Under the pieces are notes generated by a model, which was not told where the DNA came from, searched no databases, and saw only the letters and a list, made by a program, of their open reading frames with translations. A stretch of 64,000 nucleotides of DNA, taken from assembly GCF_003987045.1 (NCBI RefSeq), contig NZ_PIPZ01000001.1:992001-1056000 (forward strand), in the 5' to 3' direction. The position numbers and the translations under genes were made by a program. The DNA is from Pseudidiomarina marina. Lineage in GTDB: Bacteria; Pseudomonadota; Gammaproteobacteria; Enterobacterales; Alteromonadaceae. Below are positions 1 to 64,000 of this stretch, piece by piece (the stretch's first letter is position 1; the number at the start of each line of letters is the position of its first letter).

Positions 1-2038
1 AGCTATCCATGGCGGTGCCACATTTCGGGCAGCGTTTTTTCGCCCGTAGCGCCATGGTTTCCGCTTCGTCGTCATCGTCTTTCACGCGTACAGCTTCTTC
101 ACCTGGCAACAGGTTCATGGTTTGGGTGCAACGCTCTTTCGGTGGCAGTTCATAGCCAGAACATCCTAAGAACACGCCGGTTGACGCGGTGCGAATGCCC
201 ATCGGGCGACCGCACTTCGGACATTTAATGTCGGTTAGCACCATTTGATTCGGGCGCATGCCGCCCTCTTCTGGTGTCATTTCAGCTTGTTGTAATTTCG
301 CACTGAAATCTTCGTAGAATTTATCTAGCGTTGCTTTCCAATTCCGTTTTCCTTCGGCTATTTCATCCAGCGCCTGCTCCATTTCAGCAGTAAAGCTGTA
401 GTTCAATAGGCGCGGGAAGTTATCAACCAAACGGTCATTCACTATCTCGCCCATTTTCTCCGCATAGAAACGACGGTTTTCTACCCGTACATAGCCGCGG
501 TCTTGAATGGTAGAAATAATCGATGCATAGGTTGATGGCCGGCCGATACCGCGTTTCTCAAGTTCTTTCACCAACGAGGCTTCGCTAAAGCGTGCTGGCG
601 GCTTGGTAAAGTGTTGCTGCGGATCAAGTTGCTGCAGTGCCAGCTCCTCGCCTTTCTTCACATCTGGCAACGTCGCATCTTCATTATTTTTCGAGCCTGC
701 TGGCGGCTGCACTTTGGTCCAACCTGGGAAGCGCAACACTCGCCCACGGGCACGCAGCTCATAATCACCGGCTTGCACGGAAATGGTGGTTGCATCGTAT
801 TGCGCTGGCGTCATTTGGCACGCCACAAATTGGCGCCAAATGAGCTCATACAAACGTTGCGCATCACGCTCCATATCCCGCAAATTTTCTGACTTAACGC
901 CCACACTTGAAGGACGAATGGCCTCGTGGGCTTCTTGGGCGTTTTGCTTAGAGCCATAAACATTCGGTTTCGCTGGCAAATAATCGCTGCCGAAGTTCTT
1001 GCCAATGTAGTCTCGACAAGTAGCCACAGCCTCTTGGCTCAAGTTGGTTGAGTCGGTACGCATGTAGGTAATATGACCCGCTTCGTACAAACGCTGTGCC
1101 AACATCATGGTCTTTTTCACCCCAAAGCCTAACCGCGTACTCGCGGCTTGTTGCAGGGTTGACGTAATGTACGGCGCCGAGGGACGGCTGCTAGTCGGTT
1201 TATCTTCGCGGTCTATGACTTTGTATTGGGCACCCTTCAATGCAGCCACAGCGGCGTCGGCAGCGGCCTTATCGTTCGCTTTAAAGGTCTTGCCGAGATA
1301 CTTTTGCACCTGCATGCGCAATTCATCACTATTTTGCGTCGCTAAATCGGCGTAAATATCCCAATATTCTTCTGGCACAAAAGCTTTGATTTCGCGCTCA
1401 CGCTCAACCACTAAGCGCACCGCGACCGATTGTACGCGACCTGCTGACAGCCCACGCGCAATTTTCTTCCACAATAATGGCGACACCATAAAGCCAACAA
1501 CACGGTCGAGGAATCGACGCGTTTGTTGTGCATTCACACGGTCAATATTCAAAGCAGCAGGATTAGAGAATGCTTCTTGAATGGCTTTTTTAGTAATTTC
1601 ATTAAACACCACGCGCTGGAATCGGCTGTCATCGCCGCCAATCAGTTCTCGTAAGTGCCAAGCAATTGCTTCCCCCTCGCGGTCCAAATCCGTTGCGAGG
1701 TAAATAGCATCAGCTTTCGCAGCGAGCTTCTTCAGTTCAGCCACAACCTTTTCTTTGCCGGGCAACACTTCATAGTGAGCTTCCCACCCATGTTGCGGAT
1801 CAATACCCATGCGGGCCACTAATTTTTGGAACTCACGCTCTTGCCGATAAGCTTCTTTTTGCTCCGGCGTCATCTTTCGAACTTCAGCCGGCGGCTTGGT
1901 TTTGACGGTCGCGGTTGATTTTGTCGGTAAGTCACGAACGTGACCCACGCTCGATTTCACCACAAAATCATTCCCTAAATATTTATTAATTGTCTTCGCT
2001 TTTGCTGGCGACTCGACAATAACTAACGCTTTTGCCAT
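1..2038 (-). CDS. topA: DNA topoisomerase I (5' part, C-terminus beyond left edge)
   Basis: Type IA topoisomerase that relaxes negative supercoils by cutting one strand through a tyrosine. About 679 codons are visible, read from a CAT at 2036-2038, and the frame is still open at base 1. The family is about 865 residues in E. coli, so roughly the last 190 (more zinc-ribbon domain) are missing. Visible: the TOPRIM start [12 protein letters not shown] with Glu9, the acidic triad region [13 protein letters not shown] (Asp117, Asp119), the catalytic site [13 protein letters not shown] with Tyr325, and C-terminal Cys4 zinc motifs (CPKCGRPMG followed by a later Cys pair, then another CPKCG at the window edge). 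It is divergent from astB. Identification is secure; only the end is unseen. Confidence 0.97.
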
Positions 2039-2232
2039 GCGACTCTCTTTTATCCGTAAGCTTGTGGGATTCTTTTTTTAGATATATCTGTTCTGCGGCT
2101 ATTGCACAACCACCCTGAACAAAAATCATAAAAATACGTTTTTGCTTTATATCTATGCACCAATTGACTTACACGCGCATCAGACCAATAAAATCAAGGC
2201 GTTCAGCCCTTACGCCAAGACCAACTTGCGGG

Positions 2233-2238
2233 TATAAT
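2233..2238 (+). promoter_or_regulatory. Candidate -10 element for astB
   Basis: A perfect TATAAT lies about 50 bases before the astB start in the 246-base topA-astB gap. No good -35 hexamer is seen 16-18 bases upstream (TTACGC is the nearest at 2210), so an activator may be needed. I looked for an ArgR-type palindrome and did not find a convincing one. Confidence 0.4.
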
Positions 2239-2284
2239 AGCCAACAATTCAACGCTTGCAACTGCAATGGAGGTTTGTTTGAGC

Positions 2285-3622
2285 ATGCACCACTATGAAG
2301 TTAATTTCGATGGCCTGGTTGGCCCAACCCACAATTATGCCGGGCTGTCGTTCGGAAACGTTGCTTCATTAAGCAATGCTAAATCTACCTCTAGTCCAAA
2401 ATCTGCGGCTAAACAAGGTCTTGCGAAAATGAAGGCGCTGCACGATATGGGCATGGTTCAAGGTGTTTTAGCACCACAAGAACGCCCTGACGTTGCAACC
2501 TTACGCCGCTTAGGCTTTAGCGGATCAGATGCCGAAGTATTAAGCAAAGCCGCGCAACAAGCGCCAGAGATTTTCCAAGCTGTCTGTTCAGCGTCAAGTA
2601 TGTGGACAGCCAATGCCGCGACGGTATCACCTGGTGCGGACACCGCTGATGGCAAAGTGCATTTTACACCAGCCAACTTAACCAATAAGTTTCATCGCTC
2701 GCTGGAACCGACCACCAGTGGTCGTATTTTACAGGCGATGTTTAATAACAACCGTTACTTTGCACACCATACTCACTTGCCGGATAACGAGCACTTTGGT
2801 GATGAAGGCGCAGCAAACCATACCCGTTTGTGCAGCAACTATGGCCATGCCGGTGTTGAGATTTTCACCTTTGGTCGCTACGCCTTTGATAGCAGCAAAC
2901 CGGCACCAAGCAAATTTCCTGCGCGTCAAACTTATGAAGCGTCACAAGCTATTGCGCGGTTACACGGGTTGAGCGACGAAAACACCGTGTATATTCAGCA
3001 GAACCCAGCTGTGATTGATCAAGGTGTTTTTCACAACGACGTGATTGCCGTGGGCAACCAAAATGTCATGTTCTACCACGAGCAAGCATTTTTAGATACC
3101 GAAGCGAAATTCGCCGAAATTCAGCGCAAATTTGGCGACGAACCGGTTCACTTCGTTGAAGTTAAAACCTCAGAAGTGTCAGTTGAAGATGCAGTACAAA
3201 CCTACTTGTTCAATACACAGCTTCTGACCATGCAAGATGGCACGATGGCTATCATTGCACCAACTGAGTGTCAGGAAAATCCTCGTGTTGCAGCTTACCT
3301 AGCTGACTTGGTGACCCGCAATACACCAATTCGCCAAGTTCACTACTTTGATGTGAAGCAAAGCATGCGTAACGGCGGTGGTCCTGCATGTCTACGTTTA
3401 CGTGTTGCGCTTAACGACACTGAGTTAGCGGCAGTGAACCCAGCGGTCATCATGAACGACGAGTTGTTCGCTCGATTGAACCAATGGGTGGATAAACACT
3501 ACCGCGATGAGCTAAGTGTGGCCGATTTACGTGACCCACAGCTGTTAATGGAATCGCGTACGGCACTTGATGAGTTAACTCAAATTCTCAAAATCGGCTC
3601 GGTCTATCCGTTCCAGCTCTAA
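2285..3622 (+). CDS. astB: N-succinylarginine dihydrolase
   Basis: Second enzyme of the arginine succinyltransferase (AST) pathway. It hydrolyses N2-succinylarginine to N2-succinylornithine, CO2 and two NH3, letting arginine serve as nitrogen and carbon source. The protein has 445 residues (E. coli AstB 447) and begins [20 protein letters not shown], the family's hallmark N-terminus. The conserved blocks [19 protein letters not shown] and the C-terminal GSVYPFQ are present. The open frame begins at 2267, but a GGAGG (2269-2273) sits inside that extension and serves the ATG at 2285; a TTG at 2279 is the alternative. It stands alone: astA, astD and astE are not beside it. It ends in a bidirectional terminator facing purF. 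Confidence 0.96.
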
Positions 3623-3635
3623 TTTATGTGGAAAC

Positions 3636-3667
3636 AAAAAACGGACGCCAAGGCGTCCGTTTTTTTA
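3636..3667. terminator. Bidirectional Rho-independent terminator (astB / purF)
   Basis: Nine-base perfect stem ACGGACGCC / GGCGTCCGT (3641-3649, 3652-3660) with a two-base loop, an A-run on the left and a T-run on the right. It can end transcription of both convergent genes. Confidence 0.9.
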
Positions 3668-3680
3668 TTGCTGATTCGCT

Positions 3681-5195
3681 TTATTCGTCTTCGTTGTGAA
3701 GCTCGAGATTAGCATCTTCACTTTGATCGTTACCATGGCGGGCAACGTCATTACGGGCTGCATCTAAGCGATCTAGATAGCTCTGATTGATATCACCAGT
3801 AATATACTCGCCATTGAATACCGAGGTTTCAAAACGAGTGATATCTTTGTTCTCTTGTTGAACCGCGGCAATTAAGTCGTCGAGTTCTTGATAAATCAGG
3901 CCATCGGCTTTTATCAAGTCATTTATTTCTGAGGCCTCACGACCGTGACCAATCAATTCATTGGCACTTGGCATATCAATGCCATAAACGTTCGGGAAAC
4001 GGATTTCTGGTGCTGCTGAAGCGAAATAGACTTTCTTCGCGCCCGCTTCACGTGCCATCTCAATAATCTGCTCAGAGGTTGTGCCGCGCACAATGGAGTC
4101 ATCCACCAACAAAACATTCTTGCCACGGAATTCGGCGCTAATCGCATTCAGTTTACGTCGTACCGATTTACGGCGCTGAGTTTGCCCAGGCATAATGAAT
4201 GTACGGCCAATATAACGGTTTTTCACAAAACCTTGGCGATACGGCAAATCTAAAATGTTCGCCATTTCCAATGCGATATCACAGCTCGTTTCTGGAATTG
4301 GGATGACCACATCAATATCTAAATCGGCGTAGTCGCGTTTAATCTTCTCGCCAAGCTTGCGGCCCATGTTGACGCGCGATGCATACACCGACACTTTATC
4401 GATAAATGAATCTGGGCGAGCAAAGTAAACATATTCAAAAATACACGGACAGTGCTGCGGATTATCAGCACACTGACGCGAGAACAATTCGCCATCTTCC
4501 GTAATATAAATCGCTTCGCCAGGCTCAACATCGCGCACATATTTAAAACCGGTACCATCAACGGCAACGCTTTCAGAGGCAACAATATATTCATTGCCAT
4601 TCGCAGTCTCGCGCATACCCAATACTAATGGGCGAATACCCCACGGGTCGCGAAACGCGACAATACCGTGACCGATAATCATGGCAACCACGGCATAGGC
4701 GCCACGAATTTGACGATGCACACGAGCAACGGTTGCGAACACGTCTTCCGGTGTTAAGCGCAAGCTTTCTTGTTGATACAGTTCGTGGGCGAATACGTTA
4801 AGAAGAATTTCAGAATCAGAAGTGGTGTTGATGTGACGGCGAGCCTTCGCAAACAACTGCTCTTGCAACTCATGAGCGTTCGTCAGGTTCCCGTTATGCG
4901 CCATAGCGATACCAAATGGCGAGTTGACATAAAACGGTTGGGCTTCAGCGGAACTCGAGCTACCTGCAGTAGGATAGCGAACATGACCAATACCAATACG
5001 ACCTTGTAGACGATGCATATGCCGCGTATGAAAGACATCGCGCACCAAGCCATTGGCTTTACGTAAACGCAGTGTGCCGTTATCAACGGTCATGATACCG
5101 GCGGCATCTTGGCCACGATGCTGTAGCATCGTTAAACCGTCATACAACGCTTGATTGACTGGGTCTTTACCTACAATTCCAACAATGCCACACAT
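3681..5195 (-). CDS. purF: Amidophosphoribosyltransferase
   Basis: First committed enzyme of de novo purine synthesis: PRPP plus glutamine gives 5-phosphoribosylamine. It has 504 residues (E. coli 505). The N-terminal Ntn-hydrolase glutaminase domain begins MCGIVGIVG; Cys2 becomes the N-terminal nucleophile after Met removal. The C-terminal phosphoribosyltransferase domain holds the PRPP-binding loop [13 protein letters not shown]. It lies 15 bases after the cvpA stop, the same cvpA-purF pair as in E. coli. The C-terminus is acidic and ends LHNEDE. No PurR operator could be recognised upstream of cvpA. Confidence 0.98.
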
Positions 5196-5210
5196 GCAAC
5201 AACAACCTCA

Positions 5211-5702
5211 TTAAACATTTTGGGGTAAGAAACTTGATGTATTTTCCAAGTATTCAAAAAACCACTGAATGACCACACCGAAATGCGGAATTAACTCTGA
5301 AGCTTGCCACCATGGTTCATCGGATAAACCGGTGAAAGAATCCATGAAAAATAGCAACGCGGCGACAATGAGTACACCGCGTAACGCTCCAAATAAGCCG
5401 CCTAGTAGTCTATCGGTGCCGGTTAAACCAGTACTCTCCACAAGACGGCCAATTAGATAATTCACTACGGAGCCAACAATTAACGTTGCAACAAATAATG
5501 CCGCGACGGCAGCTGCGTTACGGAGCATTTCATCCTGAATACCGGTAAACAGCGTAGCGAGGTCGAGATAGAAAAATTTTGCGATAAAAAAGGCAGCCAC
5601 CCAAATGGCTAATGATAGAGCTTCTTTGACGAAGCCTCGGGTTAAGCTGATTAACGTCGAAAGACCTATTACCACTAAAATCGCGATATCAATCCAGACC
5701 AT
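5211..5702 (-). CDS. cvpA: CvpA family inner-membrane protein
   Basis: Small inner-membrane protein, 163 residues (E. coli CvpA 162), named for its requirement in colicin V production; in several enterics it is linked to envelope and bile-salt resistance, and its molecular role is not settled. It begins [17 protein letters not shown] and shows about four hydrophobic segments with the conserved [13 protein letters not shown] and [15 protein letters not shown] blocks. The open frame starts at 5711, but the AGGGA ribosome site is directly against that ATG and nine bases from the ATG at 5702, which also matches the family start. It is first in a cvpA-purF unit. Confidence 0.93.
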
Positions 5703-5738
5703 TGTTAGCATTCCCTAGCGGATTAAAATTTCGCGCGA

Positions 5739-5769
5739 ATTGTATCAGAAAGGCTGACATTTTGCGCAA
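5739..5769 (-). promoter_or_regulatory. Candidate extended -10 promoter for cvpA-purF
   Basis: On the minus strand TGATACAAT is an extended -10 (TGnTACAAT, 5739-5747), in the dedD-cvpA gap about 36 bases before cvpA. The possible -35 TTGCGC is 19 bases away, a long spacer, so the extended -10 would carry most of the strength. Confidence 0.35.
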
Positions 5770-5774
5770 AATTA

Positions 5775-6314
5775 TTATGGCTCGTAGCGAAAAACTCGAC
5801 CATTGAGATCAGTTAATTCTCTTAACTTTGGTAGATCTGCTTCCAGTTCTTCTTTTACTAGGCCTGGGCCAACCAGTAGTTTGTTACGCGGGCCATCGGC
5901 GGTTTGAACCACTTCACGGTATGCTGGGTAACCGGCGGCGCGAAGCTCTTTTACTAAGCGATCAACAGAAGCCTGATTACGAAATACACCTAACTGAATA
6001 ATCCAACCCGGCTGCTGTAGTTCAGCGTTACTAGGTGCATCTGGCGTGCTCTTCTGTGCCGTTTTAATAGCAGGCGCATCATCGGCGTCAATTTCGAGGG
6101 TTTCAATTTTTTCAAGTGAGTCTGGAAGTTCTTCTTGTTGCGGAACCGATTTTGCTGGTACCTCGGCAACCTCAACCTCTGGTTGCAGCGGAATCGCCTC
6201 AAATGACTCTTGTTGTTGCTGCGGTTTACCATCAAACAGTTCTGGTAAAATAATTACCGCGAGGGCAATCAGAATAACGCTTCCGACAATTCTATTTTGC
6301 AACTGCGAGGCCAT
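5775..6314 (-). CDS. dedD: SPOR-domain cell division protein DedD
   Basis: Septal-ring protein of 179 residues. Order seen: a short cytoplasmic start MASQLQNRIVGS, one membrane helix (about 10-25), a Pro/Glu-rich periplasmic linker (about 30-100), and a C-terminal SPOR domain (about 101-179, starting near GWIIQLGVFRNQASVDRLV) that binds denuded glycan strands at the septum. It follows folC with a three-base gap, as in E. coli (folC-dedD-cvpA-purF). The start is clear: an N-terminal methionine directly before the membrane anchor, with no earlier candidate that clears the folC stop. Confidence 0.93.
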   Translation of the reverse strand: MASQLQNRIVGSVILIALAVIILPELFDGKPQQQQESFEAIPLQPEVEVAEVPAKSVPQQEELPDSLEKIETLEIDADDAPAIKTAQKSTPDAPSNAELQQPGWIIQLGVFRNQASVDRLVKELRAAGYPAYREVVQTADGPRNKLLVGPGLVKEELEADLPKLRELTDLNGRVFRYEP

Positions 6315-6317
6315 GAA

Positions 6318-7601
6318 CTACTCCGTTGTTGGAATTTTCCCTACAGTGTAAAACGAGCCGCATACCAATACCAGCGGTTGTGACGATTGCTTGGATAAAG
6401 CATCGTGATGCGCTTTTTCGTAAGCCGCCAAAACACTATCAAAACATTCGGTGTTGGTCGCATCACTTGGTGCCTGCTCTAATAGTTGCGCTGCGGTTGC
6501 ACCGCGAGGTTCCGACAAACTAGCAAAGTACCAGCGTGATACAGCCGGCTGCAAAGCGGCTAATGTACCAGCAATATCTTTATCATGAAGCATACCCACC
6601 ACAGCAACAACCTCACGCTGCGGATAACGATTCAGTAACGCTTGCACTAAATAATTCGCGGCATGTGGATTATGTGCCACATCGAGTAGCGTATCGACTC
6701 TGTTTTTGCCATCACCAGCTAAAAACTGCAATCGCCCCGGCTCGCGAGCTTGGCTTAAACCTTCACGAATGGCTTTGTCAGATACCGGTAATTTACTAGC
6801 AGCGAGCGCAGCAATAGTTGTTGCGGCATTCGGTAGCGGTAATTGCGGCAATGGCAGCTCTTGCAAGAAATTATTGTCATCGCGGAATTGCCACGTTGAA
6901 ACGCCAGTCATGCGATAGTGAAAATCTTTACCGACGCGTCGAAGATCAACCGCTTGTGCTAACGCTGCATTCGCGACTACTTCAGGAAAATCAGGTTCGC
7001 CAACAATTGCCGGACGTTGCGGTCGGAAAATACCGGCTTTCTCGCGAGCAATCCCGGTGCGGTCATCACCGAGGAAACCAATGTGGTCAATACCGACACT
7101 GGTTAACAGCGCGACATCGGCGTCGATAATGTTAACCGCATCTAACCGTCCGCCTAGCCCAACCTCAAGGATCCAAGCATCTAACTCGCGCTGTTTCATT
7201 AACCACAGCGCGGCTAAAGTGCCGAATTCAAAATAGGTGAGTGATATGTCTCCGCGCGCTTCGTCGATTGCTGCGAAAGCTGCAACATGTTCGTTTTCAG
7301 CAAGTTGCTCGGCATTAATACGTACACGTTCAGCATAGTGGTGCAGGTGCGGCGAAATATAGACACCTGTACTGTAGCCAGCACAACGCAGAATAGTTTC
7401 TAGATAACGAACTGTTGAGCCCTTGCCGTTTGTACCGGCAACAGTAAATACCTGCGCATTCGTTGAGGTGAGATCAAGCCGTTCAGCAACCGCTTTGACA
7501 CGCTCAAGTCCCATATCAATAGCACTTGGATGCAGTTGCTCTAAATAACTCAGCCAGGCATTAAGCCCGGCTGAAGAGGAAGGTTTAACTGGGGTAGTCA
7601 T
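6318..7601 (-). CDS. folC: Bifunctional folylpolyglutamate synthase / dihydrofolate synthase
   Basis: ATP-dependent Mur-ligase-family enzyme. It adds glutamate to dihydropteroate (dihydrofolate synthesis) and then further glutamates to folates. It has 427 residues, the usual length. The P-loop VFTVAGTNGKGST lies near residue 55, followed by the family blocks YISPHLHHYAERVRIN, VGLGGRLDAVN and, in the C-terminal domain, DVAHNPHAA. It lies three bases after the accD stop and three before dedD, so it is translated from a tight accD-folC-dedD unit. Confidence 0.97.
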   Translation of the reverse strand: MTTPVKPSSSAGLNAWLSYLEQLHPSAIDMGLERVKAVAERLDLTSTNAQVFTVAGTNGKGSTVRYLETILRCAGYSTGVYISPHLHHYAERVRINAEQLAENEHVAAFAAIDEARGDISLTYFEFGTLAALWLMKQRELDAWILEVGLGGRLDAVNIIDADVALLTSVGIDHIGFLGDDRTGIAREKAGIFRPQRPAIVGEPDFPEVVANAALAQAVDLRRVGKDFHYRMTGVSTWQFRDDNNFLQELPLPQLPLPNAATTIAALAASKLPVSDKAIREGLSQAREPGRLQFLAGDGKNRVDTLLDVAHNPHAANYLVQALLNRYPQREVVAVVGMLHDKDIAGTLAALQPAVSRWYFASLSEPRGATAAQLLEQAPSDATNTECFDSVLAAYEKAHHDALSKQSSQPLVLVCGSFYTVGKIPTTE

Positions 7602-7604
7602 CGC

Positions 7605-8468
7605 TTAATATTCGTCAGCAACGGCCGGTAGGTGCTGAAATTTTGCCAATAAGGCAGCAATTCGATTACGCATCTGACGGCGATCCACAATCATATCTAC
7701 AGCGCCATGATCAACAAGGAATTCGGCGCGCTGGAAACCTTCAGGAAGAGTTTCACGTACGGTCTGCTCAATCACTCGCGGACCAGCAAAACCAATCAAA
7801 GCTTTCGGTTCAGCGATATTGATATCGCCCAACATAGCCAAACTTGCTGATACACCACCCATTGTTGGGTCGGTAAGAACTGAGATGAACGGGAGACCTT
7901 CTTCGCTCATACGTGCTAATGCTGCCGATGTCTTTGCCATTTGCATCAAAGACAACAACGCCTCTTGCATGCGAGCACCGCCTGATGCTGAAAAACAAAT
8001 CAGTGGAATACGCTCACGCAGGCAAACTTCTGCCGCTTTAACAAAACGCGCACCAACAACGGATGCCATCGAACCGCCCATAAACTCAAATTCAAAAGCC
8101 ACGGCAACAACCGGCATACCCTTTAAGCGGCCTTTTTGTGCCACTAGCGCATCTTTCTCACCGGTCGCTTTCTGAGCCGCCGCGATACGATCTTTATATT
8201 TTTTCGAATCACGGAATTTGAGCACGTCTTTTGGCTCGAGTTCTGCACCGATCTCTTCGCCCTTGCCGTCATCTAAAAAGTTCGCCAAACGCACTCGCGC
8301 AGATACGCGCATGTGATGGTCACACTTTGGGCAGACGTTCAAGCTGCGCTCTAAATCAGCACTATAGAGAATAGCATCGCAACTCGTACACTTCGCCCAC
8401 ACTCCTTCCGGAATGTTGCGGCGTTTGTTGCTTTTCGGTTTTGCAAGAATTCGCTCTATCCAGCTCAT
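7605..8468 (-). CDS. accD: Acetyl-CoA carboxylase carboxyltransferase subunit beta
   Basis: Beta half of the carboxyltransferase that makes malonyl-CoA, the first step of fatty acid synthesis; it pairs with AccA, not in this window. It has 287 residues. The N-terminal Cys4 zinc ribbon is seen as CTSCDAILY and [10 protein letters not shown], followed by the crotonase-fold carboxyltransferase domain with [25 protein letters not shown] and PTMGGVSAS. The 99-base gap to truA is the likely place for its own promoter and holds the AAAAAGTGGTCT motif also found upstream of fabB. Confidence 0.98.
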
Positions 8469-8567
8469 AATATTCCGTTGTTAACTTGTTCAGTCAGGTG
8501 GCGTAATTGCCAGTAAATACGCTCTATTAAAGCATATTCTATGAAATCAGTTTAGCAAAAAGTGGTC

Positions 8568-9365
8568 TTATAAGTCAGGTAACCAAAGTGGACCGGGTGG
8601 TAATTGCGGAAGATCAAACTCTTGCGGATAGTCCACTTGTACCAAATATAATCCCTCGGCTTTCGCAGTTGCTGCAGCTTGTGTTCTATCACGCCCTGCC
8701 AATAAGGTTGCAAGCCAAGACGATGGCTGCTCGCCTTTGCCAACCTCAAGCAAACTACCAACAATGTTGCGTACCATATGATGCAAGAACGCATTGGCAG
8801 CAATATCAACCACAATGAAATCACCATAGCGACGCACATCAATTCGTGTCACGCAGCGATTTGGCGAGTGCGACTGGCACTGAGCGGCTCGAAACGCACT
8901 AAAATCATGCTCACCGATAAGGTGTTGTGCCGCTTCGTGCATACGTTCAGCGTCAAGTGGCTGATGATAATGACTTAAGCCTCGACCGAGGATACCCGGA
9001 CGCATTTTTTGATTCGCAATAATGTATCGGTAGCGTCGACCGGTCGCGCTGAAACGCGCATTAAACGATTCAGGTACCTCGCGCGCCCAACGCACCGCTA
9101 CAGAATCGGGGAGGTTGCTATTCACGCCCATGGTCCAAGCAGGCATCGCCCGCTCAAACTGACAATCGAAGTGCACCACCTGCCCCGTTGCATGAACACC
9201 GGCATCGGTGCGCCCTGCGCAGGTAACTTCTACCGGATGGTTGGCAACTTTGCTTAAAGCGCGCTCTAAGACTTCTTGAACACAGACAACTTCTCGCTGT
9301 CGTTGCCACCCAAAATACCGACTCCCGTCGTATTCAATACCAAGCGCAATGCGCGTACTACTCAT
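8568..9365 (-). CDS. truA: tRNA pseudouridine(38-40) synthase
   Basis: Makes pseudouridine at positions 38-40 of the tRNA anticodon arm. It has 265 residues. The catalytic aspartate lies in [15 protein letters not shown], and the RYRYIIAN and [13 protein letters not shown] blocks are present. Its ATG overlaps the fimV stop by one base (TAATG), so the two are translationally coupled. This fimV-truA-accD order is common in gammaproteobacteria; the dedA found between truA and accD in E. coli is absent here. Confidence 0.97.
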
Positions 9366-11506
9366 TAATGACCCTGTTCTTCAATTTTCTGTAATAACAT
9401 TGCCGCTTCGCGTTTTGCGTCTTCGTCATCAGTCTGCGCCACTTTTTCAAGTTCTGTTCGCGCCAACTCATACTCATCCATTTCTAAATAAGCGCGAGCA
9501 AGATCGATCATACCCGATGGCGTTTCCTCGTTATCATCGACTTGACCCGATTCACGCTCAAACCGTGGGCTATCAAAATCAGAATCTGCTGATTCTGCTT
9601 CTTCAAGCAGAGCATCAATCTCTAAGAATGCGGTATCATCCGAAGCGTCGTCTTCAGCGTCTGGTTTGGTGGCCTCTTCCGTCGTCAAAGCTTCGAGGTC
9701 GATATCGTTTAAATCAACATCTTCAAACTGCTCAAGCTCAACCTCTAAGTCAGTCACCGGTGCTTCGTCGACAGCTGGAGCTACTGGTTCGTCTGCTGCA
9801 GATTCTGCATCATCGATGTGAAAATCTAAACTCATTTCGTCATCGTCAGAACTTTCTGATTCCACCGGTTTAGCTTCAACTTTAGGCTCGTCTTTTGGTT
9901 CGATTTCTGTATCAAACTCTAGCGACAAATCATCTTCGTCTAACTCCGGCTGCGACTGTTCTACTGACTCAACTTCACGCTCAACCTCTACTTCAGCGGT
10001 TGGTTCAACCTCAACGTCTGCAGTGTCTAAATCCTCATCCGTTGTGGTTGCTGTTTCTTCGGTATCGAAACTAGAGGCCAATAAGGTATCCAAATCAGCT
10101 TCATCATCAACGGTTTCGTCTATGCGTTCAAATTCATCTTCATTGCTATCAAGCGCTGATAAATCATCCTCAAGACTATCCTCGGCTGCAGCTTCTTGAG
10201 CGACAACGTCGTCTTCTGCATCATCGATACGCTCAAACTCAGGCATATCAGCAGCTTCTTCAGCCAAAGCGGCCTGCTCAGCTTCTTCATAAGCACTTAG
10301 TTTTTCTTCCTTGCCACCCTGCTCTTGCTGTTCTTGTTCAGCGGCTTGCATAGCGCCGTTATACGGGCCCAGTGTTTCGCGGTTTAAGCGACGCACGTAC
10401 AGCACATACCAAATGATGGCTGCGAGTAGCAATGGAATGAGAATTGCCAGTGTTAATTGGAACGGCTGCATCAACCAATCCAAGAACTCTTCGTACTCAG
10501 ATTGCTGTTTACGTTTAACAGGCTTTGGTTGAGCTGCTTTTGGTTCGGCTTTGTTCGGTTCGCTGGCTTGTGTTTCTGTTGCTTGTGATTGCGTTGGCTG
10601 TTGTGCAGTCGAACGATCTGCGCTTGCCGCCTCAGGCTCAGATGAACTTTCTTCAGTTGCCGCTGATTGCTCGGCAGAGGCTGAAGGTTCTTCTGGCTGT
10701 TGCGTTTGTGGCGATACCTCAGCTGTTTCACCGGCCTCAATTTTCGTCGCAACAATCTCTGCTGCAATTTGCTCTTGCAATTCATCTTCAGCAACTTGCT
10801 CAGCATCAACCCTGAGACGAAGCTGTTCTAACTCTGCATTCACCGAATCAAGACGTTGTTGTAACGCACTATTTTCAGCATTTAATTGTTCAATCAATGA
10901 AATCGATTCAGCCAGTTGAGTACGCAACTGCGTCAGCTCAGCAACATCAAATTCGACACTCGAACCGTCTGCAGCATCTCGACCAGTAGAGCGATCGGAG
11001 CTACCAGATGCTGTCTCCGTTACAACTGGGCTATCCGTATCTGCCTCAGACTCGTCGGCGTCAACAACATCTGTTGTATCGTTTGGATCCGTTTCAGGAA
11101 TATCACTTGTCGTGACCTTCGGCGATTCCGTTGTCGCTGCTGCAGAGCTACTTTCGATGTCTGCTGCGCGAGCACGCTGTGCTATTTCGGGAATCTTCAG
11201 ATAATAGCCATCCATCATTCGGTCAGCACGACCGTTGATAAACGCTTCAGGGTTAAGTTCAATGAATAAATCCATCATTTCATAGACTGACAGATCAGTC
11301 TTATCGCCATAATACATGGCGATTGACCACAACGTGTCAGACGAAACAATTGGACCGAACCGATCAGGCTGCCATCGAGACGTGGCCTGACCTTGCAGCA
11401 TCGCCGCTGCACTTGTATTCACAAAGCTCGCGTCAGCAGTAACCACTGCCGACGAGCCGAGTGCCAGTGCTATACCGGCCGCCAGTGCCAAGCTATTCCG
11501 TTTCAT
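9365..11506 (-). CDS. fimV: FimV/HubP-type polar landmark protein
   Basis: Large inner-membrane protein of 713 residues of the FimV/HubP family. In relatives it binds peptidoglycan at the pole and recruits pilus, flagellar and chromosome-origin proteins. Order seen: signal sequence (1-26), a LysM-like peptidoglycan-binding segment (about 50-107, [12 protein letters not shown]), a Glu/Ser/Thr-rich linker, a coiled coil (about 190-255), a Gln/Ala/Pro-rich stretch, one membrane helix (about 347-370), a very acidic cytoplasmic region of about 290 residues, and the C-terminal FimV motif [22 protein letters not shown]. The acidic region is low in complexity, so homology there would be weak, but the two ends identify the family. 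HubP is an equally good name. Confidence 0.9.
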
Positions 11507-11569
11507 TGAGCTGGTTCCCTCTTTTGTAATCGTTGTAATTATCGGTACCGCATTGAAAGATGGATAGTT

Positions 11570-12586
11570 TTACATATAGTCGCGAATTAAGTGTTCTGCA
11601 ATCTGAATACTGTTTGTCGCGGCGCCTTTACGCACATTATCAGCTACAACCCACAAGTTTAATCCTTGTGGATGAGAGATATCGTTGCGCACGCGTCCTA
11701 CAAAAACTTCATCGTGTCCGGCAGCGTTACCTATTTGTGTCGGAAAATCATCGTTATTGTCAAACAAGACAACACCTGGTGCGTGACGCAGCAATTCCTT
11801 TGCCTGCACTGCATCAATCGGTTGTAGCGTTTCAATATGTATCGCCTCTGCATGACCAAAAAATACTGGCACACGCACAGCCGTTGCATTCACCCGAATG
11901 CTCTCATCGCCAAAGATCTTTTGTGTTTCCCACACCATTTTCATTTCTTCTTTGGTGTAGTCATTATCTAAAAACACATCAATCTGTGGAATACAGTTGA
12001 AGGCGATTTGACGACTAAATCGCTCAACTTCAACTGGGCGTCCATTCAATAGCGCTGCGGTTTGTTGCGCCAACTCATCCATCGCTTCTTTGCCTGCTCC
12101 TGAGGTCGACTGATAGGTCGCAACGTTGATGCGATCAATACCAACCGCATCGTGAATTGGCTTCAATGCAACTAACATTTGAATCGTTGAACAATTCGGA
12201 TTAGCGATGATATTGCGATTGCGGAAATCCGCTAACGCATGCGCGTTGACTTCTGGCACAACTAGCGGGATATCCGGTTCGTAACGAAACTCGGAGGTAT
12301 TATCGATAACCACACAGCCTGCATCGGCCGCTTTTGGCGCGTAGATACGCGAAATATTGCCACCGGCAGAGAAGAACCCAAGCTCGACTTGGCTCCAGTC
12401 AAACGTATCGGCATCTTCTACCGTGATTTCTTCGCCACGGAACGTAACCGTTGAGCCAGCAGAGCGGCTACTTGCTAATGGAAACAATTGGGCGACCGGA
12501 AAATCCCGCGCTTCAAGAATTTCAATCATATGCTGGCCAACCAATCCGGTCGCGCCAAGTACAGCGACGTTAAATGCTCGTGACAT
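11570..12586 (-). CDS. asd: Aspartate-semialdehyde dehydrogenase
   Basis: Reduces aspartyl-phosphate to aspartate semialdehyde with NADPH, the branch point to lysine/diaminopimelate, threonine and methionine. It has 338 residues. The N-terminal NADP site is GATGLVG (11-17). The catalytic cysteine is present in NPNCSTIQM (Cys132), as is the STSGAGKEA substrate loop, so this is a true Asd and not the inactive Usg paralog that sits at this place in E. coli. The open frame begins at 12643, but homology and the AGGAG before 12586 fix the start there; that ATG overlaps the pdxB stop (TAATG), so it is coupled to pdxB. Confidence 0.95.
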   Translation of the reverse strand: MSRAFNVAVLGATGLVGQHMIEILEARDFPVAQLFPLASSRSAGSTVTFRGEEITVEDADTFDWSQVELGFFSAGGNISRIYAPKAADAGCVVIDNTSEFRYEPDIPLVVPEVNAHALADFRNRNIIANPNCSTIQMLVALKPIHDAVGIDRINVATYQSTSGAGKEAMDELAQQTAALLNGRPVEVERFSRQIAFNCIPQIDVFLDNDYTKEEMKMVWETQKIFGDESIRVNATAVRVPVFFGHAEAIHIETLQPIDAVQAKELLRHAPGVVLFDNNDDFPTQIGNAAGHDEVFVGRVRNDISHPQGLNLWVVADNVRKGAATNSIQIAEHLIRDYM

Positions 12587-13800
12587 TACTGCTCCTGCTT
12601 TTGTATGTGTGAAAATGTGAGCTGCTGTAAACGATTCTGCCACTCACGTTGCGCTAGCCAACGCCCACCAACTACGATGCCCTGTGATAACTCTGCTCGC
12701 GCCGAATAATGACGCCGTAGAGCATCAAACGCGGCTGGTTCTGGGGTCGCCTGACGCAATAAATTATCGTCGATGCGTATATCATAAATGTCACGCACCC
12801 AAGATGCTAGCATTTGCCATGTTGGCCTTGCGTCTGTCTGCCAACGATATTCCCGAACGGCTTCTGGCCAAGGCTTTAATAAACGCCGCAATGATGGCAG
12901 TTGTAATGCTAAATCAGGCTGTTTGAGAAAGCCCGCTAACTCCGCAAACAAGCGCAATGTACCACCCACTTTACCAGCAACACTGTGGCCTGCAATATGC
13001 GCAGTGGCATAGCGAAGCCAAGGCAATAAATCAGCCGCTATTTGAGGTTCGTTTTCCCACACATCCAGCACAACATGCAACCGTTGGTTACGCTGTTTTG
13101 CTGATCGTAATGCCTGCTCAGCAACAACGGCACCGCGACTCGCATTAATTAAAATGCAATCATCAGTAAGTGCAGCGATACTTTTATCAGAAAATAAATG
13201 ATAGGTCGGAAACTCACCGTTTTTCGTCAACGGTACATGGCAGCTAATGACTTTGCTCGCTAGCACTCGCTGCCAATCAGCATGCACATCGACTTCAGTT
13301 GGATGCATGCCAGCTTGCAATAATGGCGGGTCGTAAAAATGAACGTTTAGACCAAGTCCGCGCAGTCGTTGGCCCGCAGCTCGCCCAGTATGGCCGGCAC
13401 CAATAATTGCTACCTCACCAGCGGGTAAAGCTCCCTGTTCTAACGCAATATTACTAATGGCGCTGGCGACATAATCGCCTACCGCATTGGCGTTCACACC
13501 TGGCGTAGAAACAAAAGCGACGCCTGCGTGCCGACACGCGTCTGCATCAACATGCTCGGTACCGATAGTTGCTGTGCCCACCCACTTTAAACGTGGCGCA
13601 TGACGTAATAGTTCAGCATCCACTCGAGTGATTGAGCGAATCATTAACAAATCGGCACTCGCAAGTTGCTCAGGTGTAGGTTGACGGCCGTGAAAGGTAC
13701 TCAACGTAAACGGGATGCCCTGCTCATGAAGCGCATCAGAAAACGTCTCAGCGAGTTGGGCAACCAGCGGCATCGAAGCATCGGCCAAAAGGTGCATCAA
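12586..13800 (-). CDS. pdxB: Erythronate-4-phosphate dehydrogenase
   Basis: Second step of the DXP-dependent pyridoxal phosphate pathway: oxidation of 4-phosphoerythronate. It has 404 residues of the D-2-hydroxyacid dehydrogenase fold. Visible: the N-terminal LMIRSITRVDAELL, the NAD-binding GAGHTGRAAGQRLRGLG, the catalytic Arg block INASRGAVV, the Glu block DVWENEP, and the catalytic His in AHIAGHSVAGK. The C-terminal dimerisation domain typical of PdxB (about 290-400) is present, which separates it from SerA-type relatives. It is coupled to asd by a one-base overlap. Two Met codons open the gene; AAGGT sits seven bases before the first. Confidence 0.94.
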   Translation of the reverse strand: MMHLLADASMPLVAQLAETFSDALHEQGIPFTLSTFHGRQPTPEQLASADLLMIRSITRVDAELLRHAPRLKWVGTATIGTEHVDADACRHAGVAFVSTPGVNANAVGDYVASAISNIALEQGALPAGEVAIIGAGHTGRAAGQRLRGLGLNVHFYDPPLLQAGMHPTEVDVHADWQRVLASKVISCHVPLTKNGEFPTYHLFSDKSIAALTDDCILINASRGAVVAEQALRSAKQRNQRLHVVLDVWENEPQIAADLLPWLRYATAHIAGHSVAGKVGGTLRLFAELAGFLKQPDLALQLPSLRRLLKPWPEAVREYRWQTDARPTWQMLASWVRDIYDIRIDDNLLRQATPEPAAFDALRRHYSARAELSQGIVVGGRWLAQREWQNRLQQLTFSHIQKQEQ

Positions 13801-13848
13801 TCAAACCTTGTCAGATAACGATGGATGAATTGTTAAAGAGCATACAAC

Positions 13849-13876
13849 AAAAAGGTGCGCATTTGCGCACCTTTTT
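13849..13876 (-). terminator. Rho-independent terminator of fabB
   Basis: Ten-base stem AAAGGTGCGC / GCGCACCTTT (13851-13860, 13865-13874) with an ATTT loop. On the minus strand it is followed by a T-run, between fabB and pdxB, so fabB ends here and pdxB needs its own promoter. Confidence 0.85.
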
Positions 13877-13906
13877 ACCACCGTATGCATGATGAAGATG
13901 TTAATT

Positions 13907-15118
13907 TTATTGATATTTACGCAAAACTAACGTTGCGTTAGTTCCACCGAAACCAAAACTGTTCGACATCACTGTGGTTAACTCAGCTTTTTGCGGTTCA
14001 CGAACAATGTTCATGCCCTCTGCCGCTGGGTCTAAGTTTTCGATGTTAATGGATGGTGCGACGAAGCCATGTTGCAACATCAGCAATGAGTAAATTGCTT
14101 CATGTACACCTGCTGCACCTAACGCGTGACCGGTCATCGCCTTGGTTGCACTGATATACGGCGCCTGGTCACCAAAAACTTCGCGAATAGCTTCAAGCTC
14201 TTTGGTGTCACCGACGGGTGTTGAGGTACCGTGAGTATTCAGGTAGTCAATTGGCGTGTCGACAGTATCCATCGCCATCTTCATACAACGCACTGCACCT
14301 TCACCTGATGGTGCAACCATGTCATAACCATCTGACGTGGCGCCATAGCCAACAATTTCAGCATAAATATGAGCACCGCGGGCTAAGGCAGTTTCTAGCT
14401 CTTCAATGACCAAAATACCGCCACCACCGGCTGGCACGAAGCCATCACGATCCACATCGTAAGTACGCGATGCTTTGCTTGGCGTTTCATTGTATTTGGT
14501 TGACAGCGCACCCATAGCATCGAACTCCATCCCAAGAGTCCAATGCAATTCTTCGCCACCACCGGCGAACACGCGGTCTTGCTTACCAAACTGAATCAAC
14601 TCTAATGCGTGGCCGATACAATGTGCAGATGTTGCGCAGGCTGAACTAATTGAATAGTTCACACCTTTTATTTGAAATGGCGTCGCCAAACATGCGGAAG
14701 TTGTTGAAGCCATGCAACGCGGAACCATATATGGGCCCACTCGTTTCACGCCTTTTTCGCGCATAATGTCAGCGGCCGCAACTTGATGCTCGCCGGACGC
14801 GCCGCCTGAACCTACCACAAGACCGGTGCGCGGGTTAGAAACCTGCTCGTTGGTCAAACCGGCATCTTCAATCGCTTGCGCCATTGCCATATAAGCATAA
14901 GCGGCTGAATCGCCCATAAAGCGAAGTGCTTTACGATCAATGTGGTCGGCTGGATTGGCACGAACTGGTCCCCATACCTGACACCGTAATCCCATGTCGG
15001 CAAATTCTTGAGAAAATTCGATGCCCGAGCGTCCTTGTTGTAACGACTCCAACACCTCTTGTTTGTTCACGCCGATACTGGACACAATGCCCATACCGGT
15101 AATCACTGCTCTTCTCAT
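13907..15118 (-). CDS. fabB: 3-oxoacyl-[acyl-carrier-protein] synthase I
   Basis: Condensing enzyme (KAS I) that extends acyl-ACP, including the cis-3-decenoyl-ACP step needed for unsaturated fatty acids. It has 403 residues (E. coli 406). The Cys-His-His triad is present: Cys161 in [13 protein letters not shown], His296 in NTHGTST and His331 in [11 protein letters not shown], with Lys326 nearby and the glycine-rich end [13 protein letters not shown]. The N-terminus [16 protein letters not shown] matches FabB rather than FabF. It is monocistronic, with its own terminator downstream and an AGACCACTTTTT motif 51-62 bases upstream (minus strand). Confidence 0.95.
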
Positions 15119-15251
15119 TCTATTATCCTGTCTTGCTGAGCGCTGCTGTATGGTAGCTCACTTCTTGAAAAAAGTGGTCTGCTTTCCGCCTTTTTACCTA
15201 AATATTGTTACACTATGACGCATGTTTCATTGACTGCAGTAGGTAAATTCC

Positions 15252-17138
15252 GTGAGTCATCAATTCAACAAACGTTCAATCAGTGAGCAACCTGCCACTG
15301 CTACGGTTACTTTTAACCATTTAGGCGTCCCTGTTTCCACTGAATTTGATGATATTTATTTTAACAATGAAAACGGATTAGCCGAAAGCCGTTACGTGTT
15401 TCTTCAGCATAACGATCTCCCAACACGCTGGCAAACCTCTTTGCACAGTACCTTCACCGTTGCCGAAACCGGATTTGGTACTGGATTGAACTTTCTCGCC
15501 TGTTGGCAGTTGTTTCAACAAACGGCGCCCGCTAATCAGCGGCTACATTTTATTTCATTTGAAAAGTACCCTCTGGTTAAGGCCGATCTTGAACGGGCGC
15601 TCAGTGCTTTTCCTGAGCTTGCGGCGTTCGCTCAAGCGTTACTCGATGCCTATCCCGCAGCGCAAACTGGATGTCACCGCCTGCAGTTTGATAATAACCG
15701 AGTGATTATCGATTTGTGGTTTGGTGATATTCATGAGCAATTGCCGAATTGGCTTCCGAACGCTGAAAACAGCGTTGACGCTTGGTTTCTCGATGGTTTC
15801 GCGCCTGATAAGAACCCACAAATGTGGCAGGCCAATGTTTATCAAGCCATGGCCAAAAGCTGTCGACCTTCAGGTACTTTTGCCACTTTTACAGCAGCAG
15901 GTGCTGTTCGTCGTGGTTTGCAAGAAGCCGGTTTTGCGGTCACTAAGGCCAAGGGTTTTGGGCGCAAACGCGAAATGCTTCGTGGCCTAATTCATAAAGA
16001 AACAACCATTACACCGCGACCGCCCGAAACAGTAACGATTGTAGGCGGTGGTATTGCCGCGGCGTGCCTTGCCTGGTCATTTACCCAACGCGGCTACCCC
16101 GTTCACTTGCTTACTCAAGGCATCGCCGATGGTGCCTCCGGCAACGCTCAGGGGGCGGTGTATCCGCTGTTACATGCAGAACTCAGTCCGTTAAGTCAGT
16201 TTTACGTGAGTGCGTTTGACCATGCGCGGCAGTTTTATCAAAGCAATTGTCCGAATTTATGGCATGCAACCGGTGTGATTCAGCTTGCCTTTAATGCCAT
16301 TCGTGAACAGCGCCAGCAGAAAATTGCTGACAGCGGTTGCTATGCGCCCGACCTGGTCAGGTCACTGACTGCGGCAGAAACACAACAAGTTTGGGAGTAC
16401 TTACCTGCACTGCCTGCATTATTTTATCCAAATTCAGGTTGGGTGCCGCCGCAACGCTTAGTTCAACAAATATTGCAGAACTGTGGAGCGCGTCTAGCCA
16501 TTACAGAAGTTTCCGAAATCACGGAACTCCAACAGACGGCTAGTAACACTTGGCGACTGGACGCAAGCTCCGGAAAGCGTTATGAAGCCAGCACTTTAAT
16601 TGTTGCCGCAGGAGCAAATACCTCAACGCTACTAGCCCAATGGCAGATAGAAACACAGAATGTACGCGGCCAAGTAACGCAAGTTGCGGCAACCGAAGTA
16701 AGCGCTAGTTGTCCGATGGTTGTGTGCTACAAAGGTTATTTCACGCCAGCTGAGAATCACAACGGCGAGTTAACTCATTGTGTAGGTGCTACCTACAACC
16801 GTGAATTTAAGCAAGAGAGTTACCAAAACATTGAACCGGCTGACACTGAAGAAAACTTACTAACGCTTCAAGATAATCTTGCACAAGCTTGGACACTTCC
16901 GCTAAACGCAGTCAACAACCGTGCCTCATTGCGCAATACTACGCGAGACCATTTACCGGCTTGCGGCTGGTTAACAGATAATTTAGGAGTAGTAAGTGGC
17001 CTTGGTTCACGCGGCTTTACCAGTGCTCCGCTGTGCGCTGAATTGTTAGTTAGCCAGTGGCTTGGGGAACCCCAACCACTGGCTGATGCGCTAATTAAGC
17101 GACTTGTGCCGCAACGGCTTCAAGTCGATTCAGCATAG
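15252..17138 (+). CDS. mnmC: Bifunctional tRNA mnm5s2U34 methyltransferase / FAD-dependent cmnm5s2U34 oxidoreductase
   Basis: Completes the mnm5s2U modification at tRNA wobble position 34. It has 628 residues in two domains. MnmC2, the SAM-dependent methyltransferase, is N-terminal (about 1-245), with TGFGTGLNFLACW as the SAM loop and DAWFLDGFAPDKNPQMW as the catalytic DUF752 block. MnmC1, the FAD oxidoreductase, is C-terminal (about 260-628), with VTIVGGGIAAACLAW as the dinucleotide site. The start codon is GTG, with AGTAGG upstream. Its 3' end overlaps the convergent yfcL by 44 bases, an arrangement related to the yfcK-yfcL neighbourhood of E. coli. Confidence 0.96.
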   Translation: MSHQFNKRSISEQPATATVTFNHLGVPVSTEFDDIYFNNENGLAESRYVFLQHNDLPTRWQTSLHSTFTVAETGFGTGLNFLACWQLFQQTAPANQRLHFISFEKYPLVKADLERALSAFPELAAFAQALLDAYPAAQTGCHRLQFDNNRVIIDLWFGDIHEQLPNWLPNAENSVDAWFLDGFAPDKNPQMWQANVYQAMAKSCRPSGTFATFTAAGAVRRGLQEAGFAVTKAKGFGRKREMLRGLIHKETTITPRPPETVTIVGGGIAAACLAWSFTQRGYPVHLLTQGIADGASGNAQGAVYPLLHAELSPLSQFYVSAFDHARQFYQSNCPNLWHATGVIQLAFNAIREQRQQKIADSGCYAPDLVRSLTAAETQQVWEYLPALPALFYPNSGWVPPQRLVQQILQNCGARLAITEVSEITELQQTASNTWRLDASSGKRYEASTLIVAAGANTSTLLAQWQIETQNVRGQVTQVAATEVSASCPMVVCYKGYFTPAENHNGELTHCVGATYNREFKQESYQNIEPADTEENLLTLQDNLAQAWTLPLNAVNNRASLRNTTRDHLPACGWLTDNLGVVSGLGSRGFTSAPLCAELLVSQWLGEPQPLADALIKRLVPQRLQVDSA

Positions 17139-17382
17139 CCTGAATATGTGCCATATCGGCCGGCGCCAGCTCGTGTTTTGCCTGTTCAACAGAGGCTTGC
17201 ACGCTCGGTAGTACAGCATCGGCACTGGCATGATCATTCAGTTCGAGTTGCGCAACGACCAAGTCAAAATGACCGCGCAAATAGCCGCTAGCAAACAGCT
17301 CATCATCAGTGCCCGTGGCGACGACCTCGTCAAATACTTGCTCAAGTGATTGGACGTAGTCGTTAAATGCTGCCGATGCCAT
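17095..17382 (-). CDS. yfcL: YfcL family protein
   Basis: Small cytoplasmic protein of 95 residues and unknown function. The block DDELFASGYLRGHFDLVVAQ is almost identical to that of E. coli YfcL, and the gene lies beside mnmC as in E. coli. The open frame runs up to 17463, but that extension matches nothing; MASAAFNDYVQSLEQVFDE at 17382, after a purine-rich AGGGGAT, is the start that fits the family length. The 3' end overlaps mnmC by 44 bases on the other strand. Confidence 0.88.
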   Translation of the reverse strand: MASAAFNDYVQSLEQVFDEVVATGTDDELFASGYLRGHFDLVVAQLELNDHASADAVLPSVQASVEQAKHELAPADMAHIQAMLNRLEAVAAQVA

Positions 17383-17512
17383 AAAATATCCCCTAGTTAC
17401 ACTCGATTGGCTCAATGAATTCGATGCGCAAGCATACCATATTAGCGGTAATTTCTGATACACTACCTACCTCATTTATTCCTCGAACTCATCAATGATT
17501 AGGCGACAAGAC

Positions 17513-18046
17513 ATGGCTTTACGCATTGGTTTATTTTACGGCTCAACCACGTGTTTTACTGAAATTGCAGCAGAGAAAATTCAAGCTCAGTTTGCGCCGG
17601 GTGAGATCGAGTTATTCAATATTAAAGATGTGCCTTTGCGTGACGCCGAGCAATTTGATGTGATTATTTTTGGCCTTTCAACTTGGGATTTCGGCGAAAT
17701 TCAAGAAGATTGGGAAAGTCATTGGAATGATATTGCGGATTTACAGCTGAACGGCAAAATTGTTGCTTTGTTCGGAATGGGTGATCAGGTCGGTTATACC
17801 GATTGGTTTCAAGATGCGCTTGGTATGTTGCATGATGAATTGGCGGCCAATCCTGGCACACAAGGCTGCATTCGCATCGGTTTCTGGCCAAATCAAGGGT
17901 ATGACTTTGCCGCTTCAAAAGCATTGACTGCCGATGGCGAATTTTTTGTTGGTTTAGCGCTCGACGAAGACAGTCAATATGAATACAGCGAAGAGCGCAT
18001 ACAGCAGTGGTGTGCGCAGCTCAAAGAAGAGCTTGCCAGCGTTTAA
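17513..18046 (+). CDS. fldB: Flavodoxin FldB-type
   Basis: Long-chain flavodoxin of 177 residues that carries one or two electrons on FMN. Visible: the phosphate-binding loop GLFYGSTTCFTE at the N-terminus, the isoalloxazine loops STWDFGEIQEDWESHW and GMGDQVGYTDWF, and the long-chain insertion. The sequence is nearer E. coli FldB than FldA (for example the C-terminal FVGLALDEDSQYEYSEERI). The frame opens at 17495, but the second Met (17513) starts the conserved strand directly. Its last 26 bases overlap the convergent HIT gene. Confidence 0.93.
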   Translation: MALRIGLFYGSTTCFTEIAAEKIQAQFAPGEIELFNIKDVPLRDAEQFDVIIFGLSTWDFGEIQEDWESHWNDIADLQLNGKIVALFGMGDQVGYTDWFQDALGMLHDELAANPGTQGCIRIGFWPNQGYDFAASKALTADGEFFVGLALDEDSQYEYSEERIQQWCAQLKEELASV

Positions 18047-18518
18047 CTTCTGTCGCTTTGGTCGCATCGTCAAAGCGCTTGGCGGCTGAATGTCCCCACA
18101 CGGGTCCAGGCCACGCTGGATCTTGCGCATGACGCATCACCAAATGCACGTGCAACTGACTGACTACATTACCGAGTGCACCAATATTTAGCTTTTGCCC
18201 CGTACCAAACTCTTTTAATAACAACGAAACTTGCTGTACTTCAACCGCCAATTGCTGCTGTTGTAGCTCTGATAAATCGGTAAACTCAACGCTATCAGGT
18301 ACTCTCGGTATTAACATCAACCAATCGTAACGCTGATCATCAAAGCGCCGAACATCGCACAGCGGCCAGCGTGCCAATAAGAAACTATCTGCTTCTAGGC
18401 GAGAATCTAACGTGAATTTGTCACCGTCAACCGCGTTCAATGCATTCGCTACGTTACTTTGCACAGCGAGTTTGTTATAACGGTTTTTTGAGGTTGTGTT
18501 TTGCATCCAATAATCCAT
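18021..18518 (-). CDS. HIT domain protein
   Basis: Histidine-triad superfamily protein, likely a nucleotide or dinucleoside-polyphosphate hydrolase or a relative. It has 165 residues as read from 18518. The core is ARWPLCDVRRF, DWLMLIPRVPDSVE and NIGALGNVVSQLHVHLV. The triad reads His-Val-His-Leu-Val, so the third histidine of the canonical HxHxH is a valine here; QDPAWPGPVWG follows. The first 30 or so residues are not typical of the family, so the true start may be a downstream GTG or TTG. The 3' end overlaps fldB by 26 bases. Confidence 0.82.
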   Translation of the reverse strand: MDYWMQNTTSKNRYNKLAVQSNVANALNAVDGDKFTLDSRLEADSFLLARWPLCDVRRFDDQRYDWLMLIPRVPDSVEFTDLSELQQQQLAVEVQQVSLLLKEFGTGQKLNIGALGNVVSQLHVHLVMRHAQDPAWPGPVWGHSAAKRFDDATKATEVKRWQALL

Positions 18519-18549
18519 AAATCAGTTATTAAAACGGTGAGCCAAAATC

Positions 18550-20925
18550 ATGCTACGCATTGTTTTATTTACGTTTTTACTTATAACCACAAGTTTTTCG
18601 ACTGTCACTTTTGCAAATTCAAAAACTGAGTCAACAGCTTCAGCTGTCACCCAGTTTACCGCTGAGATGCGTGTACATGAAGGCTTTTTCACCTTTTATC
18701 ACGATCAAGAGCAGGGCAAAATTTACTTGCTCGTGCCACAACAACATCAGCCGTTTATTTATCAAACGAGCTTACCGTGGGGCCTAGGCTCAAACGATAT
18801 TGGCCTAGATCGCGGTCAACTTGGCGCAACGAGGCTCGCTAGCTTCTATATCGAAGGTGATAAAGTACTGTTGATGCAGCACAACACTCAGTTTCGTGCG
18901 AATAGCGACAATCAAGCAGAGCGTCAAAGTATCAACGAAGCGTTCGCCGATTCAGTCATTGCGGGCTTTAGCGTGGTCGCGCGCGATGAAAATCATGTGT
19001 TAATTGATTACACACCGTTTTTATTGAGCGACACCCATGGTGTAGTAAAACGTTTGCGAGATACCAAGCAAGGTAGCTATAAACTCAGCACCGAGAAATC
19101 GGTGATTTATCCAGCGCGTAGCAAATCGTTTGCCGACAACACCGAACTCGAAGCAAAAATTACGTTTAGTGGTGAAGGTACCGGACAATACGTGCGCAGT
19201 GTTGCCGCCGATGCCGACCACTTAACCATGCATTTGCACCATTCGTTCATTCGTTTGCCCGATTCTCAATACCAGCCGCGTGAATTTCACCCACAAAGTG
19301 GTTTTTGGTCGGAAGCACACCGCGATTATGCCGCTCCACTCGGTGCACCAACCACAGTACAGTACATTCCACGCCACCGCGTCAGTAAAGACGAACCCAT
19401 TATTTACTACCTCGATCCAGGTGTCCCTGAACCAGTTCGAACTGCCTTGCTAGAAGGCGGTCGGTGGTGGGCTGAAGCCTTTGCTGCCATTGATTTACCC
19501 AATGGTTTCCAAGTACGCGAATTGCCTGCCGACGCGGACCCAATGGATGTTCGTTATAACGTGATACAGTGGGTACATCGCGCTACTCGTGGTTGGTCCT
19601 ATGGTGCCTCGGTGATCGATCCGCGTACCGGCGAAATTCTCAAAGGACACGTAACCTTAGGTTCGCTTCGTGTTCGTCAAGATATGCTAATTGCGCAAGG
19701 TTTATTAGCGCCTTTTGCAGCCGACAATGCCGAGCAGCAAACGCAAATTAAAAAGAAAATTGAAGAAATGGCTTTAGCCCGAATTCGTCAACTTTCAGCA
19801 CACGAAATTGGCCATACCCTTGGGATTGCACACAACTTCGCCGCAAGTGCCGATGATCGCGCCTCGGTGATGGACTACCCGCACCCATTGATCAGCATTG
19901 ATACCCAAACCGGTGGTTTAACCTTGGCCGATGCATACACCGAAGGCGTTGGCTTATGGGATATGCAAGTGATTGCTTACGGCTACGGTAAGGGCGACCC
20001 TGCCACAGTTTTAGAACAGAATCGTCGTCTCGGCTTAAGTTTCATTTCAGACCGAGATGCTCGCGCTGCCGGTGGTGCGCATCCAGATGCCCACTTATGG
20101 GATAATGGCAGTGATGCAGTTACCGAACTCGAGCGCGTATTGGCAGTGCGTGAAACCGCGCTAAAGCAGTTCGGTTTAGGTAATCTTGCTGATGGCCGCC
20201 CGCTCAGTGAGTTACAAAATCTGCTAGTTCCAATGTATCTGTTACATCGTTATCAAGCCGAAGCGGCGGTGAAGATGATCGCCGGTCTGCACTATGACTA
20301 CGCCGTAAAAGGTGAGGGAGATATTGATATTCGCTCGGTTAACGCGTCACAACAGTTGCGCGCAATTCGAGTGTTGAGTAAGACATTACGTGCAGAAACT
20401 CTTGCATTGCCAGAGCATATCATCAGCTTGCTTGCTCCACCGTCCTATGGTGAAGGTAATGACCGTGAGCGTTTTAACGGCTTGACTGGTCTCGTTTCAG
20501 ATCCTGACACCATGGCCGCAAGCTCTGCACGATTTGTGTTGAACTTGATGCTGAATTCGCAACGTCTCGAGCGATTACAGCAACAACACAGCCGCAATAA
20601 AGCCATTCCTGACGTAACCGCTCTTCTTAATCAAGTTGCTGAAGCCGCGATAACGCCTGCCTATGAAGCTAATGCGTCAACACTTGAACAACGTTTAGCT
20701 TATGAGGTTCTCGATGTGGTTGTATCGACTTATGGTCACGATAAAGTAAGTGCTTCGGTGAAAGCGCCTATATTTAGCTTTTTACAACGTCAACTAGAAC
20801 GCTGGCAACAGGCTCCGAATTCTGCTCATCGTGATTACGCTGTGTATGCATTGGAACAATGGTTTGCTGGTAAACCATGGCCGCTCAAGCCGGCGCCTGA
20901 ATTACCGCCAGGCTCTCCTATTTAA
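18550..20925 (+). CDS. Secreted zinc-dependent metalloprotease (DUF5117/DUF5118-type)
   Basis: Large exported metallopeptidase of 791 residues. A signal peptide (about 1-23, MLRIVLFTFLLITTSFSTVTFA) is followed by a beta-rich N-terminal region and a gluzincin/metzincin-like catalytic domain with HEIGHTLGIAHNF (His418, Glu419, His422, His428) and a following SVMDYPHP, which resembles the Met-turn of metzincins. The C-terminal third is helical. The substrate is unknown, presumably protein. A terminator follows at once, so the gene is monocistronic. It opens a run of peptide-use genes reaching to 33.4 kb. Confidence 0.85.
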   Translation: MLRIVLFTFLLITTSFSTVTFANSKTESTASAVTQFTAEMRVHEGFFTFYHDQEQGKIYLLVPQQHQPFIYQTSLPWGLGSNDIGLDRGQLGATRLASFYIEGDKVLLMQHNTQFRANSDNQAERQSINEAFADSVIAGFSVVARDENHVLIDYTPFLLSDTHGVVKRLRDTKQGSYKLSTEKSVIYPARSKSFADNTELEAKITFSGEGTGQYVRSVAADADHLTMHLHHSFIRLPDSQYQPREFHPQSGFWSEAHRDYAAPLGAPTTVQYIPRHRVSKDEPIIYYLDPGVPEPVRTALLEGGRWWAEAFAAIDLPNGFQVRELPADADPMDVRYNVIQWVHRATRGWSYGASVIDPRTGEILKGHVTLGSLRVRQDMLIAQGLLAPFAADNAEQQTQIKKKIEEMALARIRQLSAHEIGHTLGIAHNFAASADDRASVMDYPHPLISIDTQTGGLTLADAYTEGVGLWDMQVIAYGYGKGDPATVLEQNRRLGLSFISDRDARAAGGAHPDAHLWDNGSDAVTELERVLAVRETALKQFGLGNLADGRPLSELQNLLVPMYLLHRYQAEAAVKMIAGLHYDYAVKGEGDIDIRSVNASQQLRAIRVLSKTLRAETLALPEHIISLLAPPSYGEGNDRERFNGLTGLVSDPDTMAASSARFVLNLMLNSQRLERLQQQHSRNKAIPDVTALLNQVAEAAITPAYEANASTLEQRLAYEVLDVVVSTYGHDKVSASVKAPIFSFLQRQLERWQQAPNSAHRDYAVYALEQWFAGKPWPLKPAPELPPGSPI

Positions 20926-20950
20926 ACGCCGAGCTAACGCCGACAAGAAC

Positions 20951-20980
20951 AAAAAACGCCAGCATGATGCTGGCGTTTTT
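20951..20980. terminator. Bidirectional Rho-independent terminator
   Basis: Stem CGCCAGCA / TGCTGGCG (20957-20964, 20968-20975) with a TGA loop and A-run/T-run flanks that extend the pairing. It serves the convergent metalloprotease and TonB receptor genes. Confidence 0.9.
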
Positions 20981-21004
20981 ATTATGAACGAATGGCTATA
21001 TCGC

Positions 21005-23947
21005 TTAGAACGAGTAACCAACATTCAAGAACAACTGGCGACCCAGTTGATCGTACTGCGAGTACAACATGGCATTACCAACGGTGTAAGCAGCTGATGG
21101 GCTACCCATCGGAGGCTTCTTATCAAACACATTTGTCATACCTAAAGTAACATCAACATTGTTGTCGAAACTTTTGTTGACTGACGCTGTGTGATAAACC
21201 GTGGTCGGTGCTTCAGCAATGAAGGTTACCGGTGTACCACGATACGTTGTCTCATTGCCGTTTGCGAAACGATCATAATCGTTTACTTTACCGACGTAAC
21301 GAGCAGCCCAGGTATATGACCAGCTATCACGCTCAAGTGATACGGTTAATGAACCCGAGTGGCGTGGGTTACCTAAACGACCAACGTATTGAATTGGCGC
21401 ACTATCTTCAAATTGACGATAAGTGCGTTCAATTTGGACGGTGTGGTCAAGACGTACACGCAAGAAACCGGCATCAGTTTCATCCTGATAGCTCACGACA
21501 GTATCAATACCACGAACTTTCTGGCTAGCAACGTTCACGTAGCCGCCATACACTTCGTCGATACCCCAGTTGCCTGATTCGCTACCGTCGTTACGAGTAA
21601 AGCGATCGCAGAATGGTTCATTTTCGAAGTTTTCAGAGGTATAGCACAGGTTCAGAATCTGGACGCCTGACAAATCGTCAACTTGGTTATCGATTTGAAC
21701 ATTGTAGTAGTCAACCGAGGTTGCCCACACGCCTTCAGGGCTCGACCAAACAAAACCGATACCTTCAGAAACAGAGGTTTCTGCACGTAATGTGCCAGCG
21801 CCGCCGCCAGTGTATGCTGTACCTGAACCGAAGTCCTGAGCATAATCACCTGGAATGCCATCTGCTTGACAGTTCGCCAGTACAGTTGGGTTGATGGTGC
21901 CGTCTTGTTCACGCTGTGCCCAGTTCCAGCAAGGATCGCTACGCTGATCGAAGAATGCTGATTGGTCACCGAGGTACAATTCGAACAAGGCTGGCGAACG
22001 GAACGATGTACCGCGCGACGCACGAACTCGGAAGCTATCGGTAATCGCCCAGTTCACGCCTAATTTAAAGGTGGTATCGTTACCGTAGGTGTTTACGTCA
22101 GTCCAGCGCGCAGAACCCGTTACATCCAAGTTGTAAATACCTGGTAAGTCACGGAGTACTGGTACTTGAACTTCACCGTAGGCAGCTACTGTGGTTTGAC
22201 GACCAGCAGTAATACCGGCGCTACTCATACCCCATGAGTTTTTCGCTAAGGTAGCTTCCCCTGGAGTATCAACGATTTCATCGGTTTGGTAAGCCATACC
22301 AACAGCTGTTGCAACAGTACCTGCAGGCAAGTCGAACAAGTCACCGGTAATATAAGCATCAACAGTGTCTTGCTTATAAATTGTTTTACCGTGGTCTACG
22401 CCAAACAAGAAGTCGCGCGTGCCTTGATCAAAGTTTCCACGTAAGTATTCTGGGTCGAAGAAATCAACCGCATAGCATTCACGCTGTGAAATTGGCGAGA
22501 GTTCACCTTCACACGGATCACCCCAAATTGCATTTGCAGCCATTTCCAAAGCATCTTGATAGATGATTTTGGTCGCATAAGTACCGCTACTTAAGCTGCG
22601 CTGCCAAGAGACGTCCCAGTTCCAAAAACCAATGGAACCTTCAAGGCCCAAAACGCCGCGAGTATAATCGATGGTGGTGGTGCTACCTGAATGGTCGGTT
22701 ACCGCAGTTGGATCAAGGGCAACATAACCATCCCAACCTTCAACCAAACCATACCAAGCTGGGATGAACGGTTCCCAGAATTGGCGATAGCTGCTGATTT
22801 TAGTTTCACGACGGCTATGCAAGAACTCTGAGTAAAAACGTACGGTGTCGGTCAAATCATAATCAGCCTGACCATACAATGACCACGCTTCAGTGCGTGG
22901 AATCATGCTTTCTAAGTCTTGGAATGGGTGATCAGCGTCTGACCAACCATCGCTTACTTTATCGTAGCCAACTGGGAACCAGCCCTCAGGAACCGCAATA
23001 TCACCTGGGTTTTGCGGATCATAGGTTGGTAAACCAGCTGCAGTTTTTGAGCCATCATAATCGTAGTTTTGAATTAGCGAGATATAGTCTTCTGCGCCGT
23101 AATCCCACATCCACATACCGTATGGCAAATCGTTACAGTGGTAATCGCCCGTACGCGGATCGATTGGATCAGCACGTTCGCCGGTTTCTTGGTCAAAATA
23201 CATGCGCTGACCACAGGCAAAATGGTCACGATCGCCGCGTGCGAGTTCTTGTTGTACTCGGTAATCAGCAACTAAACGTACCGAACCTTTGCTATACGCA
23301 CGACCAATCGTACCGTTCAAACGGTAGTTCTCGCCGCCCGATTCCATTGGCTGGTTAGCACTAACGTTGAACGATGAGTCATCACCTTTTTTGGTAATGA
23401 TGTTGATAACACCTGCAACCGCATCAGAGCCATACAAAGATGAAGCGCCATCTTTCAGGATTTCAACACGTTCAACCGCAGATACTGGAATCGAGTTCAT
23501 ATCGAACGCTGCAACCTGACCACGCGTTCCAGCAGGTCCTGCACGACGACCATTCAACAATACCAAGGTACGGTTGGCTCCAAGACCGCGCATTGAAATC
23601 GATTCGTTACCAGCACCACCTTCCGTCACGCTGCCAACCGACATTGCAGAAGTTAACTGGTTTGAACCAGATGCAACGGTTGACGTACGCAACAATTCAC
23701 CTAACGTGCCTAACCCCTGCTCGACTGCAATTTCTGTTGAAATCACTTCAAGTGGCGAATCATTATCTAAACCATCAGAACGAATACGCGAACCGACAAC
23801 GGTAATGCGCTCTGCACGCTCTTCCGTGTCGATATTTTCTTCCGCATCAGTTACGTCTTGTGCCATCGCGCCTGTTGAAAACAGCGTTGAAGCAGCGCCA
23901 AACACTAGCGCAAGACGTACCGATTTGGCGATACGACTATTTTTCAT
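21005..23947 (-). CDS. TonB-dependent outer-membrane receptor (large, substrate unknown)
   Basis: Outer-membrane beta-barrel receptor of 980 residues. A signal peptide (cut near AMAQDVTD) precedes the plug domain (about 45-190, with ITVVGSRIRSDGLDN as TonB-box/plug start, GSNQLTSAMSVG, NRTLVLLNGRRAG and GAVAGVINIITKK-like SDAVAGVINIITKKGDD), then a 22-strand barrel that ends in a C-terminal aromatic (LNVGYSF). It resembles the large receptors of Alteromonadales used for peptides, oligomers or unknown nutrients; no substrate can be read from the sequence. GGAG sits five bases before the second of two Met codons, taken here as the start. The 5' leader holds a perfect hairpin (see 23982-24003). 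Confidence 0.9.
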   Translation of the reverse strand: MKNSRIAKSVRLALVFGAASTLFSTGAMAQDVTDAEENIDTEERAERITVVGSRIRSDGLDNDSPLEVISTEIAVEQGLGTLGELLRTSTVASGSNQLTSAMSVGSVTEGGAGNESISMRGLGANRTLVLLNGRRAGPAGTRGQVAAFDMNSIPVSAVERVEILKDGASSLYGSDAVAGVINIITKKGDDSSFNVSANQPMESGGENYRLNGTIGRAYSKGSVRLVADYRVQQELARGDRDHFACGQRMYFDQETGERADPIDPRTGDYHCNDLPYGMWMWDYGAEDYISLIQNYDYDGSKTAAGLPTYDPQNPGDIAVPEGWFPVGYDKVSDGWSDADHPFQDLESMIPRTEAWSLYGQADYDLTDTVRFYSEFLHSRRETKISSYRQFWEPFIPAWYGLVEGWDGYVALDPTAVTDHSGSTTTIDYTRGVLGLEGSIGFWNWDVSWQRSLSSGTYATKIIYQDALEMAANAIWGDPCEGELSPISQRECYAVDFFDPEYLRGNFDQGTRDFLFGVDHGKTIYKQDTVDAYITGDLFDLPAGTVATAVGMAYQTDEIVDTPGEATLAKNSWGMSSAGITAGRQTTVAAYGEVQVPVLRDLPGIYNLDVTGSARWTDVNTYGNDTTFKLGVNWAITDSFRVRASRGTSFRSPALFELYLGDQSAFFDQRSDPCWNWAQREQDGTINPTVLANCQADGIPGDYAQDFGSGTAYTGGGAGTLRAETSVSEGIGFVWSSPEGVWATSVDYYNVQIDNQVDDLSGVQILNLCYTSENFENEPFCDRFTRNDGSESGNWGIDEVYGGYVNVASQKVRGIDTVVSYQDETDAGFLRVRLDHTVQIERTYRQFEDSAPIQYVGRLGNPRHSGSLTVSLERDSWSYTWAARYVGKVNDYDRFANGNETTYRGTPVTFIAEAPTTVYHTASVNKSFDNNVDVTLGMTNVFDKKPPMGSPSAAYTVGNAMLYSQYDQLGRQLFLNVGYSF

Positions 23948-23981
23948 CATCTCTCCAGATAAAGTCTTAGTTATTTTTGTT

Positions 23982-24003
23982 GTAAGAGCTTCGCTGCTCT
24001 TAC
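23982..24003 (-). promoter_or_regulatory. Hairpin in the leader of the large TonB receptor
   Basis: Perfect eight-base inverted repeat GTAAGAGC / GCTCTTAC with a six-base loop, 35-56 bases before the receptor start. A smaller GCTC/GAGC hairpin lies at 24014-24025. There is no T-run on the minus strand, so it is not a plain terminator; an RNA stability or translation-control element or a protein site is possible. Confidence 0.4.
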
Positions 24004-24098
24004 CAAATCTCCCGCTCTTTCGAGCAAAAGGCGGAGCAAACTACCAAGACGAGGGAAAAGGACAATGAAAATTAGTTGTTTTGCGGGATATATCCGAT

Positions 24099-24130
24099 AA
24101 AAAAAAGGCGTCGCTCAAAAAAGCAACGCC
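24099..24130 (-). terminator. Rho-independent terminator of the M28 peptidase gene
   Basis: On the minus strand a nine-base stem GGCGTTGCT / AGCGACGCC (one G-U pair) is followed by eight T residues, 27 bases after the stop codon at 24158. Confidence 0.88.
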
Positions 24131-24157
24131 CCTGCTCACTTTATAATCAGCCGTTTT

Positions 24158-25786
24158 TTAATCAAGCTGCGAGAAGAAACTCTCTGGTAACCAGCGAGGA
24201 CGTTCCACTTGATTCGCTATTTCTTGACCAATTGCAAAGTTAATATTGGTGAAAGTAACACCGGCTTCATAATTAATTGGTAAGTCTGGTTGATCACTTG
24301 GACGGTGATAATGCTCAGCAAAGAATTCACCCCAAACTTCACCGCCATCTTCACCTTCCGTTTTAGAAGTGAATCCGGTCATCAAAAATACGGCAGGTAC
24401 ACCTTTTTTCACAAATGGATAGTGATCTGAACGGGTGAAAATCGCCTGTTCTGGCATTGGGTCTTCGCTCAAATCAATACCGAGTTGACCAGCAGCTCGC
24501 GCAACCGTATCACCAAGAGTCGAATGCGTTGAGCCAAACGCAATCACATCAGCGAAGTCGTACAGTAATACCGGCATATCAAGGTTGACGTTTGCCACAA
24601 TCTGACTCAACGGCACGGTTGGGTGGTGTGCGAAATAATCAGCGCCGAGCAGACCGCGTTCCTCGGCAGTAATTGATAAAAACATAATGGAGCGCTTCGG
24701 CTGCTGACCGCTCTCTTTAAACATACGCGCTGTTTCGAGCATCACCGATACACCTGACGCATTATCCATGGCGCCGTTATTGATGTGATCGTCTTGGCTT
24801 AAATCTTTGGTCATGCCAATGTGATCTGAGTGAGCGGTATATAGCACATATTCATTTTTTAATTTGTCGTCGCTGCCAGGTAATACGGCGGCTACATTAG
24901 GGCTGCTTATTTCTTCGTGACGCGATGCACGTTGCAGTCGGGCACTTACGCCTAAATCAAATCCTTTTGGCGATTCACCAGCTTCCAGCTGGGCAAAAAT
25001 TTCTTCTAGCTGAACTGGCGCGTTTACGAATAATTTTTCAGCAGCTTCATGCTGAACATAGGCTGATGCAGCGATATTCTTAAACGCAACGTTAGGTTCA
25101 CCGTTTGGATGTAACCAACGAACGCTCGGTGCACGCTGATACATCACGCTAACTTCGAACGGACGCACCTTCTCACGAGCCGGCGTATGCAAATTAATGA
25201 TGCCAACCGCTCCGCGCTCTGCCGCGAACTTTGTTTTGCTACTATTTAAATGAGCGCCCTCTTCGCTAGGAAGCTCTTCCGGACGGCCACTCACCATAAC
25301 CACAATCTTGCCTTCAACATCAAGACCTTCGTAGTCATTAATACCAAAAGCTTCTGAAACCAATCCGTAACCTACGAAAACTAATGGCGCTTCAACGTCA
25401 TCTTCTTCACTGTATGCACTGGGGCCAGTAATAAATTCTTTCGGATAATCGAGACTGATTTCGTCTTCACCGGTGTTCAAAGTGAACGACGCACTGTTTT
25501 CTTCAAGAAAACTGCGGCGAAATTTAATGCGCTGAAAGTATGTTCCGTCATCGCCAGCAGGTTCCAAACCTAAGCTTTTAAACTTAGCAGCAATGTACTT
25601 CGCCGCAATCTCATGGCCACGGCTTCCGGTGTCGCGCCCCTCAAGATCATCGCTGGCCAAAAATTCAAGATGCGCTTGTAATGCCAAAGCGTCAGCACTA
25701 ACTGCTTCATTCGATGGAGATTCATCGGCACAAGCCGAGAGGCTCAGTGCTACCGCAATAGCACCGATATAAGAAAAAAATCGCAT
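24158..25786 (-). CDS. M28 family zinc peptidase lipoprotein
   Basis: Exported aminopeptidase-like lipoprotein of 542 residues. The signal ends in the lipobox LSAC within MRFFSYIGAIAVALSLSAC. A protease-associated (PA) domain is inserted (about 125-300), and the M28 catalytic core carries YTAHSDHIGM, NNGAMDNASGVSVMLE, TAEERGLLGADYF and the later FTRSDHYPFVKKGVPAVFL, covering the expected two-zinc ligands and catalytic Asp/Glu. The frame opens at 25852, but the earlier segment is not signal-like and the Met at 25786 begins the lipoprotein signal. It is divergent from the zinc-type TonB receptor across a Zur-like box. Confidence 0.9.
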   Translation of the reverse strand: MRFFSYIGAIAVALSLSACADESPSNEAVSADALALQAHLEFLASDDLEGRDTGSRGHEIAAKYIAAKFKSLGLEPAGDDGTYFQRIKFRRSFLEENSASFTLNTGEDEISLDYPKEFITGPSAYSEEDDVEAPLVFVGYGLVSEAFGINDYEGLDVEGKIVVMVSGRPEELPSEEGAHLNSSKTKFAAERGAVGIINLHTPAREKVRPFEVSVMYQRAPSVRWLHPNGEPNVAFKNIAASAYVQHEAAEKLFVNAPVQLEEIFAQLEAGESPKGFDLGVSARLQRASRHEEISSPNVAAVLPGSDDKLKNEYVLYTAHSDHIGMTKDLSQDDHINNGAMDNASGVSVMLETARMFKESGQQPKRSIMFLSITAEERGLLGADYFAHHPTVPLSQIVANVNLDMPVLLYDFADVIAFGSTHSTLGDTVARAAGQLGIDLSEDPMPEQAIFTRSDHYPFVKKGVPAVFLMTGFTSKTEGEDGGEVWGEFFAEHYHRPSDQPDLPINYEAGVTFTNINFAIGQEIANQVERPRWLPESFFSQLD

Positions 25787-25882
25787 AGTTAACGTCCAAT
25801 TATTGTCATTATTAAAAGTTCTCCGAGAGTGTAACCAACCTCTGCACCGCATACTAGCGCTTGCGAGAAGATAAAACTTGAT

Positions 25883-25905
25883 GTAGTGTTATATTATAAC
25901 ATTAC
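25883..25905. promoter_or_regulatory. Zur-like zinc-responsive operator
   Basis: A 23-base palindrome with arms GTAGTGTTATA and TATAACATTAC around a central T; ten of eleven arm positions pair. The core TGTTATA-N-TATAACA equals the core of the gammaproteobacterial Zur consensus. It is 32 bases before the start of the zinc-type TonB receptor and 97 before the M28 peptidase on the other strand, and its AT-rich core could itself be the receptor's -10 region. Repression when zinc is plentiful is the expected effect. Confidence 0.85.
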
Positions 25906-25936
25906 AACACAAGCAGCTTATCGGAGATTTCAACCC

Positions 25937-28099
25937 ATGGTATCGCAGTTTCGTAAAAGCCCATTGGCAATATTCGTAACAAGTTTTGTCAGTTTGACGG
26001 CAAGCGCGTCTTTATCAGCGCAACAGACTGAGCAAGAAGCCCATGAGCACGAAGATACCGAAGTGATTGTTGTTACCGCCAGCCCATTAAATAGAACAGC
26101 TTTAGAATCAGCACAACCGATCTCGGTGATGGCAGGCGATGAGTTACGTGAACAACACGCACATACGCTCGGTGAATCGCTAGCGCAGGAGCCAGGTGTC
26201 AATGCGACGCATTTTGCTGGGGTCGCCAGTAGCCCAATTATCCGCGGATTAGACGGCCCGCGCGTTAAAATAACGCAAAATGGCCTTGATAGCGGCGATG
26301 TTTCGCGCGGCTCGCCTGATCACGCAGTAACAACTGAAACGTCAGTTGCTGAACAAATTGAAATTTTCCGTGGTCCCGCAACGCTTCTCTATGGTTCTGG
26401 TGCGATTGGCGGAGTGGTCAACGTAGTTGATAATCGTATTGCTCAAGAATTAACCGGCGGAGCGCAAGGGTTCTATGGAACCAAATTTGATAGCGCGAGC
26501 AACTTGCGCGAAGGCACCGTTGGCTTTACCGGTGACCATAAAAATACAGTATGGCACTTTGATGCCTTCAAACGCCGTAGCGATGACTACCAAGTACCTG
26601 AGTTTACCAATGATGAAGGTGAAACTACTGACGAAATTGAAAACAGTTTTATCGATGCCCAAGGTGCCAATATCGGTGTGAGCTATATTTTCGATAGTGG
26701 TTATTTAGGAGCATCCTACGGTCGCTTAGAACAACAATATGGTATTCCCGGCCACGCTCATGGCGAGGATGAACACAGCGAAGATGAACCTGCAGGTGCC
26801 GATGAGCATACTGAAGCAGGTCCTTATGCTGACATGTGGCAAAATCGTATTCAAGTTCACGGCGGTTGGGTAAATCCTTTCAACTCAATTGAACGTGTTG
26901 AGTTGCGTTATGGCTTTACTGACTACCAACACCAAGAAATTGAAGATGGCGCACCAAGTACTACGTTTACTAATAATCAGCATGAACTGCGATTAACCGC
27001 AAATCATGAAGCCCTTTATGGCTGGGAGGGCGCCTTTGGTTATCATTATTTCGACCAAGAACAAGAAGCTTTTGGCGAAGAGGCCTATACGCCAAACTCC
27101 TCTACCACTAAACACGGACTATTTTGGTTACTCGAACGCAAGTTCGATAATCTAAATTGGCAGCTCGGAGCGCGCGTAGAAGACGTCGATGTAAACGATT
27201 ACTCGTTTACGCCGGTATCTGCATCAGTTGGTTTTACCTACCCATTGGTTGAGGGTATGCAGCTATCAACGAATCTAAGCCATGCGCAACGTGCACCTTC
27301 AGCAAACGAATTGCTTTCCAATGGCGCTCATTTGGCCACACAAACGTACGAAATTGGTCTCGCCTATGCGGTGCATGAAGAAGCTGAACATGTTTATCAC
27401 ATCGAACCAGCTGAAGTCGCACCAGAAGTTGAAATGTCAAACAACATCGATGTCGGAATCCATCTGGATTACAACAAATTCCACATGGACTGGAATGTGT
27501 TTTATAACCGCGTAAATGACTTCGTATATGGCGCGTTTACAAACATTAATAGCGTTGACCTTGAATTGGAAGACGAGCATGGCGATGCACACGGCGACGA
27601 AGGTGAACTAGGTGGCGAACACGACCACGACCACGACGACGGCCTCCCGGTCATTAGTTACGTGCAGCGCGATGTCGATCTCTATGGTTATGAGTTGAGC
27701 ACGCGATATGAGTTTAACGATCAGTGGCAATTACACGGATTCAGCGATTACGTTAGAGCCAAAGTTCGTGATGGCGGCGAAAACTTACCGCGTATTCCTT
27801 CTCAACGCATTGGTGCAGAACTTCGATATTCTGCCGACCGTTGGGAAACCAAACTTGGCTACACTTGGTATAACAAACAAACTTATGTCGCGGCCCTTGA
27901 AGAACAAACGGCAAGCTTTGGCTTGTTGAATGCGCAGTTTAACTGGTTCCCACAAGCACTCGCTAAGCAAAATATTAGCGTTTATGTTAAAGCTGATAAC
28001 CTCACGGATGAACTCGGCTACGTGCATTCTTCATTCTTAAAAGAGGATGCACCAATGCGCGGTCGTAACTTTAGTATTGGTATACGAGGTGAATTCTAG
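25937..28099 (+). CDS. Zinc-type TonB-dependent receptor (ZnuD-like)
   Basis: Outer-membrane receptor of 720 residues, expected to bring zinc (or a zinc complex) across the outer membrane. A signal peptide cut near LSAQQTE is followed by a mature N-terminus rich in His/Glu, the plug (TEVIVVTASPLNRTALES-type TonB box, RGLDGPRVKI, YGSGAIGGVVNVVDN) and a barrel ending in Phe. Two surface loops are very rich in metal-binding residues: one at about 275-296 (GHAHGEDEHSEDE) and one at about 545-570 (GGEHDHDHDDG). Such His/Asp loops and Zur control are typical of ZnuD. The frame opens at 25886 inside the Zur box; GGAG before the Met at 25937 fixes the start. Confidence 0.88.
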   Translation: MVSQFRKSPLAIFVTSFVSLTASASLSAQQTEQEAHEHEDTEVIVVTASPLNRTALESAQPISVMAGDELREQHAHTLGESLAQEPGVNATHFAGVASSPIIRGLDGPRVKITQNGLDSGDVSRGSPDHAVTTETSVAEQIEIFRGPATLLYGSGAIGGVVNVVDNRIAQELTGGAQGFYGTKFDSASNLREGTVGFTGDHKNTVWHFDAFKRRSDDYQVPEFTNDEGETTDEIENSFIDAQGANIGVSYIFDSGYLGASYGRLEQQYGIPGHAHGEDEHSEDEPAGADEHTEAGPYADMWQNRIQVHGGWVNPFNSIERVELRYGFTDYQHQEIEDGAPSTTFTNNQHELRLTANHEALYGWEGAFGYHYFDQEQEAFGEEAYTPNSSTTKHGLFWLLERKFDNLNWQLGARVEDVDVNDYSFTPVSASVGFTYPLVEGMQLSTNLSHAQRAPSANELLSNGAHLATQTYEIGLAYAVHEEAEHVYHIEPAEVAPEVEMSNNIDVGIHLDYNKFHMDWNVFYNRVNDFVYGAFTNINSVDLELEDEHGDAHGDEGELGGEHDHDHDDGLPVISYVQRDVDLYGYELSTRYEFNDQWQLHGFSDYVRAKVRDGGENLPRIPSQRIGAELRYSADRWETKLGYTWYNKQTYVAALEEQTASFGLLNAQFNWFPQALAKQNISVYVKADNLTDELGYVHSSFLKEDAPMRGRNFSIGIRGEF

Positions 28100-28193
28100 C
28101 GCACTCACCGTGCGCTTTATCGCACTGTAACAAGTATTGCGCCTAGCTTTGATAAACTGTCATTGTTGATTCAATAATCAGGGCTAGGTCGCA

Positions 28194-30494
28194 ATGCGTT
28201 GTACTCGTGTAATACAATCTTTATTCTTTCTCTGCACGTTCGTTAGTGTTGCAATAGGCGCAAAGCCACTCCCGCAAAATGCGATACAACAAATTGAACC
28301 ACTCTCAATTGAGAGGATATTCTCAGCACCCAACCTTTCCACCCAAGCACCACAACAAATTCAGTTCGCCCCTTCGGGCCTACAGATTAGCTATTTAGCA
28401 GGCTCGGCAGAGAACCCAAGTGTGCAAGATTTATGGTTGTATGATGTGCGCGAAAATAAACATCGCATTATCGTCAAAGCAGCTGATTTACTTGATCCGA
28501 ATCAACGCTTGTCGGCCGAAGAAAAGGCGCGGCGCGAGCGCTTACGGATTCAAGCAAGCGGCATCGTCGATTACCAGTGGTCCCCTGATGGTGATGCGCT
28601 ATTATTTCCTCTAAATGGTGAACTCTATTTATTTAACTTAGAAAACCGCAAGGTAAATCGGTTAACCCCATCTAACACGTTCGCAACTGACCCGCGCTTT
28701 TCGCCGCAAGGTAATTTCATCAGCTTTGTTCATGATTACAACTTATTTATCATCGAACGTGCGTCAGGAGAGACATATCAATTAACGCAGCGCCAATCGG
28801 AAACGGAACAATTTGCGACGGCAGAGTTTGTTGCGCAAGAAGAAATGAAACGCATGACTGGCTATTGGTGGAGCCCCAATGAGCAGCAAATTGCGTTGAC
28901 ACGCATTGATTTATCACCTGTTGAAATTCAACAACGGGTTGATGTTTACGCTGAACGCACTGAGCTCGTTGAACAACACTACCCTGCGGCCGGTACCAAC
29001 AACGTCACAATCGATTTGGGTTGGCTAAATGTTAACGAGGCATTACCGAAAAGCGACGACGAAGAATCACCGACCGAGCCGGTATCTATTCGTTGGATAG
29101 ACTTAACCGACCAACATGATGAACCGGGGTATTTAGCACGCGTTAAGTGGCTTCCAAATAGCCAAAGTTTCAGCTATCAGTGGCAAAACCGTAGCCAGAA
29201 CAAACTGACGCTTTTTCTGCATTCATTAAATGAAAAGTCGCCAAAGCCAATCCTAGAAGAAACCAGCGCGACTTGGGTTAATTTACACGATGACCTCTAT
29301 TTTTTGAGCGATAGCCGATATTTTATTTGGGCTTCTGAGCGTAGTGGTTTTAAGCATCTTTACCTTTATCGCACTGATGGTAGCCTCATTCGGCAATTAA
29401 CCAGTGGCGACTGGATGGTTGATAACCTAAGCCATGTTGATGAAATTACTGGTGTTGTCTACTTTACCGGTCGAAAACAGACACCATTAGAGCGCCATTT
29501 ATATCGCGCGAATTTAAATAACAGTTCACCCGGGCAGCCGAGTCAACTGAGTAGCCGAGCCGGCATGCATGAGGTGGTATTTGCTGCCGATGGGCGCAGC
29601 TATATCGATTACTTTTCAAGTAGCCGACAGCCACCTCAGGTCAGTCTGCATGGACCGACTGGTGAACGTATCACTTGGCTGCATGAAAATCGGCTAGACC
29701 AAAACCATCCGCTTAGCCCGTACTTAGCAACGTGGAGCTATCCCGAATTCGGTCATTTAGAAGCCGAAGATGGCCAGCGGTTGTACTATCAAATTAATAA
29801 ACCAGCTCAAGTTGCAGATAATCAGAATCATCCAGCCATCGTGATGGTCTACGGCGGCCCTCGTGCGCAACGTGTTACCAATAGCTGGGGCGATTACTTC
29901 ACGCAATATCTTGTTCAACAAGGCTACGTTGTCTTTAAATTAGATAATCGCGGTAGTGGCAATCGTGGTCGGCAGTTTGAAAGTGGCATTTATCGCCAAC
30001 TTAGTGAGCTCGAAGTGGCAGACCAAAAGGTTGGTGCACAATGGCTAGCTAAACAACCTTATGTGAATAGCAATCGCATTGGTGTATTTGGACATAGCTA
30101 CGGTGGCTACATGGCATTACATTTAATCATGCGGGCACCTGAGTTATTCTCTGCGGCGGTGGCTGGAGCGCCTGTTACCGATTGGGCTCTCTATGACACG
30201 CACTATACCGAACGCTACATGGGAACACCGCAGGATAACCCTGAAGGCTATGAACAAGCGAATGTATTGACCTATGCGGATAGCCTTAACAAGCCCCTGA
30301 TGATTTATCATGGTATGGCTGATGATAACGTCCTCTTTATCCATACCGCGATGCTAGCTCACCGATTGCAACAATCGATGATTCCATTTGAAATGATGGC
30401 CTACCCTGGTAAAGCCCACGGAATTCGGGGCCGTGAGGCGAGTATCCATCGCTATCAATTGATCACCGAGTTTTTCAATCGACACTTACGATAA
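28194..30494 (+). CDS. S9 family peptidase, dipeptidyl-peptidase IV type
   Basis: Exported serine exopeptidase of 766 residues that releases N-terminal dipeptides, typically X-Pro. A signal peptide (about 1-23) is followed by the DPP-IV beta-propeller (about 60-520; the EEMKRMTGYWWSP segment matches the Glu-Glu motif that holds the substrate's free amino end) and an alpha/beta-hydrolase domain. Catalytic triad: Ser635 in GHSYGGYMA, Asp710 in MADDNVLF, His742 in KAHGIRG. Transcribed in the same direction as the zinc receptor, with a 94-base gap. Fits a cell that feeds on peptides. Confidence 0.93.
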   Translation: MRCTRVIQSLFFLCTFVSVAIGAKPLPQNAIQQIEPLSIERIFSAPNLSTQAPQQIQFAPSGLQISYLAGSAENPSVQDLWLYDVRENKHRIIVKAADLLDPNQRLSAEEKARRERLRIQASGIVDYQWSPDGDALLFPLNGELYLFNLENRKVNRLTPSNTFATDPRFSPQGNFISFVHDYNLFIIERASGETYQLTQRQSETEQFATAEFVAQEEMKRMTGYWWSPNEQQIALTRIDLSPVEIQQRVDVYAERTELVEQHYPAAGTNNVTIDLGWLNVNEALPKSDDEESPTEPVSIRWIDLTDQHDEPGYLARVKWLPNSQSFSYQWQNRSQNKLTLFLHSLNEKSPKPILEETSATWVNLHDDLYFLSDSRYFIWASERSGFKHLYLYRTDGSLIRQLTSGDWMVDNLSHVDEITGVVYFTGRKQTPLERHLYRANLNNSSPGQPSQLSSRAGMHEVVFAADGRSYIDYFSSSRQPPQVSLHGPTGERITWLHENRLDQNHPLSPYLATWSYPEFGHLEAEDGQRLYYQINKPAQVADNQNHPAIVMVYGGPRAQRVTNSWGDYFTQYLVQQGYVVFKLDNRGSGNRGRQFESGIYRQLSELEVADQKVGAQWLAKQPYVNSNRIGVFGHSYGGYMALHLIMRAPELFSAAVAGAPVTDWALYDTHYTERYMGTPQDNPEGYEQANVLTYADSLNKPLMIYHGMADDNVLFIHTAMLAHRLQQSMIPFEMMAYPGKAHGIRGREASIHRYQLITEFFNRHLR

Positions 30495-30548
30495 GTTTCA
30501 TGAATACGTTATACTAAGCGCATCCCAACCCACAAGGAGTGAACATTG

Positions 30549-30947
30549 ATGCGCTTTTTATCTCGTCGCCTCGTTATGCCGAACGACCTTAACTTTGCCG
30601 GCTCTTTATTTGGTGGCCGTATTCTCGAATGGATTGACGAAGAAGCCTATATTTTTGCTGCTTGCCAACTCGATGCAAAAAGTTTAGTTACCAAACACAT
30701 CGGCGCTATTGCGTTTGAAACATCGGCCTATCAAGGCGACGTGGTTGAATTCGGTTTGGGCGTGAAAAAAGTCGGCATAACGTCTGTTACCCTCACTTGT
30801 GTGGTTCGCAACAAACAAACCAAACAAAACATTTGTGTGGCCGATGATATTGTCTTCGTTCATATTGATCCAGAAACTCGCACGCCCCAACCGCACGGTA
30901 AAACGAAAGCCGAGCTCGACGCACTACCAATCGAAACACCGGCGTAA
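30549..30947 (+). CDS. Acyl-CoA thioesterase, hotdog fold (YciA-like)
   Basis: Thioester hydrolase of 132 residues, single hotdog domain, likely hexameric and acting on acyl-CoA in the cytoplasm. The conserved block is MPNDLNFAGSLFGGRILEWIDE, with the catalytic Asn/Asp region and the later GDVVEFGLGVKKVGITSV. AAGGAG ends nine bases before the ATG at 30549; a TTG just upstream (30546) is less likely. Its position after the DPP gene is probably chance. A terminator follows. Confidence 0.88.
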   Translation: MRFLSRRLVMPNDLNFAGSLFGGRILEWIDEEAYIFAACQLDAKSLVTKHIGAIAFETSAYQGDVVEFGLGVKKVGITSVTLTCVVRNKQTKQNICVADDIVFVHIDPETRTPQPHGKTKAELDALPIETPA

Positions 30948-30960
30948 TATTTATTTGCAT

Positions 30961-30989
30961 AAAAAAAGCCGCATCGAGCGGCTTTTTTT
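30961..30989. terminator. Bidirectional Rho-independent terminator
   Basis: Stem AGCCGC / GCGGCT with an ATCGA loop, flanked by seven A and seven T, between the convergent thioesterase and metallo-beta-lactamase-fold genes. Confidence 0.9.
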
Positions 30990-31010
30990 GTCCATCAGAA
31001 AATCATAGCG

Positions 31011-31865
31011 TTATTTGTAAAGTGTACGAATCCAGCGCTCTTCAGTGATAAAGTTCCATGCCCAATCGGCCCATTGGTCACTCAAACCTTTTGCCACAGC
31101 TTCGTCTTCACTCAAGCCTTGTTCTTTCATCGTCATCACTTCTTCGCGTGTCGCTTCAATCATATGCACCAAACGCAACCAGTCACTACGCTTTGATAAG
31201 CCGCCATGACCAGGAATGATTTGGGTATCCCCATCAATATCTGCGATGACCGCACGAACGTTATCGATAAAGCCTTGAACGTTGCCGCCAGCATTCAAGT
31301 CAATGAACGGAAAGCGATCCACAAAAAACAAGTCACCGGCATGAATCACGTTGCTGCTAGGGAACCAAACCACGACATCACCATCAGTGTGACCGTTCGG
31401 ATAATGCTTCAATCTTACAGCCGTTGAACCAGTTTTTACTTCAAGTGCTTTATCAAACGTAATGGTCGGAAGGCCTTCGCGATCAAACTTCTCATTTGCG
31501 GCCAAACGCGTTTTCACATTTTCATGTGCCACGACTTTCACGCCTTGCTTTGCAAATGCAGCGTTGCCATCCGTGTGATCACCATGAAAGTGGGTATTCA
31601 CTAAAGTGCGAATGGGTTGCGAAGAGATTTCTGCAATTGCTGCTGAAATTTTATCAGCCAGGCCTTTATATTGCGCGTCAATCATAACCACGCCGTCATC
31701 ACCAACATAAACGCCGATATTGCCGCCCATGCCAGTTAGCATATAAACTCGTTCACTCAATTGCGTGGCTTTAATCTCCACGTCATCCATATTTGACTGT
31801 GCTTGAGTCATCGTTGTTGTAAACAATAAAACTGCACTCACTAATCCTAGTTTCAAACCACGCAT
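31011..31865 (-). CDS. Periplasmic MBL-fold metallohydrolase
   Basis: Metallo-beta-lactamase-fold enzyme of 284 residues with a signal peptide (MRGLKLGLVSAVLLFTTTMTQAQ). The zinc motif is intact: NTHFHGDHTDGNAAF (HxHxDH), then GHTDGDVVVWFP and IPGHGG. The order resembles periplasmic MBL-fold hydrolases of unknown substrate; the motif spacing alone does not prove beta-lactam hydrolysis. GGGAG sits before the ATG. It is 31 bases downstream of the M17 aminopeptidase in the same direction (minus strand), so they may share a transcript. Confidence 0.87.
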   Translation of the reverse strand: MRGLKLGLVSAVLLFTTTMTQAQSNMDDVEIKATQLSERVYMLTGMGGNIGVYVGDDGVVMIDAQYKGLADKISAAIAEISSQPIRTLVNTHFHGDHTDGNAAFAKQGVKVVAHENVKTRLAANEKFDREGLPTITFDKALEVKTGSTAVRLKHYPNGHTDGDVVVWFPSSNVIHAGDLFFVDRFPFIDLNAGGNVQGFIDNVRAVIADIDGDTQIIPGHGGLSKRSDWLRLVHMIEATREEVMTMKEQGLSEDEAVAKGLSDQWADWAWNFITEERWIRTLYK

Positions 31866-31895
31866 TGAGAATCTCCCGTTAATAAGATGTCTGCG

Positions 31896-33428
31896 TTATT
31901 GGTGTAAATAACTTCCAGCAAAACAAGTCACCGGGGCTGCAGTTGGCTTTCCGTGTTGCCAATCACCACCTTCCACACCACTACCAGCAATATCGACATG
32001 CACATAAGGCAGCGGTTGTTGACTATCAGTACCATGCTTATCCAATCCTGAAGCAATTGCTAAAAATGCCATCGGAAATTGGTGCCCGCGTTTGGTTGTT
32101 GCTGAAGGTCCGTTATTACTCGATAGCGTGTCGTCTGCTTTGGTTCGCGGACGCACAAAATCGTAGTCTTCACGTCGTGACCATGAAATTTCCGTCGGGT
32201 CGCCATACACTTCACCAGCTTCCCATAGTTTTTCTGTCACTTTATTTACGCGCGCTGGCCCATTCGGGATCAATGCCGTATATGGCCCCTTCGCTAATGC
32301 AGCATGTCCCGTTAACGTTGCCACACTAAATAATTGTGGACGAGGATAATCCGTTGCTTCTTCGCGTAGATGCGATAGCAAGTCAGCTAACACTAAACGA
32401 CCTTCCGCATCGGTGTTACCAATACGCACTCTTACACCGCTGTGCGCGGTAATAATTTCATCAGCTACAAAGGCATCAGCACCAATACTATTGCGTACAA
32501 TCCCCAGTTCAGCCACTACGTTTAAGGTTTCTGGTCGCATCTCGGCGACCGTTTTTACAAAACCGGCTACGCCAGCAGCGCCACCTTTGTCGCGGCTCAT
32601 ACCAGCCATATGGCCACCGGTTTTCACATCCGCACCACCGGTATCGTAGACAATACCTTTCCCAGCAAACATTAACGTTTGCTCTGCTGCCGGGGCTTTA
32701 TATTCTAAACGCACGACACATGGTTGGTGACGCGTAACGCCTAACGATGCTCGCGCTACTGCCATCAGTAGCGGATATTCATGTTGAAGTTGCTGCACGT
32801 CGTCAATAACGGTGACACGTACCGGAGAATGCGCAAACGCCTGTTGGCAATATTCCGCAAAACGCGGCGGTGCCATGCGCTCAGGTTCCGTGCCCGCCAA
32901 ATCGCGAGCTACCCGTTTACCGGCTTCGACAGCTTGCAACCAAGTTTCATCTAATGCGCCGACAATTCCGACGCTGGTGACGGTTTCCAGCACCTCTTCA
33001 CCATGATATTCACGTGCTTCTAGTGGCTCATATAAAGCCTGGCAGAAGCCCCAGTAAGCAACGGCTTCCGCTTGGCCATAACGAGCCTCGCTTGGCACGC
33101 CAAATACAATCATTAATGGCTTTGTAACACCCGCTTGTTGAGCAATTCGTGCAGCGGCGCCAGCAGCGTCACTAATATTTCGAACATCATCATAATCACG
33201 AGTTAATGGTCCAGTTGGCGCAAGAATCAAACGACCACCGGCCACATCTGCAGGAACCAATAATGGGTGCTTGCCAACGCGCGCATCAAATTGCTGCGCC
33301 TGCGACACGTAATCACTGAAATCGTCAGGTATCGTCTCGCCAAAATCACCTATTAAAATGACTGCGTCAAAATCGCTACCGGCTGTCGCCGCGTAACTAT
33401 CAAATACATTAACCGTTGGAAATGCCAT
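31896..33428 (-). CDS. M17 leucyl aminopeptidase family protein (NPEPL1-like)
   Basis: Cytosolic di-metal aminopeptidase of 510 residues. The C-terminal catalytic domain has GKGIVYDTGGADVKTGGHM (metal-binding Lys and Asp) and the family signature NTDAEGRLVLADLL. The first motif is nearer the NPEPL1 branch than E. coli PepA, where the same place reads FDSGG. The N-terminal domain is divergent. The start MAFPTVNVFDS follows GGGGT at the edge of a palindromic repeat, which separates it from cysS. Function as a peptide scavenger is inferred from the family. Confidence 0.9.
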   Translation of the reverse strand: MAFPTVNVFDSYAATAGSDFDAVILIGDFGETIPDDFSDYVSQAQQFDARVGKHPLLVPADVAGGRLILAPTGPLTRDYDDVRNISDAAGAAARIAQQAGVTKPLMIVFGVPSEARYGQAEAVAYWGFCQALYEPLEAREYHGEEVLETVTSVGIVGALDETWLQAVEAGKRVARDLAGTEPERMAPPRFAEYCQQAFAHSPVRVTVIDDVQQLQHEYPLLMAVARASLGVTRHQPCVVRLEYKAPAAEQTLMFAGKGIVYDTGGADVKTGGHMAGMSRDKGGAAGVAGFVKTVAEMRPETLNVVAELGIVRNSIGADAFVADEIITAHSGVRVRIGNTDAEGRLVLADLLSHLREEATDYPRPQLFSVATLTGHAALAKGPYTALIPNGPARVNKVTEKLWEAGEVYGDPTEISWSRREDYDFVRPRTKADDTLSSNNGPSATTKRGHQFPMAFLAIASGLDKHGTDSQQPLPYVHVDIAGSGVEGGDWQHGKPTAAPVTCFAGSYLHQ

Positions 33429-33438
33429 AATTAAACCC

Positions 33439-33536
33439 CGTTGTTCGTTGCTCGTGCGCTTCGCTGTTCGTGCGCTTCGCTATTCGAACAGTGCGTAGCA
33501 CGGACGAACAGCGAAGCGTACGATTAACGAATAACG
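33439..33536. repeat. Intergenic palindromic repeat, copy 1
   Basis: Imperfect inverted repeat with 35-base arms (33439-33473 and 33502-33536; 30 of 35 pair). The outer end is built of CGTTATTCGTT units, the inner part of CGCTTCGCTGTTCGT. It lies between cysS and the M17 gene, both leftward, so it is transcribed and would fold as a long hairpin. Other copies at 41151, 47136 and 60350. Confidence 0.85.
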
Positions 33537-33546
33537 CTTTTATCTT

Positions 33547-34929
33547 TTATATGCGGCGCCATTTGGTGCCGGTTGGACCATCTTCTAATTCAATATTCAT
33601 AGACTTCAACGCATCACGCGCTGCATCAGCACGAGCCCAATCTTTGGCCGCTCGCGCATCATTTCGCTCAGCAATCAAAGCTTCAATTTTTGCCACATCA
33701 ACATCAGCAGCATCACCTTGTAAAAAGGCCTCTGGTTGCTGTTCAAGTAACCCGAGAAGATGCCCAAACTCACGCAGCTGTGCGGCGTAAGCCGCAGCTT
33801 TTTGCGGCTCACTTTGCACCGTACGGTTTATCTCGCGCGCCAATTCAAACAACACCGATAGTGCTTCTGGTACATTAAAGTCATCATCCATTGCCGCATT
33901 GAAGCGCTCGATGTGCGAAGCGGTTAGTGCTGGATCAACGCCGCTCTCTGGCGCATCACGTAAAGCGGTATACAGACGTTCTAAACCAGCGCGCGCCTGC
34001 TCAAGGTTGTCTTTAGAATAGTTCAACTGCGAACGATAGTGGCTGGAAATCAGGAAATATCGCACGGTTTCCGCATCATATTGCGCAAGTACATCGCGAA
34101 TCGTGAAGAAGTTTCCTAAGGATTTTGACATCTTCACTTCATCAACCTGCACCATGCCACTATGCATCCAATAGTTCACATAGTCGCTGTGATTTGCACA
34201 GCAGCTTTGTGCCACTTCGTTTTCGTGGTGCGGAAAAATCAAATCGGAACCACCGCCATGAATATCGAAGTTTTCACCAAGGTGCCGTTTATTCATAGCA
34301 GAGCACTCAATGTGCCAGCCTGGTCGACCTGCGCCCCATGGCGATGGCCAACTTGGTTCACCAGCTTTTGCTTGTTTCCATAGAACAAAGTCGAGTGGGT
34401 CTTGTTTGTTATCCGCCACATCGACTCGGGCGCCGGCTTGCAGTTGTTCAAGGTTCTGGCGGCTAAGCTTGCCGTACGGTGTAAAAGTACTCACATCAAA
34501 CAACACATCACCGTCGCCAGCAATATAGGCATTACCATTAGCAATCAGTGTTTCAATCATGGCGATAATGTCGCCCATATGACCAGTAACTGTCGGCTCT
34601 ACGTCTGGTCGAACTAAATTCAACGCATCGAAGTCTTCATGCATGGCTTGCGTGTAACGCTCAGTCACTGCATTAATGTTTTCGTTATTTTCCGCGGCAC
34701 GGCGAATAATTTTGTCATCAACATCTGTGATATTACGAACGTATTTCACCTTATAACCACGTGAGCGCAGATACCGCACCACAACATCAAAGGCAACATA
34801 AGTACGGGCATGACCAATGTGACAGTAATCGTAAATAGTTACCCCGCACACATATAGCTTTACTTCACCTGGCGTAATCGGCTTAAACTCTTCTTTCTGG
34901 CGGGTTAACGTATTAAAAACTTTCAACAT
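33547..34929 (-). CDS. cysS: Cysteinyl-tRNA synthetase
   Basis: Class I aminoacyl-tRNA synthetase that charges tRNA-Cys. It has 460 residues (E. coli 461). Visible: the zinc/cysteine-binding Cys28 ([17 protein letters not shown], holding the HIGH signature at 37-40), HIECSAM and [15 protein letters not shown] for the zinc site, and KMSKSLGNF as the second ATP motif. The frame opens with GTG at 34950, but AGGAG is ten bases before the ATG at 34929, and [10 protein letters not shown] is the family start. It is divergent from ppiB. Confidence 0.98.
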
Positions 34930-35084
34930 GCACAGTTGCTCCTGTCTCACTGCATGACAACACTATTCAAAAGAGGCTGACATAATAACGCAAGGTGCGC
35001 CATGGTCACAAACAATGCTAAACTACAACACCAATTAAATCTGTATATAACATCAATTTCGTTACTAATTATGGAGCATCCTCA

Positions 35085-35582
35085 ATGCAGGTAACCCTAC
35101 ACACCAATCACGGCGACATCACCTTAAAGTTATTCGCCGAACAAGCACCAAAAACTGTGGAAAACTTCCTGACTTATGTGCGTGAAGGTTTTTATGAGAA
35201 TACGTTATTCCACCGTGTCATTCGTGGCTTTATGATTCAAGGTGGTGGTTTTAATCTAGAGATGGTGCAAAAGCCCACTCACGCGCCGGTTAAAAACGAA
35301 GCGAACAATGGTTTGAAAAACAATCGTGGCACCGTTGCTATGGCACGTACGCAAGATCCACATTCAGCTACTGCACAGTTCTTTATTAACGTTGCTGATA
35401 ACGATTTCCTTAACTTCAAAAATGAAAGCATGGGTGGCTGGGGATACTGCGTCTTTGCTGAAGTTGTTGAAGGCATGGACGTTGTTACTGCGATTGAAGC
35501 AGTTCGTACTAGCCACGCAGGCTTCCATCAAGATGTTCCGGTTGATGACGTGATTATTAAAAGCGCGACAATCAGCGAGTAA
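35085..35582 (+). CDS. ppiB: Peptidyl-prolyl cis-trans isomerase B (cytoplasmic cyclophilin)
   Basis: Cyclophilin of 165 residues with no signal peptide, speeding proline isomerisation during folding in the cytoplasm. Visible: [14 protein letters not shown] with the catalytic Arg, [16 protein letters not shown], and the EVVEGMDVV turn. It lies three bases before lpxH, the same ppiB-lpxH pair as in E. coli (where cysS is divergent, also as here). GGAG precedes the start. Confidence 0.97.
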
Positions 35583-35585
35583 TCC

Positions 35586-36329
35586 ATGACAACTTGGTTC
35601 ATCTCCGATTTGCATTTAAGTCCTGCGCGACCGGATATTACCGGTTTGTTTCAGCGCTTTTTGCAAGAGCAAGCAATTCACGCCGACGCTTTGTATATTC
35701 TTGGCGATTTATTTGATGCGTGGATTGGCGATGATGATACCAGCGATTTCGTTGCTGCAGTGCAAGTTGCGCTGCGGCAATTAACCGACAGCGGGGTTCC
35801 AGTTTATTTCATTGCTGGTAACCGTGATTTTTTGATTGGCCCACGATTTTCACAAATAACCGGCATCAAGCTACTCAAAGAGCCAAGCATCGTCGATCTG
35901 TATGGTGTACCGACCCTTATTCTCCACGGCGACACGTTGTGCACAGACGATGTCAGTTACCAACGATTTCGTAAAGTCATTCGTAATCGCTGGGTACAGA
36001 AACTACTACTGGCGTTGCCGCTCAGTTTACGCATGCGTATTGCTAATAAATTACGTGCGTCAAGCAAAACGCAACAGCCACTAACTGAACAGCAATTGCG
36101 AATTATGGATGCCAATGAACATGCTGTTCGCGAACTCTTTATTGAACATGACGTTCAACGCATGATCCATGGTCATACCCATCGACCAGCGGTTCACCAA
36201 CATCGATTACCTAATGGCGAAATGGCTGAGCGCATTGTTCTTGGTGACTGGTACACACAAGGTAGTTTTCTAAAGGTAACCGCCACAGAGCGCGAACTCA
36301 TTGTCAGCCCAATCGCATCTGATAATTAA
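35586..36329 (+). CDS. lpxH: UDP-2,3-diacylglucosamine diphosphatase
   Basis: Membrane-associated metallophosphatase that cuts UDP-2,3-diacylglucosamine to lipid X and UMP in lipid A synthesis. It has 247 residues (E. coli 240). The calcineurin-type metal motifs are all present: ISDLHLSPARPD, GDLFDAWIGDDD, GNRDFLIG, LHGDTLCTDD and HGHTHRPAVH. It follows ppiB with a three-base gap and is convergent with miaE over a 20-base gap. Confidence 0.96.
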   Translation: MTTWFISDLHLSPARPDITGLFQRFLQEQAIHADALYILGDLFDAWIGDDDTSDFVAAVQVALRQLTDSGVPVYFIAGNRDFLIGPRFSQITGIKLLKEPSIVDLYGVPTLILHGDTLCTDDVSYQRFRKVIRNRWVQKLLLALPLSLRMRIANKLRASSKTQQPLTEQQLRIMDANEHAVRELFIEHDVQRMIHGHTHRPAVHQHRLPNGEMAERIVLGDWYTQGSFLKVTATERELIVSPIASDN

Positions 36330-36349
36330 TCATTAGCGGGACTCAAATC

Positions 36350-37099
36350 TTAAACTGGCCCACTATGAAAACGAAACTCAGTATCTGGTGATTGAATTAA
36401 CTGCGCTTCGACCTCGCCAAAGAACCTTACCCGCTCATCAATCGAATGCCCGGCTAGTTGCTCAGCCAATTCTAAGTAGTCTTGGAAATGACGCGCTTCA
36501 GAACGAAGTAAACTCACGTAAAATTTCGCCAACTGCGGATCCACATGAGGTGCTAATGCAGCAAAGCGCTCGCAAGAGCGAGCTTCGATGTAGGCGCCAC
36601 AGATTAATTTATCAATTAATGTTGCCGGCTCATGCGTACGCACGTGCTTAAGCATTCCTCTGGCATAGCGGCTTGAGCTGATATTCTCGTATGCAATGCC
36701 AAGCTCATCCATGATCTCCAGCACTTGATAAAAATGATGCAGCTCCTCTTTGATAAGCAATACCATTTTATCAATAAGTTCTTGGCTATACGGCGCATCT
36801 CGCTTTGGCAACATCGCTTTTGTCAGGCGCTCATGGGCCGCTAACTGTCGCCAATCCCCCTGCATCCGATAAGTGAAATCTTCATAAGGCTTTAACCAAG
36901 CCAATAGCGCATCGCCACTTGCCGCATCAACTGCGTAACGACGAATCAGTAACATCGCTGATTGCGCGGCCTTGAGCTCGCAAACTAAATGATCAATCAG
37001 TAATATCGATAAGTTTTCTGGCTCGCGGGCAGTTTCTATCCACTCGCGCGGCGTGTCACAATGAAGAAACTGACGAATTGGTTGTAGCAAAGACTCCAC
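36350..37099 (-). CDS. miaE: tRNA-(ms2io6A37) hydroxylase
   Basis: Ferritin-like diiron monooxygenase that hydroxylates the isopentenyl group of ms2i6A37 in tRNA, O2-dependent. It has 249 residues. The two iron-binding Glu/ExxH sets are seen in HLVCELKAAQSAM, IKEELHHFYQV, EARSCERF and SEARHFQDYLEL. Its upstream region is shared with the divergent Yip1-type gene, and the -10 areas of both carry GACCAATATT. Confidence 0.93.
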   Translation of the reverse strand: MESLLQPIRQFLHCDTPREWIETAREPENLSILLIDHLVCELKAAQSAMLLIRRYAVDAASGDALLAWLKPYEDFTYRMQGDWRQLAAHERLTKAMLPKRDAPYSQELIDKMVLLIKEELHHFYQVLEIMDELGIAYENISSSRYARGMLKHVRTHEPATLIDKLICGAYIEARSCERFAALAPHVDPQLAKFYVSLLRSEARHFQDYLELAEQLAGHSIDERVRFFGEVEAQLIQSPDTEFRFHSGPV

Positions 37100-37129
37100 G
37101 ATAAGCTCTCTTTAAACTCTCAGGGTTAA

Positions 37130-37215
37130 AATATTGGTCAAATTTTAATCACACAAATTAAATATGGTTATTTGCATCAAAATGGCTTGACTCTGTTGAA
37201 AATCCGACCAATATT
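37130..37215. promoter_or_regulatory. Divergent promoter region with matched GACCAATATT elements
   Basis: A ten-base perfect inverted repeat (AATATTGGTC at 37130-37139, GACCAATATT at 37206-37215) lies in the miaE/Yip1 gap. The right element overlaps the -10 of a rightward promoter (TTGACT 37187-37192, 17-base spacer, AATATT). The left one would sit at the -10 of the leftward miaE promoter. It may be shared promoter sequence or a protein site. Confidence 0.45.
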
Positions 37216-37290
37216 GAATGCAAGGCGCGCAAAAAAGCGTCAAAAAATAATAACTGTAACTACAGACAACAACAGAAGTTGAGGTATGTC

Positions 37291-37887
37291 ATGATTTTAA
37301 ATCACATTTGGGGCCTTTACGCTCATCCAGTTGATGAATGGAAATCGATTGATCAACGTCACGAAAGCATGAGCTTTGCACTAAGTCACATCTTAATTGT
37401 TGCGTTGTTACCATGCGCGGCGGCTTACTATGCATCCGCACATATTGGTTGGAGCATTGGCGCACGTGAAGTCACCTTTTTAACTCAAAACAGTGCCATG
37501 TTGATGGCCGTTGCCATGTACGTTGGCATAATCGCAGCAACCTTTGCACTCGCTTATTTAATTCATTGGATGGCAAAAACCTTTGGCGCTGCGCCAACCT
37601 TTACCCAATCACTAGAGCTGGCTGCCTACACAGCGACGCCTGTCATCATGTCAGGTATTGCGTCATTGTACCCAGAATTGTGGTTCGTCACTATGGTGTT
37701 TTTAGCGGGTGTTGCCTATTCGGTTTACCTGCTCTACTCAGGCGTGCCCATTTTGATGCACATTCCGGAAGAGCGCGGCTTTTTATATGCTTCTTCGGTT
37801 GTTACTGCTGGCTTAATCATGCTGGTTGTACTCATGGTAACCTCAGCGATTATTTGGACCAACGGCTTCGGTCCTGAATACATGTAA
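37291..37887 (+). CDS. Yip1-type inner-membrane protein
   Basis: Membrane protein of 198 residues with about five hydrophobic helices and no soluble domain. It begins MILNHIWGLYAHPVDEWKSI, the amphipathic start typical of bacterial Yip1-domain proteins, and holds LELAAYTATPVIMSGI, also typical. Function unknown. GAGG ends six bases before the ATG at 37291; the frame opens at a TTG at 37279. A strong bidirectional terminator follows. Confidence 0.85.
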   Translation: MILNHIWGLYAHPVDEWKSIDQRHESMSFALSHILIVALLPCAAAYYASAHIGWSIGAREVTFLTQNSAMLMAVAMYVGIIAATFALAYLIHWMAKTFGAAPTFTQSLELAAYTATPVIMSGIASLYPELWFVTMVFLAGVAYSVYLLYSGVPILMHIPEERGFLYASSVVTAGLIMLVVLMVTSAIIWTNGFGPEYM

Positions 37888-37896
37888 CCGTGATTT

Positions 37897-37931
37897 AAAA
37901 AAAAGCCCAGCGAATTAGCTGGGCTTTTTTT
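37897..37931. terminator. Bidirectional Rho-independent terminator
   Basis: Stem GCCCAGC / GCTGGGC (37905-37911, 37918-37924) with a GAATTA loop and A/T runs on both sides, between convergent genes. Confidence 0.9.
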
Positions 37932-37951
37932 GTAGCTCGAATCACCGGTTG

Positions 37952-39658
37952 TTATCCCCCGATATAGCGCTTTCTTTTGTGCTCTTTTAAACGCTGTATA
38001 TCAACCATAACTAAGCCATCAACTGCATTTGCAAAATTAGCATCGACATTAAAACCTAAAAACCGCGCCCCACCCTTTTCACATAAGTCAGCATATTGTT
38101 TAAATAACGTCGGAATTGCAGCGCCTTGATGAGCTAGAAAATGCTTTAAATGAAGCAGATCATCCGCATAATCATCACTGATATCAGGCAGCGGTCGGCT
38201 GTTTGGAAGAAATGGCGTGCGTGGTAAAGCCAAGTTATCTGGGTCGGGAAAATGATCACCAAAAAATTGCACAAGCGCATCTTGCGCAACGCTTGGCAAA
38301 CCTGCACTCATCGTCACTGGACCAAATAAATAGCGATACTGCGGATGTTGCTGCAGTAACGCGCCAATACCTTGCCAGAGATAATCTAAACTACGTTTAC
38401 CCCAATATTTCGGCTGCACAAAGCTACGTCCAAGCTCTAAGCCCTGTGCAATAAATGGCGCCATACGATGAGGATGGTATTGAAATAGCGAGTGACTATA
38501 GAGTCCCTCCAAACCACGTTCAGCGACTATCGCGTTCGCATCACCAAGACGATACGCACCAGCAATCTCTAAGTCCTCGGCATCCCATAAAATTAACTGG
38601 GTATACCAAGTATCGAAATTATCGAGATCTCGCCGCCGTCCAGTACCCTCTTCAACCGCGCGAAAAGCGATTTCACGTAGTCTTCCTATTTCGCGAAGAA
38701 TCGGCGAATTCCCATCGTATCGATACAAATAGATATGTTTGCCATCTTGCGTACTGCCCAGTCGCTCGCAAGCCTCGACAGCTTTTTTCAACGCTTGCCG
38801 CGACTCCGCCCGAGCAATTGGTCGCTGGGTTTTAAGAACCCCCTTCTTATTCTGGCCAAGACGGTAAACATGACGTCGAAACATCTTCGCACGTTGCGAC
38901 AGTGTTAATTGCTCAATTTGAAATGATTTCAGCGGTACCAATTCACCAATGCGAAAATCAATGTGACCCTGTTGCTGCCGAAACATCTCTTGCACTAAGA
39001 GCAACGTTGCTAGGGGTTTATAGAGCATTGAGGCACCATAGAACCAGGCTGAATTATGCGCTTTCACGTGAATGGGAAGTATCGGCGCTTGTGCACGCAA
39101 AGCCATTTTCAAAAAGCCAGTATTCCAGTGATGATCACGAACCCCTTGCGGCCGCAATCGTGACACTTCGCCAGCTGGGAACACAATCAACACCCCTTCA
39201 TCTTCGAGGTGCTGATACAGACGTCGCAATGGTTCACTGCGTCCCCCCGTAGTTGAGGACTTGAATACCGGCACTGGAATCAGTAATTCTTGCAACGGCT
39301 CAATCGCCTGCAGCAAGTCGTTGGCGAGTATTCTCACATCACTACGCACGCTGCTAAGTAGCTTTAGTAGAGCCAAGCCATCGAGCGACCCGATCGGGTG
39401 GTTCGCGACAATAATTAGTCGACCTTCGGTCGGAATGTTATCAAGTTCGCTATCGCGAGCGGTAAAACTAAAGTTGAAAAAATCAAGCACATGCTCAACA
39501 AATTCAACCCCTTGAAGGTTTGGGTAAGCTTCGGCAAAGCGCTTTATTTCACGCTCACACAACAACCCACGCAACACCCACAATGCAGATTTATGCAACA
39601 ACTGGTGATGGTGTAAAGTAGGCAAATTCTTATTAAGTAGTTGCTCAACTTCGATCAT
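37952..39658 (-). CDS. Two-domain acyltransferase: PlsC-type domain plus OlsB/GNAT-type domain (OlsF-like)
   Basis: Protein of 568 residues with two acyltransferase parts. The N-terminal part (about 60-270) is a PlsC/LPLAT O-acyltransferase with NHPIGSLDG (NHx4D) and FPAGEVSR. The C-terminal part (about 320-500) is a GNAT-type hemolysin/OlsB-family domain with REIGRLREIAFRAVEEGTG and GRSFVQPKYWGKRSLDYLW. This domain order is that of OlsF, which makes ornithine lipid in one protein (N-acylation, then O-acylation); glycine or other aminolipids are also possible. The frame opens at 39739, but GAGAG precedes the ATG at 39658 (MIEVEQLLNKN). Substrate is inferred only. Confidence 0.8.
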   Translation of the reverse strand: MIEVEQLLNKNLPTLHHHQLLHKSALWVLRGLLCEREIKRFAEAYPNLQGVEFVEHVLDFFNFSFTARDSELDNIPTEGRLIIVANHPIGSLDGLALLKLLSSVRSDVRILANDLLQAIEPLQELLIPVPVFKSSTTGGRSEPLRRLYQHLEDEGVLIVFPAGEVSRLRPQGVRDHHWNTGFLKMALRAQAPILPIHVKAHNSAWFYGASMLYKPLATLLLVQEMFRQQQGHIDFRIGELVPLKSFQIEQLTLSQRAKMFRRHVYRLGQNKKGVLKTQRPIARAESRQALKKAVEACERLGSTQDGKHIYLYRYDGNSPILREIGRLREIAFRAVEEGTGRRRDLDNFDTWYTQLILWDAEDLEIAGAYRLGDANAIVAERGLEGLYSHSLFQYHPHRMAPFIAQGLELGRSFVQPKYWGKRSLDYLWQGIGALLQQHPQYRYLFGPVTMSAGLPSVAQDALVQFFGDHFPDPDNLALPRTPFLPNSRPLPDISDDYADDLLHLKHFLAHQGAAIPTLFKQYADLCEKGGARFLGFNVDANFANAVDGLVMVDIQRLKEHKRKRYIGG

Positions 39659-39854
39659 TGTTACTCTCTCATTCTGCGTCTGTTGCGTTAGCATAGGTTG
39701 AGAGAGTGACAGTTCGTTGGCACTTTCATGGCAATTCAATGACAGTCAAACGCACAGTGCTACTGTTTAAATAAGAATTCTGGTAGTCTTGAGCCGATCT
39801 CAATTTGTTACGTACACGTCACCTCCTATCTCGACGTGATCGAAAGGAATATTT

Positions 39855-41141
39855 ATGTCTGAAAATAAAAAGAAGCTCAGTCTCACGAGCCGTATTGTTA
39901 TCGGGATGTTTGCCGGTATTGCCGTTGGCATTCTATTAAAGGCAATTTTCCCTGATAACACGATTGTCGAAGGTTACCTAACGAAAGGCTTGTTCTACGT
40001 TGTAGGCCAAATCTTCATTTCGTCACTACAGATGTTGGTTGTCCCTTTAGTTTTCGTGTCACTTGTGGTGGGTACCTGCTCGTTAAGTGATCCGAGTAAA
40101 TTGGGTCGACTCGGCGGTAAAGCCGTTGGTCTTTATTTAATTACCACTGCCATCGCGATTACCTTCGCCATCGCGATGGGGGTCATTGTGCAGCCCGGCA
40201 CCGGCATCGAGCTTGCCACTGATGCAACCTACGAACCTACCCAAGCACCATCGCTTGCTCAAGTGATTATCGATTTATTCCCAACCAACCCATTTAATGC
40301 ATTTGCCAACGGGAACATGCTGCAAATTATTGTTTTTGCACTGTTATTCGGTATCGCAATGGCATTAGTTGGCAAACCGGGTGAACGCATCAAAACATTA
40401 TTCGATGACTTTAACGACGTCATCATGAAGTTAGTCATTATCTTAATGAATATTGCACCATATGGCGTATTTGCGCTGATGGCGAAGCTGTTTTCAGAAA
40501 CGTCATTTGAGACTATCTTCAGTCTTGGCAAATATTTCTTGCTGGTGTTATTTGTCCTCATTGTTCATGCCCTAGTCACCTATCCGATTATTCTAAAAGG
40601 ATTATCTGGCATGAATCCGATTATTTTCTTACGCAAACTGCGTGAGGTTCAAATTTTCGGTTTTAGTACGGCAAGCTCTAACGCCACCATGCCGGTCACG
40701 TTAGAGACAGTGACCAAACGCCTCGGCGTACATAACAGTGTCGGTTCATTTACGGTGCCACTAGGTGCAACCATCAACATGGACGGCACCGCTATTATGC
40801 AAGGTGTAGCTACGGTATTTATCGCGCAGGTTTATTTAGTTGATTTAACCATCGCCGATTATCTTATGGTCGTCCTCACCGCAACACTCGCTTCAGTTGG
40901 TACTGCAGGTGTACCAGGCGTTGGCATGATTATGCTCGCCATGGTCCTCGGCCAGGTTGGCCTTCCTGTTGAAGGTATCGGCTTAATCATTGGTGTCGAT
41001 CGCCTACTCGACATGACTCGCACGGCTGTCAATGTCACTGGTGATGCGATGGTTTCAGTGATTGTGGCGAAAAGTGAAGGTGCGTTGGATGAAGATGTGT
41101 TCAACGACGCCAAAGCCGACCTAAAAGAAAGAAACCTCTAA
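39855..41141 (+). CDS. Dicarboxylate/amino acid:cation symporter (DAACS family)
   Basis: Sodium- or proton-coupled carrier of 428 residues with eight predicted transmembrane helices and two re-entrant loops. The serine-rich loop TASSNATMP, the substrate/sodium signature ATINMDGTA, and the C-terminal DRLLDMTRTAVNVTGD (Asp and Arg for substrate) are present. The family takes up glutamate, aspartate or C4-dicarboxylates; the Arg in the last motif suits an acidic substrate. GAAAGGA precedes the start. A palindromic repeat follows it. Confidence 0.92.
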   Translation: MSENKKKLSLTSRIVIGMFAGIAVGILLKAIFPDNTIVEGYLTKGLFYVVGQIFISSLQMLVVPLVFVSLVVGTCSLSDPSKLGRLGGKAVGLYLITTAIAITFAIAMGVIVQPGTGIELATDATYEPTQAPSLAQVIIDLFPTNPFNAFANGNMLQIIVFALLFGIAMALVGKPGERIKTLFDDFNDVIMKLVIILMNIAPYGVFALMAKLFSETSFETIFSLGKYFLLVLFVLIVHALVTYPIILKGLSGMNPIIFLRKLREVQIFGFSTASSNATMPVTLETVTKRLGVHNSVGSFTVPLGATINMDGTAIMQGVATVFIAQVYLVDLTIADYLMVVLTATLASVGTAGVPGVGMIMLAMVLGQVGLPVEGIGLIIGVDRLLDMTRTAVNVTGDAMVSVIVAKSEGALDEDVFNDAKADLKERNL

Positions 41142-41150
41142 AACCAAATG

Positions 41151-41256
41151 CGTTACTCGTTGTTCGTACGCTTCGCTGTTCGTCCGTGCTTCGCACTATT
41201 CGAAGAGCGAAGCGTTCGAACAGTGAGCGAAGTGAGCGGACGAATAACGAATAACG
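41151..41256. repeat. Intergenic palindromic repeat, copy 2
   Basis: Outer arms CGTTACTCGTTGTTCGTACG and its partner ending GACGAATAACGAATAACG (18 of 21 pair), with further CGCTTCGCTGTTCGT and GAACAGTGAGCGAAG segments inside. It fills the gap between convergent genes. Same family as copies at 33439, 47136 and 60350. Confidence 0.82.
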
Positions 41257-41260
41257 GTTT

Positions 41261-41959
41261 TTAACGGATTTCGCGCCAGATGAATTGCGTCAAACGGCCA
41301 TAATCAACCACCGCATCCGAACTTCCCGTCATCGCTTGCTCCAATACCTGCTCCAACACCGGCCACAACAATCTCGCAATATAATCATCAGCAGTATCAT
41401 CAACGCTCGCCTCAGGAAGCTCTAACGATGCTAAACGCACACTCAAAATGGGTTGTCCTTGATCAAACAAATTGAGTACAACGTTGTCCAGATAAGCTCG
41501 TTTTATTTGCCAAATGATCGGCTGCGATGCACGTTGTAACTGTGCTTGTTGATTTGCTGCATTGTATAACGCATGAAGATTCGATTGGCCTTTGTCCCAA
41601 TAGGCAATAGTCAACTGGGCATCTTTTGCCGTAACTGAATCAACGATTAAGGTGTTGTGACCGCTACCTAACCATTCCCCTTCGACAATCACCGAATCAG
41701 CACGTAACACCTCGTTTAAGCCAGCATCTAATTCTACTGCACGTGTACTGAGTCGAATCTCGTGAGCGCGTAATTCGCCCAATAACGTCACTAACTCTAA
41801 ATTTTTGTAAGCAAAATCAGCATCAAGGTGACTGTCAGCGCGCTGTTCGAGGATCTCACCCAGACGTTCCGACATCGTTTGCTCAGCACTTGCTGGTAAA
41901 CTATTCATAGCGACCACGACACCAAGTATCGCTTCACGTAAACCAAAATATTTTTTCAC
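41261..41959 (-). CDS. Periplasmic AsmA-like protein of unknown function
   Basis: Protein of 232 residues with a signal peptide cut near PASAEQ. The body alternates short beta strands (LVTLLGELRAHEIRLSTRAVEL, then LIVDSVTAKDAQLTIAYW) and has DKGQSNLHALYNAANQ, which recalls the NLxxLL turns of AsmA/DUF748 proteins. I do not recognise a specific family. It follows the Smr gene by 14 bases and may form a unit with it. AsmA-like proteins bear on lipid transport or outer-membrane assembly, but nothing here proves that. Confidence 0.6.
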   Translation of the reverse strand: MKKYFGLREAILGVVVAMNSLPASAEQTMSERLGEILEQRADSHLDADFAYKNLELVTLLGELRAHEIRLSTRAVELDAGLNEVLRADSVIVEGEWLGSGHNTLIVDSVTAKDAQLTIAYWDKGQSNLHALYNAANQQAQLQRASQPIIWQIKRAYLDNVVLNLFDQGQPILSVRLASLELPEASVDDTADDYIARLLWPVLEQVLEQAMTGSSDAVVDYGRLTQFIWREIR

Positions 41960-41973
41960 GACGAAAGAGCTCC

Positions 41974-42549
41974 TCAGCGGCGTTGATGTCGCTCTCGATT
42001 CAGTTGTTTTTGCGTCGCATTCTTCCGCAACATCACGTATACGGCCCCACTACCACCATGATGGCGTTGTGCACTATGGAATGCCATCACCGGCTCTAGT
42101 TCGCGCAGCCATTTGTTCACGTAACTTTTAATCAGTGCTGGGTGTGGTTTGGAATGCTTCCCCTGACCATGAATGACTAAAGCTGACCGAACGCCACTGC
42201 GATGACAGTCTTGAATGAACTCAAATAACGCAACACGCGCTTCTCGCAGAGTGTGGTGATGTAAGTTCAAGCTGGCTTCAATTGGGTATTGCCCTAAACG
42301 CAAACGCTTATAAACACCGTGTTGCACACCGTCGCGCTGAAACGCGATGGTATCGAGCGGCTCAACAAGTTCCACGTATTCGGTGGATAAGAAGTTAATG
42401 TCTTCCTCAAGCTGCTGTTCTGCTGCTTTACGGCGCTCTAGCTGCGCAAGAGTAGGTGTAAACGCTGTTCGGATATCCGCAACGTCCTCCCCAGCAAGGG
42501 GAGTGACGTCGGTCATTTCACGGCGAAACAGCTCAAAATCATCGCTCAT
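41974..42549 (-). CDS. Smr-domain DNA/RNA-binding endonuclease-like protein
   Basis: Cytoplasmic protein of 191 residues. The N-terminal half is helical and the C-terminal Smr domain (about 105-185) has LNLHHHTLREARVALFEFI, VIHGQGKHSKPHPALIKSYV and HHGGSGAVYVMLRK. Smr domains nick DNA or cut RNA; the LDxH element is LNLH here. GAGGG is six bases before the ATG at 42549; the GTG-type frame opening at 42561 is not needed. SmrA or SmrB-like naming cannot be decided. Confidence 0.86.
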   Translation of the reverse strand: MSDDFELFRREMTDVTPLAGEDVADIRTAFTPTLAQLERRKAAEQQLEEDINFLSTEYVELVEPLDTIAFQRDGVQHGVYKRLRLGQYPIEASLNLHHHTLREARVALFEFIQDCHRSGVRSALVIHGQGKHSKPHPALIKSYVNKWLRELEPVMAFHSAQRHHGGSGAVYVMLRKNATQKQLNRERHQRR

Positions 42550-42595
42550 GGTTTCCCTCACTTAACCCGTTACCCGTACCACATGGTTACTAAGA

Positions 42596-43594
42596 TTAAT
42601 TTTTACTGAGAAAGTTCTTCACGGCATACAGCACGGCAGAAACATTGCGCCCCACGCGCTCTCCAATGTTCTTCTTGACCACATATCGCACCAAGAACAT
42701 ATCGTGGCTCTCGCGACGTTCCAACAACCATGCATCGCTCGTAGTTAATGAATCGACTAAGCCATATTCAAGAGCTTCTTGCGCGGTCCAATACTCGCCG
42801 GTAGCGACTTTGTCAAAATTGAGCTCAGGCCGATACTTACGAATATGCTCTTTAAATTGTTCATGGATATTCTCAAGATCTTGTTTAAACTTGCGACGTC
42901 CTTCCTCGGTGTTTTCACCGAACATCGTTAACGTGCGCTTATATTCACCCGCGGTAACTTGTTCAAAATCAACATCGTGCTTTTTCAGCCAACGGTGAAA
43001 ATTAGGTAACTGAGCGAGCACACCTATTGAACCGATAATAGCAAATGGAGCGGCTTGGATATGGTTCGCAACGGATGCCATCATGTAACCGCCGCTTGCA
43101 GCGACTTTATCAACACTGACAATTAGTTCGAGTTGTGCATCGCGCAAACGCTGTAACTGAGCTGCACCTAAGCCATAACCGTGAACAACACCACCTGGAC
43201 TTTCAAGACGAACCATGACTTGCTCGCCCGGCTCAGCAACAGCAACAATCGCATTTACTTCACGACGGAGTGAGTCGACTTCATGGGCATCCATACTTCC
43301 CTTAAAGTCGATGACAAAAATGCGTTTACGTGGTGTATCGCTCTTTTCTTCTTTTTGTTTTTTCTTAAGCGCCTTTTGCGCTTTCTTGCGGTGTTTTTTA
43401 TCAAGCAATTCAAGTTTCAATCGATGAACACCATCACGTAGATCATCAGAAAGCCGATCGATGACGAGCTCACCCTTTTTGCCCTTCTGCCGCTGTGCTA
43501 CTTGTGCCATAACGCCGACGATCATCATCACCGCAAACACAATAATGGCGGCTTTTAAGACAAATAGAATCAGGTCTTGTGCTATATCCCACAT
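42596..43594 (-). CDS. sohB: Inner-membrane peptidase SohB (S49 family)
   Basis: Serine protease of the SppA/SohB group, 332 residues. An N-terminal membrane helix (about 7-31) precedes a Lys-rich coiled-coil stretch (about 55-85) and the ClpP-fold S49 domain with the Ser-Lys dyad: Ser167 in KVAASGGYMMA and Lys219 in GEYKRTLTMFG. It lies after a terminator and is monocistronic or leads the Smr gene 46 bases later. Role in membrane-protein quality control is inferred from the family. Confidence 0.94.
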   Translation of the reverse strand: MWDIAQDLILFVLKAAIIVFAVMMIVGVMAQVAQRQKGKKGELVIDRLSDDLRDGVHRLKLELLDKKHRKKAQKALKKKQKEEKSDTPRKRIFVIDFKGSMDAHEVDSLRREVNAIVAVAEPGEQVMVRLESPGGVVHGYGLGAAQLQRLRDAQLELIVSVDKVAASGGYMMASVANHIQAAPFAIIGSIGVLAQLPNFHRWLKKHDVDFEQVTAGEYKRTLTMFGENTEEGRRKFKQDLENIHEQFKEHIRKYRPELNFDKVATGEYWTAQEALEYGLVDSLTTSDAWLLERRESHDMFLVRYVVKKNIGERVGRNVSAVLYAVKNFLSKN

Positions 43595-43607
43595 TTGTTT
43601 TCTCCAT

Positions 43608-43635
43608 AAAAAAAGGCCGTCGAAGCGGCCTTTTT
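43608..43635 (-). terminator. Rho-independent terminator of the lipase gene
   Basis: On the minus strand, GGCCG / CGGCC with a six-base loop and A/T extensions ends in seven T residues, 20 bases after the stop at 43655. It separates the lipase from sohB. Confidence 0.82.
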
Positions 43636-43654
43636 AATCTCGCGTCGATGTTGC

Positions 43655-46117
43655 TTATGGTTGCACAACATCTGGGTTTTGAACAGGGATAACCGTGTTA
43701 TCTGTACTGAACCAAACCGCTGTTTGCGTTTGCATTTCTTGAGTCGCCGCAGGAGATGCTGATGGATCAACAATTGAACCATGGCTACCCTCAGTGAAGC
43801 GAACTGCACCTGATACTGGCGTACCATCAACAGTAACTAGCGTTTCTGCAACGGTTTCTAAACCAAGCGCTGTAATTAACGGCTCAGTACCAGCCAAAGG
43901 CTTACCTTGTACCGCATTCGGAATCACTTGGTCTGGCAAGTTTTCACCACCATCACCCACTACTTCAATTAAGTGGATAGGCGTTTCAGTTGCTAACAAC
44001 GTGTCGGTATAGTTAATTGGGTCTGCCGAATCAACCACAGTTTGAGCTGCAAAAGCAAACTGCTCGAACACAGCGTTAATACCTGCTTGCTCAGCGGCAC
44101 TCAAACTCGCCCAGAATTGGTCATAAACCTCAATCAACAGGCCTTGGAACTCAGGGTCAGTTGGTGCAACGCCTTGAGCTTCAGCGGTCGCATTCACCGC
44201 CGCAGCAAAGTCAGCACTCTGTGCATATAGCAATTGACTCTTAATTACCGGACCAAAGCTGTTTGATTCCAACAAGAAATTAGCAATACTTCCGCCTGGC
44301 GCCATCAATGAGCTACCGTTTACTGCAAACAACGGCGTTGCCGCTTCAAGAGGCCCCGTCATTGGCGTGTTTGCCACAGCACTGAACGCAGTACCGGCAA
44401 TTGCACCCAATGAATGACCAGCAAAGTAAACACGGCTGGCATCAATTGGAGCATTCGTTGCATTCAAGCTTAAACGTAAACCAAGCAAGTCAGAAACTGA
44501 CTGGCGCAAGTTATCACGCGTCGTCAGCAAGCTACCTAAGTTCATATAAGCCGTTGCCGGACCTTCACCCGCAGTCGCGTTAATCGCACCGAAACCACGG
44601 TCACCGTGTAGTGGATGATCAATTGCCACGGTAGCAACGCCGTTCAATGCCATCATGCCGGCCAATGCCAATGAGGTTTCTTTGTAAGCCGTAATACCGT
44701 GTTGGAAAATCGCCACCGGCCATCCATCAGCTGGCATAGTGATTGGGTCAAGCCCCTGAGCTCCGCGCACCGCGTTTACCGTTGCCAAGTCTGGCACGGT
44801 CATCACAGCATTCACGGTTACATCGCCCTGCACCGCTGGCACTGGGTTGTATTTCGTGACGTGACGCTCTTCGTCAACACCTGGGAAATCCATCGCGGCT
44901 ACTGCTTCTGGCGTGCTCGCTTGTAAACAAGCTTGAACCCAAGCCGGAATAAAGGTCGCAGCACCACCACTCAACCAAGACGGGTCAATTGATGGGGTAT
45001 TCATTGGATCAATCGCACCAGCTTGAATCGCACCAAGTACAGAGACGCCGCTATCACATTTTGCCATCCAACGACCAGTTAAAGGCGCTGTTGGATTTTC
45101 AGTAGATGGCAATGGTGAGAAGTACGGCAAAGTCACTTGACCGCCATAAACTTGTGCAGTGCTCGATACCGCATAAGCAGGATTCGTCGGATCGTTCGGT
45201 AAAGCACCAGCCTGAACCAATGCTTGAGCGGCATTGTAACCCAACGGCGCAACGCCCAACGATGGTGACGGTGTACCCGCCGCAGCGGTCGCAGAGAATT
45301 GTGCTGCCATCATAGTTTTCACCATGTGGAACGCATCAGCTGTCGATTGTGTTGTAAAGCTCGAGGTATAGATAACCGTATCGGTATCAACACCAGCCGC
45401 CGCAAGCGCAGCTTCATGGCTGTTAATCAAACCTTGCAAGCTTTGGGCTGCTGGGTCTGAAGATACTGGCTCAGTACTTACCGGGCGCTTCATTAAACCA
45501 TAGGTCTGTGATGGCTTCACAGAACGTCCCAAAGAATCCTGGATATTGTCTGTTAGTACCGCCATGTAACCGGTTTTGGCCTTGAATGGCTTTAATGGAA
45601 TAACAGCGACACCACCAGCGCCGGTTGCACGCACAATGAAATCTTCACCATGCACCAGTTCCGCAGCCACCGCACAGGTTACTGCTGGGCTTGGTGCAGC
45701 TGCGCATGATTCGCTCACGTCACTGCCGCCCATAATGGTTTCGAACACACGAATTGAGCCTGCCGCTTCAAGTGAAGCTGAATCAACAACAACTTGATCA
45801 CCGTTTTCGTCAACCGGTAACGAGAAATCAAAAGTCAATGTTGAATGCGTACCCCAACCATCAAGGCCGTTGATAGCAACTTGCGGATCACCACCATTAC
45901 TCGGATCGGCCACTGGAATATTGAGCGTACCGTCAACAGTGCCGCTCAAAAGTATATTACTAGGTACCGGAACTTCACCATTTGATGGATCAAAAACGGC
46001 ACGGGTTGCTGCGACTTGATATTCGGTTTTTACCGATTCTGGCGCATCTTCGCCGCTACCACAGCCAACTAAGCTGAGCGCGCTACCGATGGCAGTTACA
46101 AGCAAGAGTTTTTTCAT
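43655..46117 (-). CDS. Surface lipoprotein lipase, VolA / Pla-1-cef family
   Basis: Exported lipase of 820 residues. It starts with a lipoprotein signal and lipobox LVGC (MKKLLLVTAIGSALSLVGC). The long N-terminal beta-rich part (about 30-450) is typical of the VolA/Pla-1/cef family, and the alpha/beta-hydrolase domain holds the nucleophile Ser569 in FAGHSLGAIAG, preceded by QHGITAYKETSLALAG. In Vibrio cholerae VolA is an outer-surface lysophospholipase. Substrate here is unknown, but exogenous phospholipid use is likely. It is convergent with nothing and divergent from yciK. Confidence 0.9.
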   Translation of the reverse strand: MKKLLLVTAIGSALSLVGCGSGEDAPESVKTEYQVAATRAVFDPSNGEVPVPSNILLSGTVDGTLNIPVADPSNGGDPQVAINGLDGWGTHSTLTFDFSLPVDENGDQVVVDSASLEAAGSIRVFETIMGGSDVSESCAAAPSPAVTCAVAAELVHGEDFIVRATGAGGVAVIPLKPFKAKTGYMAVLTDNIQDSLGRSVKPSQTYGLMKRPVSTEPVSSDPAAQSLQGLINSHEAALAAAGVDTDTVIYTSSFTTQSTADAFHMVKTMMAAQFSATAAAGTPSPSLGVAPLGYNAAQALVQAGALPNDPTNPAYAVSSTAQVYGGQVTLPYFSPLPSTENPTAPLTGRWMAKCDSGVSVLGAIQAGAIDPMNTPSIDPSWLSGGAATFIPAWVQACLQASTPEAVAAMDFPGVDEERHVTKYNPVPAVQGDVTVNAVMTVPDLATVNAVRGAQGLDPITMPADGWPVAIFQHGITAYKETSLALAGMMALNGVATVAIDHPLHGDRGFGAINATAGEGPATAYMNLGSLLTTRDNLRQSVSDLLGLRLSLNATNAPIDASRVYFAGHSLGAIAGTAFSAVANTPMTGPLEAATPLFAVNGSSLMAPGGSIANFLLESNSFGPVIKSQLLYAQSADFAAAVNATAEAQGVAPTDPEFQGLLIEVYDQFWASLSAAEQAGINAVFEQFAFAAQTVVDSADPINYTDTLLATETPIHLIEVVGDGGENLPDQVIPNAVQGKPLAGTEPLITALGLETVAETLVTVDGTPVSGAVRFTEGSHGSIVDPSASPAATQEMQTQTAVWFSTDNTVIPVQNPDVVQP

Positions 46118-46366
46118 GAGGCTTCCCCAATCCTTGTTCGTGTTGTTATGTATTGAGCACCTGCAGGATGCTGTTGTTCATTTTGCCTATCATCGCTTTT
46201 TTAAACTGGTACGACAAGACGTTTTAATTAACAAAATTTTATACACTGTCTGAGCTTAACTTGAAAGTATTTCTCAATAATTTATCCCCAGCTACTGAGA
46301 ATAATAGCAAAAACCAGTACACTTAGCGTATTCATAGATTCAGTTAAACAAGAGTGTAAGCCGAAA

Positions 46367-47125
46367 ATGACTGCAATGCATAATGATCCGAAAAACTACG
46401 TCATCCAAGAAGGTTCGCTAACAGGTAAGGTTATTTTAGTAACCGGGGCCGGTGATGGCATCGGCCGTGAAGCAGCAAAAACATTTGCTGCTTGTGGCGC
46501 AACGGTGATTCTACTTGGTCGCACAGTCAAAAAGCTCGAGGCAGTTTATGACGAAATTATTGCCGCCGGTCATCCAGAGCCCGCGATTGTGCCGCTGGAT
46601 ATGAAAGGTGCGACAAAATCACATTACCAAGGCATGGCAGCAACCATCATCGAACAATTCGGTCGTTTAGATGGCTTACTTCAAAATGCGAGTTTACTCG
46701 GCGTATTATCACCGTTCGAACATATTGATCACGACTCGTGGAATGACATTATGCAGGTGAACGTGACCGCACAATTCATGATGACTCAAGCGCTCATGCC
46801 AGCATTAAAAAAAGCGCCGCACGCTAGCATCATCTTTACATCATCCGGTGTAGGTCGTGAAGGTCGCGCATTCTGGGGCCCTTATGCCGTCAGCAAGTTC
46901 GCCACCGAAGGTCTTGCTCAAGTGATGGCTGATGAATATGACGGCACGAACGTGCGCGTCAATGTTATTAATCCCGGAGCAACGCGCACGACCATGCGTT
47001 CGAAAGCCTACCCAGCGGAAGATCCGAATAAACTTAAAACGCCAGCAGATTTAATGCCGACGTACGTGTATTTGATGTCGGACGATAGCATCGGCGTCAA
47101 CAATCAGTCCCTCAACGCCCAATAA
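46367..47125 (+). CDS. yciK: YciK family short-chain oxidoreductase
   Basis: NAD(P)-dependent SDR of 252 residues. Rossmann motif VTGAGDGIGREAAKTFA, structural LLQNASLLG, catalytic Ser in IIFTSSGVG and the YxxxK pair in YAVSKFATEGLAQVM are present. The tail EDPNKLKTPADLMPTYVYLMSDDS is characteristic of YciK. Substrate unknown. The ribosome site is weak; the second Met (46376) is an alternative start. A palindromic repeat begins 11 bases after the stop. Confidence 0.92.
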   Translation: MTAMHNDPKNYVIQEGSLTGKVILVTGAGDGIGREAAKTFAACGATVILLGRTVKKLEAVYDEIIAAGHPEPAIVPLDMKGATKSHYQGMAATIIEQFGRLDGLLQNASLLGVLSPFEHIDHDSWNDIMQVNVTAQFMMTQALMPALKKAPHASIIFTSSGVGREGRAFWGPYAVSKFATEGLAQVMADEYDGTNVRVNVINPGATRTTMRSKAYPAEDPNKLKTPADLMPTYVYLMSDDSIGVNNQSLNAQ

Positions 47126-47135
47126 CTGCGGAAAG

Positions 47136-47287
47136 CGTTACTCGTTAGTCGTTATTCGTTGTTCGTTACTGGTTAAAACAAACTTAAACAAAAAAATCTC
47201 CGCGCACGCAGTGCGTCGGAGATTTCGTGTCTTAACGCCTTTTTATTTTCGCTTTTCCGAATAACGAATAACGATTAACGAATAACG
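47136..47287. repeat. Intergenic palindromic repeat, copy 3 (with inserted hairpin)
   Basis: Arms of 30 bases (47136-47165 and 47258-47287; 27 of 30 pair), made of CGTTATTCGTT units. Between the arms lies a separate hairpin (about 47195-47224, AATCTCCG...CGGAGATT) with a T-run only on the minus strand. The right arm ends four bases before the -35 of the copper promoter. Same family as copies at 33439, 41151 and 60350. Confidence 0.85.
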
Positions 47288-47290
47288 CAC

Positions 47291-47319
47291 TTGATCTTTA
47301 TAGGGTAGCCCCCTATATT
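47291..47319 (+). promoter_or_regulatory. csoR-copA promoter with CsoR-type operator
   Basis: TTGATC (-35, 47291-47296), 17-base spacer, TATATT (-10, 47314-47319). The palindrome ATAGGG-N5-CCCTAT (47300-47316) fills the spacer and overlaps the -10. G/C-tract palindromes of this form are the usual CsoR operator, so copper-relieved self-repression is expected. Confidence 0.8.
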
Positions 47320-47348
47320 ATATGCATCACTTCATTGAGGATACCGTG

Positions 47349-47636
47349 ATGCAACACACCGTTACCCCCCATCCAGATAAATTAAAGCAGAATCTCAAGC
47401 AGCGACTTGCGCGCATCGAAGGGCAAGTACGCGGACTGCAACGAATGATTGAAAATGACACATACTGTGATGATGTTCTAAATCAAATTGCATCGGTGCA
47501 AGCAGCGCTGACTGGCGTCGCTCGTAAGTTACTCACGCAACATATGCATAGCTGTGTCAAACAGCGAATTCAATCGGGTGACGAGAGCGTATTGGACGAA
47601 CTAGATACAACTATTGAGCGTTTATTGAAGCGCTAA
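47349..47636 (+). CDS. csoR: CsoR-family copper-sensing repressor
   Basis: Helical DNA-binding repressor of the CsoR/RcnR family, 95 residues. The family block LKQRLARIEGQVRGLQRMIE is followed by the copper ligand set Cys40, His65 and Cys69 (spacing C-x24-H-x3-C), which equals the Cys-His-Cys site of copper CsoR and differs from the sites of FrmR and RcnR. The frame opens at 47322, which lies before the expected transcript start; GAGG eight bases before the ATG at 47349 marks the true start. It lies 10 bases before copA, under the operator at 47300-47316. Confidence 0.9.
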   Translation: MQHTVTPHPDKLKQNLKQRLARIEGQVRGLQRMIENDTYCDDVLNQIASVQAALTGVARKLLTQHMHSCVKQRIQSGDESVLDELDTTIERLLKR

Positions 47637-47646
47637 GGAGCTAACT

Positions 47647-49878
47647 ATGGCAACGCAACAGTATCAATTACAGCTGTCAGGAATGAGTTGCGCCGGATGC
47701 GCAAAAACAATTGAACGTGCACTTCAAGGTGTCGATGGTGTTAGCTCGGTAAACGTCAATTTTGCAACCGAAATTGCCGCCGTAGAGGCAAACAATGTTG
47801 CTGCTGCTAAATTAGTCGAGGCGGTGAAAGGTGCAGGTTACGACGCCAGTGTCATCGATCATGAGCAATCTGAGCCAGACGACTCGCGCGAGCGAGCGCA
47901 GCAAGTTCAGTTTTATAAATTTATTGCCGCGGCTATTCTTTCGGCGCCGTTGTTATACACCATGCTAGGCCATTTTAGTTGGACAGACTCTATTTATGTA
48001 CCGAATTGGTTAATGAATCCCTGGGTACAAATGGCATTAGCAACGCCCGTGCAATTTATTATCGGTTGGCAGTTTTATAAAGGAAGTTATACCGCGCTGC
48101 GCGGCGGTGCCGCCAATATGGACGTCCTCGTTGCACTCGGCACATCAGCCGCCTACTTTTACAGCGTATTTTTAGCCGCATTTGCGAGTGACCATGTCAT
48201 TCACGAAGGTCTTTATTTCGAAACCAGTGCCGTTCTTATCACGCTTATTGTATTAGGTAAGTGGTTTGAGGCTCGCGCCAAAGGGCGATCATCCGCAGCC
48301 ATCAAGCAGTTATTAAACCTGCAACCAAAACAAGCGTTGCGCGAACGTAACGACGGCGAAACCGAACAAGTTGCCGTGGCCGAACTAAAGGTGGGCGATG
48401 TCATTCACATCAAGCCTGGGCAACAAGTTCCGGCGGACAGTGAAGTCATGTCTGGCGACAGTGCGGTTGATGAGTCGATGTTGACGGGCGAAAGTGTTCC
48501 TGTTGATAAAAAACAAGGTGATTCATTAACTGGCGGCACCATTAATAAAAATGGCTTTATGAAAGCTAAAGTTAAGAAACTTGGCAAAGACTCTGCGCTA
48601 GCACAGATTATTAAAGTTGTTGAGCAAGCACAAACGTCAAAAGCCCCGATTCAGCGTTTAGCCGACCAAGTGTCCGCAATATTTGTTCCAGTGGTACTCG
48701 GTATTGCGGTTATTACTTTTTTCGTTTGGGCATTTTGGTATCAGCCCGGTGATTACGGATCGGCGCTGGAGGCAACAGTTGCCGTGCTTGTTATCGCGTG
48801 TCCTTGTGCGCTCGGGTTGGCAACACCAACGTCAATTATGGCGGGTTCGGGTCGTGCAGCCCAAATGGGCGTGTTGTTTAAACAAAGTGAAACCCTAGAA
48901 ATCACACACACGGTAACCACCGTGGTGCTAGATAAAACCGGGACAATCACCGAAGGCAAACCCAAACTAACTGATATTGAATTCAATACGGCCGAGCGAC
49001 AACTCAATGAGGGACAATTGAAGGCTGCTGTAAAAGCCCTTGAGCAACAATCAGAGCATCCACTCGCGCAGGCCGTTGTTGCGGGTATTTCTGACGATGC
49101 AAAAGCAATCGCTATCGAAAACTTCAAAGCACATGAAGGACGTGGTGTTTCAGCCACATTGAACACCGACAATAAGGCGTACCTGATGCATATCGGTACC
49201 ACTCGGCTAATGCAAGAAAATGACATTGACTGCAATGCTTGGCTCGAACGTAAAGAGGCGCTTGAGCAAGAAGGTAAAACCGTAATGCTGATTGGTTTTG
49301 AAAAGCAATTGGTAGGCCTTGTCGCTGTCGCCGATACGGTGAGGGAGTATTCGAAGGATGCAATTACCAACTTGAAGCAACGCGGACTCAAAGTCGTCAT
49401 GATTACGGGTGACAATCAACGCACTGCTGAGGCGATTGCGAAACAAGTTGGTATTGAGCATATATTTGCTGAAGTATTGCCGGAAAATAAAGCGGAGCAC
49501 ATTACAAAACTGCGTGATCAAGGCGAAATTGTGGCAATGGTTGGCGACGGCATTAACGATGCACCTGCTCTCGCCACGGCCCATGTCGGTATCGCCATGG
49601 GAACTGGCACCGATGTCGCTTTAGAAACCGCAAATATTGCGCTCATGCGAGCCGACTTACGAAGTCTCGTTGATGCATTGTATGTAAGCAATAAAACCGT
49701 TCGTAATATTCGACAAAACTTATTCTGGGCATTCGCGTATAACACGTTAGGTATTCCCGTGGCTGCCGCTGGATTATTGGCACCTTGGTTAGCCGGTGGC
49801 GCTATGGCATTGAGCTCGGTTTCAGTTGTGTTGAACGCACTGCGTTTACAAAGATTACCAACAAAGCGTCGAAGTTAG
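47647..49878 (+). CDS. copA: Copper-exporting P1B-type ATPase
   Basis: Inner-membrane Cu(I) efflux pump of 743 residues. One N-terminal heavy-metal domain GMSCAGCAKTIE (Cys15, Cys18) is present where E. coli CopA has two. Then come eight predicted membrane helices with the transport site CPC (Cys385, Cys387, in IACPCALGLATP), phosphorylation Asp429 in DKTGTITEGKP, SEHPLAQAVV and GDGINDAPALATAHVGIAMG. AAGGAG precedes the start. Cotranscribed with csoR. Confidence 0.97.
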   Translation: MATQQYQLQLSGMSCAGCAKTIERALQGVDGVSSVNVNFATEIAAVEANNVAAAKLVEAVKGAGYDASVIDHEQSEPDDSRERAQQVQFYKFIAAAILSAPLLYTMLGHFSWTDSIYVPNWLMNPWVQMALATPVQFIIGWQFYKGSYTALRGGAANMDVLVALGTSAAYFYSVFLAAFASDHVIHEGLYFETSAVLITLIVLGKWFEARAKGRSSAAIKQLLNLQPKQALRERNDGETEQVAVAELKVGDVIHIKPGQQVPADSEVMSGDSAVDESMLTGESVPVDKKQGDSLTGGTINKNGFMKAKVKKLGKDSALAQIIKVVEQAQTSKAPIQRLADQVSAIFVPVVLGIAVITFFVWAFWYQPGDYGSALEATVAVLVIACPCALGLATPTSIMAGSGRAAQMGVLFKQSETLEITHTVTTVVLDKTGTITEGKPKLTDIEFNTAERQLNEGQLKAAVKALEQQSEHPLAQAVVAGISDDAKAIAIENFKAHEGRGVSATLNTDNKAYLMHIGTTRLMQENDIDCNAWLERKEALEQEGKTVMLIGFEKQLVGLVAVADTVREYSKDAITNLKQRGLKVVMITGDNQRTAEAIAKQVGIEHIFAEVLPENKAEHITKLRDQGEIVAMVGDGINDAPALATAHVGIAMGTGTDVALETANIALMRADLRSLVDALYVSNKTVRNIRQNLFWAFAYNTLGIPVAAAGLLAPWLAGGAMALSSVSVVLNALRLQRLPTKRRS

Positions 49879-49940
49879 CTTGTGTTTGCGCGCTGAAACA
49901 GCCACGATAGTGACATTCGCTAAGTAAAAAACGAGGTTTT

Positions 49941-50918
49941 ATGATTGCGGTCAGTTTGGTCGTTGCAACAGCATTAAGCGTCACCTCTTTAGAGAGCAAG
50001 CCTGATGTGCACTGGATTGGTGTCAGTGCGCCGACAAATAATGTGGTGTGGCTAAGTGGCTCAAATGCGACGATTGCGCGTAGCACTGATGCCGGTGAGA
50101 CGTGGGAGTATTTTAATCCCGCCAACGAAACCTTGCAGTTTCGTGACATTGAAGCACTCGACGCAAATCATGCCTATGCATTAAGTATTGGCGATAATGG
50201 CGACTCACGCGTTTACTACACATCGAATGGTGGACGTAACTGGCAGCTGCGGTTTCGTGCTGGCTCCAATCAGTTTCTCAATTGTATCGCCATGGCTAGC
50301 AGTGGCGAAGCATGGGTTTATGGGGACAGTCTTGAAGGTCGTTGGGAAATGGTTCGGAGTACCGATGGCCGGAACTGGTTATCGGCAAGTAATGTCGTTG
50401 ATAGCGCACCACTTTCCGATGAAGGAGGATTAGCTGCTAGCGGTGGATGCGTGCGCTATAACAACAACGTGTGGGCAATAGGTACGGCCAATGGAAGCAA
50501 GGCACGACTATTATTAAAGCGCAATTTTGGTATTCGCTTTAAAGCCATTGATACCCCGCTTCCCGCAGGTCCGAGTGCTGGCATTGCGAGTGTGTGGCCA
50601 TTGTCTGAAAACGACGCCATTATCGCCGGTGGTGACCTCAATGATCCGTCCGCGGTACCGCGACTCATGCGTTATCAAAATGGCGAGTTTGCCGCTCTAC
50701 CAGAGCCGGATTTTGATGGCGCCTTATACAGTTTAACGGTGCGTCCGAATGGCGATATGTTAGTGAGTAATCCGAATGGCGCTGCATATCTTAACAGCGC
50801 CGATATGACATGGGAAAAACTGAGCGATGCCAACATTTGGAACAGCGCGTGTATTAATCAGCGCTGTTATTTAGTTGGTAAAGATGGCTTTGTTGCGCGT
50901 ATCAGCTTCGATGAGTAG
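49941..50918 (+). CDS. YCF48/BNR-type beta-propeller protein
   Basis: Protein of 325 residues with a weak N-terminal export signal (MIAVSLVVATALSVTSLESK). It has repeated propeller blades with the Asp-box-like motifs STDAGETWEYF, TSNGGRNWQLRF and STDGRNWLSA, as in YCF48 photosystem-assembly factors and bacterial 'photosystem II stability' relatives. There are Cys residues in pairs near the end (SACINQRCY). Function unknown; it follows copA by 62 bases in the same direction, so it may be part of copper response by read-through. Its last 48 bases overlap the convergent cysteine desulfurase fusion. Confidence 0.75.
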   Translation: MIAVSLVVATALSVTSLESKPDVHWIGVSAPTNNVVWLSGSNATIARSTDAGETWEYFNPANETLQFRDIEALDANHAYALSIGDNGDSRVYYTSNGGRNWQLRFRAGSNQFLNCIAMASSGEAWVYGDSLEGRWEMVRSTDGRNWLSASNVVDSAPLSDEGGLAASGGCVRYNNNVWAIGTANGSKARLLLKRNFGIRFKAIDTPLPAGPSAGIASVWPLSENDAIIAGGDLNDPSAVPRLMRYQNGEFAALPEPDFDGALYSLTVRPNGDMLVSNPNGAAYLNSADMTWEKLSDANIWNSACINQRCYLVGKDGFVARISFDE

Positions 50919-53018
50919 TGCGGTACCGCCCGACAAATGACTGACCTGTTCAAAACCGTGTCTAGCTAACACTTGCGCAGCCACTGCGCTGCGGTGTCCG
51001 GAACGGCACACACAGACAATTGGACGCTGATTATATTGCGCTCGATGACTATAAATAAACTGCGCTAATCGTGTGAGCGGCACGTTAATCACTTCGGCAT
51101 CAACCGATAATTTCCGAACTTGATGCTCTTGCTGTTCGCGCACGTCAACAACCAAGGTTTCAGGTTGCTCCAACCATTCTTGCTGCTGTTCAAGTGACAC
51201 ATCAATAAGTTGGCATGGCAAACAATCACCTGAAACTTCACAAAGTTTCTCGACCACACGAAACGCATCATCACGACGAGCAAGCAATAGTGTTTGCTCA
51301 TGTACAATCTTTGCAAGCTTTTTGACATCATGCTGTTCGCCAATAAATGCAAAATCGACATGAGGTGCGGCTACCTCGTTAGTGAGTGGTGAGCTCAGCA
51401 AAAACATCGGCTCTCGCGTTCCAACGCGATATAAACGTCTCGCGCCCACACGCAAGCACCCGAACACTTCAACTTGACACTCGACCGGCGCTTCACAGCC
51501 GCCAACCGCATCCAATGGCCAACCAACGGCATCACGTTGGGCACTACAACCACTTGCACAAAGAAGCTGAGCTAGCATCGCCGCGGGGCTGTCTGCCGCC
51601 TGTGCTTCGGTTGTCAATACAGCCTTCACCCGGTAGTTTTGGCACGCTACCAAACGTTCAATTCGTTCAGCCAGCTCAGGCACCGGATCGATCACCGCCA
51701 TCTCGCCAGCGGCTTTATCAATTAGCAAATAACAACAGTGACTATCAAAGCGAAGCTGAACAACCCCATCTAGGTTGCTATCAACATCTTCATTGGTGTC
51801 AGACACTAATAAACAAGATTGGCGTAAAGCCATCGCGGCATCACGAATGCGTTCGCACGCAGCATCAATAATTGCCGGTGACGTTGCGGGCCCGAATGAA
51901 AGACGAATGGCCGAGCTAGAACGCCACGATTCTAAGCCCATGGCATCCAGCACGAAGCTTCTGGTGACACCAGAACTACACGCCGAACCGGAACTGACGC
52001 GAATATTCGCCGCATCAAATACATCCATAATGTCTCGCGACGGAACGCCACGTACTGAAAAGTTCAAGGTTGTTGGCACTGAATCTGCAAGCTCATGATT
52101 CAAAACCAAGGTGGGAAACGCGCTACGCAACGCTTTCAATAATTTTTCTCGATATCCTTCGAGAACTGCGTGGCTCTGAAAAACTTGCTGCTCTTTATCT
52201 AACAACAACTCAAACAGCGCATGTAAAGCAGCAATGCCCGGTAGATTCTCGGTTCCAGAGCGCTGCCCCTGCTCTTGACCACCACCTATAATTAGTGGCG
52301 TAAAAGGCGCATTTTCACGCACATACATAAACCCAATCCCTTTAGGGCCATAAAGCTTGTGACCACTGAAAGGCGCATAATCAATTGTTGTCTCACTCAA
52401 TTGCAGCGATTGCTTTCCGAGAGCTTGAACGCAATCAACCATCCACGGGACAGTTGTATTTTCGGCTCGAATAACTTCTTCTAAGGCGCTTAAATCTTGC
52501 ATTACACCCGTTTCGTTATTCACGGCCATGGTACAAATCATGTGCGCGGCGCCCACATGCTCAGCAATAAATTGCAGGTCTAATTTACCGCGTTTATCTA
52601 CAGGGATAGGCTTTAATTCAGCATTAAGCTGTAGCAACTTATTCCAGTGCTCGAGCGCTTGCGGTACGGCCTTATGCTCGGTTGCCCCATAGAGTAACCA
52701 ACGTTTACCGCCCAAATTCGTGCTATTACGCGCCGCCGTTAACGCCGATAGCACCGCTGTCTGAATACCTTCGGTTGCACCGCTCGTAAAAAATAGGCGC
52801 CCGCGCGGTGCACCAATAACTTGGCGCCCAAGGCGACGCGTGTTATCGAGAATATATCGAGCCTGAAGGCCGGTGATATGACTACTAGAAGGGTTTCCAA
52901 ACACATGCTCCATCACATGTTCGACGGCTTGAGCTATCTGAGGTAACACCGGTGTTGTTGCGTTGCAATCAAGGTAAATTTCAGCCGTTTTCGGGCGAAT
53001 TTGTACCGGTGTAACCAT
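50871..53018 (-). CDS. Cysteine desulfurase - degenerate MBL-like domain - rhodanese fusion
   Basis: Protein of 715 residues in three parts. Residues 12-400 are a class V aminotransferase (IscS/NifS-like): ATEHKAV, PLP Lys221 in SGHKLYGPKGIGF, RSGTENLPGI and catalytic Cys347 in SSGSACSSG. Residues about 418-565 look like a metallo-beta-lactamase fold, starting CCYLLIDKAAGEMAVIDPV, but the zinc motif place reads LTTEAQAADS with no histidine. Residues about 600-708 are a rhodanese with Cys671 in VCVCRSGHRS; a CLPC pair (599, 602) lies just before it. AAGGAG precedes the start. It is 18 bases after nqrM, last in the nqr cluster, so a role in Na+-NQR Fe-S or persulfide supply is inferred. Domain 1 and 3 are certain, domain 2 is read from pattern only. 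Confidence 0.85.
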   Translation of the reverse strand: MVTPVQIRPKTAEIYLDCNATTPVLPQIAQAVEHVMEHVFGNPSSSHITGLQARYILDNTRRLGRQVIGAPRGRLFFTSGATEGIQTAVLSALTAARNSTNLGGKRWLLYGATEHKAVPQALEHWNKLLQLNAELKPIPVDKRGKLDLQFIAEHVGAAHMICTMAVNNETGVMQDLSALEEVIRAENTTVPWMVDCVQALGKQSLQLSETTIDYAPFSGHKLYGPKGIGFMYVRENAPFTPLIIGGGQEQGQRSGTENLPGIAALHALFELLLDKEQQVFQSHAVLEGYREKLLKALRSAFPTLVLNHELADSVPTTLNFSVRGVPSRDIMDVFDAANIRVSSGSACSSGVTRSFVLDAMGLESWRSSSAIRLSFGPATSPAIIDAACERIRDAAMALRQSCLLVSDTNEDVDSNLDGVVQLRFDSHCCYLLIDKAAGEMAVIDPVPELAERIERLVACQNYRVKAVLTTEAQAADSPAAMLAQLLCASGCSAQRDAVGWPLDAVGGCEAPVECQVEVFGCLRVGARRLYRVGTREPMFLLSSPLTNEVAAPHVDFAFIGEQHDVKKLAKIVHEQTLLLARRDDAFRVVEKLCEVSGDCLPCQLIDVSLEQQQEWLEQPETLVVDVREQQEHQVRKLSVDAEVINVPLTRLAQFIYSHRAQYNQRPIVCVCRSGHRSAVAAQVLARHGFEQVSHLSGGTALLIEADTRNKAIFTN

Positions 53019-53036
53019 CAGTGTAACTCCTTCAAC

Positions 53037-53267
53037 TTAATCGATTCGATTTTCCTGCCACTGCTTTTCTTTCGCAGCTCGAGCTTCTTCAGCCATGCGG
53101 GCTTTCTTATCATCGCACGGATCTTTGCAGTCGCAAGCCTTTTCCATACCTAATGACGAGATACCGCCGCAACTACCGGAAATAGATTTACGTTGGGCGA
53201 TGAAACCCACAGACATGGCTAATACCACCACCAACATGATGACGAATACAGCAATAAAAACGCCCAT
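53037..53267 (-). CDS. nqrM: Na+-NQR maturation protein NqrM
   Basis: Small membrane-anchored protein of 76 residues (DUF539) needed to assemble active Na+-NQR, thought to supply iron to the NqrDE cluster. One membrane helix (about 4-24) is followed by four conserved cysteines, Cys33, Cys45, Cys47 and Cys51 (GSCGGIS, ACDCKDPC), and a charged tail. A strong AGGAGGT precedes the ATG. It is between apbE and the cysteine desulfurase fusion, both tightly spaced. Confidence 0.95.
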   Translation of the reverse strand: MGVFIAVFVIMLVVVLAMSVGFIAQRKSISGSCGGISSLGMEKACDCKDPCDDKKARMAEEARAAKEKQWQENRID

Positions 53268-53281
53268 GTGGACCTCCTGAG

Positions 53282-54304
53282 CTACTGCTCAAATCGTTTG
53301 AATGCAGTACTAGTGTACTCTTTAAATTGATCGTTTTCACGGGTCACTAGCAACACCGCGAGACCTTTTTGGTTCGCAAACGCTAATGCTTGCTCAGCGC
53401 CCATTACCGTTAACGCTGTCGCATAAGCATCTGCATCCATACAGGTTTCGCTGATCACCGTTACCGAAACTAAATTGTGCTGAATAGGATACCCAGTACG
53501 CGGATCGATAATATGCGAATAGCGAACGCCGTCTTCCTCAAAGTAGTTACGATAATCACCTGACGTTGCAACGGCATTGTTACCTGGCTCAATAATGCGT
53601 TGTACCGCACGATCCAAAGAAACCGGCTGCTCAACCGCAATTCGCCATGGTTGTTCACCTGGCTTTGTGCCACGCATGCGCATCTCACCACCAATTTCTA
53701 CGAGGTAGTTCTTGATTTCCATCTGCTCCAGAAGCACCGCAACGCGATCAACACCATAGCCTTTCGCAATCGTGGACAAATCAACATACAAGTCAGGAAT
53801 CGCTTTAGTTAACTGATGGTTTTCAACGGTTAAATATTGATAACCAATTTGTTTGCGAATAGCTTGTAATTGCTCTTCCGACGGCACGCGCTCAGGGCGA
53901 CCTAGTGGGCCAAAACCCCATAAATTTACTAACGGCCCTACAGTAACATCGAGCAGCCCATTCGTTTCTGCACCAATCTCGAGTGCACGGCGAACAACCG
54001 TCTCTAACGAACGAGAAATAACTACCGGATCGGTGGTCTGACGCTGATTAAACAACGACAACTCTGAGTTCGGATCGTATGTCGACATTTGGCTGTTAAC
54101 TTGCTCTAGCACAGCGTCCACACGCTCTTTCACACGCTCCGGCGAGTGATTCGGATTCGCAGTTACATAGCGGATATGGTAGGTCGTACCCATGGTCTCA
54201 CCCGACACCGAAATTTGCTGTGGTGCAGGCGTGCATGAAACGAAAAAGGCCAGCCCTAACAGGGCTAGCCAAACTCGCAGAGTCGATGATTGATTCATCT
54301 TCAT
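53282..54304 (-). CDS. apbE: FAD:protein FMN transferase (ApbE)
   Basis: Periplasmic lipoprotein of 340 residues that attaches FMN to threonine of NqrB and NqrC. The lipobox is FVSC (Cys24). Conserved blocks: GTTYHIRY, VDLSTIAKGYGVDRV, YLVEIGGEMRMRG and YSHIIDPRTGYPIQ, with the metal-binding DADAYATAL near the end. It follows nqrF by 34 bases in the same transcription unit, which suits its role on the NqrB and NqrC targets upstream. Confidence 0.96.
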   Translation of the reverse strand: MKMNQSSTLRVWLALLGLAFFVSCTPAPQQISVSGETMGTTYHIRYVTANPNHSPERVKERVDAVLEQVNSQMSTYDPNSELSLFNQRQTTDPVVISRSLETVVRRALEIGAETNGLLDVTVGPLVNLWGFGPLGRPERVPSEEQLQAIRKQIGYQYLTVENHQLTKAIPDLYVDLSTIAKGYGVDRVAVLLEQMEIKNYLVEIGGEMRMRGTKPGEQPWRIAVEQPVSLDRAVQRIIEPGNNAVATSGDYRNYFEEDGVRYSHIIDPRTGYPIQHNLVSVTVISETCMDADAYATALTVMGAEQALAFANQKGLAVLLVTRENDQFKEYTSTAFKRFEQ

Positions 54305-54338
54305 CCGATTTATTTCACCTTACAGTTAACCGTTACGG

Positions 54339-55580
54339 TTAGCCACCGAAGTCATCTAACAAGATGTTTTCGTCTTCGACACCTAAGTCTTTCAACATTT
54401 TAATGACCGCAGCGTTCATCATCGGTGGTCCACACATGTAAAACTCACAATCTTCTGGCGCTTCATGGTCCTTCAGATAGTTTTCATACAACACATTGTG
54501 GATAAAGCCGGTGTAACCTTCCCAATTATCTTCTGGTTGCGGATCAGATAAAGCAACGTGCCATTCGAAGTTGTCGTTTTCACGCGCCAACATATCGAAA
54601 TCTTCAACATAGAACATTTCTTTCTTCGAACGTGCGCCGTACCAGAACGTCATCTTACGATCAGACTTCAAGCGACGTAATTGGTCGAAGATGTGTGAAC
54701 GCATTGGCGCCATACCAGCACCACCGCCAACAAACACCATTTCTGCTTTGGTATCTTTCGCGAAGAATTCACCAAATGGTCCAGAAATCGTCACTTTATC
54801 ACCTGGCTTCAGGCTAAAGATGTAAGACGACATTTTACCTGGTGGCAAGCTCATATCACGCGGTGGCGGCGTAGCGATACGCACGTTCAACATGATAATG
54901 CCTTTTTCATCTGGGTAGTTCGCCATTGAGTATGCACGAACAACTTCTTCATCAACTTTCGATTCGAGGTTAAAGAAGCCAAAGTGCTCCCAGTCGCCAC
55001 GGAATTTTTCTTCGATGTCGAAATCTTTAAACTTCACGTGATGCGGTGGGCATTCAATCTGAATGTAACCACCAGCACGGAATGGCACTTCTTCGCCTTC
55101 AGGTAGCTGAACAACAAATTCTTTGATGAAAGTTGCAACGTTATTGTTCGATTTAACCGTACAATCCCATTTACGAATACCGAATACTTCTTCTGGAAGT
55201 TCGATTTTCATATTTTGCTTCACGTTTACCTGACATGATAAACGGCAGCCTTCACGTGCTTCTTTGCGGTTAATGTGGTCACGCTCAGTTGGCAAAATAT
55301 CGCCGCCACCTTCTTTGATAACCACGCGGCACTGACCACATGAGCCACCGCCACCACACGCTGACGATACGAAAATACCAGCGTTAGCTAACGCACCTAG
55401 CAACTTCGTGCCAGGTTGTGTGGTAATTTTCTTGTCTTCGTCATCGTTAATTAAAATCTCGACATCACCCTGAGGGACCAATTTTGATTTGGCGAACATA
55501 ATCACCGCAACCAAAATCAATACAATCAAGGTAAACATGCCTACGCCGAGCGCTATTAGTGTCAAATCTTGCCCTTGCAT
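54339..55580 (-). CDS. nqrF: Na+-translocating NADH:quinone reductase subunit F
   Basis: Electron entry subunit of Na+-NQR, 413 residues. N-terminal membrane helix (about 7-29); 2Fe-2S ferredoxin domain with Cys75, Cys81, Cys84 and Cys116 ([13 protein letters not shown], then CRLSC); FAD domain with [13 protein letters not shown] domain with [12 protein letters not shown] and the C-terminal ILLDDFGG. Order and length match the family. It follows nqrE by 45 bases. Confidence 0.98.
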
Positions 55581-55625
55581 CGACTTGTACCTCTCGTTAA
55601 TCCGTTTCTATCGTTACCGGTGCTA

Positions 55626-56234
55626 TTACAGGGATACGCCAGAGAATGACATAAAGCCCAAACCAATCAGACCTACTGAAATAAAGGTAATACCTAGGCC
55701 GCGTAGGCCATCAGGTACATCAGCATATTTCAACTTCTCACGTACCGCTGCTAAAGCAACAATCGCAAGTGCCCAGCCAATTCCGCTACCGATACCGTAT
55801 ACTACGCTCTCACCAAAGGTGTAATCACGCTCAACCATGAACGAAACACCACCGAAAATTGCGCAGTTCACTGTAATCAATGGCAAGAAAATACCCAGCG
55901 CGTTATATAACGCTGGTACGTATTTATCCAATGCCATTTCTAGAATCTGTACCAGCGCTGCAATAACGCCGATAAAGGTCAAGAAACGCAAGAAACTTAA
56001 GTCGGCATCTGGGAAACCAGCCCAATCTAATGCACCAGGTGCCAAGATGTTGTGGTAAACCAAGTTGTTAACAGGTACTGAAATGCCTAGTACTACAATA
56101 ACAGCAACGCCCAAACCAAACGCAGTGGTAACTTTCTTAGATACTGCCAAGAAAGTACACATACCAAGGAAGAACGATAACGCTAAGTTCTCAACGAAAA
56201 TCGATTTAATAAATAAACTGATATAGGCTTCCAT
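55626..56234 (-). CDS. nqrE: Na+-translocating NADH:quinone reductase subunit E
   Basis: Integral membrane subunit of 202 residues with six helices in antiparallel arrangement to NqrD. The iron-cluster cysteines are Cys26 (FLGMCTF) and Cys124 (TVNCAIFGG), which pair with NqrD Cys29 and Cys112. It begins [17 protein letters not shown], the family start. Ten bases separate it from nqrD. Confidence 0.98.
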
Positions 56235-56244
56235 GGTCTGCTCC

Positions 56245-56877
56245 TTAATCCTTCGGCTCTACTTGCTCGGTGCGGAAGGTACGCAGTACCCAAATGAAGC
56301 CACCGATAATAAAGAACGCACTTGGTGGCAATACCAACAAGCCAATTGGTTGATACCAACCGCCTTCAGAAGCGAGCTGCATAATTTGATAACCGAACAA
56401 GCTACCAGAACCAAACAGTTCACGAATAAAGCCAACCGTTAGCAAGACCACTGAGTAGCCTAAACCGTTACCAATACCATCTAAGAATGACAGACCTGGC
56501 GTGCTTTTCATCGCATACGCTTCAGCACGGCCCATAACGATACAGTTGGTAATAATCAAACCAACGAATACCGAAAGTTCCTTCGCGATGCTATATGCAT
56601 AGGCTCGCAAAACTTGGTCAACCACAATTACCAAGCTGGCGATAATGGTCATTTGCACAATAATTCGCACGCTCGATGGAATATGGTTTCGAATAATCGA
56701 AATAAATAGGTTTGAAAATGCCGTCACGAAGGTTAGTGCGATACACATAACCAAGGTGTTTTCCATTTTCGATGTTACTGCCAACGCCGAGCAGATACCT
56801 AAGATTTGTAGGGCAATCGGGTTGTTGGCAAAAATCGGCCCAAATAGAACCTCTTTGACTTCTTTTGCACTGGCCAT
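56245..56877 (-). CDS. nqrD: Na+-translocating NADH:quinone reductase subunit D
   Basis: Integral membrane subunit of 210 residues, about six helices. Cys29 (ILGICSAL) and Cys112 ([11 protein letters not shown]) are at the same positions as the cluster-binding pair of Vibrio NqrD. Its ATG overlaps the nqrC stop by one base (TAATG). Confidence 0.98.
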
Positions 56878-57653
56878 TAGTTCAGCTCCCCTTTGCGAAT
56901 TTTATCAAACAGTGGGCCGTAAGCGTTTTCGCTGAACCAGAACTTCATGGTGTTTTCAACACCGTTACTAGTTAGCGTCGCACCAGAGAGTGCATCCACT
57001 TGATGGTCTTTGTCAGTTACATTTTTTGTAACTTCCAATGCCACACTGTCGTTTTCATAAATTTCTTTGCCTTCCCAGCTCGCTGTCCAGTTTGGATTCT
57101 GGATTTCGCCGCCAAGGCCCGGAGTTTCGGTGTGCTCGTAATAGTTGATGCCTTTCACGGTATTCATGTCGGGCGCAACAGCCATGAGGCCATACATAGT
57201 ACCCCACAAGCCATAACCACGAATGTAAACAACGACCGTTTCTAGCTCACCTTGTTTGTCGTTGATAAAGTAAACTTTAGCAACGTCTTCACGAGAACCA
57301 ATGCCAGCCAAATCGTTCGATTTTTCTAACTTGGTGCCTAACCCTGCCTTTTTAGCAGAAGCAATCGGGTCATATTCAGTAGGATTTTTACCATCGACTG
57401 AATCGACTTCCTCAAGCGTATTTAGGTTGAACAAACGTGTTTCAACACGCTCTTCAAATACTGCAATAACGTCTGTTTCAGGCGTTAATAAGCCAGCCGC
57501 ATCAAGCACGTTGCGTTGCATATCTAATGCAGCATTTTTCTGCTGCAGCGGTTTCAAACCAACCGCCGAGCCCGCCACAATAATCGCACACACTAAACAG
57601 AGCGCGATTACGACAAATAGCGTTTTGCCGAGTGATTCGTTTTTCTTAGCCAT
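56877..57653 (-). CDS. nqrC: Na+-translocating NADH:quinone reductase subunit C
   Basis: Membrane-anchored subunit of 258 residues with covalently bound FMN. One N-terminal helix (about 11-32) and an FMN-binding domain with the ApbE target [12 protein letters not shown] on Thr226. The open frame starts at 57713, but [15 protein letters not shown] at 57653 fits the family; it overlaps the nqrB stop by eight bases. Confidence 0.97.
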
Positions 57654-58845
57654 TGCGTGCCATTCTCCGTTTAATGTTTGATTGAACAACAAAGTGGTCA
57701 AACAGCGGGGCAAATACGTTGGCGAATAGAATCGCTAACATAATACCTTCTGGATACGCAGGGTTTACCACACGGATAAGTACGGTCATTGCACCAATCA
57801 AGAAGCCGTAAGCGAACTTACCTTTATTGGTAAACGACGCTGAAACTGGATCGGTCGCCATGAACATCATACCGAAAGCGAAACCACCAACGACCAAGTG
57901 CCAGTACCACGGCATAGCAAACATTGGGTTGGTATCGCTACCAAGCATGTTAAATAGGAATGACAATGCCACCATACCAACAAACACACCAGAAACGATG
58001 CGCCATGACGCGATGCGGAAGTAGATAAGCGCCAAACCACCAATAAGAATCATCAGGGTCGATACTTCACCCATTGAACCTTGAATGTTGCCTAAGAAAG
58101 CATCCCACCATAATGCGGTGTCAGTAATGTAGTCTGTGCTTGACGTTGCTTGACCGAGCAGTGTGGCGCCCGAGAAGCCGTCAACCGCGGTCCATACTTG
58201 CTCTCCCGAAATAGAAGCCGGGAACGCGAAGTACAAGAATGCGCGACCAGTCAGTGCCGGGTTTAAGAAGTTACGCCCAGTACCGCCGAATACCTCTTTA
58301 CCAATCACAACACCGAAGGTGATACCTAGAGCAACTTGCCACAATGGCATGGTTGCTGGCAGCGTCAATGCAAACAATACTGACGTTACGAAGAAGCCTT
58401 CATTGATTTCATGCTTACGAATTGAAGCAAATAAGACTTCCCAGAAACCACCGACAATAAAGGTTGTGGCGTAAACAGGAACGAAGAAGCAAGCGCCATA
58501 AAACAGCTTACCAGCCCAACCGGCTGTGCTTAAATCGCCACCTAGTGCAGTAAACAAGCCTACTTGCCAAATATCAGCGAGCTCGTAACCGTTTACCAAT
58601 GCCATAGCCGCTTGGTTACCGATGTTGTACATACCCCAGAACATTGCTGGGAAAGTCATCATCCACACCAAGATCATAATACGTTTCAAATCAACGCTGT
58701 CTTTTACGTGGGTAATGCCTTTGGTTACTTTACCTGGCGTATAGAAAATGGTTGCAGCCGCTTCGTATAAGGCATAAAACTTCTCGTACTTACCGCCTTT
58801 TTCAAAGTTTGGCTCAATATTCTCAAGAAAACTTTTCAAGCCCAT
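57646..58845 (-). CDS. nqrB: Na+-translocating NADH:quinone reductase subunit B
   Basis: Large membrane subunit of 399 residues that carries a covalent FMN and riboflavin and forms the Na+ channel with NqrDE. The ApbE motif GFSGATLLG places FMN on Thr228. The helices hold [18 protein letters not shown] and the C-terminal [13 protein letters not shown]. It begins [19 protein letters not shown] and lies two bases after the nqrA stop. Confidence 0.98.
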
Positions 58846-58847
58846 GA

Positions 58848-60188
58848 TCAGCCCTCTTTCTCAATTTCGGTCAACATGTTACGCAACACAGGACCGTACT
58901 CGTATTTGCCTGGGCAAACATAAGAACACAGCGCTAAATCCTCTTCATCCAACTCTAAACAGCCCAATTTTTGAGCTTGTTCAGTGTCACCCGAGAGCAA
59001 GTCACGTAGCAAAATCGTTGGCAAAATATCAAGCGGCATCACGCGCTCATAGTTGCCGATTGGAACCATCGAACGGTCAGAACCGTTAGTGGTAGTAGTC
59101 ATCGCAAACAATTTCTTCGGATTCAAATGGCCTAAATAAGCGCGAGTAACCGAGTGTTGATTAACACCAGGTTTGATCCAGCCAAAGAATTCTTTTTGAT
59201 CACCTTCAGCTAATACGCTGACTTGGTTATGGAAACGACCCAACCATTGGTGCGCATCGTCAACTTTATGGCCGTTTAGCACCGAACCAGAGACAATACG
59301 ATTGTTGCCTTGCGCCAATTCACCTTTGGTAAGCTCACGCAAGTTTGCACCTAAACGCGTGCGCAACAAACGCGGCTTTTTGGTGCACGGGCCACCCAAA
59401 GCAACAACGCGGTCAGTAAATAGTTCACCAGTAGTAAACAACTTACCGTAAGCAATGACGTCTTGATAACCGATATGCCAAACATGCTTCGCCATTGAAA
59501 CTGGCTGCAAAAAGTGAATATGGGTACCAACTAAACCCGCCGGATGAGGTCCTGCAAAGCTCTCTAGTTGTACTTTGGCATCGCCAACATCAACGTCAGC
59601 ATCAGCCGCCTTAACCACAAAAACTTTGCCTTGGGTCAAGTTACCAAGAACTTTCAAACCGTCAATAAATGCTTGTTTGTGTTCGTTGATAATAACGGCT
59701 GGGTCAGCGGCTAATGGATTGGTATCCATCGCGTTGACAAAAATTGCGGTAGGCTCTGCGTCAAGCTTTGGTGAACGGCTAAATGGACGAGTCCGCAATG
59801 CAACCCATTGACCTGAGTTGTTCAATTGCTCGACGACCTTTGCACGATCAAGGCTCGCTAATTCGTTACTGTCGTATTTGGCAAAGGTTTCTTGCTCATC
59901 GCCGTCAATTTCAATGACAACGGCTTGCAAAACTCGCTTTGCGCCACGCAGCACGTCTTTAACAACGCCCGCAGCAGGTGCAGTGAATTTAACCCCTGGG
60001 TTTTTCTTGTCTTCGAAAAGTACCTGGCCTTTTTTAACGCGGTCTTCAACCTTGACATGCATGGTTGGGCGCATTCCCACATACTCTTCACCCAGTACGG
60101 CAACGGTGGTGATGGCTTGGCCATCCTCGATAGTTTGCTGGGGCGCACCCGAAATCGGGATATCCAGCCCTTTCTTGATCGTAATCAT
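58848..60188 (-). CDS. nqrA: Na+-translocating NADH:quinone reductase subunit A
   Basis: Soluble cytoplasmic subunit of 446 residues that sits near the quinone site; first gene of the operon. It begins [14 protein letters not shown] and shows [30 protein letters not shown] (biotinyl-lipoyl-like fold), [20 protein letters not shown] and the C-terminal [25 protein letters not shown] at 60200 opens the frame, but the ATG at 60188 matches the family. The Shine-Dalgarno is weak. Confidence 0.97.
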
Positions 60189-60301
60189 ACGCGTTTGCAC
60201 TACTCGTTAGGGAAGATTAATCTCACTCCAGCGCAGGCATGTAAACGAAGGTTTAAATGCCTACACTGACCAAATTCTGTCCATTTTCACCTAGGGCGCG
60301 C

Positions 60302-60329
60302 ATTTTAGCACTTTTGCACAGTAAAACAA
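60302..60329 (-). promoter_or_regulatory. Promoter of the nqr operon
   Basis: On the minus strand TGCTAAAAT is an extended -10 (TAAAAT at 60302-60307) with TTGTTT as -35 (60324-60329), spacer 16. It would give a leader of about 105 bases before nqrA. The palindromic repeat begins 21 bases further upstream. Confidence 0.6.
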
Positions 60330-60349
60330 ATGCGAAAACCCCAAAAAGC

Positions 60350-60445
60350 CGTTGTTCGTTATTCGATCGCTTCGCTTGTCGTTATTCGTTAAATACAAAC
60401 ACTAATTACCATTAACGAACAACCAATAACGAATAACGATTAACG
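60350..60445. repeat. Intergenic palindromic repeat, copy 4
   Basis: Outer arms CGTTGTTCGTTATTCG and CGAATAACGATTAACG (14 of 16 pair), inner GTCGTTATTCGTTA and TTAACGAACAACCAATAACG. Its right end, with CGATTAACG then CTTTT, resembles the end of copy 1. It fills the gap between fabV (minus strand, stop at 60458) and the nqr promoter. Confidence 0.82.
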
Positions 60446-60457
60446 CTTTTGATATGG

Positions 60458-61636
60458 TTACCAGGTGACGACGGGATCGACGTCGGCGTCATAATCAACA
60501 CCTTCCATCCCAAAGCCGAACAACTGCAAGAAATCACTGTGATAACCCGCATAGTCAGCTAACTGATGGAAGTTATCTTGAGTCACTTGATTCCAGAGCT
60601 GCTCGATTTTTGCTTGAGTTTGATCGTTGGTTTCCCAGTCATTCATAAATAAGCGCCCTGCTTCATCCAGTTTTGGATTTTCAGCATAAAGCGCATCGCG
60701 TAATAAACGATGAGTCTGCTCAATACATCCTTCGTGAGTTCCTTCTTCCTTCATCACTTTGTAAATAAGCGAGATGTACAAAGGCATAACTGGAATCGCT
60801 GAGCTGGCTTGTGTAACCAAGGCTTTCAACGAAGACACATAAGCTTCGAGGTGAATGTCTGCATAACGGCTACGCATTGCCGCCGCCGCGCGATCAAGAT
60901 CTTCTTTGGCTTTACCAATAGTCGCGTGACCATAAATTGGCCATGTTAGTTTTTTGCCAATGTAGGTATATGCTGTGGTTTTTGCATTCGGAGCAAGCAC
61001 ACCAGCATCATGCAATGCGGCCAACCAAAGTTCCCAGTCTTCGCCGCCCATGACTTTGATGGTTTGTTGAATTTCGTCTTCGTTAGCCGGCTCAAGTGTT
61101 ATTTCAGAAACTTCATCTTTGTCAGTATTATAAGTTTTGGTGGTGTAAGCCTGACCAACTGGCTTTAAAGTTGAACTGTAAACTTCACCAGTTTCTGGGT
61201 CTTTGCGCTTTGGTGATGCCAAGCTGTAAACCACTAGGTCGACTTGCCCCAAATCTTCTTTAATTTTGGCAATCACTTCTTGTTTGATTTCGTTTGAGAA
61301 GGCGTCGCCATTGATGGTGTGCGCATATAAACCTTCTTTTTTCGCCGCACTGTGAAATGCAGCCGTGTTATACCAACCTGCTGTTGCTGTTTTCTTTTCG
61401 GTTGGCTCTTTTTCGAAACAAACACCTAATGTTTTCGCGCCGGCACCGAAGGCAGCATTGATGCGCGTCGCTAAGCCGTATCCAGTCGAACACCCAATGA
61501 CTAAAACGCGTTTGGGCACGTCAGTCAACGCCGGTTGTTGCTTCACGTAATCAATTTGTTGTTGAACATGTGCTGCACAACCTACTGGATGCGCATTGGT
61601 ACAAATAAACCCGCGAATTTTTGGATGAATAACCAT
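60458..61636 (-). CDS. fabV: Enoyl-[acyl-carrier-protein] reductase FabV
   Basis: NADH-dependent trans-2-enoyl-ACP (and CoA) reductase, last step of fatty acid elongation; intrinsically less sensitive to triclosan than FabI. It has 392 residues. MVIHPKIRGFICTNAHPVGC is the family start, the nucleotide site is VIGCSTGYGLATRI, and the Yx8K dyad is Tyr235 and Lys244 in PIYGHATIGKAK. Direction is leftward, with the nqr operon behind it. Confidence 0.97.
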   Translation of the reverse strand: MVIHPKIRGFICTNAHPVGCAAHVQQQIDYVKQQPALTDVPKRVLVIGCSTGYGLATRINAAFGAGAKTLGVCFEKEPTEKKTATAGWYNTAAFHSAAKKEGLYAHTINGDAFSNEIKQEVIAKIKEDLGQVDLVVYSLASPKRKDPETGEVYSSTLKPVGQAYTTKTYNTDKDEVSEITLEPANEDEIQQTIKVMGGEDWELWLAALHDAGVLAPNAKTTAYTYIGKKLTWPIYGHATIGKAKEDLDRAAAAMRSRYADIHLEAYVSSLKALVTQASSAIPVMPLYISLIYKVMKEEGTHEGCIEQTHRLLRDALYAENPKLDEAGRLFMNDWETNDQTQAKIEQLWNQVTQDNFHQLADYAGYHSDFLQLFGFGMEGVDYDADVDPVVTW

Positions 61637-61728
61637 GTTGTTATGTCCTATTGTTTTGAATTCATATCAATATAAATGGCGGCTAGTGTAACCGACTGCA
61701 GTGCAGCAAGTGATCTGAGCTGTTAGCT

Positions 61729-62043
61729 TCAGTCGAGCTTGCTGCCGCCTCGACACGCCGGTGATGACGGCACTTCATGCAACTGATGCCACTCTACTGG
61801 GCTATATACATGTAGTGCTAATGCGTGCACAGGCCCCGCCAACTCATCTCTTAAAATCTTGTTTATTGCGCGATGGCGTTGTAATAAACGCATACCATCA
61901 AACAGTTCCGCCACAATCACTACTTTAAAATGCGAGTCATCGCTTGGCGTACCATGCAAGTGGCTTTCGTTAATAACGTCTAAGTGTAGAGGAGAAAATT
62001 CCGTAAGTAGTTTGTCTTGAATTACTTCCTGCAGCGTCGTCAT
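61729..62043 (-). CDS. bolA: BolA family protein
   Basis: Small regulator of 104 residues with a KH-like fold, which binds monothiol glutaredoxin or DNA and affects shape and stress response. Visible: VINESHLHGTPSDDSHFKVVIVAELFDGM and LLQRHRAINKILRDEL, with HALALHVYSPVEW. The frame opens at 62094; MTTLQEVIQDKL at 62043 is the family start. It lies ten bases after the lipoprotein gene stop, so the two are likely cotranscribed. Confidence 0.93.
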   Translation of the reverse strand: MTTLQEVIQDKLLTEFSPLHLDVINESHLHGTPSDDSHFKVVIVAELFDGMRLLQRHRAINKILRDELAGPVHALALHVYSPVEWHQLHEVPSSPACRGGSKLD

Positions 62044-62053
62044 ATGCGCCTCG

Positions 62054-62533
62054 CTAATCGTTATCGAGTGAGCTAAAGCAAATTCGCGAATCACGCCCTA
62101 TTTTAGCAAATGCATCAATAACATTGGGTTCAGGTTCATTCGGACGGTACGCAATCCGATACCATTGCGCCCCGAAATTGCCCGATAGTTGATATAACAA
62201 CACACCGTGTTGTCGATATAACTCAACGAGCTGCTGTAGACCTTCGCGACGATTCTTTGGAAATACCGATTGTTCGCCAACCAAGCGCCAACGATTCAGC
62301 TCATCGGCCTCGGCCATCAGCGCTTCATTAACGCGATCGCGGCAAAAACTTAGTTGAATTGCCGAGTTAGATAACGCCCAATTTCCGGTTGGTAACTGAG
62401 TTTGATCAATCGCAATAACATGTTGTTCAAGTTCATCAACTGGCTGTTGCGGCTCGCACCCAAATAACATCAGCGCTAAGGTGCCCGATAGAATCGATTT
62501 ATAGATTGCTTTAAGCCACGTAGTAAACGGCAT
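62054..62533 (-). CDS. Small lipoprotein of unknown function
   Basis: Exported lipoprotein of 159 residues. The signal and lipobox are seen at LMLFGC (about residue 26 from 62533). The mature part has ALSNSAIQLSFCRDRVNEA, LVELYRQHGVLLYQLSG and NFGAQWYRIAYRP. I do not recognise a family. GGAAA is seven bases before the ATG at 62533; the frame opens at a TTG at 62551. It precedes bolA in one unit. Confidence 0.75.
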   Translation of the reverse strand: MPFTTWLKAIYKSILSGTLALMLFGCEPQQPVDELEQHVIAIDQTQLPTGNWALSNSAIQLSFCRDRVNEALMAEADELNRWRLVGEQSVFPKNRREGLQQLVELYRQHGVLLYQLSGNFGAQWYRIAYRPNEPEPNVIDAFAKIGRDSRICFSSLDND

Positions 62534-62756
62534 GATGCGTTTCCAAAACAACGAATGAATGGCTCTGCAGTATAAAGACTATTGGCGGAAGAAAAAAGAG
62601 GATGGAACATCCGTGTTCGAGGGGATAACGTCATTCCATGAGTGTCATCCCAAATCCATGCGAGCATCTTATCTAATAAAAAAACGCATTTCAATTACAA
62701 TTTGGTAACATTTTTATAAGTTTTTAATTTTAAAAACGATTTAATTTAAAAAAATG

Positions 62757-64000
62757 TTAGTTTCCGTCCAATTCTTGCTCGGGACTAACCAATGCCACAA
62801 TCTGCCAACCGGCCTTTGGTTCAAAGGTTTGGTCACTTGAGAATAAATGACAATGCCCGCGTTCATCCAGTGCATACAATGGTAACGCTCTGTTACCATA
62901 GCGATCCTGATAATCATCATAGTGAAATGATTCAGTTAATGCGGTTGTTTTAACTTGCGCACCTTGAAAGGTCAGGCTTGCCAGTTTTGAGAACGTGACT
63001 CCCTTGCCGAATAGTTTCAAGCGCTTACGGTACACGTCCGGTAATTGGTTTCGCGCTGGCGCATCATGGTCGGTGCTATGTAGCGCAAAGATCTTCTCTG
63101 CATCAAACCAGTCCATAAAATGCATCGCTACCACGGGGTTTAACTGCCGATAAGGCGACAAAATTAGAACGTTGCCAATACCGGTTAAATCCATATTATT
63201 TTCCGCGTGCTCGGAAGTCGGGTTGCCAAAGTAAACCGGTAAATTTTCCATTCTGGCTTGTTTGATGTGCTCCCAGTTAGTGTCAGCCAAAATCACCGGA
63301 AATTTATTCTCTTGCAGCGATTTAGCAATCAACCGCGCGGTTGGATTTGCGCCGAAAATTAAAAAACCACGCGCGGGAGGTTCCCGAAGTTTCAGCGCAT
63401 GAGCAAGAGGTTTGGCCGTTAAACTTTGCAGAATGACGGTACTTAAAATGACCAAGAAAACTAAAGGAACAAGTATTTCCGCTTGCTCCCAACCGGCTTG
63501 CTGCATTTTCAATGCAAACAATGCAGATACTGCGGCAGCAACAATACCGCGCGGAGCAATCCAACTGAGCAAGACTTTCTCTTTGAATTCGGTTTGCGTA
63601 CCAATCGATGACAACCACACGCTCAGTGGACGCACTACAAAAATAATAATTGCCAACAGAACGACTGCCGGCAAACCAAGCGAATTAAATGCGTCAGGCT
63701 GTATTCGGGCCGCAAGAATAATAAATAGCCCTGAAATGAGAAGTACCGACAGCGTCTCCTTAAATTCAAGAATCTCATCTAAATCAAGACCACGCATATT
63801 CGCCATCACCATTCCCATGACGGTTACTGTCAGTAAGCCTGACTCATGTTGCATGGCATTTGAAACCGCGAAGACGCCTAACACCACAGCTAACGTAGCG
63901 ACATTGCGTAAGTAGTGCGGAAAGATATTTTTAATCAGTGCCCAACCGAGTAATTTACCGCCGGCAAAGCCAAGTGCAAAGCCGACGCCAATGGTTGTGG
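62757..64000 (-). CDS. Cation:proton antiporter with C-terminal TrkA-N-like domain (3' part)
   Basis: Integral membrane exchanger (CPA1/NhaP-like). About 414 codons are visible and the frame is open to the right edge, so the N-terminus is missing; the ATG- and GTG-type codons inside are not the start. The membrane part holds GLLTVTVMGMVMANM, ISGLFIILAARI and LSWIAPRGIVAAAVSALFAL, the ion-binding region of the family. The cytoplasmic part (from about 63370) is a TrkA-N-like domain, with GANPTARLIA in place of GxGxxG, so NAD binding may be altered. Ion (Na+ or K+) cannot be told. Confidence 0.88.
   Translation of the reverse strand, partial: TTIGVGFALGFAGGKLLGWALIKNIFPHYLRNVATLAVVLGVFAVSNAMQHESGLLTVTVMGMVMANMRGLDLDEILEFKETLSVLLISGLFIILAARIQPDAFNSLGLPAVVLLAIIIFVVRPLSVWLSSIGTQTEFKEKVLLSWIAPRGIVAAAVSALFALKMQQAGWEQAEILVPLVFLVILSTVILQSLTAKPLAHALKLREPPARGFLIFGANPTARLIAKSLQENKFPVILADTNWEHIKQARMENLPVYFGNPTSEHAENNMDLTGIGNVLILSPYRQLNPVVAMHFMDWFDAEKIFALHSTDHDAPARNQLPDVYRKRLKLFGKGVTFSKLASLTFQGAQVKTTALTESFHYDDYQDRYGNRALPLYALDERGHCHLFSSDQTFEPKAGWQIVALVSPEQELDGN

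Follow-up and report, generated by a model that had tools for sequence, protein, structure and literature searches.

A cysteine desulfurase-rhodanese fusion with an eroded metallo-beta-lactamase domain at the end of the nqr cluster of Pseudidiomarina

In the window, here the whole 64,000-nt stretch of Pseudidiomarina marina DNA that was analysed, the nqrABCDEF-apbE-nqrM cluster ends in a minus-strand open reading frame (50871-53018, stop codon inside the end coordinate) encoding a 715-aa protein in which an eroded metallo-beta-lactamase (MBL) domain stands between an N-terminal cysteine desulfurase and a C-terminal rhodanese (Table 1). The plus-strand frame at these positions has many stops. 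An earlier note, made from the letters alone, had read this as the last gene of the nqr cluster, with this domain order, a complete desulfurase (Lys221, Cys347) and Cys671 in the rhodanese; the reading frame and the MBL-like segment are real, and the residue numbers are correct. The upstream nqrM gene lies on the same strand at the distance of 18 bases given in that note, with AAGGAG in the gap; a terminator-like site was sought in these 18 nt and not found. Among 44 linked sequences (fusion directly behind nqrM), the gap spans 9 to 185 nt. The six frames within 54339..60200 are presumably nqrF, E, D, C, B and A, named from their sequences and from an order conserved in relatives. The tail of the fusion gene shares 48 nt with a convergent YCF48-like frame. 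In two other loci (L181 and L182), a YCF48-like gene directly follows nqrM.

Table 1. Features of the fusion gene and its neighbourhood in the window.
Feature	Position	Strand	Basis
Convergent neighbour, YCF48/BNR beta-propeller-like, 325 aa	49941..50918	+	Pfam matches below cut-off
Three-domain fusion gene, 715 aa	50871..53018	-	ORF list, translation, Pfam
Rhodanese domain, residues 610-699	50922..51191	-	Pfam Rhodanese, 1.7e-10
Cys671, rhodanese catalytic Cys in CRSGHRS	51006..51008	-	39/39 linked, 76/77 unlinked (one gap), 5/5 Aliidiomarina
Eroded MBL, once a persulfide dioxygenase, residues about 417-600	51219..51770	-	Profile alignment, predicted model, column counts
Glu561 in place of iron-ligand Asp (GDT to GEQ)	51336..51338	-	Alignment
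Cys508, Cys514, Cys521, clade-specific	51456..51497	-	37, 34, 37 of 39 linked
Place of the lost HxHxDH metal site, reading E-A-Q-A-A-D, residues 471-476	51591..51608	-	Alignment
Cysteine desulfurase domain, residues 14-400, NifS/IscS-like	51819..52979	-	Aminotran_5; NifS best family match
Cys347, desulfurase catalytic Cys	51978..51980	-	39/39 linked, 77/77 unlinked, 5/5 Aliidiomarina
Lys221, PLP lysine	52356..52358	-	39/39 nqr-linked, 77/77 unlinked, 5/5 Aliidiomarina
Cys18, clade-specific, desulfurase	52965..52967	-	39/39 linked, 0/77 unlinked, 0/5 Aliidiomarina
nqrM-fusion gap, 18 nt, with AAGGAG	53019..53036	-	Sequence
nqrM, 76 aa	53037..53267	-	PF04400, 2.6e-20
apbE	53282..54304	-	PF02424
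nqrF	54339..55580	-	ORF; presumed name, from sequence and conserved order
nqrE	55626..56234	-	ORF; presumed name, from sequence and conserved order
nqrD	56245..56877	-	ORF; presumed name, from sequence and conserved order
nqrC	56877..57713	-	ORF; presumed name, from sequence and conserved order
nqrB	57646..58845	-	ORF; presumed name, from sequence and conserved order
nqrA	58848..60200	-	ORF; presumed name, from sequence and conserved order

The N-terminal domain has the Aminotran_5 fold (Pfam, residues 14-382, 3.4e-56), PLP lysine and catalytic cysteine loop of the group I desulfurases NifS and IscS. Its best NCBIfam match is NifS (TIGR03402 equivalog, 262.6 bits against a cut-off of 530.75), and it falls under the cut-off of every NCBIfam family listed. 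The genome also encodes an IscS of its own in a distinct gene (33% identity), and an iscRSUA-hscBA-type operon is present. Desulfurase and C-terminal rhodanese, each with its catalytic cysteine, also occur in one chain in Pseudorhodoferax CD-Rhd (WP_056898193.1), which differs in what lies between them; excerpts of its description give a 54 kDa protein with two named domains that works from L-cysteine in vitro, and describe no nqr link (PMC8931425). By analogy, the window protein probably works alike.

Pfam returned no MBL match for the segment between these domains in the window protein. Over this same region, a profile of nqr-linked copies aligned with intact relatives at an hhalign probability of 100 (1.4e-42, the rhodanese contributing to the score). 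The best fold match of the predicted model was BpPRF (2.3e-12), and ETHE1 (6.9e-7) ranked top among MBL proteins lacking a rhodanese, with a target-normalised TM-score of 0.51. The MBL fold proposed in the earlier note is hence supported by the prediction, although the input alignment held 4 intact relatives among 37 rows, which may bias the model towards the MBL/ETHE1 fold. BpPRF (PDB 5VE3-5VE5) and CstB, which we take to be the S. aureus MBL entry 3R2U, carry an MBL followed by a rhodanese with an active cysteine, the same order as in the window protein, and BpPRF/CstB provide its best fold and sequence match. The window protein differs from them in its N-terminal desulfurase and in having no 2-His-1-Asp iron triad.

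Persulfide dioxygenases of the ETHE1/PDO type use a 2-His-1-carboxylate iron triad, according to excerpts of the literature (PMC12856154, PMC6060420). In the window protein this triad is gone: the HxHxDH place, already reported as lost, reads E471-x-Q473-x-A475, the PGH loop is deleted and position 561 is a glutamate. None of the seven metal-site positions counted, three of them iron ligands, survives: each is either replaced or deleted. The domain, previously called a catalytically dead MBL of the CstB/PRF type, can be described more sharply as a former persulfide dioxygenase, almost certainly dead.

Relatives with an intact MBL share this three-domain architecture, and their MBL and rhodanese match BpPRF at 1e-29, which indicates that the gene stems from a fusion of desulfurase, persulfide dioxygenase and rhodanese that occurs in related marine gammaproteobacteria. 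A TauE/SafE sulfite exporter, consistent with such an ancestry, adjoins the fusion in 2 of the 19 unlinked loci compared. Intact and eroded copies were sorted by alignment-column count, regular expressions having proved too strict and been dropped. Residue counts exclude three fragments with N runs (L029, L033 and L062; the genome carrying the first two, G001, was counted for linkage), as well as duplicates of a species or genome across two collections (L034-L050, L059, L060, L067, L094, L095 and L103), whose linked members also lack the triad. Of 77 copies away from nqr, 74 retain the iron triad, against none of the 44 distinct copies behind nqrM (39 from Idiomarina and Pseudidiomarina, 5 from Aliidiomarina); Lys221, Cys347 and Cys671 are all kept in 44/44. 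Most unlinked proteins measure 741-808 aa and those of the eroded clade 676-715 aa; the linked Aliidiomarina copies, in which the MBL is almost entirely gone, measure 594-613 aa. Damage to the MBL is not restricted to nqr loci, since three unlinked copies (L135, L136 and L168) lost the triad and 32 of 77 kept it with loss of second-site ligands.

The place behind nqrM, for which the earlier note had called for a genome survey, is conserved in all 40 fusion-bearing genomes of the window's genus (g1), g52 and g35, none of which separates the two genes; the linkage does not extend to the 70 of 95 fusion-bearing family genomes in which NqrM lies elsewhere, at about 40 kb in the nearest case. In the family, 244 of 246 sampled genomes have NqrM, and nearly all of the 151 lacking the fusion are among them. 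The gene is cleanly absent from a species of the same genus (G007), with apbE, nqrM and nqrB-F whole and nqrA partial on the stretch compared, and from 4 of 9 Aliidiomarina, three of whose loci were inspected. The fusion hence shares cluster and strand with the maturation genes nqrM and apbE, but most nqr-bearing relatives sampled do without it. The tree joined Aliidiomarina, a separate long branch outside the eroded clade, with Ferrimonas (93/87, with a long-branch warning); rooting on the genome's own IscS was set aside, as its branch spanned 5 to 10 changes per column. Topology tests rejected neither a single clade of all linked copies (p-AU 0.09) nor one of all MBL-damaged copies except L109 (p 0.088). 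The linkage to nqrM thus maps to one or two events, and does not constitute repeated independent evidence.

Several explanations of the eroded domain may be considered. A metal enzyme with altered ligands would fit the fold retained in the predicted model, but with seven metal-site positions replaced or deleted this is very improbable. The declining protein lengths could reflect decay of a functionless domain towards deletion, with Aliidiomarina as its end point. Yet dN/dS for the eroded part is 0.025 (4 pairs) and 0.053 (9 pairs), next to 0.039 and 0.040 for the desulfurase (pairs kept at 0.15 < dS < 1.2, with an upper limit of 2.5 for two groups), indicating that purifying selection still operates. 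When pairs are matched at 70-85% desulfurase identity, conservation of the eroded MBL (48.6%) comes close to that of unlinked MBLs (51.8-55.9%), at a mean desulfurase identity that is itself a bit lower (74.2 against 75.5-80.8). Aliidiomarina, moreover, falls outside the eroded clade, and decay is accordingly improbable. The low dN/dS would also suit a new role in the window's clade, as a cysteine-based iron or persulfide site formed by Cys508, Cys514 and Cys521 with Cys18, Cys429 and Cys669. Cys18 is absent from all unlinked copies, and Cys508, Cys514 and Cys521 occur in 1, 0 and 3 of the 77. This role is unlikely nonetheless, as the Cys508-521 run is missing from L027 and L028, its middle cysteine is missing from L081 and the linked Aliidiomarina have none of the clade-specific cysteines (0/5).

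The ancestral fusion, judging from its domain families, would have turned cysteine sulfur into persulfide, then oxidised to sulfite or passed on by the rhodanese. The copies of Idiomarina, Pseudidiomarina and Aliidiomarina sit directly behind nqrM and have lost the dioxygenase iron site; with that site gone, the protein probably only makes and passes on sulfur. L-cysteine sulfur would be loaded onto Cys347 and handed as persulfide to Cys671 without oxidation, the eroded MBL serving as a retained, selected spacer or docking part, with new cysteines in the window's clade. The earlier note had the persulfide pass through the dead MBL, a path that is conjectural. That such a relay still works without a dioxygenase is likely, given its conserved catalytic residues.

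The client of this relay is less clear. The most likely single one would be Na+-NQR maturation, with sulfur supplied for the NqrD/E [2Fe-2S] cluster beside NqrM. Published excerpts report this cluster by cryo-EM (PMC9325719), so that a sulfur donor is chemically needed, and attribute to NqrM either the delivery of iron or the insertion of the cluster (PMC6209661, PMC12174285), the latter describing NqrM as apparently needed for [2Fe-2S] insertion; how sulfur reaches the membrane-buried cluster is not stated in these excerpts on NqrM. The desulfurase in the same gene cluster is therefore a directly testable candidate source. Supply of NQR is plausible but unproven, since only one or two events gave rise to the linkage and many genomes lack the gene. 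The isc operon, triad loss in unlinked copies and the lack of clade-specific cysteines in linked Aliidiomarina also speak against it, and G007, the four Aliidiomarina and the 151 family genomes argue against a general requirement of NQR for the fusion. The transfer of persulfide to NqrDE in the earlier note is an inference. We regard NQR as main client, and likewise the whole chain from ancestry to that client, as tentative possibilities. A bolder reading is rather doubtful: a sulfur-detoxifying fusion would have moved behind nqrM, shed the iron that would oxidise its persulfide and, in the window's clade, acquired cysteines across all three domains as an internal persulfide relay acting with those of NqrM, thereby becoming a dedicated donor for the NqrD/E [2Fe-2S] cluster.

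That the protein serves sulfur trafficking in general, by supplying persulfide or H2S or by thiolating tRNA or cofactors, and is kept behind nqrM merely by inherited synteny, comes close to an even chance. Its dioxygenase would have been lost since the cell has a separate one: the genome encodes a type II persulfide dioxygenase (4e-103 to the P. aeruginosa enzyme, PDB 9g8t) near a TauE exporter, and all 14 Idiomarinaceae genomes tested have a gene of this kind (E up to 1e-40). The fusion is also dispensable for having nqr, and the nqr, YCF48-like, SDR and lipase-like genes are likewise syntenic among relatives. Against this, the linked gene stays next to nqrM in all 40 genomes that have it, 15 of the 17 genomes combining a stand-alone dioxygenase with an unlinked fusion (24 tested) keep the triad, and G283 lost it without a stand-alone enzyme. 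Those 17 genomes also rule out that the stand-alone gene is unique to Idiomarinaceae. Should the NQR link fail, the iron-bearing, iron-less and nearly domain-less versions would still offer a natural experiment on oxidising or donating persulfide.

A class-wide search of 369 genomes at 1e-70 returned the window's own genome only, and a related-locus search found the fusion in Aliikangiella. In four g51/g54 genomes (G118, G149, G078 and G121), it precedes nqrA by about 33-43 kb on the same strand instead of following nqrM, and genome shrinkage by deletion alone is therefore insufficient to have brought it to nqrM.

The fusion gene, with an uninterrupted reading frame of 715 codons, closes a same-strand series that reads nqrABCDEF-apbE-nqrM upstream of it. 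In this series nqrM and apbE were identified with Pfam, and the nqrA-F reading frames are presumed from their sequences and from their conserved order in relatives. Pfam searches with the fusion product returned Aminotran_5 (residues 14-382) and Rhodanese (610-699), and no MBL match between the two. As the earlier note described, the gene starts 18 nt after the end of nqrM with an AAGGAG inside the gap, and a simple terminator scan detected none in this interval. The note also proposed expression coupled to that of nqrM. The gap spans 9 to 185 nt across the 44 linked sequences (fusions directly behind nqrM), and translational coupling is therefore not general.

Coordinates of the fusion gene and of associated features (window positions unless a locus is named)
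Feature	Position	Strand	Remarks
Fusion gene	50871-53018	minus	715 aa; ORF and translation
YCF48/BNR-like beta-propeller gene	49941-50918	plus	convergent with the fusion
CsoR-like repressor and P-ATPase (presumably copper type)	47322-49878	plus	flanked by the YCF48-like and SDR genes in some relatives, missing there in others
Second MBL protein	31011-31865	minus	284 aa; HFHGDH motif kept; N-terminus exported-looking
Persulfide dioxygenase locus, window genome	L190:4883-9082		TauE/SafE exporter nearby, with presumed genes for another membrane protein and for a two-component pair
Presumed TnpB-like (transposon type) and porin-like genes, Aliidiomarina G107	L180:2424-5399		between nqrM and the YCF48-like gene; no fusion

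Given the lack of a Pfam match, the assignment of the middle part to the MBL family draws on relatives and on a structure model. Among seven fusion proteins searched with Pfam, Lactamase_B scored above the cut-off in L063, L068, L095 and L084 and below it in L109, and was not detected in L070 (Aliidiomarina) or in the linked L081. A profile of the MBL-rhodanese region of four intact copies (those with the iron triad) matched the persulfide dioxygenase-rhodanese fusion BpPRF at 1e-29 over nearly its whole length. The profile of 33 linked copies matched rhodaneses, with the persulfide dioxygenase ETHE1 as the top MBL-only match at no better than E=0.21, but aligned end to end with the intact profile. 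A model of residues 404-715 (pLDDT 84.6, pTM 0.86), for which 4 of the 37 alignment rows were intact relatives, returned BpPRF first in Foldseek (2.3e-12), followed by ETHE1 (6.9e-7, target-normalised TM 0.51); the full-length model reached a pLDDT of 83.7 and a pTM of 0.79. The end-to-end alignment and these fold matches bear out an MBL-type middle segment, with the caveat that the intact rows may have drawn the model towards this fold.

Persulfide dioxygenases are described in two reports (PMC12856154, PMC6060420) as holding a single iron through two His and one Asp. The corresponding triad, mapped through an alignment with BpPRF and through T56-H57 and D130 of AcPDO, comprises the first His of HxHxDH, the His of PGHT and the Asp of GDT. 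It is complete in 74 of 77 unlinked copies (the exceptions being L135, L136 and L168), of which 32 have lost only the ligands of the second metal site, unused by the mono-iron enzyme. Conversely, it is present in none of 39 distinct linked Idiomarina/Pseudidiomarina sequences and none of five from Aliidiomarina, whose fusions (594-613 aa) have about 100 residues separating desulfurase and rhodanese. The claim of a dead MBL is thus upheld (0 of 44 linked against 74 of 77 unlinked copies), although the association between linkage and iron loss amounts to one or two events, not 44. In the desulfurase-domain tree, eroded copies form a single clade (100/98) and Aliidiomarina a separate one (100/100), and a joint clade is not rejected (p-AU 0.09), indicating that linkage with nqrM arose once or twice.

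The catalytic residues Lys221, Cys347 and Cys671 are conserved in all 44 linked copies. Across close pairs, which are few and non-independent, the eroded part gave dN/dS values of 0.025 (4 pairs) and 0.053 (9 pairs), and the desulfurase values of 0.039 and 0.040; the MBL of two unlinked groups reached 0.163 (4 pairs, dS 1.8) and 0.176 (3 pairs, dS 1.0). For pairs with 70-85% desulfurase identity, mean identity was 48.6% in the eroded domain and 51.8-55.9% in unlinked copies. Several cysteines characterize the window's clade relative to unlinked copies: Cys18 (39/39 versus 0/77), Cys429 (36/39 versus 10/77), Cys508 (37/39 versus 1/77), Cys514 (34/39 versus 0/77), Cys521 (37/39 versus 3/77) and Cys669 (39/39 versus 22/77). 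Each is found in 0/5 Aliidiomarina sequences.

The nearest named relatives of the fusion belong to Pseudidiomarina, Idiomarina and Aliidiomarina, which together we take to be the Idiomarinaceae. The fusion is present in the window genome and in 24 of 25 relatives within its genus. Among 246 genomes of the family it was matched in 95 (threshold 1e-55) and NqrM in 244; in a class-wide sample of 369 genomes (threshold 1e-70) the sole match was the window's own genome. Beyond the family it was found in three of 24 members of the order, with Ferrimonas, Aliikangiella and one record titled Marinobacter nauticus as named carriers. In the part that begins near residue 404, the fusion on the latter contig (DP3N21-5, L064) shares 72% identity with that of Ferrimonas L063, and the contig is possibly a mislabelled Ferrimonas. 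The linkage to nqrM expected by the earlier note held in part. It was observed in all 40 carrier genomes of the groups equated by sequence identity and shared contigs with Pseudidiomarina (25), Idiomarina (10) and Aliidiomarina (5), but 70 of the 95 family carriers, all those remaining, have their single NqrM match elsewhere, a separation subject to small doubt because some assemblies are broken (in G127 the fusion sits alone on a 3.2-kb contig). The closest NqrM on the same contig as an unlinked fusion is about 40 kb off (G118), the rest being farther away or on other contigs. No nqr gene was found within about 8 kb of the fusion at four named unlinked loci. Four genomes of g51/g54 carry the fusion upstream of nqrA, at a distance of about 33-43 kb.

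The safest reading is that the fusion would act as a desulfurase-rhodanese, generating and relaying persulfide, as reported in vitro for the Pseudorhodoferax desulfurase-rhodanese fusion (PMC8931425). Cryo-EM work assigns a [2Fe-2S] cluster between NqrD and NqrE (PMC9325719), and a review states that its insertion seems to require NqrM (PMC12174285). The position next to nqrM fits the proposed role of sulfur donor for this cluster, a role weakened by the absence of the fusion from G007, from four of nine Aliidiomarina genomes and from most sampled nqr genomes. G007, a species of the same genus, represents a natural deletion: the fusion is cleanly absent (L092) and the YCF48-like gene directly follows nqrM. 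The same arrangement is seen in two (L181, L182) of the three inspected Aliidiomarina loci without the fusion (L180-L182). In Aliidiomarina L101-L103 and L180, the apbE gene at nqr shares only about 28% identity with its counterpart in the window; in L104, L105, L181 and L182 none was found in the sequence adjoining nqr. A literature search covering openly available papers found desulfurase-rhodanese and dioxygenase-rhodanese fusions already described, and no three-domain fusion or nqr-tied desulfurase.

The window genome also encodes its own IscS as a separate gene in what we take, from the sequences of its genes, to be an isc operon. It further has a type II persulfide dioxygenase as a stand-alone protein (288 aa; match to 9g8t at 4e-103), so that losing the fused dioxygenase need not abolish that activity. 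TauE/SafE genes adjoin intact fusions at 2 of 19 loci compared (the family library was run on few neighbours of the other 17), which fits an ancestor that made sulfite. The YCF48-like gene was matched in 10 of 36 genomes: all five Idiomarinaceae tested, a few kb from nqrM; all four g38 genomes, where an unlinked fusion lies no more than about 0.5 kb away; and G148. Its partner may be the fusion, not nqr. Unlinked fusions at L109, L110, L111 and L116 adjoin an ECF sigma factor and ChrR-type cupin anti-sigma pair, identified with Pfam at L109 only.
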